A stretch of 53,971 nucleotides of DNA from Planctomycetaceae bacterium. Its GTDB lineage: Bacteria > Planctomycetota > Planctomycetia > Planctomycetales > Planctomycetaceae. Shown here piece by piece: positions 1-53,971 of the stretch. Made by a program: the position numbers and the translations under genes. Location: positions 1 through 53,971 of the forward strand of contig JAHBXV010000042.1 in the NCBI GenBank assembly GCA_019636285.1, in the 5' to 3' direction. The notes beneath the pieces were generated by a model, which saw only the letters and a program-made list of their open reading frames with translations, was not told the DNA's origin and ran no database searches. How positions within the stretch are numbered: position 1 is the first letter of the stretch; every line of letters begins with the position of its first letter.

Positions 1-974
1 CCGCGTTCGACCAGTCTGCGCGCTAGAAGACAGTTCCTGGCGAACGACGGCTTCTCGGACTCGACGCCATACAAGTCGAGCGTCTCGCGCGTCTCATCGC
101 CAAGATCGGCTAGTTCCGGAACGGCCCGCTGCATGCGATAGGCGAGTTCATACTGTTCAATGCGCGTGGCAATCTCGTCGTCGCCCGTGGCGGCTAGGCG
201 CAGCCGGTTAAGGGCTGCCGTCGCGTCGAGCAGCCGACGTCGGTCGGAATTGGATTGCTCCGGCGGATTCGACAAGAACAGGACAGGATCGCCCGCATTT
301 CTGAGCGCCACGCCCTGATGAACGGTCGGCAGAAAGCCCGAGGACCACAACGTGGTTCCCGCTCCGCCCAATGGCCCGGATTGCAGGACCACGTAAGCCG
401 GCAAGTCTTCGGTCTCGGCTCCGAGCCCATAGTCGACCCACGCGCCGAAACTGGGGCGTCCGCCTCGGCCAAAACCGGTGTGCAAGAACATCTGGGCCGG
501 GGCGTGGTTGATCTCTTCCGTGTGGAGCGAGTGAATGACGCACAGCCGATCGGCGACCTGCCGGAGATGCGGCCACAATTCCGACAGCGAATGTCCGCTC
601 TCGCCGCATTGGCGAAACTGGAATGGCGAACCCGCGAGGACGTGCTCGTTACCAATGAACGCAAAGCGCTTCCCCGCGAGGAGGCTCTCGGGGCACGGCT
701 CGCCATCGCGGCTGCGCAATTCCGGCTTGTCGTCGAACAGATCGAGCTGCGAAGGCGCGCCGATCATGTGCAGATAGATGACGCTGCGCGCTGTCGCGGG
801 AACGAGTGGTTGGCGCGCGGCCGATGAGGAACGATTGAGCAACCCCGACAGAGCGATCGCCCCGAGCGAAATGCCGGAGGTACGCAGGACATCGCGTCGC
901 GAGAGTTCGCGTTTGAATGCATCATCCGGTTCTGAAGCAACTCGCACGGCGTTACTCTTTCGTGATGGTCTCAT
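1..974 (-). CDS. DUF1501 family protein, Tat-exported (partial, runs off the window)
   Basis: An open frame of 324 residues starts at an ATG at 974 and runs past the left edge with no stop, so the C-terminus is missing. The start lies inside the last codons of the upstream DUF1549 gene (23-base overlap), which implies co-transcription and coupling. Residues about 25-50 read SRRDVLRTSG followed by a hydrophobic stretch, a twin-arginine export signal. After it comes the DUF1501 beginning (YLHMIGAPSQLDLFDDKPEL) and later the conserved HSLHTEEINHAPAQMFLHTG segment. DUF1501 proteins are sulfatase/phosphatase-fold proteins almost always paired with DUF1549/DUF1553 cytochromes in planctomycetes; the substrate is unknown. 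A GTG at 947 is a possible alternative start. Confidence 0.9.
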   Translation of the reverse strand, partial: MRPSRKSNAVRVASEPDDAFKRELSRRDVLRTSGISLGAIALSGLLNRSSSAARQPLVPATARSVIYLHMIGAPSQLDLFDDKPELRSRDGEPCPESLLAGKRFAFIGNEHVLAGSPFQFRQCGESGHSLSELWPHLRQVADRLCVIHSLHTEEINHAPAQMFLHTGFGRGGRPSFGAWVDYGLGAETEDLPAYVVLQSGPLGGAGTTLWSSGFLPTVHQGVALRNAGDPVLFLSNPPEQSNSDRRRLLDATAALNRLRLAATGDDEIATRIEQYELAYRMQRAVPELADLGDETRETLDLYGVESEKPSFARNCLLARRLVER

Positions 975-3900
975 CGAGGTTCAATAGTGCTGTTGCCACG
1001 GCCTGCCACGCCGACTCTTCACCCGCTGCGTCGCGTTGAGATTCCCAGAGATCGACAATCACTGCCAATTCTTCGCGATCGGGCGAGCGAATAAGACAAT
1101 GTTCAAAGGCCCGTTGCAGGCGTTCTTCGAGCGGACGATGGGCTTCAATCTTTCGCAGTCGTTCGGCGAGCGCGCGGGCGGCTTCGACATAGACCGGATC
1201 GTTCAACAGCGTCAGCGCCTGCATCGGCGTGTTCGTCCGCGATCGCGCGACCTGACAGGCCAGGCGCGCGGTGGCATCAAAATTCATCAGGCTCGGGTAG
1301 GGGCTCGCCCGTTTCCAGACGATGTAGACGCCGCGCCGCGAGCGATCTTCACCGGGGCTGACGTCGTACTCCAAAGGTTCGCCGCCGACTTTTTTCCACA
1401 GGCCGTCCGGCTGCGGCGGACGCACGGGGGGACCGTACAATTTGTCGCTGAGCAGGCCCGCGAGCGCGAGAGCCTGATCGCGAATGGCCTCGGCTGGCAG
1501 CCGGATTCGCGGCCCACGCGACAGCCAGATGTTCTCAGGATCTCGCTGAGCAGCGTCGCCCGGCTGACTCGACGACTGCCGGTACGTGCGGGATTGAACG
1601 ATCACGCGCAAGAGGTGCTTGCGTGACCAGCCGGACTGGCGAAACTCCTCGGCCAGCCAGTCGAGCAATTCCGGGTGCGAGGGCTGTTCGCCTTTCACCC
1701 CAAAATCCTCCGTGGTCGCGACCAGCCCGCGCCCAAACAGTTCCGCCCAGATGCGGTTGACTTCCGTGCGTCCCACCAACGGATTGTCGCGACTGGTCAG
1801 CCAGCGCGCCAGGGCCGCGCGATCGTGACCGATGGAGTTCCGATGCTCCCCTGTGAATAAGGCAGGCGTTCCGGGCAACACCTCTTCGCGCGGCGTGCGA
1901 TGGTCGCCACGCTCGAAGCGATGCGTTGGCCTTGGATTCGTCAACTCCCGCATGACCAGCGTCGAGACGACGGGCGTCCGCGCGAGTTCGTCTTCCAAGT
2001 CGCGCTGTTGCGAACGCAGGGCCGTCGCCCCGGCATCTTGCTGGAATCGCCAGTCGATCAACGCCGCGGTTTCTTCGCCTGACCACGATTCGATGGGTTT
2101 CGAGAGGGTCTTGGCAAGGTCATTCGGAAGATTGCTTTGGCTTGTCCACGACGACACGGACGACAACCGAAGTCGGCCGATCGTTCGTCCGCCTCCGTAG
2201 GACTGAACCATTTCGATCGCGATTGTCCGCCCCTCTGCCGCGTCGATCGGTTCCTTCAAACGGAACTCGGCCCAATGGGACTCATGGAACCGCGGATTGA
2301 TAGCCCAGCCCGTTTTGGGATCGTCATCGATGGCACCGGAGACGGGGAGATTCTTCTGCGAGAAACTTGCCCGGGCTTCGACGAATTCCAGGGCCTCGTG
2401 TCCCGATTCACCGACCAGCCAGGCGCGAAAGGAATTGAGAACAAAGTTGGGACGCTCCGCCTCACCCCGCCCCGGCCCCTTCCCCGGTAATCGATCATCC
2501 GCGAGGGTCTCGAGCCGCAGGCCGGCAATGCGCGGTCCGTCGATTCGTGTTTCAATCAGATAGTCATCGGTCGCAGCGGGTTTGCCCGTCAGCAGGATTG
2601 AGCCGTCGTCCAGACGCTCGAAGGATGAGTCTTTCCTGGTCTGAAAAACGGAGAGTTCCAGCATCTGATAAGCCGTGTCGCCGCCACTAATCGTCCCCTG
2701 CATTTCGGCGGCCCAAGTTTGCAGATCCTGTCTGAGTTCCTCTTTCCGCGTTTCGATGCGGCGGATCGCGGCGTTGAGTTGCCGTGAGAGTTCGGCACGG
2801 CGGTGATCGGTGGGATCGTGTCGCACAGCCATCGTCGGTCCGAGGAAGCGAATTGAGCCGGGAACTTTCGGATTGGAACGATCGGCCTCCAGTTCAGTCG
2901 AATTGAAGTACGCCAGCAGCCCGTAATAGTCGTGCTGCGTGAAGGGGTCGTACTTGTGGTCATGACATTGTGCGCATTCCATGGTCACGCCCATCCAGAC
3001 GGTGGCGGTCGTGTTGACCCGATCGAACACCTGATTGATGCGCGTCTCCTCGGGATCGGAGCCAGCCTCGACGTTGGTGGGGGTTGACCGATGAAAGCCA
3101 GTAGCGATTCGCGACTGCTCGTCGGCATCGGGAATCAAGTCTCCCGCGAGCTGATGCAGGGTGAACTCGTCATACGGCTGGTCGGAATTCATCGCGCGAA
3201 TGACCCAGTCGCGGTAGGGCCACAGGCCGCGTAGATCGTCCCGCTGGAAGCCGTGCGAATCGGCATAGCGGGCCAGATCGAGCCAGGGCCGCGCCCACCG
3301 CTCGCCGAAGGCGGGGCTGGCGAGCAGTTCATCGACCAGTTGCTCATAGGCATCGGGAGCGGTGTTCGAGAGAAACCGCTCCGCCAGGTCGCGACTTGGC
3401 GGCAGGCCGGTCAAATCAAGAGCGACTCGCCGCAACAGCGTTGCCCGTTCAGCAGGTGGTGAGGGGTTCCACCCGCGCCGCTCCAATTCCGCGAGGACGA
3501 AGCGATCGACTGCGTTCTGACACCAAGCAGCGTTGCTGACGTCCGGGGGCTGCGCACGCTGAGGAGCCACATAGGCCCAATGGCGATCTTCAAAGGCATC
3601 CGGCCATTGGCCGCCAGCAGCCAGCCAGTCTTTCAAGATCTGGATGCGGGCTGGCGACAGAGGCTCGCCGACGGCAGGCATGCGAGCGGTATCGCTGGCC
3701 GGCAACTGAATGCGCCGCAGCAGTTCACCGTTCCCGTGGTCACGGGGATCGAAAAGTGATCCAGATTCGCCCCCCTGCTTCCAACCAGCGGCTGTGTCGA
3801 TCCGCAGGCCGCCCTCGACACGTTTGGATCCGTGGCACTCAACGCAGTGCTGCTTGAAGATCGGCCAGACCTCGGTCCGGAAATCGGGAACCGACCGACG

Positions 3901-3981
3901 TTCCTCGGATCGCGCCGGTTCCGTGAGAGTCAGGAAGCCGAGGATGATGCAAAGCCCGGCTATTGAAGTGCGTCGCGACAT
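952..3981 (-). CDS. PSCyt1/DUF1549/DUF1553 cytochrome c-like secreted protein
   Basis: 1009 residues from the ATG at 3981; a TTG two codons upstream extends the frame but is less likely. An N-terminal hydrophobic signal peptide ends near residue 25. A planctomycete cytochrome c domain follows with the haem motif CVECH near residue 48 (HCVECHGSKRVEGGLRI). The DUF1549 (PSCyt2) domain begins around VDRFVLAELERRGWNPS and contains a second CxxCH, CAQCHDHKYDPF. The C-terminal third is DUF1553 (PSD1), with LARWLTSRDNPLVGRTEVNR and HPELLDWLAEEF. The family is exported and haem-bearing, and is usually linked to polysaccharide breakdown, but no reaction is established. It overlaps the DUF1501 gene downstream, the standard planctomycete pairing, and is divergent from the sialidase-hydrolase gene. 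Confidence 0.95.
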   Translation of the reverse strand: MSRRTSIAGLCIILGFLTLTEPARSEERRSVPDFRTEVWPIFKQHCVECHGSKRVEGGLRIDTAAGWKQGGESGSLFDPRDHGNGELLRRIQLPASDTARMPAVGEPLSPARIQILKDWLAAGGQWPDAFEDRHWAYVAPQRAQPPDVSNAAWCQNAVDRFVLAELERRGWNPSPPAERATLLRRVALDLTGLPPSRDLAERFLSNTAPDAYEQLVDELLASPAFGERWARPWLDLARYADSHGFQRDDLRGLWPYRDWVIRAMNSDQPYDEFTLHQLAGDLIPDADEQSRIATGFHRSTPTNVEAGSDPEETRINQVFDRVNTTATVWMGVTMECAQCHDHKYDPFTQHDYYGLLAYFNSTELEADRSNPKVPGSIRFLGPTMAVRHDPTDHRRAELSRQLNAAIRRIETRKEELRQDLQTWAAEMQGTISGGDTAYQMLELSVFQTRKDSSFERLDDGSILLTGKPAATDDYLIETRIDGPRIAGLRLETLADDRLPGKGPGRGEAERPNFVLNSFRAWLVGESGHEALEFVEARASFSQKNLPVSGAIDDDPKTGWAINPRFHESHWAEFRLKEPIDAAEGRTIAIEMVQSYGGGRTIGRLRLSSVSSWTSQSNLPNDLAKTLSKPIESWSGEETAALIDWRFQQDAGATALRSQQRDLEDELARTPVVSTLVMRELTNPRPTHRFERGDHRTPREEVLPGTPALFTGEHRNSIGHDRAALARWLTSRDNPLVGRTEVNRIWAELFGRGLVATTEDFGVKGEQPSHPELLDWLAEEFRQSGWSRKHLLRVIVQSRTYRQSSSQPGDAAQRDPENIWLSRGPRIRLPAEAIRDQALALAGLLSDKLYGPPVRPPQPDGLWKKVGGEPLEYDVSPGEDRSRRGVYIVWKRASPYPSLMNFDATARLACQVARSRTNTPMQALTLLNDPVYVEAARALAERLRKIEAHRPLEERLQRAFEHCLIRSPDREELAVIVDLWESQRDAAGEESAWQAVATALLNLDETITKE

Positions 3982-4099
3982 GACCAATCGCCCGAGCGAA
4001 TTGAGTTTCCAGCCTTCTTACTTTAGCGTGCTCACATTGGCGTGTCTTGATGCCTCTCCGGCGAATGGCCGGAAAAATCTTCCTTCGAGCGAGTTTGCC

Positions 4100-6328
4100 A
4101 TGCGTGGATGTCCCAAGGCCATTGATTCCTCGGTCGGCCGGTCGCTGCCGGGAAGTCTGTTTCTGCTGGGAGTCCTGGCTGCCACGCTCGATGTGCATGC
4201 GGCCGATGTTTCGCGAGGTTATTCGATTCCGCTGATTGACCTGGCGGGAGAGACGGACCGTCAGATCATCGTCGATCGTGAACCGGGCCAGTACCTCGGG
4301 CATCCGACGACCGTTCTGCTGGAAGACCAGCGGACCATGCTGTGTGTCTATCCCAAGGGCCACGGCAAAGGAGGGCTGATTCTCAAGCGCAGCGATGATG
4401 GGGGACTCACCTGGAGCGAACGGCTGCCGATTCCGGAGAACTGGGCGACCAGCCGTGAGGTTCCGACGATTCATCGCGTGATCGATGCGGCTGGAAAAAA
4501 GCGGTTAATCATCTGGTCGGGGCTCTATCCCGCCCGACTCACCGTCAGCGAAGACGACGGAGCTTCGTGGACCCCCTTGAAGGCCGTGGGCGACTGGGGC
4601 GGAATTGTCGTGATGGGGTTTGTAGAGCCACTCAAAACGGGGCCGGGGCATTACCTGGCCATGTTCCACGACGATGGCCGCTTTATTTCCGAAGATGCCA
4701 AACCGGTCAAGCCGCCGGTCTTCACATTGTATGCCACGCGCTCGACCGATGGAGGACTGACGTGGTCGGCTCCGGAGGCCGTCTATTCCTCCGCCGACGT
4801 ACATCTGCGCGAGCCGGGGTGCATTCGCTCGCCGGATGGCCGTCAGCTGGCGGTGCTCTTGCGTGAAAATTCCCGGCGGAAGAATTCGCACATTATCTTT
4901 TCCAACGACGAAGGCCAGACATGGACGACGCCGCGCGAAGTGCAGGGATCCCTGACGGGCGACCGCCATACCGGCAAGTATCTTTCCGACGGACGGCTGT
5001 TCATCAGCTTCCGTGATACAACACTGGAGTCACCCACGAAGGGAGACTGGGTGGCGTGGGTCGGCCGTTATGAAGATCTGGCCGCCAATCGGGAAGGCCA
5101 GTACCGCGTTAGGCTCATGGACAACCACAAGGGGGCCGACTGCGCCTATCCGGGCGTTGAAGTGCTTCCCGACGGGACCATTGTGACGACGACCTATGGC
5201 CATTGGACCGCAGGGGAGCAGCCCTACATTGTCAGCGTGCGGCTGAAGCTCGCGGAACTCGACGCGCGCGCAGCCGCGATGACCAAAAATGAGGCCCCAC
5301 CGCGATTGCCTCGCGAGCATCTGCTCGTCTTCCATGACGCCAGCGGCAAGGTTTCGCCCGTCAAGACGCCCGCTGACTGGCAGCAGCGCCGGGCGGAGAT
5401 TCTCCGCGGCGCCCAGGCCGTGATGGGGCCGCTTCCGGGCGACGAAAAGCGCTGCGATCTTGATGTGCAGGTCGAAGAGGAAGTCGACTGTGGGTCGTAC
5501 GTGCGGCGTCTCATCACCTATGCGTCGGAGCCGGGTTGCCGAACGCCTGCGTACCTCGCAATTCCCAAGTCGCTGCTCGATGGCTCGGGACGTACCGCTC
5601 CAGCGGTCCTCGCACTCCACGGCACGAACAACAAGGTGGGGCATGGCGTGATCTTTGGCATCGAACAGGTGACCAATCGCCAATATGGTTCGGAACTGGC
5701 CGAACGGGGGTTCGTTGTGATCGCTCCGACATATCCCCTGTTGGCCCACTATCAGCCGGACATTTTCACACTCGGCTGGCAGAGCGGGACGCTCAAAGCG
5801 GTGTGGGACAACATCCGCGCCCTCGATGTCCTCGAAACGCTTCCCTTCGTCAAGAAAGACGGTTACGGCGCGATCGGCCATTCGCTGGGAGGCCACAATT
5901 CCGTTTACACGGCTGTCTTTGACGACCGCATCAAGGTCATCATCAGCAGTTGCGGACTCGACCAGTTCGCCGACTATTACGAAGGGGCCGAGCGAAACTG
6001 GTTCCCCGAGAAGGGCTGGTGCCAGACGCGCTATATGCCTCGCATGGCTGAATACCGCGGCCGGCTTGAAGAGATTCCCTTCGACTTCAGCGAACTCATC
6101 GGCTCGCTGGCGCCGCGCCATGTCCTGATTCTCGCTCCCACCATGGACAGCAACTTCCGGGCGGAAAGCGTCGACCGGCTGGCAGTAGCCGCCCGCCCGA
6201 TCTTTGAACTGCACAGCGCCGGCGATGCCTTGCGCGTCATCCATCCCGACAGCGGACACGACTTTCCTCCGGGGGCACGCGAAGCGGCCTATACACTTCT
6301 GGAGCAGGTGCTGGGTTCGCCTCGCTAA
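4100..6328 (+). CDS. Secreted sialidase-like (BNR) / alpha-beta hydrolase fusion
   Basis: 742 residues from the ATG at 4100, chosen because it puts a signal peptide (SLPGSLFLLGVLAATLDVHA) at the N-terminus; the frame is open further upstream but overlaps the divergent gene. Residues about 40-400 form a sialidase-type beta-propeller with Asp-box repeats: SDDGGLTW, SEDDGASW, STDGGLTW and SNDEGQTW. Residues about 410-742 are an alpha/beta hydrolase resembling dienelactone hydrolase or acetyl xylan esterase. It has LALHGTNN at the oxyanion region, the nucleophile elbow GHSLGG (Ser about 595), Asp about 683 in APTMDSN and His about 720 in SGHDFPP, so the triad looks complete. The likely role is removing a sugar and an ester group from an acylated glycan outside the cytoplasm (inference). 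A single unbroken frame argues for a real fusion. Confidence 0.85.
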   Translation: MRGCPKAIDSSVGRSLPGSLFLLGVLAATLDVHAADVSRGYSIPLIDLAGETDRQIIVDREPGQYLGHPTTVLLEDQRTMLCVYPKGHGKGGLILKRSDDGGLTWSERLPIPENWATSREVPTIHRVIDAAGKKRLIIWSGLYPARLTVSEDDGASWTPLKAVGDWGGIVVMGFVEPLKTGPGHYLAMFHDDGRFISEDAKPVKPPVFTLYATRSTDGGLTWSAPEAVYSSADVHLREPGCIRSPDGRQLAVLLRENSRRKNSHIIFSNDEGQTWTTPREVQGSLTGDRHTGKYLSDGRLFISFRDTTLESPTKGDWVAWVGRYEDLAANREGQYRVRLMDNHKGADCAYPGVEVLPDGTIVTTTYGHWTAGEQPYIVSVRLKLAELDARAAAMTKNEAPPRLPREHLLVFHDASGKVSPVKTPADWQQRRAEILRGAQAVMGPLPGDEKRCDLDVQVEEEVDCGSYVRRLITYASEPGCRTPAYLAIPKSLLDGSGRTAPAVLALHGTNNKVGHGVIFGIEQVTNRQYGSELAERGFVVIAPTYPLLAHYQPDIFTLGWQSGTLKAVWDNIRALDVLETLPFVKKDGYGAIGHSLGGHNSVYTAVFDDRIKVIISSCGLDQFADYYEGAERNWFPEKGWCQTRYMPRMAEYRGRLEEIPFDFSELIGSLAPRHVLILAPTMDSNFRAESVDRLAVAARPIFELHSAGDALRVIHPDSGHDFPPGAREAAYTLLEQVLGSPR

Positions 6329-6335
6329 AGGGAAA

Positions 6336-6378
6336 GACCCTCCTGACAGCGGAAGCTATTCCGCCAACCTGGAGGGTC
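6336..6378. terminator. Two-tier hairpin between convergent genes
   Basis: Outer arms GACCCTCC (6336-6343) and GGAGGGTC (6371-6378) pair perfectly, and an inner stem GCGGAA/TTCCGC (6349-6354, 6359-6364) sits inside. It lies eight bases after the stop of the sialidase-hydrolase gene and downstream of the convergent DUF1579 gene. The flanking T-runs are short on both strands, so it may terminate both transcripts, but it is not a textbook intrinsic terminator. Confidence 0.55.
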
Positions 6379-6398
6379 TTGTGATTCCGTAGGGGACT

Positions 6399-6424
6399 CA
6401 AGCGGATCCTATTTGATCCGCTTG
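6399..6424 (-). terminator. 10-bp inverted repeat spanning the DUF1579 stop codon
   Basis: CAAGCGGATC (6399-6408) and GATCCGCTTG (6415-6424) are perfect reverse complements separated by six bases that hold the TAG stop of the DUF1579 gene. In the mRNA the stop codon would sit in the hairpin loop. It may protect the 3' end or assist termination together with the hairpin at 6336-6378. Confidence 0.4.
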
Positions 6425-6966
6425 GAAGTTCCCGTCATGAAGGTGTTCCAGGAGCCATCCTCCATCTGAACGGCTGAGCGAACTGCAATTTCATCGGCAG
6501 ACTTCACTTCGTAGATGTCGCGGTATTTGGCCATCGTGCCGGGCTTCATCCAGTTCGGTCCCTCGGCTTCGAGCGTCAGGGTTTTCCCCTCGACAGAGCC
6601 CTCGTACTTCCACAGGTGATCGGTCATCGAATCGACCCAGGTACCGACGTACTTCTTCTTGTTCTGGTCGTAGCCGATCGTCTGCACGGACGTCATGGTC
6701 GTCCCCATCATCGAGGCTTTCGACTCGTTGACGACCCAGAACTCGCCCAGCATGCGGCCTTGCATTTTACCGGCGCATTCGATGGCGGGCTGGCTCGGAT
6801 CGACCTTGCACTCCGTGACGCTGGTCCAATCGCCCACGAACTGCTTGAGGAAGTCATGCTCCGGCGCGGGCTTGGGAAATTCAGGCGGGTCAGCGGTCCA
6901 ACCGGTTCCGGAACCGACGAATGTCAGAGCCATCAAGGCCATGCAGAAGGAGTATCTCGGAAACAT
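6409..6966 (-). CDS. DUF1579 family exported protein
   Basis: 185 residues from the ATG at 6966; a GTG four codons upstream (6978) is possible. A signal peptide (FPRYSFCMALMALTFVGSGTGWTA) is followed by the DUF1579 lipocalin-like fold, with HDFLKQFVGDWT near the start and YDQNKKKYVGTWVDSM in the middle. The family has no assigned reaction. It is the last gene of the minus-strand run that follows the ECF42-type sigma factor, 98 bases after the VOC gene, and DUF1579 genes commonly sit beside YCII, AHSA1 and PhnB-like genes. Whether it shares their transcript is inferred from orientation only. Confidence 0.85.
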   Translation of the reverse strand: MFPRYSFCMALMALTFVGSGTGWTADPPEFPKPAPEHDFLKQFVGDWTSVTECKVDPSQPAIECAGKMQGRMLGEFWVVNESKASMMGTTMTSVQTIGYDQNKKKYVGTWVDSMTDHLWKYEGSVEGKTLTLEAEGPNWMKPGTMAKYRDIYEVKSADEIAVRSAVQMEDGSWNTFMTGTSKRIK

Positions 6967-7064
6967 CGTGTGCCTCACTTATCAAAAGTTGAGTTCAAGA
7001 AACCAATGTCTGGTCAATTGTGAAAGCGGCCATCACATCGCCTGACTGATTGACGACCGGCTGA

Positions 7065-7496
7065 TCACGCGGGCATTTCACCAGGAACAATCACCATCCA
7101 TGCCACGCCGAACCTGTCGCGTACCATTCCGAAGCAGGGTGAGAAGAACGTCTTCCCAACTGGCATCGTGACCGTGCCACCGACGGCCAGCGCGTCAAAC
7201 TTCCGACGACAATCGGCTTCGTCCGACACGGTCAATGAGATGCTGACCCCTGAAAAGCCCCCCTTTTCGTCCGTGCCGTCCGAGACCATCAGGAGTTGAC
7301 CGTCAATCTCGATACTGGCGTGCATGACCTTGTTGTCGAAGCCGGGGGGCAGGCAGCCTTCGGGTGGCGGATCGGGGCTTTCATTGAACCGCATCAGCAT
7401 CTGGACCTTTGCGCCGAGCGCCTCTTTGTAAAGCTCGATCGCTTCTTCGCAGGTGCCCCCAAAGAACAGGTAAGGGGTGATGGCGACGGTGGACAT
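7065..7496 (-). CDS. VOC family (PhnB-like) protein
   Basis: 143 residues beginning MSTVAITPYLFFGGTCEEAIELYKEALGA, the usual start of the PhnB-like branch of the glyoxalase/bleomycin-resistance (vicinal oxygen chelate) superfamily. The middle holds MHASIEIDGQLLMVSDG and the C-terminus KTFFSPCFGMVRDRFGVAWMV, both typical of the branch. Full length for the family. The substrate is unknown; despite the name, PhnB-like proteins are not shown to act on phosphonates. It lies 47 bases after the YCII-AHSA1 gene on the same strand and is likely co-transcribed with it. Confidence 0.88.
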   Translation of the reverse strand: MSTVAITPYLFFGGTCEEAIELYKEALGAKVQMLMRFNESPDPPPEGCLPPGFDNKVMHASIEIDGQLLMVSDGTDEKGGFSGVSISLTVSDEADCRRKFDALAVGGTVTMPVGKTFFSPCFGMVRDRFGVAWMVIVPGEMPA

Positions 7497-7543
7497 GTGG
7501 ATTTCCTTGCTGAGATCGTGGGACAGAACAGGTTGTCTTGAGG

Positions 7544-8323
7544 CTATCGAGACAGTTCAGCGGTCAGCCGACTGAAATTCTGTTCGTTGGCGGGAACGCA
7601 GATGGGCTTCATCTCTTCGCAGACTTCTCGCGATTCAAATCGCTGCCGCCAATGGAGGCGGGTCGCCTTTTCGGAAATCGGCGTTAACGTCATGGTCATG
7701 CGAAACCAGGGCTCCGAGCGGTGTTCGATGACCACGCGTTCCGGGGCGACGATCGACTCGAAGACCATTTCGTTGTCATAGTCGGTCCCGTCGGGACCAT
7801 GCATAACGAACTTCCACGTGCCGCCCGGTCGCAAGTCGTGCTGTTGAATGGTGGTCGTGAAGCCATCGGGCCCCCACCAGCGGACGACACGAGCGGGGTC
7901 GGCAAACGCGGCGAAGACTGCTTCTCGTGAGAATGGAAGCGTTCGCGCGCTGATGATCTCTCGGTCGGGAACGTCGGCCACGCTGCTGACGTCGAAAATC
8001 GGCCGAATTTCCACGGTTCCGATCTTCGCAGGTGGCAGGCGTGTGGCAATCGCGATCGCCTCATCGAGGTCTTCGACGTTCAGCACGTAGTATCCACCGA
8101 GTTGCTCGGTCGTTTCGGCGAATGGACCGTCGGTAATCAGGCGCTTGCCGTCGCGAACGCGAACGCTGGTTGCCGTGAGGACCGAATGAAGGGGCGAGGC
8201 CGTTTCCAGCTTGCCGGCCGCCGCGAGTTCCTCGCAGATCGCCATCGAATCGACCATGCACGCTTCGCGCTCTTCCTCGGTCCAGCACGACTCGGTGCCA
8301 TAGATCAGGAGCATGTATTTCAT
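7544..8323 (-). CDS. YCII (DGPF)-AHSA1/SRPBCC fusion protein
   Basis: 259 residues with two domains. Residues 1 to about 115 are a YCII-related (DGPF) domain: it starts MKYMLLIYG, carries LITDGPFAETTEQLGGYYVL, and ends with the alternating GTVEIRPIFD strand. Residues about 125-259 are an AHSA1-type SRPBCC lipid-binding fold, seen in RTLPFSREAVFAAFADPARVVRWWGPDGF and RPGGTWKFVMHGPDG. DGPF proteins are the signature partners and targets of ECF42 sigma factors, and such a sigma gene is located 0.7 kb upstream. Separate YCII and AHSA1 genes are the usual arrangement, so this fusion links two activities that normally only co-occur. Biochemical function is unknown. It follows the stand-alone AHSA1 gene by 62 bases. 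Confidence 0.88.
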   Translation of the reverse strand: MKYMLLIYGTESCWTEEEREACMVDSMAICEELAAAGKLETASPLHSVLTATSVRVRDGKRLITDGPFAETTEQLGGYYVLNVEDLDEAIAIATRLPPAKIGTVEIRPIFDVSSVADVPDREIISARTLPFSREAVFAAFADPARVVRWWGPDGFTTTIQQHDLRPGGTWKFVMHGPDGTDYDNEMVFESIVAPERVVIEHRSEPWFRMTMTLTPISEKATRLHWRQRFESREVCEEMKPICVPANEQNFSRLTAELSR

Positions 8324-8385
8324 TGTCTTAGTTCCTCGGGACGAACCGCCAACCGGGTTGTTGAGAGGCGGAAGCCATGGTCACA

Positions 8386-8844
8386 TTAGGGGGCATCCGG
8401 GATTTCCGGATCGACGACGTTCGCGAGAAGCGACAACGATTCCTGCCAACCGAGGTAGCAGAACTCAACCGGAATGGCCTCGGGGATTCCGGCTTGGACG
8501 ATTTCCAGTTCCGTGCCGCAGACCACTGGCTTCAGCGTGATGGTGACCTGCATTTCGCCCGGCAGATTGGCATCGTCAAAGCGATCGGTGTAGCGGATCT
8601 TTTCACCGGGAATCAGTTCGACGTACTTGCCGCCGAAGGAATGCGACTTTCCGGTGCCGAAGTTGGTGAACGACATCTTGTAGCCGCCCCCCACGCGGGC
8701 ATCCATTTCATGGATCGTGGCGGTGAAACCATGCGGTGCCATCCATTTCACCAGCGCGGCGGGATCAAGAAAGGCGCGATAGACCCGCTCACACGGGGCC
8801 TTGAAGACTCGGTGCAGACGGACAGTGTTTTTCGAAGCTGTCAT
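8386..8844 (-). CDS. AHSA1/SRPBCC domain protein
   Basis: 152 residues that are almost entirely one SRPBCC (START-like) domain. The sequence LHRVFKAPCERVYRAFLDPAALVKWMAPHGFTA is the AHSA1 N-terminal helix and strand, followed by VGGGYKMSF and the C-terminal LGWQESLSLLANVV helix. It is full length for the family, cytosolic, and has no transmembrane segment. It is the first gene behind the putative ECF42-type promoter at 8892-8918, about 50 bases upstream of the ATG, and likely heads a transcript that continues through the YCII-AHSA1 and VOC genes. Its ligand is not predictable from sequence. Confidence 0.88.
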   Translation of the reverse strand: MTASKNTVRLHRVFKAPCERVYRAFLDPAALVKWMAPHGFTATIHEMDARVGGGYKMSFTNFGTGKSHSFGGKYVELIPGEKIRYTDRFDDANLPGEMQVTITLKPVVCGTELEIVQAGIPEAIPVEFCYLGWQESLSLLANVVDPEIPDAP

Positions 8845-8891
8845 GATTGTTCATTCCACAAATCAGAGAAGGGAACGTGTTCTGCCAAGTA

Positions 8892-8918
8892 GTCGTTCGG
8901 GGCGACGGGAATTCGACA
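8892..8918 (-). promoter_or_regulatory. Putative ECF42-type promoter
   Basis: On the minus strand TGTCGA (8918-8913) is followed by a 17-base spacer and CGAC (8895-8892). The consensus I recall for ECF42 targets is TGTCGA at -35 and CG(A/T)C at -10, so both boxes match exactly with a normal ECF spacing. Transcription would start near 8885, about 40 bases ahead of the AHSA1 ATG. The same strand lacks TGTCGA in the 241 bases ahead of the sigma gene and in the gaps before the other genes of the cluster. The match rests on memory of the consensus, not on a computed matrix. Confidence 0.6.
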
Positions 8919-9015
8919 GTGGTCGAAAGAATTTTCACGGGCATCCCGCCGATTTCTTGGAACCGTCTCCCCGGTAAGAGGTTGCGTCAGATAAAGATTT
9001 CCGTCCCCAAGAATT

Positions 9016-10284
9016 TCACTCGAGAGCCGGTTCCCCGGCTGTCAATTCAGCAATCCGGTTGAGCAGAAACCGCCGTTCGGGATCCTGCCGGGCCAGTTCC
9101 AACGCCATCTCATAAGCTGTTTTCGATTCCTCGATTCGATTCAGACGACGGAGCAGATCGGCCCGCGCGGCATGGGCGAGATGGTAGTTTTCGAGATCCC
9201 CCCGCGCGAGCAGCCCATCGATCATTTCCAGGCCGACGGCTGGCTCGTCCCGCATGGCGACCGCGACGGCTCGATTCAGCTCGACGACTGGTGTTGGATG
9301 CAGGACGAGCAGCCTGTCGTAAAGGCTCACAATGCGCGGCCAGTTGGTTTCCAGCGAAGACGGTGCAGTCGCATGCACCGCTGCAATCGCTGCCTGCAGC
9401 GTGTAAGGACCGACCGATTGAGAGCCCAGCGCCTGATCGATTAACCTCACCCCCTCCGCGATCATTTCGCGATCCCACAAGCCGCGATCCTGATCCTCCA
9501 GCAGCACAAGGTCGCCGTCTTTGGTCATTCGCGCTGCCCGTCGCGATTCCTGAAGGACCATCAACGCCAACAGCCCCAGCGCTTCCGGATCGGGCAGCAA
9601 TTCGACCACCAGCCGTCCCAGGCGAATGGCTTCCGCGGAGAGATCGGCCCGCGTTACCGAGGCACCGGAAGAAGCGGAATACCCTTCCCGGTAGACGAGG
9701 TAGATGACAAGCAGCACGGCGGCCAGACGCTCGGGCAGATCGGCTTCGGATGGCATCTCGAAACGAATGCCCGCCTTGACGATTTTGGACTTCCCGCGAA
9801 CGATTCGCTGGGCGAGTGTCGGGGTCGATACCAGAAACGCACTGGCAATTTCTTCGGTCTTCAATCCACAGACTTCGCGGAGCGTGAGGGCGATCTGCAC
9901 GTCGGGATCGATGGCCGGATGACAGCACGTGAACATCAACCGCAGGCGATCGTCCTCAATCGCCAACTGACGACGTTCCTCGTTGCGATCCGCGAGACTT
10001 TCAAGCCTGCGACCGAGATCGGCAGCCGCGTGATCCAGCCGTCCACGGCGACGGCACCGGTCGATCGCCTTGAATCGACCCGTTGAAACCAGCCACGAAA
10101 CGGGATTCGCGGGGACGCCTTCATGAGACCAACCCGTCAGGGCGGCGGCGAAGGCCTCCTGCGTGGCTTCTTCCGCCGCATCGAAGTCGCCCAATAGCCG
10201 GACAAGCGTTGCGAAAACCTTCCGCGATTCGGTGCGGTACAGCGAATCGACCTGATCACGAACGAGGAGCGGACGATCCGACAT
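9016..10284 (-). CDS. ECF sigma factor with C-terminal TPR-like extension (ECF42 type)
   Basis: 422 residues from the ATG at 10284 (MSDRPLLVRDQVDSLYRTES); the open frame extends upstream but the extra residues look non-coding. Region 2 is visible in FATLVRLLGDFDAAEEATQEAFAAALTGW, and region 4 in ALTLREVCGLKTEEIASAFLVSTPTLAQRIVRGKSKI. A long extension follows, with YLVYREGYSASSG, LNRAVAVAMRDEPAVGLEMIDGLL and YHLAHAARADLLRRLNRIEESKTAYEMAL, which is the helical-repeat extension defining ECF42. No anti-sigma gene is adjacent; in this group the extension itself is thought to control activity. The genes downstream (AHSA1, DGPF, VOC) fit the known ECF42 neighbourhood. Confidence 0.9.
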   Translation of the reverse strand: MSDRPLLVRDQVDSLYRTESRKVFATLVRLLGDFDAAEEATQEAFAAALTGWSHEGVPANPVSWLVSTGRFKAIDRCRRRGRLDHAAADLGRRLESLADRNEERRQLAIEDDRLRLMFTCCHPAIDPDVQIALTLREVCGLKTEEIASAFLVSTPTLAQRIVRGKSKIVKAGIRFEMPSEADLPERLAAVLLVIYLVYREGYSASSGASVTRADLSAEAIRLGRLVVELLPDPEALGLLALMVLQESRRAARMTKDGDLVLLEDQDRGLWDREMIAEGVRLIDQALGSQSVGPYTLQAAIAAVHATAPSSLETNWPRIVSLYDRLLVLHPTPVVELNRAVAVAMRDEPAVGLEMIDGLLARGDLENYHLAHAARADLLRRLNRIEESKTAYEMALELARQDPERRFLLNRIAELTAGEPALE

Positions 10285-10525
10285 GATCCCGAACGTCTTG
10301 GTGGTTGTGCTCGGCTGGCCGTTTTCGATCGTGGGCGATTGGGTTCCGGCGAACCAACTCGAACTCCCCCAGGAAATGGACTCTCTAAAATAGTGAACAT
10401 TGGTTTCGAACTCAATTCTCCCTCCTCCGCTCCGATAGCGGAACAACGGTCCGTTTGACCGCTCGGTACCGCCCTTTCAAACTGTCGGGAACTGTGAGAG
10501 ACACTCTCCTGAGGAGGTTGGCCAG

Positions 10526-12031
10526 ATGTTTGAGCGTGGCGTTCGATTATCCGCGGTCGGTGCGCTTGTCGTCCTGACGGTTCTGACAACTTGCAACGTC
10601 TCCCAAGAAGCCGCTGCCGCGGACACCCCGAAACGTCCCAATGTCGTCGTCATGGTCGCCGATGACCTTGGACTGCAACTGGGGTGCTACGGCGACAAAC
10701 TCGCGAAAACCCCCAACATCGACCGACTCGCTGCTGAAGGGATGCGCTACACGCGGGCCTATTGCACGACCGCCAGTTGCAGTGCCAGCCGCAGCGTGAT
10801 TCTGAGCGGACTCTACAATCATGCCACCGGCCACTACGGCCACGCGCATGGCTACAACCACATGAGCACGTACGAGTCGGTCCAAAGCCTGCCGAAAATC
10901 CTTGCCGACAATGGCTACCGCACCTGCCGCATCGGCAAGTACCACGTAGCGCCGGAGTGGGTCTACCCGTTTCAGGACATCCGCGACGAGGGCATTCAAG
11001 GGGCCCGCAACTCGGTGAAGATGGCCGAGAACGCCAAGACCTGGATCGCCGAAAAGCCGGACGCGCCGTTCTTCCTGTACTGGTGCTCGACCGATCCGCA
11101 TCGGGGGGGCGGGCCAGGCGGATTCTCGAATTTCCCGGACCAACCCGGTCACTACCCGGGAATTGAACCCCAACGCTATACCCCAGACCAGATGCGGGTT
11201 CCCGACTGGCTTCCCGATCAGCCGGAAGTGCGGAAGGAGTTGGCTGAGTACTACGAAGCCATCGCCCGCCTGGATGTCGGTGTTGGCGTGCTGGTACGCG
11301 GCCTCGCTGAACTTGACGTGCTCGATAATACCCTGATTCTGTTCCTGAGCGACAACGGCCCCCCCTTCCCCGGCGCGAAGACAACGGTCTACGAACCGGG
11401 ACTCCAGCTTCCGCTCATCGTCCGCGACCCACGACAGAAAGAGGGAGGCCGCACCTCCGATGCCTTCGTGAACTGGGCCGATCTGACGCCCACGATTCTC
11501 GACTGGTGCGGCGTTCCGGCCCCCAAGGCTCCGCCGCTCCAGCCGCGAGAGACAGCCGGAAAGTCGCCAACGGGTCGGGAGCGTCCCTGGCAGTTCCATG
11601 GGAAGTCGATTGTTCCAACCTTCACGAACCCTGCCGCGGAAGGGTTTGACACGCTGTTCGCCTCGCACACGTTCCACGAGATCACGATGTACTACCCAAT
11701 GCGGGTCGTCCGGATCGGCGACTGGAAATACATTTTCAACATCGCCAACCCGCTTCCGTATCCATTCGCGTCCGACCTGTATCGCAGTCCGACGTGGCAG
11801 GGGGTGCTGTCGCGAGGAAACGAGTACGAGTTGTACGGCAAACGGACGGTCAAGGCGTACCTGCACCGTCCGCGACACGAACTGTACAACCTGAGCGCGG
11901 ATCCGCACGAAATCCGCAACATGGCCGACGACCCCGCACAGGCGAAGCGGCTGGAAGACCTGCAAAACCGGCTGAAGGCCTGGCAACAGGAAACCCGCGA
12001 TCCGTGGGAGCTGAAATGGGAATACGAGTGA
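10526..12031 (+). CDS. Secreted sulfatase (formylglycine-dependent)
   Basis: 501 residues; a strong Shine-Dalgarno (GAGGAGG) lies 9-10 bases before the ATG. The signal peptide spans about residues 1-31. The alkaline-phosphatase-fold sulfatase domain starts PNVVVMVADDLGLQLGCYG, with the metal-binding DD. The maturation site is CSASR, Cys about 85, to be oxidised to formylglycine; Ala replaces the commoner Pro of CxPxR. IGKYHVAPE, LFLSDNGPPFPGAKTTVYEPG and the C-terminal HELYNLSADPHEIRNMADDP are typical, and the overall look resembles heparan N-sulfatase-like S1 enzymes. The probable role is desulfating an external polysaccharide; the substrate is not predictable. It is divergent from the sigma factor gene. 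Confidence 0.93.
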   Translation: MFERGVRLSAVGALVVLTVLTTCNVSQEAAAADTPKRPNVVVMVADDLGLQLGCYGDKLAKTPNIDRLAAEGMRYTRAYCTTASCSASRSVILSGLYNHATGHYGHAHGYNHMSTYESVQSLPKILADNGYRTCRIGKYHVAPEWVYPFQDIRDEGIQGARNSVKMAENAKTWIAEKPDAPFFLYWCSTDPHRGGGPGGFSNFPDQPGHYPGIEPQRYTPDQMRVPDWLPDQPEVRKELAEYYEAIARLDVGVGVLVRGLAELDVLDNTLILFLSDNGPPFPGAKTTVYEPGLQLPLIVRDPRQKEGGRTSDAFVNWADLTPTILDWCGVPAPKAPPLQPRETAGKSPTGRERPWQFHGKSIVPTFTNPAAEGFDTLFASHTFHEITMYYPMRVVRIGDWKYIFNIANPLPYPFASDLYRSPTWQGVLSRGNEYELYGKRTVKAYLHRPRHELYNLSADPHEIRNMADDPAQAKRLEDLQNRLKAWQQETRDPWELKWEYE

Positions 12032-12161
12032 TTCGCAGGGAATAGCCCGGCACTTCCAGGATGAGGGAATCTCCACTCGCCCCAATCGCATCAGCCGGGA
12101 TACAATGCGACAAGCAGGTCGCGCGCGCGATTTGCCGGGTCCACACGGAGAGGGAAACGGA

Positions 12162-13187
12162 ATGCGACCATACTGGGCAACTCAGATTGTCCTCCTGACG
12201 ATCCTGTTTGCGGCAAACTCCGCGCAGGCCGCCGCCATCGATGTGAAGGTCAAGTCGGCGACGACCAAGGCGCTCGACTGGCTGGCACAGGAACAGCATC
12301 GGCAGGGATACTGGGAAGCCAATGGCGGCCAGTACCGCGTCGCCATGACCGCGCTCGCTGGCAACGCCATGCTGTGCGAAGGCTCGACCACGACGCGCGG
12401 AAAATACGCCCGCAACATCGCCGACGCCGTCGACTACCTTCTGGATGCGTCGCAGCCGAACGGTCTTATCGGCTACAAGAACGACTACCATTACACCTAC
12501 GGGCACGGCTTCTCGATGTTGTTCCTGTCGCAGGTGTTCGGCGAGGAAGAAGACGCCCGCCGCCGGGATCGTCTCAAGGATGTCCTGACGCGTGCGGTGC
12601 AATTCTGCGGCGAGGCCCAGACTCCGGATGGCGGTTGGGGATACGTGTCGGCGAAGGACGGAAACAACTTCGACGAAGGCTCGACCTGCGTGACGCAGAT
12701 GCAGGGTCTGCGGGCCTGTCGCAATGCAGGAATTCCCGTCCCGAAGGAAGTGATTGACCGGGGGGTCGAGTACATCCGCAAATGCACCACGCCCGATGGC
12801 GGCGTGCAATATAGCATTCGCGGCGGCGGTGCCCGTCCTCCCATCACGGCGGCGGCCATTGCCTGCCTGTTCAGTTCGGGCGAGTACGAAAGCGACCTGG
12901 CCAAGCTGTTGCTCAAGTTCTGCGAGAAGAACATCACGATCTCGTCGAACGGCGGCAACTTCTTCGGGCACTGGCATTACGCCCACTTCTACTACGCCCA
13001 GGTCGTCTATCGGCTGGGGGACGCGAAGTGGAACCCGTACTTCAACGAGCTGTCGCAGGACATTCTCCGGAAACAATCCGCCGATGGCAGTTGGAAGGAA
13101 GGCCATGTCGGCCCCGTCTACACGACCGCCATCAATGCGACGATTCTGCAAATTGCGAACGGATACCTGCCGATCTACGAGCGTTAG
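12162..13187 (+). CDS. Secreted prenyltransferase/squalene-oxidase-repeat (alpha/alpha-toroid) protein
   Basis: 341 residues from the ATG at 12162, which has GGAGAGGG upstream and yields a clean signal peptide (YWATQIVLLTILFAANSAQA). The rest is an alpha/alpha toroid with repeated QW-like motifs: EQHRQGYW, QTPDGGWGY, CTTPDGGVQY and QSADGSWKEG. The DxDD acid motif of squalene-hopene cyclases is absent, so a cyclase activity is unlikely. Such exported toroids are common in planctomycetes and of unknown function. It follows the sulfatase by 130 bases on the same strand. A second, membrane-anchored member of the fold is encoded at 51701-53926. Confidence 0.85.
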   Translation: MRPYWATQIVLLTILFAANSAQAAAIDVKVKSATTKALDWLAQEQHRQGYWEANGGQYRVAMTALAGNAMLCEGSTTTRGKYARNIADAVDYLLDASQPNGLIGYKNDYHYTYGHGFSMLFLSQVFGEEEDARRRDRLKDVLTRAVQFCGEAQTPDGGWGYVSAKDGNNFDEGSTCVTQMQGLRACRNAGIPVPKEVIDRGVEYIRKCTTPDGGVQYSIRGGGARPPITAAAIACLFSSGEYESDLAKLLLKFCEKNITISSNGGNFFGHWHYAHFYYAQVVYRLGDAKWNPYFNELSQDILRKQSADGSWKEGHVGPVYTTAINATILQIANGYLPIYER

Positions 13188-13282
13188 CGACTTGGGGCAG
13201 TCCTGCGGTCTAAGGGCTGGACGTCAGCCGACTCCGTCAAAGTCTCGTCTCTGCTTTTCATCTCTCGCGAAGATCCCGGCTC

Positions 13283-13672
13283 ATGAGGCAACCGACACTG
13301 GTGCGGAGTCTGCGTCATGCTGTCGACGGTATTGTGCACACCATCCGGACACAGCGCAACGCCCGCATTCATGTAGCCGTCTCCGTGGTTGTCATCGCGC
13401 TAGGACTCTTCCTCGGCCTCGACCGGGTCTCGTGGTGCATGCTCGCTCTGGCGATCGGTGCGGTGCTCGCGGGCGAGGCGATTAACACGACCGTCGAGGC
13501 CCTCGTCGACCTCCTCGAGCCCGAGTTTCACGAACGAGCCAAGATCGCCAAGGACGTCGCCGCCGGTGCCGTTCTGCTGCTCGCCGCGACGGCGGTCGTG
13601 GTGGGTCTCCTCGTCCTTGGGCCGCCGTTGTGGCAGCTTGTGGCGACATCCGGACAGCCCAAAATCCCATAA
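13283..13672 (+). CDS. dgkA: Diacylglycerol kinase / undecaprenol kinase family membrane protein
   Basis: 129 residues with three predicted membrane helices, about 30-48, 51-70 and 96-118. The family signature is clear: RSLRHAVDGIVHTIRTQRNARIH at the amphipathic N-terminus, GEAINTTVEALVDL with the catalytic Glu and metal-binding Asn/Glu region, and HERAKIAKDVAAGAVLL. These proteins phosphorylate diacylglycerol or undecaprenol in the cytoplasmic membrane; which lipid is used here cannot be decided. Length is normal. It lies 31 bases ahead of the phosphohexomutase gene and is probably co-transcribed with it. Confidence 0.92.
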   Translation: MRQPTLVRSLRHAVDGIVHTIRTQRNARIHVAVSVVVIALGLFLGLDRVSWCMLALAIGAVLAGEAINTTVEALVDLLEPEFHERAKIAKDVAAGAVLLLAATAVVVGLLVLGPPLWQLVATSGQPKIP

Positions 13673-13703
13673 GCGGGTGAAACGGTCCCGCCACTTTTCT
13701 TGA

Positions 13704-15551
13704 ATGGTTCGCATGTCGACCGAACAACCCACGATCCCGGATCTGATCGAAGCCGCCGTGAATCGCCGTGAGCTTTCGCCATCGGCGGCGAGCAATCTGA
13801 AGACATGGCTCGACGGACCGGCGGGCCGGGAAGATCTCGCTTCTCGGGAACGAGTGCTCACGGCACTGAAGAACAACGACGCCGCGTGGCTCGAACCTCT
13901 GTTCTGGGAAGTCATTCCCTTTGGCACGGGCGGTCGCCGTGGTCCCATGGCCGACTTCGGAACAGCGACACTCAATCGCCGTACGGTCGCCGAGTCGGCC
14001 GACGGCCTGGCCCGTTACCTGCGATCGCAAAACGATGCACAGACCGAGCAAACCGTTATCATCGCATACGACTCGCGGCATCGGTCCGAAGAGTTCGCGC
14101 GATTGACGGCGACAGTGTTGGCCGGAAACGGGTTGAATGTCCTGCTGTTTCCCGAGCCGAGGGCCACGCCGGAGCTTTCGTTCGGCGTTCGTCACTGGCG
14201 GTGCGCGGCTGGCGTCATGATTTCGGCCTCGCACAATCCGCCGTCCGACAATGGCGTCAAAATGTACTGGTCGGACGGTGGCCAAGTGCTCCCCCCGCAC
14301 GACCGGGGCATCATCGATGCCGTCATGACGGCGAGTCAGATTCCCCTGGCTGACTACGAAGAATTACTCGCTTCCGGGCGAATTCGCATTCTCGATGACA
14401 ACACCGACCAGGCGTATCTCGCTGCGATCGTACGAACGACGGGACCGGTCGAACCGGGGAACGTCCGCATTCTGTATTCGCCACTCCATGGCGTGGGTGA
14501 ATCGTCCATCGCGCGGGCTCTTGAGGCGGCCGGCTGTGTGAACCTTGAGATTTTTGCACTGCACCGCGCGGTCGACGGCGGCTTCCCCAATGTTTCGGAA
14601 CATCTCCCCAATCCCGAGCTTCCGAAGGTTTTTGAGCCCTTGCGAGATCGGGCCCGCGAATGGTCTGCGGACGTCGTGATGGCAACCGATCCCGATGCCG
14701 ATCGGCTCGGCGCGCTGCTCCCGGATCGCGATGGGAACTTTCATTACATCAGCGGCAATCGACTGGCGGTTCTCCTCGCCGATCATGCTCTGCGGCACCG
14801 CGCGACACGTGGAACACTCACTCCTGACGACTATCTCGTTCTGACGCTGGTGACGACGCCGCTGGTGACCGCGCTGGGTCGCAGCCATGGCGTTCGCGTG
14901 ATTGACCAGTTGCTTGTGGGCTTCAAGCACATCGGAGCAACGATCGAGCGGGAGGGGGCAGAACGATTCCTGTTTGGCTGCGAAGAATCGCACGGCTACC
15001 TCGCGGGAGACTATTGCCGCGACAAGGATGCCGCTGTTGCCGCCGTCCTGCTGGCCCAAGCGGTCGCAATGGCTCGCGCGTGCGGAGACTGGCTCTGGGA
15101 ACGGTTTGACGCGATCGAACGGGAACATGGCGTCCACGAAGAGCGGCAAGTCTCGCTGACACGTCGGGGCTCGGCCGGACAGGCGGAAATCCGCAAGATC
15201 ATGCGGGCCATGTGTGAGGCCCCTCCCCCGGTCCTGGGCGAATGCCACGTGGAGTTCATTCGCGACTACGAATCCGGCACGATTCGCAGTCCAGCGGGTG
15301 CGCATTCGCAGCCCCTTGACGGTCCACGCGGGCAACTCGTCTTCTTCGATGGGCACGCGGGGTCGGTCCGAGTTTCAGTGGGAGGCCGACCGTCCGGCAC
15401 CGAACCCAAGATCAAATTCTACCTGTTTGCCCAAGCCGACGTTCCCCTTGACGGTGACCTCGCCAAGGTTCGTGCTGACGCCTCGGAAGCCTTGAACAAT
15501 CTCGAACGCGACCTGCGGGAGTGGGTCGATACGGTGTGCGAGGCTCCGTGA
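13704..15551 (+). CDS. Phosphoglucomutase/phosphomannomutase family enzyme
   Basis: 615 residues from the ATG at 13704; a second ATG three codons on (13713) is equally plausible. The four-domain alpha-D-phosphohexomutase layout is seen: the active-site serine loop ISASHNPPSDNGVKMYW (phospho-Ser about residue 176), the magnesium loop ATDPDADRLGAL, the sugar-binding GCEESHGYLAGDYCRDKDA, and the C-terminal phosphate-binding loop PSGTEPKIKFYL. The GCEESHG loop resembles the phosphopentomutase/glucose-1,6-bisphosphate synthase branch (PGM2-like) as well as glucomutases. It interconverts hexose or pentose 1- and 6(5)-phosphates in the cytoplasm. The length, around 600, fits that branch rather than the shorter bacterial PMM/PGM. 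Confidence 0.92.
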   Translation: MVRMSTEQPTIPDLIEAAVNRRELSPSAASNLKTWLDGPAGREDLASRERVLTALKNNDAAWLEPLFWEVIPFGTGGRRGPMADFGTATLNRRTVAESADGLARYLRSQNDAQTEQTVIIAYDSRHRSEEFARLTATVLAGNGLNVLLFPEPRATPELSFGVRHWRCAAGVMISASHNPPSDNGVKMYWSDGGQVLPPHDRGIIDAVMTASQIPLADYEELLASGRIRILDDNTDQAYLAAIVRTTGPVEPGNVRILYSPLHGVGESSIARALEAAGCVNLEIFALHRAVDGGFPNVSEHLPNPELPKVFEPLRDRAREWSADVVMATDPDADRLGALLPDRDGNFHYISGNRLAVLLADHALRHRATRGTLTPDDYLVLTLVTTPLVTALGRSHGVRVIDQLLVGFKHIGATIEREGAERFLFGCEESHGYLAGDYCRDKDAAVAAVLLAQAVAMARACGDWLWERFDAIEREHGVHEERQVSLTRRGSAGQAEIRKIMRAMCEAPPPVLGECHVEFIRDYESGTIRSPAGAHSQPLDGPRGQLVFFDGHAGSVRVSVGGRPSGTEPKIKFYLFAQADVPLDGDLAKVRADASEALNNLERDLREWVDTVCEAP

Positions 15552-15721
15552 TCTCGCAGGAATGACTCGACCAACCCAGTTCGAGAACCATCGGCCGAAA
15601 TGTGCGCAAAGCAATTTCGGCGGCGGATGGAAACAACTGGCCGGTCGCCGCCATAATCTCGCAAAAGAACTCCCCCACACCCGCCGTGGTGCGCGCCTAT
15701 CCTCCTGCAAGACTCGCGACC

Positions 15722-17356
15722 ATGATGACGCTCCAGGCCGAGGCGAAGCGACGATACCTCGTCCCCTTTCGCCATAAGCGCATTCCCCATCAATTCACGG
15801 ACATTCTGATTGTCGGCGCGGGGATCGCCGGCATCCGGGCGGCGCTCGCCATCGATCCGTCGCTTGATGTGGTTCTGGCGACCAAGGACAAGGTTCGCGA
15901 ATCGAACAGCACCTACGCGCAGGGGGGCATTGCGGGCGTTTTCGATCCACTCGACGACTTCGCCAACCATGCCGCCGACACCATTGCCGCCGGCAAGGGA
16001 CTGTGTCATCCCGATATTGTCGACTTGGTGGTTCGCGAGGCCCCCAGCCGCATTCTTGAACTGATGCAGTACGGGGCAAACTTTGACCTGACCGATGGCG
16101 AAATCGCTTTGACGCAGGAAGGTGGGCACAGCCACCGGCGGATTGTCCATGCTTTGGGCGACGCGACCGGCCGAGAAGTGATGCGGGCCCTCATCGAGCG
16201 TGTGCGCGGCCGCCCGAATCTGCAGCTCTGGGAGCAGACGTTCACGATCGACCTCTTGACACACGAAGGCGAATGCCGCGGAGCCCTAGTCTGGAATCCG
16301 CATCACGGCAAGACATTTGTCTGGGCCAAACAGACGATTCTCTGTACGGGCGGAGCAGGCCGGCTGTACCGGGAGACCACCAATCCGGAGATCGCGACAG
16401 CCGATGGTCAGGCAATGGCGTTTCGCGCCGGCGCCATTGTTCGTGACCTCGAATTCATGCAGTTCCACCCGACGGTTCTTTACATCGCCGGTAGCTCCCG
16501 GCACCTCATCTCAGAAGCGGTGCGCGGCGAAGGCGGGTTGCTTCGCGACTCGCGGGGAGAACTTTTCATGGCCGACTATGACCCGGCCAAGGAACTCGCC
16601 CCGCGCGATATTGTCAGCCGGGCCATTACCAGCCAGATGGAAAAGACGCGGCATCACTGCGTTTATCTCGACGTACGCCATCTGGGACGCGACCTGATCC
16701 TGGAACGGTTTCCGCACATTACGCGCGTTTGCCAGGATTTTGGTCTGGATGTCACCCGCGACCTCATTCCGGTGCGGCCAGGGGCACACTACATGATTGG
16801 GGGCATTCGGGTGGACACACAGGCACGGGCGTCGCTGCCGCGACTGTGGGGAGCCGGCGAAGTCACGTCGTCCGGACTGCACGGCGCCAACCGGCTGGCG
16901 AGCAACAGCCTCCTGGAAGGACTCGTCTTTGGACTGCGGGCTGGCCGACTCGCATCACAGGCCGCTTCCGCCGAAGCCGATCAGTTCACGCCGTTTCCCA
17001 TCGAGTCCGCCGCAACAACCGAGCCCGCCCTGACCGACGAATCGTTGCGTATCGACGACGTCGCCAATTCGCTGTCGAGCGAGATGTGGCGCGATGCGGG
17101 AATTGCCCGTCATCGCGACGGGTTGACGTCAGCCCTCCAGCAGATTGAGTTCTGGGACCGCTATGTCGGACCGCGGGAATTCACCGGTCCGAAAGGGTGG
17201 GAGTTGCAGAACCTGCTCCTCGTTGCCCGCCTGGTTGTCAAATCGGCATTGGCGCGCGAAGAAAGTCGCGGTGTGCATTACCGAACCGACTTCCCCGAAA
17301 CGCGCGACGAACTGGCCGCGCACGTCGAAGTACATCCCACGCACCGAACCGAGTAG
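15722..17356 (+). CDS. nadB: L-aspartate oxidase
   Basis: 544 residues from the first of two adjacent ATGs (15722, 15725), giving the normal family length; the frame is open upstream but lacks family sequence. The N-terminal FAD-binding motif ILIVGAGIAGIRAAL lies at about residues 26-40, followed by KVRESNSTYAQGGIAGVF, the conserved QEGGHSHRRIVHALGDATG and EFMQFHPTVLY. The flavin-site GAGEVTSSGLHGANRLASNSLLEGLVFG is intact, and the helical C-terminal domain is present. The enzyme oxidises L-aspartate to iminoaspartate, the first step of bacterial NAD synthesis. No nadA or nadC is in the window. Confidence 0.94.
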   Translation: MMTLQAEAKRRYLVPFRHKRIPHQFTDILIVGAGIAGIRAALAIDPSLDVVLATKDKVRESNSTYAQGGIAGVFDPLDDFANHAADTIAAGKGLCHPDIVDLVVREAPSRILELMQYGANFDLTDGEIALTQEGGHSHRRIVHALGDATGREVMRALIERVRGRPNLQLWEQTFTIDLLTHEGECRGALVWNPHHGKTFVWAKQTILCTGGAGRLYRETTNPEIATADGQAMAFRAGAIVRDLEFMQFHPTVLYIAGSSRHLISEAVRGEGGLLRDSRGELFMADYDPAKELAPRDIVSRAITSQMEKTRHHCVYLDVRHLGRDLILERFPHITRVCQDFGLDVTRDLIPVRPGAHYMIGGIRVDTQARASLPRLWGAGEVTSSGLHGANRLASNSLLEGLVFGLRAGRLASQAASAEADQFTPFPIESAATTEPALTDESLRIDDVANSLSSEMWRDAGIARHRDGLTSALQQIEFWDRYVGPREFTGPKGWELQNLLLVARLVVKSALAREESRGVHYRTDFPETRDELAAHVEVHPTHRTE

Positions 17357-17547
17357 CTGGGATTCCGGAGGCTGAGCGTCGTCAATTTGTGAAACGCCGG
17401 GGCACGATTTCACCGAAAAACCGGCCTAGCTGGAAATCCTGAAATTCGATAGAGTTCCAGCAGATTGGATCGCGTGAAACGCGACACGGGCGAACGGATT
17501 TCGTCCTAACCATTTGTAAAACCGGACGTTGCGGAAAGGATTCCGAC

Positions 17548-18822
17548 ATGTCGGCACGCCCCGTGCGGATGTTGCACGCCGCCGATTTGCGGCTCGACCT
17601 CCCTCTTCGCGGGCTGGGCAATTTGCCCGACGACCTTGCCGCGATTGTCGACGGAGCCACGCTCCTGGCGTGGGACCGGCTCGCCACCTTGGCCATTGAC
17701 CGGGAAGTCGACGCGTTGCTGCTCACGGGTAACTGCTTTGACGCCTCCCAGGCGAGCCTGTCCGCCGAAGTCACCCTGCGAAACGGGCTGGCGCGTCTCG
17801 ACGAGCAGGGGATTCCGGTCGTCGTCGTTCCGGGTTCGACCGACCCGGCCGCGTCCTGGCGAGACTTCCCCGGCCTCCCCGAGAATCTGATCGTTTTCGA
17901 AGACGAGAACGACGCGCCCATCGAAATCACTGACAACGGACGTCTGCTCGCGACGGTCTTTCCAGTCACCGCCGAAACGGCAATTGAACCGCCAGAACTC
18001 GACTCGCTTGAAGCTGGCCATGCTCCGCAGCGGGAAACTTCCTGGAATGTGGGTGTTCTGCTCCCCAACCATCATCGCGCGGTGAACGATTCCGTCAGCC
18101 GCCTCCTGGGCAAATTCGCCTCGCTCCATTATCTGGCCTGCCACTATTCGGCCACGGATGACGAACTTCCGCTGACCGAGGGACTCGTCTTCCGGCAATG
18201 GGGACCGCAGGGACTCGACCCTCGCGAGACCGGGCCGCGCGGCGGCACGCTCGTGGAATTCGAGCCTGGCAAAAAAGTTCGCACGCACTTGATGCCCGTC
18301 GCTCCGGTTCGTTTCGAGCGGATGACCCTCTCGACCGTCGGAGTGTCGACGCAGGACGATCTTCTGGAACGAGTGATGGGGCAGTTGGAAGCCCTGTCGG
18401 ATCAACCGGGCGAGCAGCTCCGCGTGATCACGTGGTGCATCGACCAGCCACAGGTAGCCGGCTGGAACCTGGCGGAAGCGCGCGATTGCGCCGCGCTGCG
18501 GGACCAGCTCATGGCACTGACCGACAATCCCAAGCAACTTCGCTGGTGGCATCTGATCGAGGCGCACGTTCCGTTCGAAGCCGTCCAGGATGTGCCGCAT
18601 CCGGATTTGTGGCACGAGTACCGTCGCTCGCTGACGGAGTGCCTGCCGGTGACGAGCGAGCATTTGCAACTCCTGCTGCATGAAGCCGACCTGAAGGACG
18701 GCCCGATCCGCCACCGGTTCGACCGCGCTCTCGAAACGTGCGACATGGCGCAGGTTGCCGAGGCCGCCCGCCGGCAGGGTTGGCGCTGGCTCGTGGGTTC
18801 AGGGGGGACCGCATCCCGATGA
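17548..18822 (+). CDS. SbcD/YhaO-like metallophosphoesterase-fold protein, active site degenerate
   Basis: 424 residues; GAAAGGA lies about eight bases before the ATG. The fold and order follow SbcD/YhaO, but the metal ligands are mostly gone. The first motif reads HAADLRLD (Arg15 replaces the His of D-x-H). The second reads TGNCFD (Asn62 for the Asp of GD-x-x-D). The third reads PGSTD (Ser97-Thr98 for the Asn-His of GNHD). The late GHxH motif is CHYS (198-201). Nuclease activity is therefore unlikely and the protein may be a structural partner. It overlaps the next gene in an ATGA, so the two are translationally coupled, as true SbcD/SbcC pairs are. The C-terminal half resembles the capping region of the family only weakly. 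Confidence 0.82.
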   Translation: MSARPVRMLHAADLRLDLPLRGLGNLPDDLAAIVDGATLLAWDRLATLAIDREVDALLLTGNCFDASQASLSAEVTLRNGLARLDEQGIPVVVVPGSTDPAASWRDFPGLPENLIVFEDENDAPIEITDNGRLLATVFPVTAETAIEPPELDSLEAGHAPQRETSWNVGVLLPNHHRAVNDSVSRLLGKFASLHYLACHYSATDDELPLTEGLVFRQWGPQGLDPRETGPRGGTLVEFEPGKKVRTHLMPVAPVRFERMTLSTVGVSTQDDLLERVMGQLEALSDQPGEQLRVITWCIDQPQVAGWNLAEARDCAALRDQLMALTDNPKQLRWWHLIEAHVPFEAVQDVPHPDLWHEYRRSLTECLPVTSEHLQLLLHEADLKDGPIRHRFDRALETCDMAQVAEAARRQGWRWLVGSGGTASR

Positions 18823-21800
18823 GAGTCACCGGAATCGAAATCGAGCGGTTTGGGGTCTGGGAAAACTACTCCCGGTCGCTCAGCCAGCAGGGACTGTCGG
18901 TCTTCTACGGACCGAACGAAGCCGGCAAAACGACATTGCTGCGGTTCATTCGCGGCATTTTGTACGGTTTTCGTCCGGAAGAGCGGACCACGCCCCGCCG
19001 GATTGCCCGTCGTCAGCCGCAGGTCGGCGGATTGAAACTCGAGCACCGCGGGCTCGACTACCAGGTCCGCCGCGCTTCCTACGATGAGGAACCCGGCCTG
19101 GTCTCGATCGCGGGGATCGACGGAGCGCAATCGACCGCACGCCTACTCTCCGAACTGGTCTCCGGCACCGACGAAAAGTTGTTCGAGAGCGTTTTTGCCG
19201 TCGGTCTGCCCGAACTCCAACAATTCGCGACGCTCACCGAAGACGAAGTCGCACGGCATCTCTATGGGATGACGCTCGGCCCGCAAGGCCGGCTGCTGAT
19301 GGAGTTGCCCGATCGAATCGAAGACGAAACAGTCAGCCTGCTTGACCAGCAACATGGCAGCGGAGAGTTGCCCCGACTGTGGAAACTGCGGGACGACCTG
19401 ACCCAGCAATTGGCCGGCGTCCGCCGTCAGCGCGATCAGCACCGCGAACTCCTCCGACGGCGAAGCGAGCTCGACGCCGTCATCCGGCGAATGAGAGATC
19501 GGCAAACCGAGATTCAGCACCGGCTGCGCTCGCTGCAACACCTCGAACGGGTGTGGGCTCCGTGGAGCCGCGTTCGCGAATACGAGCGAGAACTTCAATC
19601 ACTCCCGGATTTCCAGAATTTCCCGTCTGACGGCGTCGCGCGTCTCGATCAGTTGGAGACGGATATCCGTGGGGCGACACAGCAGCGCGATCTCCTGCTG
19701 ACGGATGCTCGCAACCTGGCCCAACGAGCCCAGGCGATTGGCCGCGACCCGGAAATCCGCCGTTTCGGCGGTGCCATTCAGATGCTGGCCGAGCAGCGAC
19801 CCTATGTGGCCGAGACCGATCAACAGCTTCCAAAATGGCATCGAGAGTTGACCGATGCCGAACAGGCGGCCGCGACCGATCTGGCTGCACTGGGAGCCGG
19901 TTGGACCGAAGAGCGTCTGCTCAACCTGACCGATGATCCGGACAGCCCGGCCGTGCTCATGAATGCGGCGCGGACCTTTCAGCTCATCCATCGGCGTGTC
20001 CGGTCGAATCAGCGAAGGTATCAGTACGCGAGTCAGGCCTGTCGCGACAAGGAACTGGCCCTGCGCACCGAGCTGCTTGGTCTCGGAGCCTCGGCGGAAG
20101 ACCTCGCCGGTCCCACGGCGGTTGCCAAGCAGCGTCTTAATCAGCTTGTTGCACTCGGACGCCTGCAACTCGAAGCGGCCGATATGCGACAGCGACTCGC
20201 CGGACTGGACGAACAGTTGCAGCGGCTACAGGTTCGAAACGGTCTGCCCGACTGGGTCTATGTCATCCTCGGCATGTTTGCCCTTGGCGGGACCGGACTG
20301 CTGATCGCGGGCTTCGTCGCCGGGATTTCGCATGCCTGGATCGTCGGACTCATCTATTGCGTCCTGTCGCTGTTTGCCTGCGGCATGACGTGGGCGCTGA
20401 AGCTGCAATACGAACACGATCTGGAACAACGCGTCGAGGAAGTCCGTACGCAACGCCGAGAACTACAAGAACGCCTCCACGACGCCGATCGCCGTATCGC
20501 GGAACTGCGCAAGGTTCATGATCTGCCGGAGTCGAAGGTCCCCACGGGTCTGACAACTCCGGTTGTCGATGGCGATCAACTGGCTGCCGCCGCCCGCAGG
20601 CTGTCGCAATTGGAGCAGGCACAGCAAACCTGGGCACAAATCCATCAGCAGCGGCGCAAGCTGACAGTCGCCCGCGGCAAACTGCAAAACCAGGTTCGCG
20701 AGTTGTCCGCCGCACGCAAGACCTGGTGCGAGACGCTCCGTTCGATCGGACTCGACGAAACCGTCAACGCCGACGCTGCGTTTGAACAATGGCGGCGGTT
20801 GTTGTCGGCCCGCGATCGATTCCGGACCTGCGTGGAACTGCGCCAACGACTCGCCAGCCAGCGTCACTCCTGGGATCGTTTCCGACGCCATGTCGAAGAG
20901 CTTGGCCGCCGGATGCAGCGGGGCAATCACGACTTCCAGCAGCCGCTGGCGGTCCTCTCGCAATGGGAAGCCGAGTTCCACACGGCGAACAAGAATCGCA
21001 TGGAACGTAAGCGCCTGTTGCGCGACCAGCAGCAGCGCCGTCTGGAGGCAGCCCGCGTTCAGAAACGGATCGATGCCTGGGAATCCGAGCATGCGGCCCT
21101 CCTCGCTCATGCGGGGGTGACGAGCCGCTCGCAACTCGACCATCGGCTGGAGCTTCGCGAACGTCGTCGACAGGTTGAGCAGCTCGTCGCGCAGACTCGC
21201 CGGGAACTGGAGACCATCGCCAGCAGCCAGGCCGACCTCGCCATCGTCGAGGACGATCTGATCGCGTGGAAGCTCGAAGATCACAAGTCGCGAATCCGCC
21301 AGACCGAGAAGGAACGCGATGACATTGAACGCGATCTCGAGCAGACGTTCGAGCAGCTTGGCACTCTCAAGCAGGAACTGAAGACGCTGGAACAGGATCG
21401 GCGCGGCAGCCGTCTGCGGCGCGAACTGAATGAAGTCGAAGACCAGCTCAGCGAGTCGATCGAACGGTGGTTCGGAACACAGCTCGCGGCGGAAGCCGTC
21501 GATGCTGTCGGGGCACGCTTCGAGCAGGACAACCAGCCCGAAATGCTCGCCGCTGCCATTCCGTTCCTGCAGCGGCTCACCCTTGGGAAGTACGTTCGCC
21601 TGTGGACCCCGCTGGGCCGTCGCCAATTGTTCGTCGACGACGATCAGGGACGTTCGATGCCGGCGGAGCTCCTTTCGGGCGGAACCCGGGAACAGCTCTT
21701 CCTCGCCATTCGCCTGGCGATGGTGCGCGATTTCGCGCGACAGGGGATCGAACTCCCCATGATCCTGGACGACGTGACAGTCAATTTCGACCAGCAGCGG

Positions 21801-21977
21801 GCAGAGGCGGCCGTCGAAACCTTGATGGACTTCGCGAAAGACGGCCAGCAACTCCTGGTTTTCACCAGCCATCTGCACTTCGCGCAGATGTTCGAACGCC
21901 GCGGCGTCGAACCCGTCTGGCTGCCCGCCCGTCATCCGTCGCAGGCGGACCATTACATCGAACGGCTCGCGGGGTAG
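18819..21977 (+). CDS. SbcC/YhaN-like coiled-coil ATPase with two membrane helices
   Basis: 1052 residues from the ATG at 18819, preceded by AGGGGGGA and overlapping the previous stop. The N-terminal ATPase half has the Walker A GPNEAGKTT at about residues 31-39. The C-terminal half has the ABC signature LLSGGTREQLFLA (about 950) and Walker B LPMILDDVTVNFD. Between them lie long heptad-rich coiled coils rich in Gln, Arg and Leu, with no CxxC zinc hook. In the middle, about residues 478-525, two hydrophobic segments (VYVILGMFALGGTGLLIAGFVAG and WIVGLIYCVLSLFACGMTWAL) form a predicted membrane hairpin. YhaN-like proteins are known to carry such a segment; their role in DNA repair is poorly defined. 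Its partner has a degenerate nuclease site. Confidence 0.88.
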   Translation: MRVTGIEIERFGVWENYSRSLSQQGLSVFYGPNEAGKTTLLRFIRGILYGFRPEERTTPRRIARRQPQVGGLKLEHRGLDYQVRRASYDEEPGLVSIAGIDGAQSTARLLSELVSGTDEKLFESVFAVGLPELQQFATLTEDEVARHLYGMTLGPQGRLLMELPDRIEDETVSLLDQQHGSGELPRLWKLRDDLTQQLAGVRRQRDQHRELLRRRSELDAVIRRMRDRQTEIQHRLRSLQHLERVWAPWSRVREYERELQSLPDFQNFPSDGVARLDQLETDIRGATQQRDLLLTDARNLAQRAQAIGRDPEIRRFGGAIQMLAEQRPYVAETDQQLPKWHRELTDAEQAAATDLAALGAGWTEERLLNLTDDPDSPAVLMNAARTFQLIHRRVRSNQRRYQYASQACRDKELALRTELLGLGASAEDLAGPTAVAKQRLNQLVALGRLQLEAADMRQRLAGLDEQLQRLQVRNGLPDWVYVILGMFALGGTGLLIAGFVAGISHAWIVGLIYCVLSLFACGMTWALKLQYEHDLEQRVEEVRTQRRELQERLHDADRRIAELRKVHDLPESKVPTGLTTPVVDGDQLAAAARRLSQLEQAQQTWAQIHQQRRKLTVARGKLQNQVRELSAARKTWCETLRSIGLDETVNADAAFEQWRRLLSARDRFRTCVELRQRLASQRHSWDRFRRHVEELGRRMQRGNHDFQQPLAVLSQWEAEFHTANKNRMERKRLLRDQQQRRLEAARVQKRIDAWESEHAALLAHAGVTSRSQLDHRLELRERRRQVEQLVAQTRRELETIASSQADLAIVEDDLIAWKLEDHKSRIRQTEKERDDIERDLEQTFEQLGTLKQELKTLEQDRRGSRLRRELNEVEDQLSESIERWFGTQLAAEAVDAVGARFEQDNQPEMLAAAIPFLQRLTLGKYVRLWTPLGRRQLFVDDDQGRSMPAELLSGGTREQLFLAIRLAMVRDFARQGIELPMILDDVTVNFDQQRAEAAVETLMDFAKDGQQLLVFTSHLHFAQMFERRGVEPVWLPARHPSQADHYIERLAG

Positions 21978-21984
21978 CGAAATT

Positions 21985-22045
21985 TAGCCGCGACCCAACG
22001 GGGAGCGTTTTCTTGAGATCCGCGCTCTCCGCTGGGTCGCGGCTA
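21985..22045 (+). repeat. 61-bp hairpin repeat, copy 1
   Basis: Arms of about 25 bases beginning TAGCCGCGACCC and ending GGGTCGCGGCTA pair around a short T/A-containing loop. It is one of three 61-bp copies here, all in the same orientation, and the most divergent of them. It fills the gap between the convergent YhaN-like and beta-propeller genes and could also act as a terminator. Confidence 0.85.
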
Positions 22046-22057
22046 GAAATCCACGCG

Positions 22058-22951
22058 CTACCGTCGGGTGGGCACGATGCGGCACGCCAGACCCTGGGCC
22101 TCTTTGAGAGACGGGCTTTGATACTTGTCGATCAGGCTGCCGTCGCGGCCAATTTCAAAGACGGCATCACCCGAAGACAGGAAATACCTTTCCAACCGGT
22201 CATCGTAAAGCAGGTCGTGAGCGCGGCGGGCTCCGAGCGAACTGACGTCCAGAAACGTGCGGACAAATCGCCCCGTCCGAGCGTCAAATTCCTGCACCAA
22301 GTCGTTCTCCAGATTCGCTGCGAACAGATGGCCATTGTGGCCAATCGTCAGACAACAGGGGCGATCCAGTGCTGGCGAATGCTGGACGAGAGATCGCGCC
22401 GCCGGTGGATCGGCCGAAAGGTCGACTCGCAAGATGTTTTTCTGAAAGTACTCGCCGACAAAGAGGCTTCCGTCCGAAACCGCGAGGCCGAAGGCGTTTG
22501 CTTTTCGTCCGGTTGCAATGGTTTCAATCGTCTCGCCCGTCGCGAGGCCAACCCGACGAACAACCCGTTCCGTATCGCACGCCACGAGAACTTCGTCGCG
22601 GTCGTTGAGGTCCAACATTCCCGGGCCAAAGCGGCCGATTGGTCCTGAGACTTCACGCGCGACGAGAACACCTTCTGGCCGGCGAGCCCGCCTGGGAATC
22701 AACTCGACCATGTTCCGGTCATTCCCGCGCAGGCCGACGACAATCTTTCCGGTGGCGTTCGTTGCGAGCGCTCGTGGCCGGGAGTCATTTGCAAGTTTCG
22801 CGACGACGCGGTCGACCCCGGTCGTGAGATCGAACGCGACAATGTTGTCGCTGCCACTGCCGGCAACCAGGAGCTCATAACGTGGTTCGGCGGCGGGAAG
22901 TGATGTCGTCCAGAATCCCAGCCAGGCAATCAGACCGATTCGAAATGTCAT
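22058..22951 (-). CDS. Secreted NHL/SMP-30-like beta-propeller protein
   Basis: 297 residues with a signal peptide (IGLIAWLGFWTTSLPAAE) ending near residue 21. The remainder is a run of about six propeller blades: ELLVAGSGSDNIVAFDLTTG, RALATNATGKIVVGLRG, VLVACDTERVVRRVGLATGETIETI, AFGLAVSDGSLFVGEY, CLTIGHNGHLFAANLENDLVQEFDARTGRFVRTF and HDLLYDDRLERYFLSSGD. No catalytic motif is recognisable; such proteins act as binding scaffolds or lactonase-like enzymes. It is monocistronic and bracketed by hairpin repeat copies 1 and 2. Confidence 0.75.
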   Translation of the reverse strand: MTFRIGLIAWLGFWTTSLPAAEPRYELLVAGSGSDNIVAFDLTTGVDRVVAKLANDSRPRALATNATGKIVVGLRGNDRNMVELIPRRARRPEGVLVAREVSGPIGRFGPGMLDLNDRDEVLVACDTERVVRRVGLATGETIETIATGRKANAFGLAVSDGSLFVGEYFQKNILRVDLSADPPAARSLVQHSPALDRPCCLTIGHNGHLFAANLENDLVQEFDARTGRFVRTFLDVSSLGARRAHDLLYDDRLERYFLSSGDAVFEIGRDGSLIDKYQSPSLKEAQGLACRIVPTRR

Positions 22952-22979
22952 GACACGCCCTTGTCAACAAGAGATCACC

Positions 22980-23040
22980 TAGCCGCGCCCTAGCGGGGAG
23001 CGCGTTTTCAAAATCCGCGCTCCCCGTTGGGTCGCGGCTA
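22980..23040 (+). repeat. 61-bp hairpin repeat, copy 2
   Basis: Near-perfect 25-base arms (TAGCCGCGCCCT at the left end, GGGTCGCGGCTA at the right end) flank an 11-base loop TTTTCAAAATC. It differs from copy 3 at only three positions, all in the left arm. It lies 13 bases beyond the stop of the toxin gene and 28 bases upstream of the beta-propeller start. Confidence 0.9.
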
Positions 23041-23053
23041 TAATGCGCTGTCA

Positions 23054-23350
23054 TTAGACCTCGCGGTTCCGCCAGTAACCCGGCCGCCGCGATACATGCG
23101 CCACTGCAAGAACCTGAACCCGATCGTCCAATACACGGTAGACCAGCAGATACGGGAACCGCTTCATTAGGAAGAAAAACCGCTCCGGTCCGAGGGTCGG
23201 CAACCGTGTGGGATCCTCGGCAATTGAGGCAACCGCGACCTTCAGTTCATCGGCGAAGGCTCTGGCCGCCGCGACGTTTCGTTCGGCATACCAGACGACC
23301 GCTGCCTCGGCTTCCTCTTCGACGTCCTCATGGAATTCAACCATCCACAT
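23054..23350 (-). CDS. RelE/ParE-type toxin
   Basis: 98 residues from the ATG at 23350; a second ATG two codons later (23344) is possible. The ParE/RelE fold pattern is clear: VEFHEDVEEEAEAAVVWYAERNVAAARAFADELKVAVASIAEDPTRLP, then the strand FFFLMKRFPYLLVYRVLDDRVQVLAVAHVSRRPGYW. The basic and aromatic C-terminus HxxRRPGYWxxR is typical of ParE toxins, which poison gyrase or, for RelE, cut mRNA on the ribosome; the target here is undecided. The start overlaps the end of the antitoxin gene by 14 bases, the usual coupling. The pair is bracketed by hairpin repeats 2 and 3. Confidence 0.9.
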   Translation of the reverse strand: MWMVEFHEDVEEEAEAAVVWYAERNVAAARAFADELKVAVASIAEDPTRLPTLGPERFFFLMKRFPYLLVYRVLDDRVQVLAVAHVSRRPGYWRNREV

Positions 23351-23582
23351 GACGCTGAATCCGCTCGGCCAGTCTTCGCTCGACGTCTTCCCAAGACACG
23401 CACTTAGCCGAACCGTCATCCAAGCTGGTTTCCCGACGATCGAGCGTCTCGGCCCATTCGTCACCCAGCCAGAATGACTCCTCGGCGTCCAACGATGCCG
23501 CCAACTCGCGGATCACATCCAGCCGCTCCGGCACGGAAAGGGTCTTTCCCTGCGTGAGAAGGTCACGTGGCGAGACCGACAT
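23337..23582 (-). CDS. Addiction-module antitoxin (RelB/ParD-like, unstable antitoxin family)
   Basis: 81 residues from the ATG at 23582 (MSVSPRDLLTQGKTLSVPERLDVIRELAASLDAEES). The pattern of an N-terminal helix with L-S-V-x-E-R-L-x-V-I-x-E-L-A-x-S-L, a short middle, and VSWEDVERRLAERI at the end matches the TIGR02574/Pfam unstable-antitoxin group that accompanies ParE/RelE toxins. It is the promoter-proximal gene and probably represses its own operon with the toxin. The frame is open to 23618, but the extra residues do not fit the family. Confidence 0.88.
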   Translation of the reverse strand: MSVSPRDLLTQGKTLSVPERLDVIRELAASLDAEESFWLGDEWAETLDRRETSLDDGSAKCVSWEDVERRLAERIQRHVDG

Positions 23583-23629
23583 GATTGAACTCCGGATAAG
23601 GAACCCCACCGAATTCATGAATGCTATTC

Positions 23630-23690
23630 TAACCGCGACCCAGCGGGGAGCGCGTTTTCAAAATCCGCGCTCCCCGTTGGGTCGCGGCTA
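23630..23690 (+). repeat. 61-bp hairpin repeat, copy 3
   Basis: Same length, orientation, loop (TTTTCAAAATC) and right arm as copy 2. The left end reads TAACCGCGACCC. It lies 47 bases upstream of the antitoxin start, so any promoter of the toxin-antitoxin operon must sit in or next to the repeat. With copy 2 it brackets the toxin-antitoxin pair as direct repeats. Confidence 0.9.
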
Positions 23691-23701
23691 ATAGGCGCAA
23701 G

Positions 23702-23739
23702 AAAAAAGGGCCCGGAACGATCACGTTCCGGGCCCTTTT
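23702..23739 (-). terminator. Strong intrinsic terminator
   Basis: GGGCCCGGAACG (23708-23719) pairs perfectly with CGTTCCGGGCCC (23724-23735) around a four-base loop. On the minus strand the stem is followed by TTTTTTC, and on the plus strand by TTTTCATTTT, so it can act both ways. It ends the Gfo/Idh/MocA oxidoreductase transcript, whose stop is about 10 bases away. Confidence 0.93.
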
Positions 23740-23746
23740 CATTTTC

Positions 23747-25117
23747 CTAGAACTCCCGATTCTTCTTGAAGCCGGGCATGGGGACTGGGTACTTGCCTTC
23801 GGCGTCGGCGACGACCGGGGCTGGCGAGTCCATTGTCAGCTTGTCGACTTCCGGCGCGAATTCGTGCTCGCAGTTGAGCATCTGGTCGTAGGTGATGATC
23901 TGGCCGGTGTGGGCGGCCATGCGACCCATCGCCGTCACCAGGCTCGCTTCCGCGCCGCGGCGGACTTCGCTGTAAGGCTGGTCCTTGCGAATTGCTTCGA
24001 GGAAGTCGTCCCATTCGGTCTGGTAGGGGTTCGGTTCGGGCTGACCCCACTGCCAGACGATGTCGTCGTTGACCATGTTCTGCCCCTTAAAGATGCGGGG
24101 CTTGGCCGGCAGGTGACCGGCGGTCGAGACGACGGCCGAGCCCTTGGAACCGTGAACGTAGGTTGCGAACTCCTGGTGGCAACCGGGCATGGTTCGACCT
24201 TCCAGACGCAACTTCGAACCGTCCTTGTAGGTGTACTCCACCGAGTACGTGTCGAAGTTCTGGTCGACATAATCGCCGCGATAGTGACGACCACCGGCTG
24301 CCCTCGCTTCGATCGGGAAGTCATTCTTCATCCAGCAGGCTTCGTCGATGTTGTGAATCAGGAAATCGCTGTAGCCGCCGCCGCTGGCCCACAAGAACCC
24401 GTGGAAGTTCTTGATCTGGTACAGCAACTCGCTGGAGTCATCGGCCTTCTTCTCCACGAAGGCCGAACCCGTCGGTCCTGCCTGACGGTAGGCCCGCATC
24501 AGAATCAGATCTCCGATTTCTCCGTTATGAACACGGTCGGCCAGTTCGCCGCGGGCACGGCAATGGCGGCACATGAGACCCACCGCCACCTTCAGGTTCT
24601 TGGCCTTCGCCTTTTCGTCGAGTTCGAACATCTTGCGAGTGCTCGGCCCATCGACGGTGATCGGCTTCTCCATGAAGACGTTCAGGCCCTTTTCAATCGC
24701 GTAGGCGAACTGCACCCAGCGGAATGCCGGGGGAGTCGTGAGAATGACGATGTCGCCCGGCTTCAGGCAGTCCATCGCCTGACGATAGCCATCGAAGCTG
24801 ATGAATTTCCGCTCTTCCGGGATTTCCATCTTGTCTTCGTAGCGGCTCTTGAGGCCCTCGTAGCTCTGCTTGAGCTTGTTGTCGAAGACGTCGGCCATCG
24901 CGACCAGCTTGATCGGCCCGGCCTGGGTCGACAGGGCATTCGCCGCAGCGCCGGTACCGCGACCGCCGCAACCGACGAGAGCCACCTGCACGGTCGAATC
25001 CTGTCCGGCATGCACGAACGGCGAGAGGGTATGGTGCAGCGTTGAAGCCAACGCGATTCCGCCGGTTGTCTTAAGCATCTGGCGACGGTTCACGCCGCTG
25101 GTCGTCGGGTCACTCAC
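23747..25117 (-). CDS. Gfo/Idh/MocA family oxidoreductase, Tat-exported
   Basis: 456 residues from a GTG at 25117 with a GAGGAG ribosome site 8-9 bases ahead. The N-terminus has a twin-arginine signal (NRRQMLKTTGGIALASTL), so the protein is probably exported folded with its cofactor. The Rossmann nucleotide-binding motif VALVGCGGRGTGAAAN is at about residues 44-60, and the family EKP motif is in FMEKPITVDGP. The C-terminal alpha/beta domain contains SGGGYSDFLIHNIDEACWM, with a probable catalytic His. These enzymes oxidise or reduce sugars and inositols with NAD(P); exported versions often retain a tightly bound cofactor. It is monocistronic with a strong terminator. The substrate is unknown. 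Confidence 0.92.
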   Translation of the reverse strand: MSDPTTSGVNRRQMLKTTGGIALASTLHHTLSPFVHAGQDSTVQVALVGCGGRGTGAAANALSTQAGPIKLVAMADVFDNKLKQSYEGLKSRYEDKMEIPEERKFISFDGYRQAMDCLKPGDIVILTTPPAFRWVQFAYAIEKGLNVFMEKPITVDGPSTRKMFELDEKAKAKNLKVAVGLMCRHCRARGELADRVHNGEIGDLILMRAYRQAGPTGSAFVEKKADDSSELLYQIKNFHGFLWASGGGYSDFLIHNIDEACWMKNDFPIEARAAGGRHYRGDYVDQNFDTYSVEYTYKDGSKLRLEGRTMPGCHQEFATYVHGSKGSAVVSTAGHLPAKPRIFKGQNMVNDDIVWQWGQPEPNPYQTEWDDFLEAIRKDQPYSEVRRGAEASLVTAMGRMAAHTGQIITYDQMLNCEHEFAPEVDKLTMDSPAPVVADAEGKYPVPMPGFKKNREF

Positions 25118-25538
25118 GCGGTCACTCCTCGAGGTCGGTACAAAAGTTGAAATCGATCACAAGACTCAAGACAAGTTGGGAACACGAATTCGCCGTTCCG
25201 TTCGCGCTGCCGGAAAGACGGTTCGACCACGATAGCCACGCCAGGTTTCCGATCTGAATGCCGGCAATCAGACGGGCCATCGGACGCACGTTCCGACCCA
25301 CGATCGTACGCGATGCATGCAGGCTCGTCGATGATTCAGCGGCCCGAAGCGGCGAAATTTGCGGGTGCGCGAGGCTCACATTCCCGTCAGTTTCGGCGAT
25401 CCGGGTCACTCGCCTCCGTTCGTCTTGATCGCTTCACTCGAAAGGTCTACACAAGCCATCCGGGACCGGATTTTGGGCCTCATCCGGTTGGTGTCCCCGA
25501 ACCGTCGTCGACGAATCGCCCTTTGGCAGGCCCATTTG
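25118..25538. other. Intergenic region between divergent genes
   Basis: These 421 bases separate the oxidoreductase (minus strand) from the lipoprotein (plus strand). The ribosome-binding site of the oxidoreductase is at the left end. Open frames cross it but show no family sequence, signal peptide or ribosome site. I see no repeat, hairpin or clear promoter box; promoters for both genes should lie here. Confidence 0.5.
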
Positions 25539-25979
25539 ATGCCCAGACAAGCTACGTGTCGCCGGGATTTTCTGTTGGGACTACTTGTTTCCGCCGCCGG
25601 CACCACGGGCTGCGGAACAGTCCTGCACCCGGAGAGGCGCGGCCAGTCGGCTGGCAAACTGGACTGGGGCATCGTCGCGCTCGATGCGGTGGGTCTGTTC
25701 TTCTTCTTCGTCCCCGGCGTCATCGCTTTCGCGGTCGACTTCGCCACGGGCGCCATCTATCTGCCGGCCGATCAATGTGCCCAAGCGGGCCAGCCGGTGG
25801 ATGACCGTCTGGTCCGGTTCGACCTCCCTCGGCATGAACTGAATGACGACTCGATTTCCGCATGCGTGAGTTCCGCCACGAAGCAGCCCATCGACCTCGC
25901 TGCGGAGACGCACCAGCGTCATCGGCTCTCCCGCCTCGCGGACTTCTGGACGTTCCATCGCCGACACTCCGTCGGTTAA
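25539..25979 (+). CDS. Small lipoprotein with conserved PGVIAFAVDF segment
   Basis: 146 residues from the ATG at 25539, chosen because it places a lipoprotein signal (RRDFLLGLLVSAAGTTGC) with the lipidated Cys near residue 24. The following CGTVLHPERRGQSAGKLDWGIVALDAVGLFFFFVPGVIAFAVDFATGAIYLP resembles small gammaproteobacterial lipoproteins of the YceK/YidQ kind. The hydrophobic part (about residues 50-70) may insert in a membrane. The last 60 residues are unlike that family and contain no motif I recognise. Function unknown. The frame is open upstream but without family sequence. Confidence 0.72.
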   Translation: MPRQATCRRDFLLGLLVSAAGTTGCGTVLHPERRGQSAGKLDWGIVALDAVGLFFFFVPGVIAFAVDFATGAIYLPADQCAQAGQPVDDRLVRFDLPRHELNDDSISACVSSATKQPIDLAAETHQRHRLSRLADFWTFHRRHSVG

Positions 25980-26143
25980 CTCGATCCCATTCGGCCGATC
26001 GAATTCCACGCAACGGTCGGTCATGCTTGTCGCGGCGAACATTCAGCGGCACACTCGTTAGAAACTCCACTAGAGATCGGCTCCCTGCCGGTTCACTGCG
26101 ATTTTCTTCGCCGTTCGCACCGAGTGTTTGAAAGACGAGACCG

Positions 26144-26545
26144 ATGGCTTCCGAACCCTCTGTCGGCAACGTCGTCGCTTTTCTCAATCGCTTTGAAGAA
26201 CTCGCGAACGAAGAGAACTTCGATCTCCTCGCCGACATGATCGCGGAGACGGCGTTCTTTCGGTTTAGCGATGGCGATTACCATGGCAAAGACGCCATTC
26301 GCGCCTCTTTTGAGCGAACATGGCGCGGCGATCCGTCGATTCGCAAATCGAGTTTCACGATCTCGGAGGTTGTCGTCTTAACGACCGACTCTCACTCCGC
26401 CACGGCCACCTACAACTGGACATGGGAAGGGAGTCAGGGCGACCAGCACTTTCAGATTCACGGCCGGGGAACGCGCGTGTTATCGTATCGCGAGGGACGC
26501 TTTCAAATCTTGCACGAACATCTCAGTCGTGCACCGGGCCGTTGA
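26144..26545 (+). CDS. SnoaL-like/NTF2-fold protein
   Basis: 133 residues with the compact cone fold of the SnoaL/DUF4440 group. An N-terminal helix (VVAFLNRFEELANEENFDLLADMIAETAFFRFSDG) leads into YHGKDAIRASFERTW, and curved strands (SHSATATYNWTWEG, IHGRGTRVLSYREGRFQILHEHLS) complete the sheet. The closing HEHLS is typical of stand-alone members thought to bind small ligands or act as dehydratases/isomerases. No signal peptide is present. The TGA stop ends at 26545 and directly abuts the stop codon of the convergent actin-fold gene, with no base between them. Confidence 0.85.
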   Translation: MASEPSVGNVVAFLNRFEELANEENFDLLADMIAETAFFRFSDGDYHGKDAIRASFERTWRGDPSIRKSSFTISEVVVLTTDSHSATATYNWTWEGSQGDQHFQIHGRGTRVLSYREGRFQILHEHLSRAPGR

Positions 26546-27469
26546 CTAGGCCGCAGACGAGATGGGTTGAGACAGCTCGGCCTCGATCAGTGCCCCGCGC
26601 GCAATCGCCATTCGCGTGTCTCGCGAAAAGTGAATGCGGCAGATCTGCAGCGGCCAATCGGTTGATTCAAAGGCAGCTCGGATCAGCGGTTCGTATTCGC
26701 TGCTGGCAAACGCGCCGCCGACCACCAGCGTGACGGGTTGCCGCATGTGCGGAAACGCGCGGCGCTGCCGCAACTCGCGCTGGGCTTCGTCGAACAGCCC
26801 CGTCAGGAATTCCGCCGTCGCGGCCCGACCGGTCTCGGTCGACAGTCGATCCACGTCCGCGACGGGACTGTCATCCCAGCCCCGATGAATCAGCGACTGG
26901 CCCAGCACTTCACTGCTGTGCACAAGTACGAAGTCGCTGGCGCTACTGCCAATGACGACCGATAGGCCGCAGAATGTTTCGACCACAAGTTCCGCCAGCG
27001 AGAGGGCATAAGCGGCTGAGAGGGCGACCGTCGAGTAGCCCTTGAGTTCGGCCAGATGCGAAAAAAAGGCCGTTTCGTGGCTGGGGGTCCGATTCGCCAG
27101 TCGCAAACTGCCGGAGGGAACCAGTCCGCAGGTTTCACCGGGCACAGAGGCAGATGGCAGGACCGAATCGAACACGATCGACAACAACTGCCGGGCGAGC
27201 GGGTCATCCTTCGGGAGTTCCCCATGCGGCAACAGCGGGCGCACGGGAACCTGAAAGACGTTAGACCACTCGGTCACCATTTCGCCCAGAACGACCAGTT
27301 GTTCGGGAATGACGACGAAACTGGTCTGGCTTTGGCTGAGGAGGCGTCGATGAGCGACCGAGTCCGGAACAACCAGATAACTGGCCGGACAGCGGGTGGA
27401 GACCACCTCGTTTTCCACGCGACGAATCGAGCGAAATTCCGTCGTGCCCAGGTCGATGCCTACGGTCAT
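26546..27469 (-). CDS. Hsp70/MreB-like actin-fold ATPase, short form
   Basis: 307 residues from the ATG at 27469. The open frame continues upstream through the preceding SLBB gene, but that part is a shadow. The phosphate-1 loop GIDLGTTEFRSIR is at the very N-terminus. A second phosphate-type loop, VVIGSSASDFVLVHSSEVLGQSL, is in the middle, and the adenosine-type motif VVGGAFASSEYEPL is near the end. The length is short for MreB (about 340) or DnaK, and no substrate-binding domain follows. It lies 85 bases after the SLBB protein gene on the same strand, so the two may form a unit linked to envelope or polymer export (inference). Confidence 0.75.
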   Translation of the reverse strand: MTVGIDLGTTEFRSIRRVENEVVSTRCPASYLVVPDSVAHRRLLSQSQTSFVVIPEQLVVLGEMVTEWSNVFQVPVRPLLPHGELPKDDPLARQLLSIVFDSVLPSASVPGETCGLVPSGSLRLANRTPSHETAFFSHLAELKGYSTVALSAAYALSLAELVVETFCGLSVVIGSSASDFVLVHSSEVLGQSLIHRGWDDSPVADVDRLSTETGRAATAEFLTGLFDEAQRELRQRRAFPHMRQPVTLVVGGAFASSEYEPLIRAAFESTDWPLQICRIHFSRDTRMAIARGALIEAELSQPISSAA

Positions 27470-27554
27470 CGTCTTGTTCCTGTCTCTCAACCGGAATTCC
27501 GCGGCCGTCACCCGGTGGCCCGCGGCAAAGTCGTTGTTGGTAAAGCGATCGAGT

Positions 27555-29273
27555 TTAAGATGGCTCGAACGGCTTCTGTTGCTGAAGCTGACTGAGAGCC
27601 CGGGAAATCGGTGTCCCGGGATCGGACATGCGACGGCTTGTCGACGCAGCCGACGAGGAAGCGGTGGCAGGTCTTTTCCGAGAAGCCCGAGCGAAGTGAG
27701 GCGCTCGCAACGATTCGCCAGCGTCCGATCGCAGGGGCACTGCTTCCACCGGTTTCTGCTCGGCAACGGCTTCCGGTAACACGGCCATCGTCCCGTGTGG
27801 CCCGGCCGACGCCAGTTCGTGGCCGCTGTCGACGCGAAATTGCGGCAGCGGCTTGGCACGCGCCTGCAGTTTCAGTCCGCGCGGCAGGTTGGGAGCCTCT
27901 TCAAGGATCGTCGCCCGATCATGCAGCAGGTCTTCGAGGAATGTCGAAACCCGCTGAAGCGGTGTCGGCAACGATTCGGCTTCAGGGAGTCTCTCGGAAA
28001 GCTCAGACTCTGGTTCGGACATGGCGGCCGCAAGGCGGCTGTCAATAGCCTCCTCGATCGACCGCTCATCGTGCTTCGACGACAATCTCGGGAACCAGCG
28101 GCGATCAAGTATCTGCCGGACACCAAGGGCGCCGCCAATTAATCCGATGACAGCCGCGAAAACCACCAGCATCTGCATGCCCGAGAAGGGCTTACCACCA
28201 TTGATCGCCGTCTCCGCATGGGGCGGAGGAGGAGCCGATGTCAGTTTCAGCGAAGTCGATCCTCGAGACGCGCCGGCGCTCATCGATTCGATGGGCCCGC
28301 GGGCCAACGGGCTTTGAGGAGTCGATGAAATTGCCGTCGGTACCGGCGACCCGTGCGACCCGCGGAACTCGCTCGGCCGCTCAATCGTCGTGTCTGGAAC
28401 AGGTGCCGCCGCGAGGACGTCCGGCGTAAGCGGAGTCGGCTCGTTCTCGGACGAGTCGAGGTCGGACGCGACTTCGGATTGCCCTTCGGGAAGCGGTGGA
28501 AGTGCTTCGAAGCGAGGCGGCGCGGCAGCCTCGGTCATCGCCAGCGGAGCTTCGGAAACTGGTGATTGATTCGCCAGTTGTGTCGTATCGACAACCAGGT
28601 CGAACGAGGGATCGTTAGGCAGTTCCGATCGAAGTATGGATCGGGGATCGTAGACGACGACCGAGCCATTGCTGAGCGGCAGTTCGGGAGCCTGCCCGCC
28701 AAACGCGTCATTTCGCGAGTCCGGCCGAATCACGCGAGCCGCCAGGACCGCCGACATCGGCTGATTCAAACTGTTTGTCAGGACGTCGAGCCGGGCTTGT
28801 GCGGAACGAAGTTTCAAGACCACGGGGCGATCGAGAAGCCCAACCAAGGCGACCTGAATTCCGACTTCTTCCGCGGCAAACCGTCCGCGGGCAACTCCGC
28901 CGTTCGACTGCTCGTCGACGATCAGCACATCGCCAGCCTGGAGCGGCTCGATTGCCCCCTGATTCAGGTACAGCAATTGACCGCTACGGCCATGCCGGAC
29001 CAGCCTCAAGGTGGAAGAAGCATTGGCTGTCAGTCCGCCGGCAAACTCCACGAGCTGCGGGAGCGCCGGCGCCGTGCCGGTCCCGGAAAATCGATAGACA
29101 CCCGGTCGACGGACCTGGCCGAGAATCGCGATATGGTATTCGGCCGCCGACGGCGGTTGCCAAGTCAGGATTTTCGGCGCGGGCCGGCCCGACTGGGCCG
29201 TGACCGAAGCCCCAGCCAGTGCGCTGGCAGTCACCATGACGGCGACCATGAAGACGCGAACTGGTTTGCGCAT
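27555..29273 (-). CDS. SLBB-domain membrane protein
   Basis: 572 residues from the ATG at 29273. A signal peptide (PVRVFMVAVMVTASALAGASVTA) leads into an SLBB-like beta-grasp domain (AEYHIAILGQVRRPGVYRFSG to GDVLIVDEQ, about residues 45-125), as in polysaccharide export proteins. A second related segment follows (VQVALVGLLDRPVVLKLRSAQARLDVL). A Pro/Ser/Glu-rich stretch leads to one transmembrane helix near residue 375 (MQMLVVFAAVIGLIGGALGV). The C-terminal 180 residues are low-complexity and charged, and presumably cytoplasmic. It lacks the Poly_export domain of Wza, so it is not a standard exporter channel. It is divergent from the DtxR-type regulator and upstream of the actin-fold gene. Confidence 0.72.
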   Translation of the reverse strand: MRKPVRVFMVAVMVTASALAGASVTAQSGRPAPKILTWQPPSAAEYHIAILGQVRRPGVYRFSGTGTAPALPQLVEFAGGLTANASSTLRLVRHGRSGQLLYLNQGAIEPLQAGDVLIVDEQSNGGVARGRFAAEEVGIQVALVGLLDRPVVLKLRSAQARLDVLTNSLNQPMSAVLAARVIRPDSRNDAFGGQAPELPLSNGSVVVYDPRSILRSELPNDPSFDLVVDTTQLANQSPVSEAPLAMTEAAAPPRFEALPPLPEGQSEVASDLDSSENEPTPLTPDVLAAAPVPDTTIERPSEFRGSHGSPVPTAISSTPQSPLARGPIESMSAGASRGSTSLKLTSAPPPPHAETAINGGKPFSGMQMLVVFAAVIGLIGGALGVRQILDRRWFPRLSSKHDERSIEEAIDSRLAAAMSEPESELSERLPEAESLPTPLQRVSTFLEDLLHDRATILEEAPNLPRGLKLQARAKPLPQFRVDSGHELASAGPHGTMAVLPEAVAEQKPVEAVPLRSDAGESLRAPHFARASRKRPATASSSAASTSRRMSDPGTPISRALSQLQQQKPFEPS

Positions 29274-29596
29274 GTGCGATACCTGCCCCAATGCGAGTGG
29301 CCCCACGATCCTTCCAATCGGCAAATTCGATACAGTTCGCCATGAATTCTCGGCGCCCACGCGGGACAACGGAAGAACCGAGCGATTCCGACGAGGAACA
29401 CGGCGAAACCACTGCACAAAAGTCCCCGTTTTCGCAACTTTGTCGGCGGCTCCGGTGGCCGTATTCGTTCCGGTTCCCGTAAATTATGTCTTGGCGGTCT
29501 GTTGAACGATTTCAACATGTCGAGACCGTCGAGATGTCGGCGGCACGATTCGTCGACCTGGTGACGATGCACCCGGACGGATCGAACCCGAATCCC
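29274..29596. other. Divergent intergenic region
   Basis: 323 bases between the SLBB gene (minus) and the DtxR-type regulator (plus). The right part is open in the regulator's frame, with a possible start at 29567. An AT-rich patch, CCCGTAAATTATG, at about 29476-29488 stands out in GC-rich surroundings and may belong to a promoter. No inverted repeat resembling a DtxR/MntR operator is convincing. Confidence 0.4.
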
Positions 29597-30283
29597 ATGA
29601 CCAGTCTGACTGTCGAAAACTATTTGAAGTCGACGCTGCAAATCAGCCTGCGCGACAATCTCGACTGGGTGACGACGGGGCGACTGGCTGCGGCGCTGAA
29701 CGTCTCGCCCGGTACGGTTACCAGCATGATGAAAACGCTGGCGGACGGAGGTCTCGCCGAATATCGGCCGTACGAGGGAGTCAATCTGACCGATGAAGGC
29801 CGACGCGTCGCCATGCGCGTGCTGCGTCGCCACCGGCTGCTCGAACTCTTTCTCGTGCAGACTCTCGGCCTGAGTTGGGATCAGGTCCACGAAGAAGCCG
29901 AGCACATGGAACACTCGGTCAGCGATCACCTCATCGATCGCATCGACGAATTCCTGGGGCACCCCCAGCGCGATCCGCATGGTGATCCCATCCCGTCGCG
30001 CGCGGGAGACATGCCAACGCTCCGTCGCCCGTTGGTGGCTTTGACAAGTTTAGCTCAAGGCGACCGAGTGCGCATTGTCCGCGTGACGGAACAGGGGGGA
30101 GACTTCCTGCGATATCTTGCCGAAGCGGGCGTGGTGCTCGGAGCCGATGGCGTTATCCAGCAGAACAGCCCTGAAGCCGGAGTCGTTTCGCTGGAGATCG
30201 CGGGAACCACGACCACGCTCGGTTATCCGGCCGCTAATTCGGTATTTGTCGAGCATCTGGACGGCGCGACGATCGCAGAATGA
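29597..30283 (+). CDS. DtxR/MntR-family metal-dependent transcriptional regulator
   Basis: 228 residues from the ATG at 29597, chosen because the family starts with MTSLTVENYLK; an ATG at 29567 would add ten residues. The winged helix-turn-helix (WVTTGRLAAALNVSPGTVTSMMKTLADGGLAEYRPYEGVNLTDEG) occupies residues about 20-70. The metal-binding dimerisation domain has HRLLELFLVQTLGLSWDQVHEEAEHMEHSVSD, with the Glu and His metal ligands present. A C-terminal SH3/FeoA-like domain (SLAQGDRVRIVRVTEQGGDFLRYLAEAGV) is retained. It likely represses metal uptake in response to Mn or Fe; no transporter gene is adjacent. The stop overlaps the start of the next gene in an ATGA. Confidence 0.92.
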   Translation: MTSLTVENYLKSTLQISLRDNLDWVTTGRLAAALNVSPGTVTSMMKTLADGGLAEYRPYEGVNLTDEGRRVAMRVLRRHRLLELFLVQTLGLSWDQVHEEAEHMEHSVSDHLIDRIDEFLGHPQRDPHGDPIPSRAGDMPTLRRPLVALTSLAQGDRVRIVRVTEQGGDFLRYLAEAGVVLGADGVIQQNSPEAGVVSLEIAGTTTTLGYPAANSVFVEHLDGATIAE

Positions 30284-31512
30284 CTGGCATCGCTTCCAAA
30301 CATCAAGGGCCCAAGACCATGTCGGCACGGAAAACACTGGACGATGCTCGTGGGATAGAATCGTGGATCATCAACTTGCGTCGGCAATTTCATCGCCGAC
30401 CCGAATTGAAATACGAAGAGCATGAGACGAGCGCGCTCGTTCGGCGAACACTCGATGAACTGGGCATTTCCTATCGTGCCCCGATTGCCGAAACCGGCGT
30501 GCTGGCCACGCTGGGTCCCAAGGACGGTCCGTGCGTGGCGCTGCGGGCCGACATGGATGCCCTCCCGATCCACGAAGAAGCCGACGTCGATTTCCGCAGT
30601 GAAACGCCGGGCAAAATGCACGCCTGCGGTCACGATTGTCATACGGCCATGCTGCTGGGAGCCGCGCGACTTCTAAAAGAACACGAATCGACTTTGAAAG
30701 GCCCGGTCAAGCTGCTCTTTCAACCCGCGGAAGAAGGGGGCGCCGGGGCCGATCGGATGTGCCAGGAAAAAGTCCTCGATGCCCCCAGGGTTCAGCGGAT
30801 TTTCGGACTGCACGTGTGGCCGACGATTCCGGTCGGGTCAATCGGCAGCCGGACAGGAACATTCCTCGCTTCGGCCGGGGAAATTGACATCGTGGTGCAT
30901 GGGCTCGGCGGGCATGCCGCCATGCCTCAATACACCAAAGACCCCGTCCCGGCGGCGGCAGCGATTGTCACCGCGCTGCAAACCCTCATCTCGCGCGAAC
31001 TCGATCCGCTCGACTCCGGGGTCATCAGTATCACCTGCTTCAACGCAGGATCTGCGTACAACGTGATTCCCAATGACGTCCATCTGAAGGGAACCGTCCG
31101 CTCGCTGACCCTGGCTGGACTCAAGCAATTGCAGGAGCGCATCACGTCGTGTGCCCAGTCGATCGCCGCGGCCTACCGTTGTACTGCGGATGTTTCATTC
31201 CCAGGCAACGACTACCCGCCGACCGTGAATGATGCCCATTGCTGGGAGCTGACCCAGCAAATCGCGGCGAACGCGATCGGGGCAGAACGTGTCGTGCAGA
31301 TGGCTCCGGTGATGGGAGGCGAAGACTTCGCGTACTATGTCGAGAACGGCGTTCCGGGTTGTTTCGTGGCGCTGGGGATCGGGAACCGGGAACTGGGCTG
31401 CGTTCATTCAGTCCATACGCCGAAATTCAAGGTCGACGAATCGGCCCTCGCCATCGGCACCGCACTGCATGTCGATTTCGCCCTGCGATCGCAAGATGAA
31501 CTGGCTGGCTGA
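30280..31512 (+). CDS. M20 family amidohydrolase (aminoacylase/hippurate hydrolase type)
   Basis: 410 residues from the ATG that overlaps the regulator's stop; an ATG at 30319 is also possible. Family landmarks are LRRQFHRRPELKYEEHETSALV, the metal ligands in ALRADMDALPIHE and MHACGHDCHTAMLLGAA, the catalytic/metal PAEEGGAGADRM, the LHVWPTIPVGSIGSRTG segment, and GGEDFAYY near the end. The lid domain (GLGGHAAMPQYTKDPVPAAAAIVTALQTL) is intact. These enzymes hydrolyse N-acyl amino acids in the cytoplasm. Coupling to a DtxR-type regulator is unusual, and whether it answers to metal supply is open. Confidence 0.93.
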   Translation: MTGIASKHQGPKTMSARKTLDDARGIESWIINLRRQFHRRPELKYEEHETSALVRRTLDELGISYRAPIAETGVLATLGPKDGPCVALRADMDALPIHEEADVDFRSETPGKMHACGHDCHTAMLLGAARLLKEHESTLKGPVKLLFQPAEEGGAGADRMCQEKVLDAPRVQRIFGLHVWPTIPVGSIGSRTGTFLASAGEIDIVVHGLGGHAAMPQYTKDPVPAAAAIVTALQTLISRELDPLDSGVISITCFNAGSAYNVIPNDVHLKGTVRSLTLAGLKQLQERITSCAQSIAAAYRCTADVSFPGNDYPPTVNDAHCWELTQQIAANAIGAERVVQMAPVMGGEDFAYYVENGVPGCFVALGIGNRELGCVHSVHTPKFKVDESALAIGTALHVDFALRSQDELAG

Positions 31513-31548
31513 CCCGGCCTCCTGGCTGCGAACGGGACACCGTCGCGC

Positions 31549-34500
31549 GTGGTACATTCCTCGAAAGACGACGACGGCGTGACCGACGGCATCGACTTCT
31601 CCTCGCTTGAGGACCGGCTGAACGAGACACTGCTGATTCATCGGCACCGGTTGTCGCGCGATCTGGCCGCGCTGAAGCGAGCCATTCGGGAAGGACGCCC
31701 GTACGATCGCTCGCTGGGTCGACTGGAAGCGGCCCTGGAGCAGTCGCAAAACCTCTGGCGGCAGCGCCGCGACTCGCGCCCTGCGATTCAATACGACGAG
31801 AACCTGCCCGTCAGCGCCCGGCGCCACGAGCTCTCTGAAGCGATCTCCCGGCATCAGGTCGTCGTGGTCTGCGGCGAAACCGGCTCCGGCAAGTCGACGC
31901 AACTCCCGAAAATCTGCCTCGAACTGGGACTCGGTGTCGCCGGCATGATCGGTCATACGCAGCCGCGAAGGCTCGCGGCCCGATCGATCGCCGCACGCCT
32001 GGCCGAGGAATTGAAGACGTCGGTGGGTCAACAGGTGGGCTACAAGGTCCGCTTTCAGGATGAAACCCAACCGCGCACGCTCATCAAGCTGATGACGGAC
32101 GGCATCCTGCTGGCGGAGACGCAACATGATCGCTGGCTGAACCGCTACGACACGCTGATTATCGACGAAGCGCACGAGCGCTCGCTGAACATCGACTTCC
32201 TGCTCGGTTACCTCCATCGGCTCGTACGCCACCGTCCCGAACTGCGGGTCATCATTACCTCGGCAACGATCGATGCCGAGCGCTTCGCCGAACACTTTCG
32301 CGACGCCGTCGGCGAAACGCCCATTCTCGAAGTCTCGGGCCGATCGTATCCCGTCGATATCCTCTACCGGGCGCCGCGTTCGGACGAAGATGATCTCGAC
32401 ACGTTTCAGGCGATTGCGGAGGCGATCGACGATCTGCAGCAACATGGCCCCGGCGACGTGCTCGTCTTCCTGCCGACCGAACGCGACATCCACGAGGCGA
32501 TGAAAACGCTGCGGGGGCGATCGTTTCGGGGCCAACGCCCCGAGTTGCTACCGCTCTACGCGCGGCTGGGGTCGAACGAGCAGCAGCGGGTGTTTCATCC
32601 TGGAGGAAACTGGCGGGTGATCCTGGCGACGAATGTTGCCGAGTCGTCTTTGACGGTTCCCGGCATTCGGTACGTCGTCGATACCGGCACCGTGCGATTG
32701 AGCCGATACTCGCCGCGATCGCGACTGCAACGGCTCCCCATTGAAGGTGTCTCGAAAGCCTCCGCGAACCAGCGGGCCGGTCGTTGCGGCCGTACTGGTC
32801 CTGGCATCTGCATTCGACTGTATGACCAGGCCGATTTTGCCCATCGCGATGCCTTCACCGCGCCGGAGATTGTCCGGTCGAACCTGGCCTCGGTCATTCT
32901 GCAGACTGAGCACTTGGGGCTGGGGCGAATCCAGGACTTTCCGTTTCTGGACCCGCCGAAAAGCGACGCCATTCGCGAAGGCTACCAGACCCTGTTCGAA
33001 TTGGGGGCGGTTGATGCGGAAAACAAGCTAACCGATCTCGGCCGGACGCTCTCGCGGATTCCGGTCGACCCGCGCATCGGACGAATCGTTCTCGCCGGTC
33101 ATGCGGAAGGTTGTCTGTCCGAGATGCTCATCATCGCCTCCGGGCTGGAGGTACAGGATCCGCGCGAACGCCCGTTCGAGCACCGCGAAGCCGCCGACAC
33201 GGCGCACGAGAAATTCGCCGACTCGTCATCGGATTTTCTGTCGCTGCTCAAGCTGTGGGACTTCTATCACCATCTCAAAGACACGGTCTCGCGGAGCCAG
33301 TTGCAGAAGTCCTGTCGGCAAAACTTTCTGTCGCTGGTCCGCCTGCGTGAGTGGGCGGACATTTGCCGCGAACTCCATGACGTCGCGCGGCAGTTCGAGA
33401 TGCGGCCGACCGATCGCAAGAACGATCCCGCCGCGATCCATCGAGCGCTGCTCACCGGCTTTCTGTCGGGACTGGCGATGCGAACCGAGTCGGGGGAATA
33501 CCTGGTCGCGGGGGGACAGAAAGCGTGGCTGTGGCCGGGCTCGGGACTGGCCGATCAGAAGCCGCAGTGGATTGTCTCGGCGGAACTCGTGGAGACGACG
33601 CGGCGGTTTGTGCGCACCGTCGCCCGCATTGATCCAAAGACGATCGAACCCCTCGCACTGCATCTGCTCAACGCGACCTACAGCGAACCGGCGTGGGACG
33701 CCGCCGATCGAACGGCATATCACTTCGAACGCGTCTCGCTGATGGGACTGCCGATTGTTCCCCGTCGTCGGAAACGACTGGCCGGGCACGATCCGCGCAA
33801 GTCGCGCGAGATGCTGCTCTGGAACGGACTGGTGGCAGGCGAATACGAGAACCCGCCGGAGTTTCTCGCAGCCAATTGGAAGCTGGCTGCGGCAGTGCGC
33901 GAACTCCTACAGCGTGCCCGACGACCGGGCTACCTGCGCGACGATGACGAAGTCTTCGACTTCTACAATCGCCGGATTCCTGATTCGATCGTCGATGGTC
34001 GTCAGCTCGAAGCGTGGTACAAGAAAGCCACGGCCGAAGAACGGCAAGCGCTGCACATGCAAGAGTCAGACCTGCTGGTCATTGATTCCGCGCAACTGGA
34101 CATCGATCGATTTCCGGAGTCGCTCGAACAGAATGGCATGTCCCTAAAGCTCAGCTACGCCCTCGATCCGGGGACCGAGCAAGACGGCGTCACGCTCGAA
34201 GTCCCGCAGGAGGCACTCAATCAGATCGACGAAGACCGCCTCGAATGGCTCGTGCCGGGTTTACTCGGCGAAAAGGTCACGTCGCTCCTGAAAACCTTGC
34301 CCAAGGATTCCCGGCGTATGCTGGTTCCGCTCCCGGACGCGGCGGAGCAAATTGCCAAGGGGCTGACGTTTGGGAGAGGCAAGCTGATTGATGGAATTAT
34401 CGAGCAGGCCTCTTTGCACGACCGGGTGCAATTGATCCCTGCCGAGTTTGACCGATCGCGCGTGCCCCTCCATCTTCGGATGCAGATTCGCGTGGTCGAC

Positions 34501-35475
34501 GGCGAGGGAGAGACGTTGGCAACGAGTCGCGACCTCCAGGAACTGCGGCGGCGGTTCGGGGGGCAGGCAGCCGCGCTCTTTTCCGCAACAAGTGAATCCA
34601 CCTGGCGACGCGATGGCCTGACCGACTGGAGTTTTGGTGACTTGCCGGAAACGGTCAACGTGCGACGGGGCGACCTGATTCTGCGAGGTTACCCCGGCCT
34701 TGTCGACGTGAAGACCAGCGTCTCGCTCCGCTTGTTCGATGAGCCGGCCCGCGCCCTGGCTGAAACCCGCCTGGGACTGCGGCGACTCTTTTGTCTGCAA
34801 GCCCGTACCGCGTTGTCTCGGCATGTGTCCTTTCACCCGCAGCGACAACGGTGGAAACAACAGGCGGCGGCCTTTCCTCAGCCGCTCGATGTCGACGACG
34901 AATTCGCAACGCTGCTTGCGGAGCGTGCCTTTTTGAAGACGACTCCGTGGCCCCGAAACCAGAACGCATTCCGCGATCGTCTCGAAGACGGCCTGGAGAA
35001 CTTGACCGAAGCGGCCCAGGATGTGGGCGGACTGTTGGGACGCATTTTCGATGCGGCGGCGGACCTTCGTCGCGATCTTAAAGAAGCTGGCCCCGCCAAC
35101 TGGGGAGATGTTCGCGCGGACTTGCAATCGCAATACCAGGTGCTATTGGCGAGCGGCTTTCTCGGGCATGCCCCCTACGGATGGCTTTCGCAGTATCCCC
35201 GTTATTTGCAAGCCATGAGTTCGCGGTGGCGAAAACTGCGCGGCGGTGGACTCGCACGCGATCTGAAGGGACTGGCCATCATCCAGCCGCGTTGGATACG
35301 CGGTATTCAGCGACGAAACGACCATCGTAGCCGGGGAGTGTATGACCCCGAACTGGAACTGTATCTGTGGATGATCGAGGAACTGCGCGTGACGATCTTC
35401 GCGCAGGAACTGGGTTCCGCGATCCCGATTTCCGAAAAACGGGTCGACACGCAATGGGAAAAGGTGCGTCCTTGA
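31549..35475 (+). CDS. hrpA: ATP-dependent RNA helicase HrpA
   Basis: 1308 residues, the usual length, from a GTG at 31549; another GTG at 31579 is possible and no ribosome site decides. DEAH helicase motifs appear in order: GETGSGKST (about 109), TQPRRLAARSIAARLAEEL, the box DEAHERS (about 206), ITSATIDAERF, VLVFLPTERDI, ATNVAESSLTVPGIRYVVDTG and QRAGRCGRTGPG. The HA2 and OB-fold regions follow, and the long C-terminal DUF3418 domain distinguishes HrpA from shorter DEAH helicases. HrpA resolves stalled or collided ribosomes and acts in mRNA processing. It is preceded by the M20 gene by 36 bases. No terminator is evident before the repeat cluster. Confidence 0.95.
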   Translation: MVHSSKDDDGVTDGIDFSSLEDRLNETLLIHRHRLSRDLAALKRAIREGRPYDRSLGRLEAALEQSQNLWRQRRDSRPAIQYDENLPVSARRHELSEAISRHQVVVVCGETGSGKSTQLPKICLELGLGVAGMIGHTQPRRLAARSIAARLAEELKTSVGQQVGYKVRFQDETQPRTLIKLMTDGILLAETQHDRWLNRYDTLIIDEAHERSLNIDFLLGYLHRLVRHRPELRVIITSATIDAERFAEHFRDAVGETPILEVSGRSYPVDILYRAPRSDEDDLDTFQAIAEAIDDLQQHGPGDVLVFLPTERDIHEAMKTLRGRSFRGQRPELLPLYARLGSNEQQRVFHPGGNWRVILATNVAESSLTVPGIRYVVDTGTVRLSRYSPRSRLQRLPIEGVSKASANQRAGRCGRTGPGICIRLYDQADFAHRDAFTAPEIVRSNLASVILQTEHLGLGRIQDFPFLDPPKSDAIREGYQTLFELGAVDAENKLTDLGRTLSRIPVDPRIGRIVLAGHAEGCLSEMLIIASGLEVQDPRERPFEHREAADTAHEKFADSSSDFLSLLKLWDFYHHLKDTVSRSQLQKSCRQNFLSLVRLREWADICRELHDVARQFEMRPTDRKNDPAAIHRALLTGFLSGLAMRTESGEYLVAGGQKAWLWPGSGLADQKPQWIVSAELVETTRRFVRTVARIDPKTIEPLALHLLNATYSEPAWDAADRTAYHFERVSLMGLPIVPRRRKRLAGHDPRKSREMLLWNGLVAGEYENPPEFLAANWKLAAAVRELLQRARRPGYLRDDDEVFDFYNRRIPDSIVDGRQLEAWYKKATAEERQALHMQESDLLVIDSAQLDIDRFPESLEQNGMSLKLSYALDPGTEQDGVTLEVPQEALNQIDEDRLEWLVPGLLGEKVTSLLKTLPKDSRRMLVPLPDAAEQIAKGLTFGRGKLIDGIIEQASLHDRVQLIPAEFDRSRVPLHLRMQIRVVDGEGETLATSRDLQELRRRFGGQAAALFSATSESTWRRDGLTDWSFGDLPETVNVRRGDLILRGYPGLVDVKTSVSLRLFDEPARALAETRLGLRRLFCLQARTALSRHVSFHPQRQRWKQQAAAFPQPLDVDDEFATLLAERAFLKTTPWPRNQNAFRDRLEDGLENLTEAAQDVGGLLGRIFDAAADLRRDLKEAGPANWGDVRADLQSQYQVLLASGFLGHAPYGWLSQYPRYLQAMSSRWRKLRGGGLARDLKGLAIIQPRWIRGIQRRNDHRSRGVYDPELELYLWMIEELRVTIFAQELGSAIPISEKRVDTQWEKVRP

Positions 35476-36072
35476 TCGCCGAACAAGTGACGCCTACTGC
35501 TCTGTCAGGGCTTCCTGTCCGTGTGCCACTGACTCTGCCAGTGTGCCCGCACTTACTCTCAAGCTCCCACAAAAACACGGCTACTGAGGCGAGGCGTTTC
35601 TGTTTTTTTGTTGAAGATCTGGTAACAAATTTTCATCCGTAACGGCGGCAGCCGGTCGGGGTGCCTCCGCTTGGGGAACGAGACATCTCGACTCCTCCGA
35701 TGCCAGAGGCATCGAAGACGGTAGCCGTGGGTCGCGCAGCGCACCCACGGAATACGGACGTATCGAGAATCTCGACCCCCAGCGGGGGTCGCAGAAACGC
35801 ACGAATGTCTGCGACCCCCTCTGGGGGTCGCAAGAAAGATTCGAAGGGCGATTCCGGACCGTGGGTGCGCTGCGCGACCCACGGCTACCCTCTTTGACCG
35901 CTTCGCGGTCAGGAAATGGCTCTTGTTCCCGGGCTTTTGTCCCAAAAACTGGTAACAAATTTTCATTCGCAATGGCGACAGCCGGTCATGATGCCTCCGC
36001 TTGGGAACAGTTCCATCCGAGGCTCCGCCTCGTTCCAGGTTGTGTGAGGCGGAGCCTGGGGACGAGAAATGC
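35476..36072. repeat. Non-coding cluster of palindromic repeats
   Basis: This 597-base gap between HrpA and ArfB has no believable gene; open frames here are low-complexity and repeat the same peptide. A 60-base imperfect direct repeat (35619-35679 and 35949-36008, starting CTGGTAACAAATTTTCAT) brackets the rest. Inside, a 30-base element at 35721-35750 is the perfect reverse complement of 35859-35888. Hairpins with long stems occur at 35773-35794, 35810-35832 (10-bp stem, 3-base loop) and 35896-35910. A 12-bp-stem hairpin, 36020-36057, lies just beyond the ArfB stop and may serve as its terminator. The cluster looks like nested REP-type elements. Confidence 0.85.
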
Positions 36073-36498
36073 CTAGTCCACCGACGGAGGCCGCCGGCGC
36101 GATTTCGTCTCGGACCGCTCTTTTTTCTCCACCAGGCGTCGTCGTTGCGATCCGTGCGTCGGCTTCGTGGGAACACGCGTTTTCGGAGCGACCGCCACTT
36201 CGGCCAGCATGAGGCGCAGTCGTTCCAGACAGTCTTCCACGTTTTTGGCCTGATCGCGATACCGGTCGCTGTGAATCAGAAGGTCGCCCTCCTTGGAGAT
36301 GCGTCGCCGCTGGCGTGTTATAAGCCGTTCGCGAACATCCGCGGGAAGACTTGGCGACTGCACCACGTTCCAGCGCAGCGTCGCGCGCGAGTTGACTTTG
36401 TTGACATTCTGCCCGCCGGGTCCGCCGGAGCGCGAGTACGTCCAATTGAATTCCGCAACTGGTATCCGCACGCGTCGCGAGACGTTGAGCGTGTCCAT
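36073..36498 (-). CDS. arfB: Alternative ribosome-rescue factor / peptidyl-tRNA hydrolase ArfB
   Basis: 141 residues. The catalytic GGQ motif is in SRSGGPGGQNVNKVNSRATLRW at about residues 23-44, within the single class-I release-factor-like domain. The C-terminus is a basic tail (RRRLVEKKERSETKSRRRPP) of the type that enters the empty mRNA channel of stalled ribosomes. Full length. It releases peptides from non-stop ribosomes without a stop codon. It follows the DUF58 gene by 14 bases on the same strand, so it is probably the last gene of the MoxR-DUF58 operon. Confidence 0.94.
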   Translation of the reverse strand: MDTLNVSRRVRIPVAEFNWTYSRSGGPGGQNVNKVNSRATLRWNVVQSPSLPADVRERLITRQRRRISKEGDLLIHSDRYRDQAKNVEDCLERLRLMLAEVAVAPKTRVPTKPTHGSQRRRLVEKKERSETKSRRRPPSVD

Positions 36499-36512
36499 GC
36501 CTCACCCTCGCT

Positions 36513-37823
36513 CTACAACAGGTGCCGCGCCTTGATATCCAGATACCGCGCGATGAGTCGCGGGGCCAGATCTCCCGGAGGAGTCTCAACGACCAGAAGA
36601 CCCTCTTCCCGCAGGCGACGCAATGTTCGCGCCTGGGCGACCACCAATTCGGACGCTGCCGCAATCTGAAATGCCTCAAGGTCCGTTGTCGGCAGCGCCC
36701 GAGCCCGCTCGGCCAGAACTTCGTTTCGTACAAATGCTGAAAGAACAAGATGGGGCTGGCGCACCCGGCGCAGATGCTGTGCGATCGTCTCGGCGTGCAC
36801 ATCGTCCAAGGCATGCGTGAGGACCACCACCAGCGAGCGTTTGCGTTGACGTCGCCGCAGGTCTTCGGCCATGAGACCGTAATCGGTCGCTTCGTAATCG
36901 GCCTCCACGTCGTAGACCTGCGAAATCAATCGCTCGATCCCGCTTCGTCCCCGCACCGGCGCGACCCAGCGTTTCATGTGGCTCGATGAAATCATGAGCC
37001 CCACCGTGTCACCCTGCCGCAGCGCGACGTAGGCCGTCAGAATCGCCGCATTCATCGCGCGGTCGAAATGAGAGACGCCATCCGCGGTGTTGCACATCGA
37101 CCGGCCGGCATCGAGCACCAGCAGCAGATTCTGATTTCGTTCAACCGAGTACTCCCGGCTGATCAGATCCTGCACGCGAGCCGTGGCTTTCCAATCAATG
37201 ACGCGGTACTCATCTCCGCGCCGGTACTCGCGAAGTCGATCGAAGTCGCTGCCACGTCCGCGAAGTTTCGACAGCCGCACTCCCGCTTCCGCCAGGCGAT
37301 TCCGCCGCGCGAGCAGCTCCACCTGGCGGACGGCCTGCACATCGGGGTAGATCCGCACTTCGCGAAACAGCGGCCGGTCGTGAGCGACAGTCCATAGCCC
37401 CCACGGACTGCTGGCTCGTAGAAAGATTCTCCCAAAGGTTCCCTTTCCGCGACGCGAGGGAATCGCATGGTACAGCACGCCGGTCTTGCGATCGCTGGGC
37501 AGGACCACTTGCGCCGGCAGACCCGACCAGGTTCCGGGCGACGGCGGCTCGTCATGAAGTTCCAATTCCAGGGGACGACGCCCGCGCGAGCGCAGCCAGA
37601 TCGTCACCGGGTTCCGGGCTCCTACACTCAGAACGCTCCGCGCCTCGCGATCGATTTCCAGCCGCGACAGATCGACCGAGCGCATCCAGTCGACGAGTGC
37701 CACCAGCACCATCAACATCAGGTACAAATGACCGACTTGCAACATGGCTGGCAGCCAGATGGCCACCGCATACGGCACCAACCCGGTTAGCGATAAACCG
37801 ATCAGCCGCGCGCGAGGCATCAT
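36513..37823 (-). CDS. DUF58 domain protein (vWA-like, MoxR partner)
   Basis: 436 residues. Two hydrophobic segments occupy residues about 8-45 (GLSLTGLVPYAVAIWLPAML and HLYLMLMVLVALVDW). The conserved DUF58 core reads LRGRGSDFDRLREYRRGDEYRVIDWKATARV, followed by a vWA-like fold with VLDAGRSMCN (MIDAS-like D-x-G-x-S) and LVVVLTHALDDVHAETI. These membrane-anchored proteins work with MoxR ATPases in assembling or activating envelope proteins; the client is unknown. Its ATG overlaps the stop of the MoxR gene (TCAT on the plus strand, 37820-37823). Confidence 0.92.
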   Translation of the reverse strand: MMPRARLIGLSLTGLVPYAVAIWLPAMLQVGHLYLMLMVLVALVDWMRSVDLSRLEIDREARSVLSVGARNPVTIWLRSRGRRPLELELHDEPPSPGTWSGLPAQVVLPSDRKTGVLYHAIPSRRGKGTFGRIFLRASSPWGLWTVAHDRPLFREVRIYPDVQAVRQVELLARRNRLAEAGVRLSKLRGRGSDFDRLREYRRGDEYRVIDWKATARVQDLISREYSVERNQNLLLVLDAGRSMCNTADGVSHFDRAMNAAILTAYVALRQGDTVGLMISSSHMKRWVAPVRGRSGIERLISQVYDVEADYEATDYGLMAEDLRRRQRKRSLVVVLTHALDDVHAETIAQHLRRVRQPHLVLSAFVRNEVLAERARALPTTDLEAFQIAAASELVVAQARTLRRLREEGLLVVETPPGDLAPRLIARYLDIKARHLL

Positions 37824-38779
37824 GACTTGGGAGCCTCGACCGAATCGAGCACCGCCTGAATGGCGAGGTCGACCGTCGTTCCTTCGATCTCGGCTTCGGG
37901 CTGCAATCGCAGCCGGTGCCGCAGCACCCAGGGAGCGAGCGCCTTTACGTCATCCGGAATAACGAAGTCTCGTCCCGAAGAAGCCGCCAAGGCTCGCGCT
38001 CCGAGCAGCATGTTCACGCTGGCGCGCGGACTGGCCCCGACTTCGATGGTCGGCCAGTCGCGAGTCTGCCCGACAATAGCCGTGATGTAACGCAGAATGC
38101 TCGGCTCGACCACGACGTCAACCACGGCCTGTTGAATGGCGAGCACGTCGTCCCCGCGCAGAACGGCTTCCACCGGCCGGTCTTCCGGACGGGTGGCTCC
38201 ATTCACCGCCAGGTACCGGCTCAGAATTTCGGCCTCTTCGTCCGGCGCTGGATAGTCGACGATCAGCTTGAACATGAATCGATCGAGTTGTGCTTCCGGA
38301 AGCGGATACGTTCCCTCCTGCTCGAGCGGATTTTGCGTCGCGATCGTGATAAACGGCCGCGGCAGCCGATGGGTGTGTCCATCGACTGTCACTTGTCGTT
38401 CCTGCATCGCCTCTAACAGGGCCGATTGCGTTTTGGCAGGCGCGCGATTGATTTCGTCGGCCAGCAGCAAACTGGTGAACAGCGGCCCTTCGTTGAACCG
38501 GAACACCCGTTCGTGCGGATCGTAGATCGAATGCCCGGTGATATCGGACGGCATCAGATCGGGGGTGAACTGGATGCGCCGAAACGGCGAATCGAGAACG
38601 CGTCCCAGCGTGTTCACGAGCAGGGTCTTGCCGAGACCGGGCGGCCCTTCAATGAGGACATGGCCTTCGCAGCAGAGGGCGACGAGAACCCCGTCCACCA
38701 GTTCGGCCTGACCGACGAGCACGCGGCCAATTTCCTCGCGCGCCCGCTCGTAGCGAATGGCAATCTCGCCGAAATCCAT
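37820..38779 (-). CDS. MoxR-family AAA+ ATPase
   Basis: 319 residues from the ATG at 38779 (MDFGEIAIRYERAREEIGRVLVGQAELVDGVLVAL), where the family normally begins and a G-rich ribosome site is present; an ATG at 38836 adds 19 residues. Walker A is GPPGLGKT, Walker B LLADEINRAPAKTQSALLEAMQE, sensor 1 ATQNPLEQEGTYPLPEAQLDRF, and sensor 2 VGASPRASVNMLLGARALA. MoxR ATPases act as chaperones with DUF58/vWA partners. It is coupled to DUF58 through a 4-base overlap. Two lipoprotein genes precede it on the same strand. Confidence 0.94.
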   Translation of the reverse strand: MDFGEIAIRYERAREEIGRVLVGQAELVDGVLVALCCEGHVLIEGPPGLGKTLLVNTLGRVLDSPFRRIQFTPDLMPSDITGHSIYDPHERVFRFNEGPLFTSLLLADEINRAPAKTQSALLEAMQERQVTVDGHTHRLPRPFITIATQNPLEQEGTYPLPEAQLDRFMFKLIVDYPAPDEEAEILSRYLAVNGATRPEDRPVEAVLRGDDVLAIQQAVVDVVVEPSILRYITAIVGQTRDWPTIEVGASPRASVNMLLGARALAASSGRDFVIPDDVKALAPWVLRHRLRLQPEAEIEGTTVDLAIQAVLDSVEAPKS

Positions 38780-38946
38780 CCAGTCGCCCCCGTTCCGCCT
38801 GAGCCGATTCCCCACCGGCCCGTGCAGAAACGCCATCGACGACCGTCACGGGCTCCGTCAGCTTATCGGCGGCAAGAACGCATAGCCACCAAGGCGACGA
38901 GGCCGTCGAGCGGCATGGTTGGCCGCTCCCGCCCGTTTCGAGATCG

Positions 38947-39615
38947 CTAACCCTGATCGACCATCTCGTCGCCGATATAGTATTCGTAGAACAGATGGCC
39001 GATTTCGTCGCTCAGTCGCGACAGGTAGCGATCCCGGAAATTGAGATACGACTCTTCGTTGGTCGAAACCGGGTTGTGCTTCGGGAATTTCGAGATGCGC
39101 TCGGCGCTGAAAATCTTCTCGTTCGTTCCGTTCTTGGTATCCCAGACGCTGACGATCGCTTCCGCCTGTCCACGATACAGCGTCGCCGACCCTTCTTCGT
39201 ACAACGAGAACTTGTTGAGGTCGATATAGACCACGTAGGTGCATTTGAACGCGTCGCCGATTTCCTCGGGGCGATCCCAATCCGGGTTCTCGTCCATCCA
39301 GGCACGAATGAGGTCGGGCTCGATCACCTTGATCTTGTGTTGTGCCAGCCGAAACGTCACGTACTTGGCCAGTTCGGTGTCGATGTCCTCAAACAGGTAG
39401 CGGACATCGGTCGGCGCGAAACAGACCACCGCCACGGTCACGCCGCGGTCGGTCATCGACAGATTGGTCTGCTTGTCGAATTCCGGCTCGATCGACGGCG
39501 GACCACCGATGAGATACCCCAGAAACAGAATGTAGCTGCACCCCGGCAAGGCCGTCAGTCCGAGGATCGCCAGAAGCGCCATCAACATTCGAGTACAAGG
39601 ACCGCGGCTCAACAT
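38947..39615 (-). CDS. Lipoprotein of unknown function, paralogue 1
   Basis: 222 residues. The lipoprotein signal MLMALLAILGLTALPGC puts the lipidated Cys near residue 26. The mature part has a regular alpha/beta pattern: VTVAVVCFAPTDVRYLFEDIDTELAKYVTFRLAQHKIKVIEPDLIRAWMDENP, then VVYIDLNKFSLYEEGSATLYRGQAEAIVSVWD, and a C-terminal helix RYLSRLSDEIGHLFYEYYIGDE. The layout recalls proteins that assemble beside outer-membrane transport or secretion machinery, but I recognise no named family. It is clearly paralogous to the next gene upstream; the pair is tandem and 209 bases apart. Confidence 0.8.
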   Translation of the reverse strand: MLSRGPCTRMLMALLAILGLTALPGCSYILFLGYLIGGPPSIEPEFDKQTNLSMTDRGVTVAVVCFAPTDVRYLFEDIDTELAKYVTFRLAQHKIKVIEPDLIRAWMDENPDWDRPEEIGDAFKCTYVVYIDLNKFSLYEEGSATLYRGQAEAIVSVWDTKNGTNEKIFSAERISKFPKHNPVSTNEESYLNFRDRYLSRLSDEIGHLFYEYYIGDEMVDQG

Positions 39616-39824
39616 GGATCACACCTTTTCGGGGTCGCCGGATTCGCGTCGAATTCCGGGTTGGACACCACGAACATGGGTTCGAACGAACGCAGACTCG
39701 TGTTCTGCCAGGGCTTCATTTGCGCGTGCCACGGGCTCCGCCAGTGCGTCTTGAGTCTTTCATTCACAAATAGAGCACTGGCGAAGGTAGTAGCACACTT
39801 CCGAACTTTGACAGTGACGGAGCA

Positions 39825-40505
39825 CTAGAACCGAATTCCCGGGCGATGGTCGTAGAATCGCTCCGAAAGCTCTTCGCTGACCTGGTCGACAAACTCTTTT
39901 TGAAACAGAAGTGGCGAACGTCCCGTCGCCGAGATGGGTTGATGAACCGGGAACGTGCTGCCAAATTCCCGCGTATAAACCGTCGACGCGTAGCGGCCTC
40001 CGCCTTCGCGCTCTCGCACGCGGTACACCCGCACGAATCCGCTGCACCGGCCGCGAAGCAGATCGGGGCTGTTCGGCTCCCTCGTGCTGAACTGCTTGAT
40101 GTCGATCCACGCGATGAAATCAGTCTTGAAGTCTCGCGCCAGTTCCTCGGGCGTCAGATCGACGCCGCCATGGTCGTCGATCCAGGCACTCACTTCCTTC
40201 GAACTGACGACGTTGACCTGTTCTCGCTTCAACGTCCGACTGATCCCTTCGGCGATGTCGACCGACAGCGTCGTCAGTTCTTCCGACACCGAGGGAGGTG
40301 TCGTGCACATCACCAGGATCCGCTCTTTGCCCTTGGTCAGATCCACCTGCGTCATGGCCCGAAACTCGGCCGGCGCGAGCGGATCGCCCAGAAGCATTTT
40401 GTTGAACATCACGCCCAGCGAGCAGCCGCTGGAGATCATCAGGCACACCGCCACCGCGCACCAGGGACCGGCGGACCGAAGTCCACGACAGATTGAAGTC
40501 TTCAT
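39825..40505 (-). CDS. Lipoprotein of unknown function, paralogue 2
   Basis: 226 residues from the ATG at 40505; a TTG at 40514 would add three. The signal GPWCAVAVCLMISSGC gives a lipidated Cys near residue 28. It aligns with paralogue 1: ERILVMCTTPPSVSEELTTLSVDIAEGISRTLKREQVNVVSSKEVSAWIDDH against the same region there, FKTDFIAWIDIKQFSTREPNSPDLLRGRCSGFVRVYRV against FKCTYVVYIDLNKFSLYEEGS, and FVDQVSEELSERFYDH against the C-terminal helix. Function unknown. Identity is low, so the duplication is old. Confidence 0.8.
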   Translation of the reverse strand: MKTSICRGLRSAGPWCAVAVCLMISSGCSLGVMFNKMLLGDPLAPAEFRAMTQVDLTKGKERILVMCTTPPSVSEELTTLSVDIAEGISRTLKREQVNVVSSKEVSAWIDDHGGVDLTPEELARDFKTDFIAWIDIKQFSTREPNSPDLLRGRCSGFVRVYRVREREGGGRYASTVYTREFGSTFPVHQPISATGRSPLLFQKEFVDQVSEELSERFYDHRPGIRF

Positions 40506-40574
40506 CGGTTTCAATCCCTTGTTCCCGATGGATCCAGGTTCGCGGCTGCCAAGGGGCGACAGTCGCGCGAAGAA

Positions 40575-41084
40575 TCAACGGTTCATATCAGGCGAATCAA
40601 CCAAACAATCACGGCCAGTCCCGCCAGCCCCACGGCCATCCAGGCGGCCCAAGTCTCCGGCTGTCGTGTCCAAATACCCCGACCAACCCCTGCCGAAAGC
40701 GCCAGCCAGGCCGCCACTCCCATCAGGGTGGTTCCCAGCGCGAATCCCGCGGGCGATCGTGCCCCAGCGCCTCGCCGCGGGTGATGACGGCCCCATCAGG
40801 GTGGTTCCCAGCGCGAATCCCGCGGGCTGCACGATCGCCGACTCGACGAACCGGCCCCGTGCGAACAGCGCCAGGCTGGTCGTCACGCCGCATCCCGGAC
40901 AGGGGATTCCAAACAGCGTGCGGAGCGTGCATCCCGGAAAACCCAATTGCTGGTGCGTTCCAAATCCACGAGCGTCGGGCTCCAGTGCCGCTAGTCCCAG
41001 GCCGCCGGCCACAAGAAAAAGCACCGTCAGCCCCGCGACAATTCGTCGCCAGACCGACCAGGCCATTGATTGTTCGCCGCGCAT
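40575..41084 (-). pseudogene. DUF2752 membrane protein gene, frameshifted by a 73-bp insertion
   Basis: The N-terminal 98 codons read as DUF2752: a hydrophobic helix ([20 protein letters not shown]) and the hallmark [22 protein letters not shown]. After FALGTTLMG the frame turns to Gly/Arg-rich nonsense and stops at 40575. If the 73-base insertion is removed, the reading continues [16 protein letters not shown], then [22 protein letters not shown], and stops at 40583-40585, a proper second membrane helix. The gene was therefore intact until recently. It may still yield a truncated protein. DUF2752 proteins are small membrane proteins of unknown role, and two lipoprotein genes follow on the same strand. 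Confidence 0.8.
40719..40827 (+). repeat. 36-bp direct repeat marking the 73-bp insertion
   Basis: Bases 40719-40754 and 40792-40827 are identical over 36 bases (both begin CCCATCAGGGTGGTTCCC), offset 73. The 37 bases between them are not a copy of the flanking gene. The two sides also carry an 11-base inverted match: GGCGATCGTGC starting at about 40752 and GCACGATCGCC at about 40829-40839. The net change of 73 bases shifts the DUF2752 frame by one. Confidence 0.9.
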
Positions 41085-41293
41085 GGAACCTCACCCATGT
41101 CATGCATGGTGATAATGGCGATCCGGGCGGCTTCTCAACGCGAAGTCACCGGTTTCCGCCGTAAACCACGCAGGAATCACGGCCTCCGGCGACAGGTTCG
41201 GCAGCAACTGCCGAAGGAATGACCAATTTCTCGGTTTCCCATCGGAAAACGCGAATTGGGTCCGCCGAAATTGGCCCTCGCGACCGACTCAGC

Positions 41294-42058
41294 TTACTCC
41301 GGCTGGTAACCGGCCAGAATTTCGGCGACGTGCATCACTCGAATGGGCCGCCGGTCGCGGGCGATCAGGCCCCACAGGTGCATCAGGCAAGACATGTCTC
41401 CGGCCGTCAGAACCTCGGTCCCCGCATCCAGATGGTCCTGGATGCGATCCCGGCCCATCATGCAGGAAACGGCCTCCTCGGCGACGGCAAATGTCCCGCC
41501 GAAGCCGCAACACTCGTCGGGGCGCTTCAGTTCCGTCAACGACACCCCCTCCAGAGATTGCAGCAGCGTAGCCGCCTTGTTCTCGGCGGGGCCGACGAGT
41601 TCCGACGACTTGCCCAGCCTCAGCTCTCTGAGTCCGTGGCAGGATTGATGCAGCCCCACCCGGTAGGGGAACTTTCCGGGCATTTCGCGAATCCCCAGCA
41701 CGTCGTGCAGAAACTCGCACAATTCATACGTCTTGCCCCGAATCGCCGCATAGCGGGGATCGTCATGCACCAGGTCGTGGTAGTGCTGGCGGACCATGGC
41801 CACGCAACTGCCGGAGGGACAGACCACGTAGTCGAACGGCTCGAACACGTTCAGAAAGTGTTTCGCGAACGGCTCCGCGATCTCGGTACAGCCCGTATTC
41901 GCCATGGGCTGACCGCAACATTTCTGGTCGAGCGGATAACTCGTCTCGCAACCATTCCGTTCGAGCAATTCCAGTGTCGCCTGACCGACTCGCGGATAAA
42001 TCTGGTCGATATAGCAGGGAATAAACAGGCCGACGTGGGGCATGGATGTCGATTTCAT
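41294..42058 (-). CDS. LutA/GlcF-type (Fe-S)-binding protein with two CCG domains
   Basis: 254 residues from the ATG at 42058; an ATG at 42043 (MPHVGLF) is also possible. Two cysteine-rich CCG domains are seen: KCCGQPMANTG with the partner VCPSGSC, and ECCGFGGTFAV with HQSCHGLRELRLG. The arrangement and length match LutA, one subunit of the LutABC lactate oxidation complex; the CCG cysteines bind an iron-sulfur cluster, as in heterodisulfide reductase. No lutB or lutC is next to it. It is divergent from zwf. The track frame extends upstream, but the extra part is a shadow. Confidence 0.88.
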   Translation of the reverse strand: MKSTSMPHVGLFIPCYIDQIYPRVGQATLELLERNGCETSYPLDQKCCGQPMANTGCTEIAEPFAKHFLNVFEPFDYVVCPSGSCVAMVRQHYHDLVHDDPRYAAIRGKTYELCEFLHDVLGIREMPGKFPYRVGLHQSCHGLRELRLGKSSELVGPAENKAATLLQSLEGVSLTELKRPDECCGFGGTFAVAEEAVSCMMGRDRIQDHLDAGTEVLTAGDMSCLMHLWGLIARDRRPIRVMHVAEILAGYQPE

Positions 42059-42278
42059 GGCGACCAGAATGGACAGCAATTCCACCAAGTATAGTGCGGG
42101 CTTCCATGCTCGACGAGGCAACCGTTCGATCTCGGCTTGCAGTCCGACCCCTGTTTCAGTCGAATGACGCCCTGTTTGCGAAATAACGGCTTGGAGACCG
42201 AATCCGGTACGCCGCTTGTGGCGGACCACCGGAGACGAGGTCCGGTCGCGTGGTCCGAAAACTTCCGCCGGGTGAGAC

Positions 42279-43853
42279 ATGGCTGTTTCCACCAAGATCG
42301 TGATGGACAAAACCACATCGGCCTCCAGCCCCGTGGTGACGGCGTCGCACGCCACGATTGCGATTTTCGGAGCCTCCGGCGACCTGACCGCCAGAAAGCT
42401 GGTTCCCGCGCTGTACGACCTCTGGCACGAGGGATACCTCTCGGACGACGCGCCGATTGTGGGTGTCGCCCGCCGTGACAAGTCCGATGAAGAGTTTCGC
42501 GGCGAAATGTTCGAGGCGATCCGAGGACACGTCCGTGCCGGCAACGTCGACGAAGCGACCTGGGCCAAATTCGCCAGACGTCTCTACTACCGTCAGCTCG
42601 ATATCGCGGCCATCGACACGTATGACTCGCTCCGCCAGGCATTTGAGGAGATTGAGGGGGGAAACCAGACGACACGGCGCGTCGTCTACATGGCCACCTC
42701 GCCGGATCTGTTCCTGCCAGCCGTCGAAGGGCTTTCCAAGGGGCGCCTGATTCCTGGACGCGACAGCGATTCCACATTGCGGGTTGTTTTCGAAAAGCCC
42801 TTTGGCACCGATCTCGCCTCCGCGCAGGAGCTCAGCAGCTATCTCCGCCGATTTCTGCGGGAAGAGCAGATTTACCGCATCGACCACTATCTCGGCAAAG
42901 AAACCGTTCAGAACATTCTGCTGTTCCGCTTCGGCAACGAAATCTTTGAACCCCTCTTCAATCGGCATCACGTCGATCACGTGCAGATCACCGTGGCCGA
43001 GTCGCAGGGAATGGAGCGGGGCCGTGGAGGCTATTACGACAAGTCCGGTGCCCTGCGCGACGTTCTGCAGAACCACGTGCTGCAACTGCTTTGCCTGGTG
43101 GGAATGGAACCTCCCGCGCTTTTCGACGCCCGAGACCTGCACGATGAAAAACTCAAAGTGCTGAAGGCCCTGTCACCAGGCGCGAAGGGGCCTGTCTCTG
43201 AATGGGCCGTGTCCGGGCAATATTCCGCGGGGCTGGTCGATGGCAAACATGCCAGCAGCTACCTCGAGGAAGAGCGGATTCCCCCCGACTCGCGCACCGA
43301 AACCTTTGTCGCCATGAAGGTCATGATCGACAACTGGCGCTGGGCCGGCGTCCCCTTTTATCTGCGCACCGGAAAACGGCTGCCGCACCGCGTCAGTGAA
43401 ATCGCGATTCAGTTCAAGCTGCCGCCGCTCAACCTCTTCACCACCGTCGAATGCGATGGCAACATGTGCGATCTGGTTGGTGCTCGCCCCAATCGCCTCG
43501 TCTTTCGCATTCAGCCGAGCGAGTCGATCAAGCTCTCGTTCTCCACCAAACGTCCCGGCATGCAGTACCAGATTCAGCCGGTCACCATGGACTTCAACTA
43601 CGACAACACCTTCCAGCAATCGTTGCCCGAAGCTTACGAGCGGCTCCTGCTCGACGTGCTGCGGGGCGATTCGACGCTGTTTCTGCGCACCGACGAACTC
43701 GAAGCCGCCTGGCAATTCGTCACCCCCCTGCTCAATGAGTGGGAACAGTTGAAGATCGTCCCGGAACCCTATCGGGCCGGATCGTGGGGCCCACGTGCCG
43801 CCGATGACCTGTTGCGACGCGAAGGCCGCGATTGGCGCCAGCCTCAAGTCTGA
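42279..43853 (+). CDS. zwf: Glucose-6-phosphate 1-dehydrogenase
   Basis: 524 residues from the ATG at 42279. The NADP-binding loop IFGASGDLTARKLVPALYDLW is at about residues 29-49 and the active-site RIDHYLGKETVQN at about 199-211. EKPFGTDLASAQEL, the substrate-binding VDHVQITVAES, WRWAGVPFYLRTGKRLPHR, and the C-terminal EAAWQFVTPLLNEWE are all in place. The enzyme oxidises glucose 6-phosphate to the lactone at the entry to the pentose phosphate pathway and supplies NADPH. Length is normal for the family. pgl and gnd are not in the window. Confidence 0.96.
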   Translation: MAVSTKIVMDKTTSASSPVVTASHATIAIFGASGDLTARKLVPALYDLWHEGYLSDDAPIVGVARRDKSDEEFRGEMFEAIRGHVRAGNVDEATWAKFARRLYYRQLDIAAIDTYDSLRQAFEEIEGGNQTTRRVVYMATSPDLFLPAVEGLSKGRLIPGRDSDSTLRVVFEKPFGTDLASAQELSSYLRRFLREEQIYRIDHYLGKETVQNILLFRFGNEIFEPLFNRHHVDHVQITVAESQGMERGRGGYYDKSGALRDVLQNHVLQLLCLVGMEPPALFDARDLHDEKLKVLKALSPGAKGPVSEWAVSGQYSAGLVDGKHASSYLEEERIPPDSRTETFVAMKVMIDNWRWAGVPFYLRTGKRLPHRVSEIAIQFKLPPLNLFTTVECDGNMCDLVGARPNRLVFRIQPSESIKLSFSTKRPGMQYQIQPVTMDFNYDNTFQQSLPEAYERLLLDVLRGDSTLFLRTDELEAAWQFVTPLLNEWEQLKIVPEPYRAGSWGPRAADDLLRREGRDWRQPQV

Positions 43854-43892
43854 TGGATCGAGTCTTGGCGAGATGCTCCAAACTGGGACGGC

Positions 43893-44300
43893 ATGAGCGA
43901 TACCTGGCTACCGACCGATGCCGAACTCCTTGCCTGGATCGATGAAGATCTCGACCCGGTCGCCAGCGCCCGCGTGGAAACATTCCTGCGCGATCGACCG
44001 CCCCTTTTGTCGCGTCTCGAAGAACTGCTGGCCGATCGCGAGAAGGCGTCGCTGTCGCTGGGAGAAATCTGGCGACGGCACCGCATTTCCTGTCCTCCGC
44101 GAACCCTGTGGCAGGCTTATCTCGACGGCTCAGTGGGCGATGGGGTCGCGCAGTATCTGCAAGGTCACCTGAATCTGGTGGGCTGCCGCGTCTGCCAGGC
44201 CAACGTCGATGACCTCGGCCGAGGCGGCGCTTCCTCGGACGATCTTCAGCGCAAAATCTTCTCGACCTCGATCGGTCGTCTCCCCCGGCGGAAAGATTGA
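43893..44300 (+). CDS. Small protein with H-x5-C-x2-C motif, function unknown
   Basis: 135 residues, starting 39 bases after zwf and probably co-transcribed. The N-terminal half is acidic and helical (LPTDAELLAWIDEDLDPVASARVETFLRDRPPLLSRLEELLADREKASLSL). The second half reads CPPRTLWQAYLDGSVGDGVAQYLQGHLNLVGCRVCQANVDDL. The order of a short helical repeat followed by HLNLVGCRVC resembles the zinc-binding anti-sigma domain, but the spacing (H-x5-C-x2-C) is not the standard H-x3-C-x2-C. There is no membrane helix. I recall similar short proteins in planctomycetes without a known function. No sigma gene is adjacent. Confidence 0.7.
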   Translation: MSDTWLPTDAELLAWIDEDLDPVASARVETFLRDRPPLLSRLEELLADREKASLSLGEIWRRHRISCPPRTLWQAYLDGSVGDGVAQYLQGHLNLVGCRVCQANVDDLGRGGASSDDLQRKIFSTSIGRLPRRKD

Positions 44301-44443
44301 TCTCCTTTTGTCGTTCATCGGCTTGCAGCCCCCCGGTTCCTTGCCAGCCATGACGACATCTTGCGGTCCATGGGGTCTCATGGGTTGCCCTGATGGAAGC
44401 CTGCGTCGACAATCGGGCCTTGTCCCACAAGGAAACCCATCTC

Positions 44444-45955
<1,512 letters not shown>

Positions 45956-45968
45956 GGGCAACGCAACC

Positions 45969-48278
45969 TTACGTTGGCTCATCAAGGACGATTGCCCGAT
46001 CGGCCCATTTCGCCAAGTGACCGGCCGCGTCCGTCGTCACCAGCGTATGGCCGACGTCAACCAGTTCCCGCAATGTTTTCGCGAGCGTCGGCACATCGGC
46101 GGGATGCAATCCTCCCGCCGGTTCGTCGATCACCAACCACGTCGGTCGCTCGGTCGATCGCGACAGCCGGGCTCCCAACCGCAGCCGTCGCGACTCGCCG
46201 GCTGACAATCGATGCACGGGCTGTCCGAGAACCAGGTAGCCCAGTCCCAGCCGCCGTAACGTCTGAAATTGCTGCTGGACGCTGGGAAGACTTCGAAAAT
46301 AGTCGCACGCCTCGTCAACAGTCTGTCGCAGGACGTCGGCAATCGACGCGCCACGATGTTTGACGGCCAGAACTTCCGATCGATACCGGGTTCCGCCGCA
46401 GACCGGGCAAGGGCGTTCGAGCGACACCATTAAAGCCGAGGGAACAACCAGGCGCCCGCGACCCCGGCATTCGCGACAGCCACCGCCATCAAGGGCCGCA
46501 TAACTGAACTTTCGTGGCGACCATCCGAGTCGTCGGGCATCGGCTGACTCCGCGAACAGCTTGCGAATCTCGGTCAACACACCCAGCCACGAAACGAGCG
46601 TCGCACGAGCCGAAGCCGTTAACGGCTGGTCGTCGATCGTCTCGACATCGTGCGTGCCGTCCGACAGCAATTGCCGCGGCAAATCGGCCGCCAGCAATCG
46701 ATCGGTCCGCGCGGTCCAGCGGCCGACGATGACGTTCCAGGACTGCTCCGCCAGCAACGCCTCGCGCGGCGACTGTCGGTCATCCAGCCACGTGACTTTC
46801 CGCTCGACTTTGCCAGTCCGTTTTCCACGAGTTTTCGCCGCCGGCCGCGGTGCAGCCACGGGGTCAACGTCATCGGCTATTGCTGCTTTTGTCGAAAACT
46901 CGACCGGAGTTCCGGCGAACGTGATATTTCCGCCCGCTGCTCCCGCGCCGGGCCCCAGTTCCACGACCCAATCCGCGAATGCAGCCGTCTCCAAACGATG
47001 TTCAATCAGGATGACGCTATTCCCCTGGTCTCGCAGGCGCTGAATCAGCTCCCGTCCGGCGGGAAGTTCGCTCGCATGCCAGCCGCGAAACGGTTCATCG
47101 AGGATGATAAGTGTTGCCGTCAACTCCTTCAGCGCGATCGTTGCCAGCCCGACCGCTCGCCGGGCCGCGGCGGGGAGATCGTCCGCACTTCGGGCGAGTG
47201 ACACTTCTCCAAGTCCCGCATTCGATAACACCTCGCATTGCGCGCGGATGCGAGCCGCTTCGTCGTTTGGGAAATCGGGAGTCTCCGACCCGCACCAATC
47301 GTCCGCGGAGAGTTTCCACCACTCCGCGAGAGTCCGTGTTCCGTAGTGCCACCGGTTCGCAACCACGTTCCAGCCGGTTCCAGCACACTGCGGGCAGTCT
47401 TTCATGGCAGCCGCCGCGCCCGAACATGTTCGGCAGACTGGCAGCGAGTCCGTTCCCGATTCCGCGAACGCCCGCATCTCGGGAGCCGTGACGCCGCACT
47501 TCCGGCAAACCGGTTCGTCCGCGCCATGACTCCAGGGCGAAGCAACCGCCTCGGTATCCACCAGCGCCCAGCGTCCGTCCCCTTCCCGTCGCGCCAGTTC
47601 CAATGCCTCGTGCAGCCGCGCCACCGTCGATTTTCCGGCCGTCAGGCGATCGACGACTCCCCACGGCCGAGTTGCGATTTCGCCGGGAGGCTCATCGTCC
47701 ACGCTCCAGACGGTTTTCCCGTCGGTCACCCGCCGAAACCCACGCTCGCGCACATGTTCCAGCACGTCCGCTGATGACAGCTTGGCTGGAACAGGAAACA
47801 CGATCAGACGCCGCGTTCCGCCGGGCAGGGCAAGGAATTCCTCGACGCTCTCCTCCAGGCCCCGGGCGCGCAGTCGCCTCAGGCACGCGCTACACGTGGC
47901 CCAACCCGCTCGCTGAACGCCGCGAAGAATGGGCTCGGCGATTCCCGTCACAACACCAACAGTTCTGCCGGAAAAATCGGGACGGTCGCCATCCATGAGC
48001 ACCGCTGGCGGAATTCCGGCCAGCGAGTCGGCAGAGGGACGCGGCAGTCGCTGCCCGACGGAGAGTCCGCTCGCGGTCAGAAAGCGCCGCTGCCCTTCGG
48101 CGAACAACGTGTCGACCGCCAGACTCGATTTGCCCGATCCGCTGACGCCGGCCAGCAAAATGACCTGACCCAGCGGCAGATCAAGATCCACGGCGCGGAG
48201 ATTGTGCGTACGGACGCCGCGGAGTTCGATTCCGCGACGTCGAGTTTTGCTGCGAGGAAGCGTGGTTTCAGCCGACAT
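45969..48278 (-). CDS. UvrA-like ABC ATPase lacking the second P-loop
   Basis: 769 residues, well short of UvrA (about 940). The N-terminal ABC half keeps Walker A GVSGSGKSS (44-52) and Walker B LIILDEPFRGWHASELP, but its signature is degraded (RSADDLPAAARRAVGLATIAL in place of LSGGE). The UvrA-type zinc modules are present: CSACLRR, CRKC/CRTC/CPQC and CRECRGRGRL/CPVCGGTRYR. In the C-terminal half the P-loop position reads VGRWTARTD, without GxxGxGKS, while the signature HRLSAGESRRLRLGARL and Walker B WLVIDEPAGGLHPAD remain. One composite ATP site may be dead. It could be a regulatory or specialised relative of UvrA2. The gene is convergent with the sulfatase, 13 bases apart. Confidence 0.85.
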   Translation of the reverse strand: MSAETTLPRSKTRRRGIELRGVRTHNLRAVDLDLPLGQVILLAGVSGSGKSSLAVDTLFAEGQRRFLTASGLSVGQRLPRPSADSLAGIPPAVLMDGDRPDFSGRTVGVVTGIAEPILRGVQRAGWATCSACLRRLRARGLEESVEEFLALPGGTRRLIVFPVPAKLSSADVLEHVRERGFRRVTDGKTVWSVDDEPPGEIATRPWGVVDRLTAGKSTVARLHEALELARREGDGRWALVDTEAVASPWSHGADEPVCRKCGVTAPEMRAFAESGTDSLPVCRTCSGAAAAMKDCPQCAGTGWNVVANRWHYGTRTLAEWWKLSADDWCGSETPDFPNDEAARIRAQCEVLSNAGLGEVSLARSADDLPAAARRAVGLATIALKELTATLIILDEPFRGWHASELPAGRELIQRLRDQGNSVILIEHRLETAAFADWVVELGPGAGAAGGNITFAGTPVEFSTKAAIADDVDPVAAPRPAAKTRGKRTGKVERKVTWLDDRQSPREALLAEQSWNVIVGRWTARTDRLLAADLPRQLLSDGTHDVETIDDQPLTASARATLVSWLGVLTEIRKLFAESADARRLGWSPRKFSYAALDGGGCRECRGRGRLVVPSALMVSLERPCPVCGGTRYRSEVLAVKHRGASIADVLRQTVDEACDYFRSLPSVQQQFQTLRRLGLGYLVLGQPVHRLSAGESRRLRLGARLSRSTERPTWLVIDEPAGGLHPADVPTLAKTLRELVDVGHTLVTTDAAGHLAKWADRAIVLDEPT

Positions 48279-48331
48279 GCCGTGATCAGATCGATTCCCG
48301 GTGTCGGCCGCAATTCCGGCAGCCCACTCCG

Positions 48332-48889
48332 TTACGCGTCTTCGAATTCCGACTCAAACTGCTCGTACTGCGAAACGCGGTTCGTCACGACCGATTCCGG
48401 CAGCAGCAGCGATGAGCCTTCGTACATCCGGTACTTCATGACGTACGCATCTTCATCGGTATCGATGTAGTGGTGCCGCATGACCCCGGTCGCTTGCAGG
48501 CCGACCGAGCGGAAGAACTTCTGGGCAATCAGGTTCGTTTCGCGAACCTCGAGAATGATCTCCTGACGGCGCTGCTGAGACAGCTTGCCGATCAGCTTGG
48601 AGACCATCTGGGTGCCGACACCCATGCCGCGCGAATTCGGCCCGACCGCGAAGTTCAAGAGGTGCAACTGCGTCTTCAGCAGTTCATAGATCATGAAGCC
48701 GACGATTCGCTCCTGCCGTTCGGCCACCATGCCAATGCAGTTTCGCTGGCGCAGGCAACTGAGGAAGTCTTCCTCGGTCCAGGCAAACTCGAAACTGCCG
48801 CGTTCAATCTCCAGGACTTCGGACATGTCCCGGCGAATCATCCAGCGAATTTGCACATCGCTCGCGGCTACAGATTTCGCTTGGCTCAT
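48332..48889 (-). CDS. RimI-type GNAT N-acetyltransferase
   Basis: 185 residues from the ATG at 48889, with GGGAGGCC just ahead. The GNAT fold is clear: IRWMIRRDMSEVLEIERGSFEFAWTEEDFLSCL, then LLNFAVGPNSRGMGVGTQMVSKLI, where the acetyl-CoA loop R-G-M-G-V-G lies, and EIILEVRETNLIAQKFFRSVGL. This is the ribosomal-protein S18-alanine acetyltransferase branch. The C-terminal 30 residues (LLLPESVVTNRVSQYEQFESEFEDA) go beyond RimI and may serve as a tail. It lies 53 bases upstream of the UvrA-like gene on the same strand. Confidence 0.86.
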   Translation of the reverse strand: MSQAKSVAASDVQIRWMIRRDMSEVLEIERGSFEFAWTEEDFLSCLRQRNCIGMVAERQERIVGFMIYELLKTQLHLLNFAVGPNSRGMGVGTQMVSKLIGKLSQQRRQEIILEVRETNLIAQKFFRSVGLQATGVMRHHYIDTDEDAYVMKYRMYEGSSLLLPESVVTNRVSQYEQFESEFEDA

Positions 48890-49123
48890 CACGGCCTCCC
48901 TGCCTGATTCCATGCGCTGATTGGGTTCACCCGCCGACCGACAACTGTTTGACACCGAGCCCACGTCGCGGGTCATCCGTCGGCAGGCGAGGCGTCCGGG
49001 GCGGAACATACTGCAACCGCCCCTGCCTGCCAAGACGTCTTCAAAAATTCGTCGCGACGCTCCCCCACCCTCTTTCCAGGGTGGTGGCGGCGAGCTGCGG
49101 AAAGCCCTGCGACCAGCCGAAAT

Positions 49124-50188
49124 TCACCGTTCAGCCGCACCCGCGAAAGCCGTGATCTGGTCGGCGACCTGACTCTGCACCCAGTCGAGAATTGTGAGGC
49201 GATAATGGGCCTCGTCGTGCCAGACTTGTTCGCAACTCCAGGTCTTCGCGAGGTTCTCGATCGATTGCGGCGGCACGAACTGGTCGAATCGGGCACCGTG
49301 CAGAACAAATCGATCGGCGGGCAGCCGTAGCGGCCACAATCCCGGACGAATCGGCTGCGTCGCGGTTTCCAGTTGAGGGAGCAGTTCCGGTCCCGATTGC
49401 AGGCCTCGCTCAATCGCTTTCACAAACACGCTTCGCGAGACCAGAAGGTCGGCCAAGTCGGCCGGTGGAGCCAATGCGATCGCGAATTCCAGGTCGTTAA
49501 TGTAAGTCGCCGCCAGGGAAATCAGCCAGCCGCCATAGCTGCACCCGACGAGCCCGACACGACGGCCCTGCTTTTGGAGAGTCCGGCACACGGTGGCGAG
49601 ATCGAGTACCCCCTGCCGTGCCGTTTCGAGCTGGTGCGACAAATCGCCGGACAGCAGCAACTGCCCCGGCAGGCTTCCGGGGGGCGTCCGCCGAAAATTC
49701 AGCGGCGCGTCCATCATCACAGTCTCGATTCCCTGCGGCGCCAGACGACGCGCCAGGCGGTGAAACCACCCGCTCCCGATATGCACGATTCCGTCGACAC
49801 CGACGACCGTCACTCCGCGATCATCGTTCTTGGGCGTCCAACAGCGACCAATCACGTGGTCGCTGGGTTCGATCCCCAGCGGCGCGACCGACGGGAACGT
49901 GAAGTCACGAACTCGGAACAGGCGCTCATCCTCCGCGAGTTGTTCGGGAGGCATCCTCGTCAGGTCGGCATCGCTCCAGACAAATTCAGCCGGCGGCGGC
50001 AGCGGCCCAAAGAACGCTTCATGGTCACCCGCCAGGAACCGGGGGTCATCCAAGTGTCGCCGACCGTGTCGCAGCGGAGGGTTGCCGCGGAGCAGCACAC
50101 CCCGGAGCAGAATCTGCCCCATCAGGGAATCGACGACGCGCGACCACGTCGTCCGAAACCAGCGAGGCCCGGACGGAGTGCTGGCCAT
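49124..50188 (-). CDS. Alpha/beta hydrolase (ABHD18/DUF2048-like)
   Basis: 354 residues. The central part holds VTVVGVDGIVHIGSGWFHRLARRLAPQGIETVMMDAPLNFRRTPPG, then the nucleophile elbow VGLVGCSYGGWL (Ser within GCSYGG), and LHGARFDQFVPPQ with the acid residue. WHDEAHYRL near the end probably bears the catalytic His. The gene-length layout, with a long N-terminal region before the fold, recalls the DUF2048 (ABHD18) group. No signal peptide. The substrate is unknown. It lies between the acidic-tailed membrane protein and RimI on the same strand. Confidence 0.78.
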   Translation of the reverse strand: MASTPSGPRWFRTTWSRVVDSLMGQILLRGVLLRGNPPLRHGRRHLDDPRFLAGDHEAFFGPLPPPAEFVWSDADLTRMPPEQLAEDERLFRVRDFTFPSVAPLGIEPSDHVIGRCWTPKNDDRGVTVVGVDGIVHIGSGWFHRLARRLAPQGIETVMMDAPLNFRRTPPGSLPGQLLLSGDLSHQLETARQGVLDLATVCRTLQKQGRRVGLVGCSYGGWLISLAATYINDLEFAIALAPPADLADLLVSRSVFVKAIERGLQSGPELLPQLETATQPIRPGLWPLRLPADRFVLHGARFDQFVPPQSIENLAKTWSCEQVWHDEAHYRLTILDWVQSQVADQITAFAGAAER

Positions 50189-50283
50189 CAGTCGCAGGAG
50201 AATGCGGAATGCCGACCCGATGAGCTGTTATTCCCAACAGAGATCTTGCCATCCGGCATGTTGCGATCGCGACGCCAGCAAGA

Positions 50284-50811
50284 TTACTTCGATGTGTCGT
50301 CGTCTTCGTCGTCGAAGAAATCGATCTCGTCGCCACTGTCGGCCGCAGGAACGTCCTCGAGCTCGGCGCTGCTGTCGTAAGCCACGGTCTCGGCATACGA
50401 GTCGTCGTCGTCTTCTTCTGCCAGGCTGTTTTGCTCGGTGTCGTCATCGTCCGCGAGAAGTTCGTCATCGACTCCCAACTCGTCATCGTCGTCTGCCGCC
50501 GTCGTGCCCTTGTCCGCCGCCGGAGCAGACTTGGCGCCGCCAAACAGCAGGATTCCCACCGGCATCACGATGACCGCCGCCGCCAGCAACAGACTTCCCG
50601 CGATCACTCCCTGAAGCATTCCCGACATGTTTTCCGCGTTCGACAAAAATGCCGACACCAGGAAAAAGCACAACAGGCCGGCGGGAATGGCGGGAACGAG
50701 CGAAGTGGCAGCGAGGGAAAATCGACCCACGGCCTGTTTCCTTTGCGACAGCGGACTCAGTGGAAACGAGATGGACGGCGAACCCGCTGCACGACGGGTT
50801 TCCCTAGTCAT
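50284..50811 (-). CDS. Membrane protein with acidic C-terminal tail
   Basis: 175 residues from the ATG at 50811. Two membrane helices are predicted, at about residues 38-57 (LVPAIPAGLLCFFLVSAFLS) and 68-92 (VIAGSLLLAAAVIVMPVGILLFGG). The last 80 residues are a disordered acidic tail dominated by Asp and Glu (DDDDELGVDDELLADDDDTEQ and similar), with no structured domain. No family is recognised. The ATG overlaps the stop of the upstream small ORF by eight bases (ATGACTAG), suggesting coupling. Possible roles, such as cation binding or a scaffold on the membrane, are speculative. Confidence 0.72.
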   Translation of the reverse strand: MTRETRRAAGSPSISFPLSPLSQRKQAVGRFSLAATSLVPAIPAGLLCFFLVSAFLSNAENMSGMLQGVIAGSLLLAAAVIVMPVGILLFGGAKSAPAADKGTTAADDDDELGVDDELLADDDDTEQNSLAEEDDDDSYAETVAYDSSAELEDVPAADSGDEIDFFDDEDDDTSK

Positions 50812-50995
50812 CGTAGGGCGCCTCCAAGCCCGGAAACAAGATCGGAAGTCCCGCAAGGGCCGCTTCTTGCAAACTTCTTGCTTTCGCGCTGCCCGACCAG
50901 AAACCCCATTGAACCAGCCAGCCGCCACGGGTGGTTTCGATCATTCCGATGGAGCCGTTTTTAAGGATTGTCGCGTACGTGTCGGCAGGAAGCAT
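50804..50995 (-). CDS. Small hypothetical protein coupled to the acidic-tailed gene
   Basis: 63 residues if started at the ATG at 50995 (MLPADTYATILKNGSIGMIETTRGGWLVQ); the frame is open to 51253, so the true start is uncertain. WGFWSGSAKARSLQEAALAGLPILFPGLEAPYDD forms the end. No signal peptide, membrane helix or known domain is visible. The support is its 8-base overlap with the next gene and the absence of any better use of the sequence. It might be non-coding. Confidence 0.4.
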   Translation of the reverse strand: MLPADTYATILKNGSIGMIETTRGGWLVQWGFWSGSAKARSLQEAALAGLPILFPGLEAPYDD

Positions 50996-51281
50996 GGCTT
51001 GGAACCGGATAAAGCGCCAAGACTCGCTGGCCTGCCGGTTCGCTATCTCCCGAGGCAATTTGATTCGGCCAGTTTCGCCGGTTCCCTTTCCATGCGGAAG
51101 ACACCCTTTTGCCGACGATCTGGTAAACTGTCGTGCGGAAATTGCGACGGGGCGTCGTTCATTCACCCGCCCCATGATCCCGCCTGGAGCCTTTGAAGTA
51201 GGCGCCCCGAGGCCAGATTTTCGCCGCGACGATAAATGGAGTGCTGCCGGCAATTTTGCCGGCGAGGAAGGGAGTCGGCGG

Positions 51282-51701
51282 ATGCCGCTGAAAACTCAAC
51301 CCCTCGACGAGCCGGGGCTGAACCTCACGTCGATGCTCGACGTGGTGATGCTGCTCATCATTTTCTTCATGGTGGGCACCCAGTTCTCCCAGGAAGAACG
51401 CTCTTACGACATCGAAGTTCCGACGGTGGCCGATCTGGTCGCGATGACCGATCAGCCCGACGAACTGATCGTGAATGTCGCCGCCGACGGAAGCATCGAA
51501 TTCCGCCAGCAACCGGCCTCGATCGAGTCACTCGAAGCTGAACTGGCCAAGGCGATCGCCAATTTCCCGAACCAGGCCGTCATCATTCGTGGCGATCGCG
51601 CCAGCGTCTATCAGGCCGTCATGGACGTGATGTCAGCGTGTCGGAGGGCGGGCGTGCGCAACATTTCACTCGCACACCGTGCGGCAGCGGAGAGTCGTTG
51701 A
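51282..51701 (+). CDS. exbD: ExbD/TolR-family proton-channel subunit
   Basis: 139 residues from the ATG at 51282, preceded by GAGGAAGGGA; upstream frame extension lacks family sequence. The single membrane helix LTSMLDVVMLLIIFFMVGTQF places Asp20 where the proton-carrying Asp of ExbD/TolR lies. The periplasmic domain follows: YDIEVPTVADLV, LIVNVAADGSIEF and AVIIRGDRASVYQAVMDVMSACRRAGVRNISLA. ExbD works with ExbB and TonB-like proteins to convert proton flow into force on envelope partners. No ExbB gene is adjacent. Its TGA stop overlaps the ATG of the next gene (TGATG), so the two are coupled. Confidence 0.93.
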   Translation: MPLKTQPLDEPGLNLTSMLDVVMLLIIFFMVGTQFSQEERSYDIEVPTVADLVAMTDQPDELIVNVAADGSIEFRQQPASIESLEAELAKAIANFPNQAVIIRGDRASVYQAVMDVMSACRRAGVRNISLAHRAAAESR

Positions 51702-53926
51702 TGTCCGCCTGGACGGTCTTTGCCCAGACGTTCTTCGACACCTGGCTGCCAACTTCCGGCAGCCAGTCGGGCGACATGCTTTTGCGCGGTTCATTTCTCC
51801 TCTGTTCGTTCTTCGCGTCGATTCAACTGATTACCATGCTGGCCACCCGCTGGGGCGAAACGCACCCCATGGCGAAGTCGCTGGCGTTGTCGGTCCTCAT
51901 CCATGTCTGGCTGGGATTGGCGTGGGCGAGCGTTCTGGAAGTCCAGCCCAGGCTGGCATCGCCCGGTCCAAAACAAGCCGATCCCCTGCCGGTTCGCATT
52001 ACGCTGCGAACGGCCGAACAATCGGTTCCCGAAACATCCGGCGGTAATACTCCGGTCTGGAAGAAACTCACCGAATCGCCCGAAATCGATGCCGCCCGCC
52101 AGGAGAGGACGGCCGCGCCGGCGCTGGAACTGGCCCTTCCCGAGCGTGCCCAGAATCCCCGGCAGACCGAACAGCTACTCCCCGCCCTCGGCACGCCGCT
52201 GCCAGAGACCGACCTCGCCGTGCGCCCCGCGCAGCCCCAGTTTGCCACCGCCCCCGCGGCGGCCGCCACGTCCGAGCAGCTACCCACCGAAATCGTCGAA
52301 GCCCGACCGGACGCCACGCCCAGCCTGTCGCGCCCGCGGCGGATCGACACGGCTGCCAGCGACTCCGCGAACGAGTCGCCGCAACTCGCTCCGCGACAGA
52401 GTCCGCGCGCCGCCGCCCCGGCAACCGCGCCCTCCGACCTCGAACTGCAAGTCGATTCACGGTCCGAACGGCCGCGCCGGGCGGAAGTTCCCTCCGAAAT
52501 CGCCCGATCGGCCGCGCCGACCACGCTCGATCGCCCCGACTCGGTGGCGACGGAAGTCGCCGAGGGCACCGCCACCGGCAGCGAAAATCCCAGCGAATCC
52601 CTCGGAACGCGCGCCAGGCGGCGCGACTCGCGCGGAACGGCATTGACCGATCCGGTTCCGCAACTGCGGTCTACGGGCTCGGCGACCGCTCCAACCCCAA
52701 CGGCGGCGAGCGATCTGCTCGCGGCCGCGACCGAGGGAACCGGGACGATTCCCAGCCGGCTTCCCACGCCGGGCCTTTTGCGTCCTTCGGCCCCCACGGT
52801 CAAATCCGATCCGACGCCGCAGGCCCCGGTGACCTATCGGCTGCGTAACCTCGATCGCCGCCGACAGATCGCGCTCCAGCATGGCGGCACCGAGGAATCC
52901 GAAAAGGCCGTCGAGACCAGCCTCGCCTGGCTGGCTGCCCACCAGGAACCAGACGGTTCCTGGAGCTCTGAAAAGCATCAGGGTGGCGTTCAAAAGACCG
53001 ATCCACAGGGGAACGATCGCCGGGGCGCTGGGACAAAAGCCGACGCTGGCGTTACCGGTCTGGCACTCCTGGCATTCCTGGGCGCCGGATATACCCACGA
53101 GGAAGGACAGTACGAAGACAACGTCCGGCGGGCGATTCGGTGGCTCCTCAAGAAGCAGCGCGACGACGGGTATCTCGGAGCTGACGCCACTTATTATGAC
53201 GCCATGTACTGTCATGGAATCGCCGCCTATGCGCTGGCGGAAGCCTATGGCATGCAGACCGATCCCACCGCTTTTCCCGAACTTTCGAGCGGAGTCACCA
53301 AGGCCGTCTATTTTATTGTCGCCATGCAAAACGACGACGGCGGTTGGCGCTATCGCAAAGGGCAGCAGAGCGACATGAGCATGTTTGGCTGGCAGCTCAT
53401 GGCCCTTAAAAGCGCGAACATCGCGGGAATTCAGACGCCAGACGCCACCTACAAAGGCATGGTCAAGTTTCTGAAGGACCGCAGCCTGAATCCCTCCGGC
53501 GCTGTCGACGAATACGGCGGACTCGCCAGCTACCGGCCCGGCGAACCGGCCACCCCCTCCATGACCGCCGAAGCCTTGTTCTGCAAACAGATGTATGGCC
53601 TGCGTCGCACGAATCGCACCAGCGAAGAGGCGGTCAACTTTCTGCTCAAATCCTTGCCCCGACAGTCACAGCCCAACGACTACTATTGGTACTACGGAAC
53701 GCTGGCCCTGTTTCAGCATGGCGAGGAGCCCTGGAACAAATGGAATGAGGCCCTCCGCGAAACATTGATCGCGTCGCAACGGACGTCGGGGCCGCTCGCC
53801 GGGAGCTGGGATCCGCACGACCCATGGGGAGGCATCGGCGGCCGGGTCTATTCGACCGCGCTGGCGACATTATGTCTCGAGGTCTACTATCGATTTTTGC
53901 CGCTGTACCAGACGGTGGAACGGTAG
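51701..53926 (+). CDS. TonB-like membrane anchor fused to an alpha/alpha-toroid (prenyltransferase-like) domain
   Basis: 741 residues from the ATG that overlaps the exbD stop. Two membrane segments are predicted, about 27-48 and 59-78. The second reads SLALSVLIHVWLGLAWASV, with Ser64-x3-His68 as in the S-x3-H helix of TonB. Residues about 80-385 are an Ala/Pro/Arg/Ser-rich linker lacking structure. Residues about 385-741 form an alpha/alpha toroid with QW-type motifs: HQEPDGSW, KQRDDGYLG, MQNDDGGWRY and LAGSWDP. The DxDD acid motif of squalene cyclases is absent. TonB proteins have the same anchor-linker-domain plan but a different terminal domain. The coupling to ExbD suggests a proton-powered transducer (inference). 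Substrate or partner unknown. Confidence 0.85.
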   Translation: MSAWTVFAQTFFDTWLPTSGSQSGDMLLRGSFLLCSFFASIQLITMLATRWGETHPMAKSLALSVLIHVWLGLAWASVLEVQPRLASPGPKQADPLPVRITLRTAEQSVPETSGGNTPVWKKLTESPEIDAARQERTAAPALELALPERAQNPRQTEQLLPALGTPLPETDLAVRPAQPQFATAPAAAATSEQLPTEIVEARPDATPSLSRPRRIDTAASDSANESPQLAPRQSPRAAAPATAPSDLELQVDSRSERPRRAEVPSEIARSAAPTTLDRPDSVATEVAEGTATGSENPSESLGTRARRRDSRGTALTDPVPQLRSTGSATAPTPTAASDLLAAATEGTGTIPSRLPTPGLLRPSAPTVKSDPTPQAPVTYRLRNLDRRRQIALQHGGTEESEKAVETSLAWLAAHQEPDGSWSSEKHQGGVQKTDPQGNDRRGAGTKADAGVTGLALLAFLGAGYTHEEGQYEDNVRRAIRWLLKKQRDDGYLGADATYYDAMYCHGIAAYALAEAYGMQTDPTAFPELSSGVTKAVYFIVAMQNDDGGWRYRKGQQSDMSMFGWQLMALKSANIAGIQTPDATYKGMVKFLKDRSLNPSGAVDEYGGLASYRPGEPATPSMTAEALFCKQMYGLRRTNRTSEEAVNFLLKSLPRQSQPNDYYWYYGTLALFQHGEEPWNKWNEALRETLIASQRTSGPLAGSWDPHDPWGGIGGRVYSTALATLCLEVYYRFLPLYQTVER

Positions 53927-53971
53927 CGCTCTGTGATTGCTAACGATCCAAACGTGTGCCACCGACGAAGC

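Follow-up and report, generated by a model that had tools for sequence, protein, structure and literature searches.

A planctomycete exbD gene linked to a membrane-tethered toroid: apparently a route for energy through the cell envelope that has not been described before

The window, a stretch of 53,971 nucleotides from a Planctomycetaceae bacterium, ends with two adjoining genes: exbD, and a gene for a protein of 741 residues with two membrane helices, a long linker and a C-terminal toroid (Table 1). The first gene product carries both an ExbD domain (Pfam) and an intramembrane Asp. The last base of its TGA (51699-51701) is the first base of the toroid gene's ATG (51701-51703), so that the overlap described in an earlier note on this DNA is borne out as a single shared base; a junction of this kind likely couples the translation of the two genes. 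In 40 of the 67 homologous loci in which the genes are linked, an in-frame ATG or GTG lies at most 4 nt from the exbD stop, and the median distance from that stop to the Ser codon of the toroid protein's helix motif is 180 nt. The Asp20 equivalent was found in the ExbDs of all 67 linked loci, in 63 by pattern and in four by eye (L118, L129, L132 and L156).

Table 1. Features of the exbD-toroid locus, in window coordinates
Feature	Position	Strand	Basis
exbD, proton-motor subunit, 139 aa	51282..51701	+	PF02472, E 2e-29
Codon of ExbD Asp20, presumed proton-binding Asp of the membrane helix	51339..51341	+	sequence
TGATG, exbD stop and toroid gene start, one-base overlap	51699..51703	+	sequence
Toroid gene, putative transducer, 741 aa	51701..53926	+	Pfam, structure model; homologues in 80 named loci
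First membrane helix, residues 23-48	51767..51844	+	model; hydrophobicity
Second membrane helix, residues 56-81, candidate TonB-like motor-binding helix	51866..51943	+	model; hydrophobicity
SVLIH, Ser64-x3-His68, inside the second membrane helix	51890..51904	+	helix alignment, homologue counts
Disordered Pro/Ala/Arg/Ser-rich linker, residues 82-376	51944..52828	+	pLDDT
GNTPVW, residues 115-120, short recurrent linker motif	52043..52060	+	by eye
Alpha/alpha toroid, putative output domain, residues 377-731	52829..53893	+	model, fold comparison

The structure model agrees closely with the boundaries proposed earlier, giving 56-81 rather than 59-78 for the second helix and 377-731 rather than 385-741 for the toroid, and it places Ser64 and His68 of SVLIH inside the predicted membrane helix, as had been claimed. 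The long Ala/Pro/Arg-rich linker is likewise confirmed and is predicted to be disordered, with pLDDT below 50 for nearly all of residues 83-370. It comprises about 290 residues here (median 314 in 79 homologues) and is hardly conserved: R133 alone among the linker positions reaches 95% conservation in alignment A2, and GNTPVW recurs, by eye, at about the same place in many homologues.

The toroid is modelled mostly at pLDDT above 90, with dips at residues 431-440 (82) and 591-610 (76), as twelve main helices in six pairs. In fold comparison it comes closest to squalene-hopene cyclase (2sqc; Z 26.5 over 290 residues at 3.0 A) and related terpene cyclases, and the C-terminal Pfam match of the protein is to the squalene-hopene cyclase C-terminal domain (PF13243, E 2.8e-9), with which it shares the fold and QW-type repeats. 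It differs from the cyclase in being a single toroid domain, in being tethered via a membrane helix and a long linker, and in lacking the catalytic DxDD. The sequence D-x-D-D occurs nowhere in the 741 residues, and the corresponding region of the cyclases aligns, weakly, to G506-I507-A508-A509; model and sequence scan thus uphold the earlier description of a toroid without DxDD. Conserved positions are concentrated at the N-terminal ends of the presumed inner helices (23 of 54, versus 6 of 54 for the outer helices; Fisher p 4e-4), by a measure picked after the list of positions had been seen and with the inner assignment itself presumed. Near the presumed pocket end, many invariant positions carry polar or aromatic side chains (Y503, H505, D558, S560, T622, E624, Y664, Y665 and R715). 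Alignment and model together are best read as placing a conserved pocket in one end of the toroid barrel. A second toroid in the same window (12105-13187) has a signal-peptide-like start and lacks the Ser/His membrane helix.

Conservation of the helix motif was assessed in stop-to-stop open frames, which were used throughout for toroids and their neighbours in place of gene-finder calls. With one toroid kept per locus, the helix His was present in 79 of the 80 best named homologous loci, the remaining one being truncated, and Ser stood four residues ahead of it in 79 of 79 scored homologues in a search that had asked for His only. Ser was found in 30 of 31 and His in 31 of 31 sequences of alignment A1, and no other column is invariant in the helix alignment A3, which holds 49 sequences preselected for the motif. 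As a control, S-x3-H in a membrane-like segment was found in only 2 of 353 non-toroid open frames of at least 250 codons from the same loci; given 79 of 79 homologues against this background, the motif in the toroid protein's helix is, on sequence grounds, not due to chance.

In a more diverse first set, 52 of 60 toroid frames carried S-x3-H. Of the other eight, L046 and L066 have Ala in place of Ser, L063 and L075, both motor-linked, have Asn in place of His, the frames of L055 and L068 are cut and miss the motif, and L071 and the second toroid of the window lack such a helix. Toroid frames outside the class retain S-x3-H in 38 of 49 cases. The expectation that Ser and His are conserved therefore holds among close homologues and weakens further out, where two motor-linked proteins have Asn for His.

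The same motif is found in the motor-binding helix of TonB and TolA: the TonB of this genome (PF03544, E 2.3e-22) has SAGLH and that of E. coli SVCIH. TonB and TolA also share with the toroid protein a Pro-rich linker and an ExbD partner. The toroid protein differs from them in having an extra N-terminal helix and only the Ser-His half of SHLS (Ser-x3-His-x6-Leu-x3-Ser, of which TonB conserves Leu and the final Ser less strictly; PMC12215075), with W75 and L79 at the places of Leu and the final Ser. Its C-terminal domain is the toroid, and the protein has no Pfam match to the TonB/TolA C-terminal domain. The D-box, the ExbD-binding element of TonB and TolA (PMC10907165), was looked for, as an alternating core pattern, in the 45 residues that follow the helix. 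The protein has VRITL at 98-102, and the family shows the core in 15 of 79 cases, versus 14.6% in shuffled sequences (28 of 467 in later linker windows, where composition differs); since the core is no commoner than in shuffles, we do not claim a D-box. A whole-protein profile matched TolA (E 2.4e-5 to 3.6e-5) over positions 56-342, which was not used as evidence because the region is mostly linker composition. Searched against the PDB, the 34-column helix profile A3 hit neither TonB nor TolA, and Pfam gave no match for three N-terminal stretches.

A toroid homologue of any type was present in all 40 genomes studied (this one and 39 relatives). An exbD lies directly upstream of the toroid gene in 67 of the 80 best loci; seven loci of one group have no adjoining exbD, upstream DNA having been inspected there in L112 only. 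Among cultured species, Thalassoglobus neptunius (L142) has the exbD-toroid pair. Outside the class, linkage was seen in just 1 of 49 toroid frames (L281, with Ala in place of Ser and the TPR and ExbB genes ordered as in the class). The predicted linkage thus stands for most of the class, with that one group among the exceptions, and hardly extends beyond it. In a tree of ExbD domains of at least 90 residues (midpoint rooting, topology alone, every fourth locus of L090-L169), 47 sampled toroid-linked ExbDs separate from 10 others, and the window ExbD falls in the toroid-linked clade, apart from the other ExbDs of this genome. Of 125 loci, 26 have TPR and ExbB genes ahead of the toroid gene, and in 23 of the 26 ExbD lies in between; the clustering of neighbours was confined to toroid frames of at least 600 codons. 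The 125 loci hold 113 distinct toroids, and counts across the two locus sets (L031-L089 and L090-L169) are not fully independent, since the sets partly overlap. On this comparison of sequences and gene order, exbD and the toroid gene form a conserved planctomycete two-gene module.

In this genome only exbD adjoins the toroid gene, TPR and ExbB being encoded elsewhere. Sequence identity points to the copy at G000:C19:9880-10614 as the most likely ExbB partner; it shares 58% identity with the TPR-linked ExbB of G018, the next best in this genome reaching 33%. Another frame of this genome, ExbB-like and close to the end of contig C37, was dropped, since by eye it reads as MotA beside a flagellar hook-type frame. 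The ExbB Ser that contacts Ser16 and His20 of TonB in E. coli has an equivalent in 10 of 13 toroid-linked ExbBs, while Trp38, the other TonB contact (PMC12215075), is conserved in 0 of 17 ExbBs (the 13 linked, three TPR-linked and the candidate of this genome). Thr148 is present in 12 and Thr181 in 10 of the 13. In one family, the ExbBs of three loci lack Thr181 and Pro190, and one of the three lacks Thr148 as well; these loci showed no ExbD next to ExbB.

We consider it likely that a dedicated proton-driven ExbB/ExbD motor has this pair as its output half, with the toroid and its conserved pocket as the output domain. The energy coupling proposed in the earlier note gains support from the separate ExbD clade and the TPR-ExbB-ExbD-toroid operons; loci with no linked exbD and the motor-linked relatives with Asn for His weigh against it. 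In such a machine, ExbB and the window ExbD would assemble in the inner membrane as a motor of the 5:2 type, and the second membrane helix would use Ser64 and His68 to dock on ExbB, just as TonB and TolA do with their SHLS helix. Driven by proton flow, either this helix or ExbD's periplasmic portion would move, and the long flexible linker would pass the motion on to the toroid in the periplasm. This squalene-cyclase-type ring, which lacks the cyclase acid, may then bind, and possibly process, an envelope ligand at its pocket; its likely partner is a large TPR protein whose start resembles a signal peptide.

Alternatively, the toroid could be tethered to the membrane on its periplasmic side as an enzyme or binding protein for a carbohydrate or other ligand and receive no power from a motor, with the adjacency to exbD historical and S-x3-H a packing motif of the anchor helix. 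Conserved positions cluster at presumed inner-helix ends as those of an active-site pocket would, glycosidases and sugar epimerases are among the fold neighbours, the motif is kept in toroid proteins with no linked exbD, and the toroid at 12105-13187 combines a signal-peptide-like start with absence of the Ser/His helix. Helix packing, however, hardly accounts for a nearly invariant membrane His together with a clade of linked ExbDs and conserved TPR/ExbB/ExbD operons, and we regard this explanation as rather unlikely.

A motor-driven lipid carrier, in which the toroid holds a hydrophobic terpenoid (squalene, a hopanoid or a polyprenol) and moves it across the periplasm, would suit the top fold matches to terpene cyclases, and loss of the cyclase acid fits binding without cyclisation. 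Carbohydrate enzymes with the same fold score only slightly lower in Z, however, polar or aromatic side chains make up many of the invariant residues around the presumed pocket end, and no lipid-pathway gene was recognised by eye among the neighbour clusters, most of which were not identified; such a carrier is very improbable. That the protein replaces TonB in energising TonB-dependent receptors, as might be suggested by a TonB C-terminal domain missing in 29 of 40 genomes (present in 11) while ExbD occurs in 40 of 40, is scarcely credible and was set aside as the main reading because 24 of 40 genomes (all but 16) lack a Plug-domain receptor; moreover, G001, G004 and G018 have neither domain yet carry an exbD-linked toroid, and the toroid itself does not match the TonB domain in Pfam.

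Taking the transducer as the preferred reading, one may ask what it would handle. The planctomycete periplasm is enlarged, and macromolecule uptake, which an uncoupler stops, is mechanistically unexplained (PMC5394234). A planctomycete proton motor might move a tethered ligand-binding or catalytic toroid through this unusually wide periplasm and so handle macromolecules, such as polysaccharides, without TonB receptors, a proposal that we regard as improbable, as is the spread of such a machine through much of the phylum that forms part of it. If true, it would be a candidate for energy-dependent uptake of dextran and proteins into the periplasm, and the module offers a concrete gene set with which planctomycete macromolecule uptake can be tested.

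The module appears to be an as yet unreported means of transferring energy across the envelope. Among the matches listed in a full-text literature search, which covers neither most subscription papers nor any preprints, none described an ExbD-linked toroid, nor did term searches inside the accessible text of PMC12204202, PMC12505986 and PMC13274419. The novelty claimed earlier is confined to the toroid, since motor-linked proteins that combine a helix, a linker and a domain unrelated to TonB were published in 2025 by Williams-Jones et al. (PMC12204202). According to the passages cited, those transducers, also from Planctomycetes and also without known function, carry an SHLS-type membrane helix, of which the toroid protein has the Ser-His part, and a disordered linker followed by a globular domain unrelated to that of TonB or TolA; they have TolQ-like and TolR-like neighbours and an upstream TPR gene, an arrangement comparable to that of the 26 toroid loci above. 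Their output domain is a vWA, for which the 741-residue protein has no Pfam match, instead of an alpha/alpha toroid. Should the coupling hold, ExbBD-type motors would drive a further output class beyond the TonB/TolA-type domain and vWA, namely a ring-shaped domain with a conserved pocket. By the same passages, the vWA systems have a pair of ExbD-type genes, one membrane helix and a linker of about 100 residues, versus one such gene, two helices and about 300 residues in the toroid module, and the family of the window protein differs further in that its ExbB and TPR are often encoded elsewhere.

The exbD gene lies at the right end of the window, which makes up all of contig C51 of the 6.37-Mb source genome. 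As the earlier note had claimed, it shares one base (TGATG) with the start of the gene for a 741-residue protein. The helix, long linker and toroid proposed for this protein are all present in its AlphaFold2 model (input alignment of 58 sequences): two membrane helices at residues 23-48 and 56-81, a disordered stretch with pLDDT below 50 across nearly all of 83-370, and a confident all-helical domain at 377-731 with pLDDT mostly above 90. The linker has a median length of 314 residues and 12% Pro in 79 homologues, and a single linker position reaches at least 95% conservation in the homologue alignment. A short motif, GNTPVW (window 52043-52060 and homologues), recurs some 45 residues past the membrane-helix His, in a linker that is variable elsewhere.

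Genes of the window and candidate partners elsewhere in the source genome
Feature	Position	Strand	Remarks
exbD	51282-51701	+	Pfam ExbD, E 2e-29
Toroid gene	51701-53926	+	741 aa
Second toroid protein	12105-13187	+	360 aa; SQHop_cyclase_C, E 9.1e-11
Sulfatase gene	10526-12031		
UvrA-like ABC ATPase	45969-48278	-	769 aa; UvrA_inter, E 2.3e-5
TPR gene	C59:39161-42274		
Candidate partner ExbB	C19:9880-10614		58% identity to TPR-linked ExbB; next best 33%

Conservation of Ser64 and His68, the S-x3-H motif of the second membrane helix, was assessed in 80 named loci that were retrieved using toroid patterns and not the helix, and whose titles name planctomycetes except for two given only as 'bacterium'. 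The scan asked for His in a hydrophobic segment ahead of the toroid and did not require Ser. Such a segment was found in 79 of the 80 loci, L136 being cut at the N-terminus, and Ser stood four residues before His in all 79, so that the pair is conserved in every scorable locus. An alignment of 31 sequences, in which the window protein shares 30-45% identity with the others, shows His68 in every member and a single substitution of Ser64, to Ala. For control, open frames of at least 250 codons that have a membrane-like segment but no toroid were scanned, and 2 of 353 contained the motif. Among the few other frames with the motif is the source genome's TonB (PF03544, E 2.3e-22), which carries SAGLH; the E. 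coli TonB counterpart is SVCIH, and contacts of TonB Ser16 and His20 with ExbB Ser34 and Trp38 are described for the E. coli complex (PMC12215075). In the first, more mixed set of loci, S-x3-H was present in 52 of 60 toroid frames. The exceptions were L046 and L066 (Ser to Ala), L063:5257-9507 (-) and L075:572-4675 (+) (His to Asn, S-x3-N, both adjoining an ExbD), L055 and L068 (cut by a contig end), and L071 and the window's second toroid, which have no such helix. PD40 beta-propeller repeats (TolB-like) lie ahead of the S-x3-H/N helix in L045:5930-9808 (-) and in L063, both motor-linked, which hints at a Tol-Pal-like fusion.

The expected linkage to exbD stood for most loci: 67 of the 80 have ExbD immediately upstream in the same orientation. 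It did not hold for seven loci of one group with nearly identical helix sequences (L112, L114, L115, L124, L125, L148 and L158), beside which no exbD was detected; L112, the one inspected, has a divergent frame as its upstream neighbour. Five of the 13 unlinked loci (L096, L108, L113, L122 and L136) are truncated or start at most 150 bases from a contig end. In another of the 13, from a metagenome bin, a 63-codon frame at L145:5747-5938 (+) looks by eye like a shortened exbD, with its ends kept and its middle missing; an intact toroid gene follows. Within the 67 linked loci, the exbD stop and the Ser codon are 130-318 nt apart (median 180), 40 loci have an in-frame start within 4 nt of the exbD stop, and the membrane Asp was recognized in 63 ExbDs by pattern and in the remaining four by eye. 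In a tree of 57 ExbD domains, rooted at the midpoint, the 47 toroid-linked ones cluster together; the remaining 10, source-genome paralogues among them, fall outside this cluster.

Structural comparison of the predicted 377-731 domain (Foldseek, VIA-align) identified an alpha/alpha toroid. Its top match was squalene-hopene cyclase 2sqc (Z 26.5, 290 residues, 3.0 A), ranked ahead of other terpene cyclases, glycosidases and sugar epimerases. The domain had been described as lacking the catalytic motif, and a sequence scan indeed found no D-x-D-D anywhere in the protein; in a weak profile alignment the cyclase DxDD falls on G506-I507-A508-A509. With inner helices assigned by alternation (every second helix of six pairs), positions conserved at 95% or more were 23 of 54 at inner-helix starts versus 6 of 54 at outer-helix starts (p 4e-4, for a measure picked after the list had been viewed). 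The conserved end of the toroid is presumably the one at which toroid enzymes hold their active site. With conserved positions concentrated there, the toroid is more than a passive shape.

A motor subunit, a motor-binding helix, a long tether and a periplasmic domain would together have the anatomy of an energy transducer, in which a proton motor would drive a tethered toroid bearing a pocket. Judged from this anatomy, the exbD-toroid pair is probably such a motor-driven, pocket-bearing toroid transducer. Several observations count against motor coupling. The helix resembles TonB by motif only, its profile having found neither TonB nor TolA in the PDB, a pattern test did not support a D-box in the homologue family, and Trp38 is not conserved among the ExbBs compared. 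In a further sample of 40 additional stretches, 52 toroid frames had His in 42, Ser in 41 of those 42, and a linked exbD in 4, three of these from the window's family. Outside the class, 1 of 49 toroid frames is exbD-linked, yet 38 of 49 carry S-x3-H. Unlinked S-x3-H toroids may be served by motors whose genes lie at other sites, every one of 40 genomes of the class having 4-13 ExbD copies; alternatively, S-x3-H may have a different function.

The outer-envelope partner proposed in the earlier note would be hypothetical. If the pair is a transducer, TonB-dependent receptors are unlikely to be its targets, because all 40 genomes have some type of toroid homologue, against 16 with a Plug domain and 11 with the C-terminal domain of TonB, and three genomes (G001, G004 and G018) have an exbD-linked toroid without either domain. 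In planctomycetes, dextran and GFP are described as entering the wide periplasm in an energy-dependent manner by an unclear mechanism, with dextran entry absent in the presence of CCCP (PMC5394234). A role of the toroid module in this entry is possible.

Neighbour-gene clustering of 125 toroid loci placed an ExbB cluster near 28 and, near 27, a large TPR protein whose start resembles a signal peptide. The order TPR, ExbB, toroid was found in 26 loci (25 distinct), with ExbD in between in 23. In one family (L049:11688-12665, L058:8243-9301 and L080:5227-6192) no exbD was found beside ExbB; this ExbB lacks Thr181 and Pro190, and in L049 also Thr148, and the TPR protein and S-x3-H toroid are retained. 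The arrangement is possibly a motorless relic or serves another use. Outside the class, the order TPR, ExbB, ExbD, toroid occurs in one genome (L281), where the helix Ser is changed to Ala. In the window's family, TPR and ExbB are often separate from ExbD and toroid, and coordinate comparison shows the two adjoining each other elsewhere in at least 15 genomes. Of 12 stretches that were fetched, 4 show this adjacency directly; no ExbB was detected next to TPR in the other eight, source genome included. There, sequence identity makes the ExbB on contig C19 the likely partner; it retains Ser34, Thr148, Thr181 and Pro190 and does not keep Trp38.

Williams-Jones et al. 2025 describe, also from Planctomycetes, proteins of unknown function in which a disordered linker joins an SHLS helix to a vWA domain and which are encoded next to TolQ/TolR-like and TPR genes (PMC12204202); a term search of the main text found none of the words squalene, cyclase and toroid. 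The exbD-toroid module is of the same kind as these vWA transducers but differs in its output domain and has an ExbD clade and a TPR protein of its own. Without the C-terminal domain of TonB and TolA the toroid protein is neither of these, and without DxDD it is not a squalene-hopene cyclase. No earlier description of an exbD-linked toroid was found among the papers listed by full-text searches, which covered few subscription papers and no preprints. What is new here is best filed as a toroid output domain on an already described kind of motor-linked transducer.

Toroid domains of the window family matched in 139 of 149 Planctomycetota genomes, with up to 20 matches per genome; of the 10 genomes that had none, four belong to one family (f48). 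The window's second toroid protein has a signal-peptide-like start, and its gene lies directly downstream of the sulfatase gene. The UvrA-like protein is shorter than the usual UvrA.
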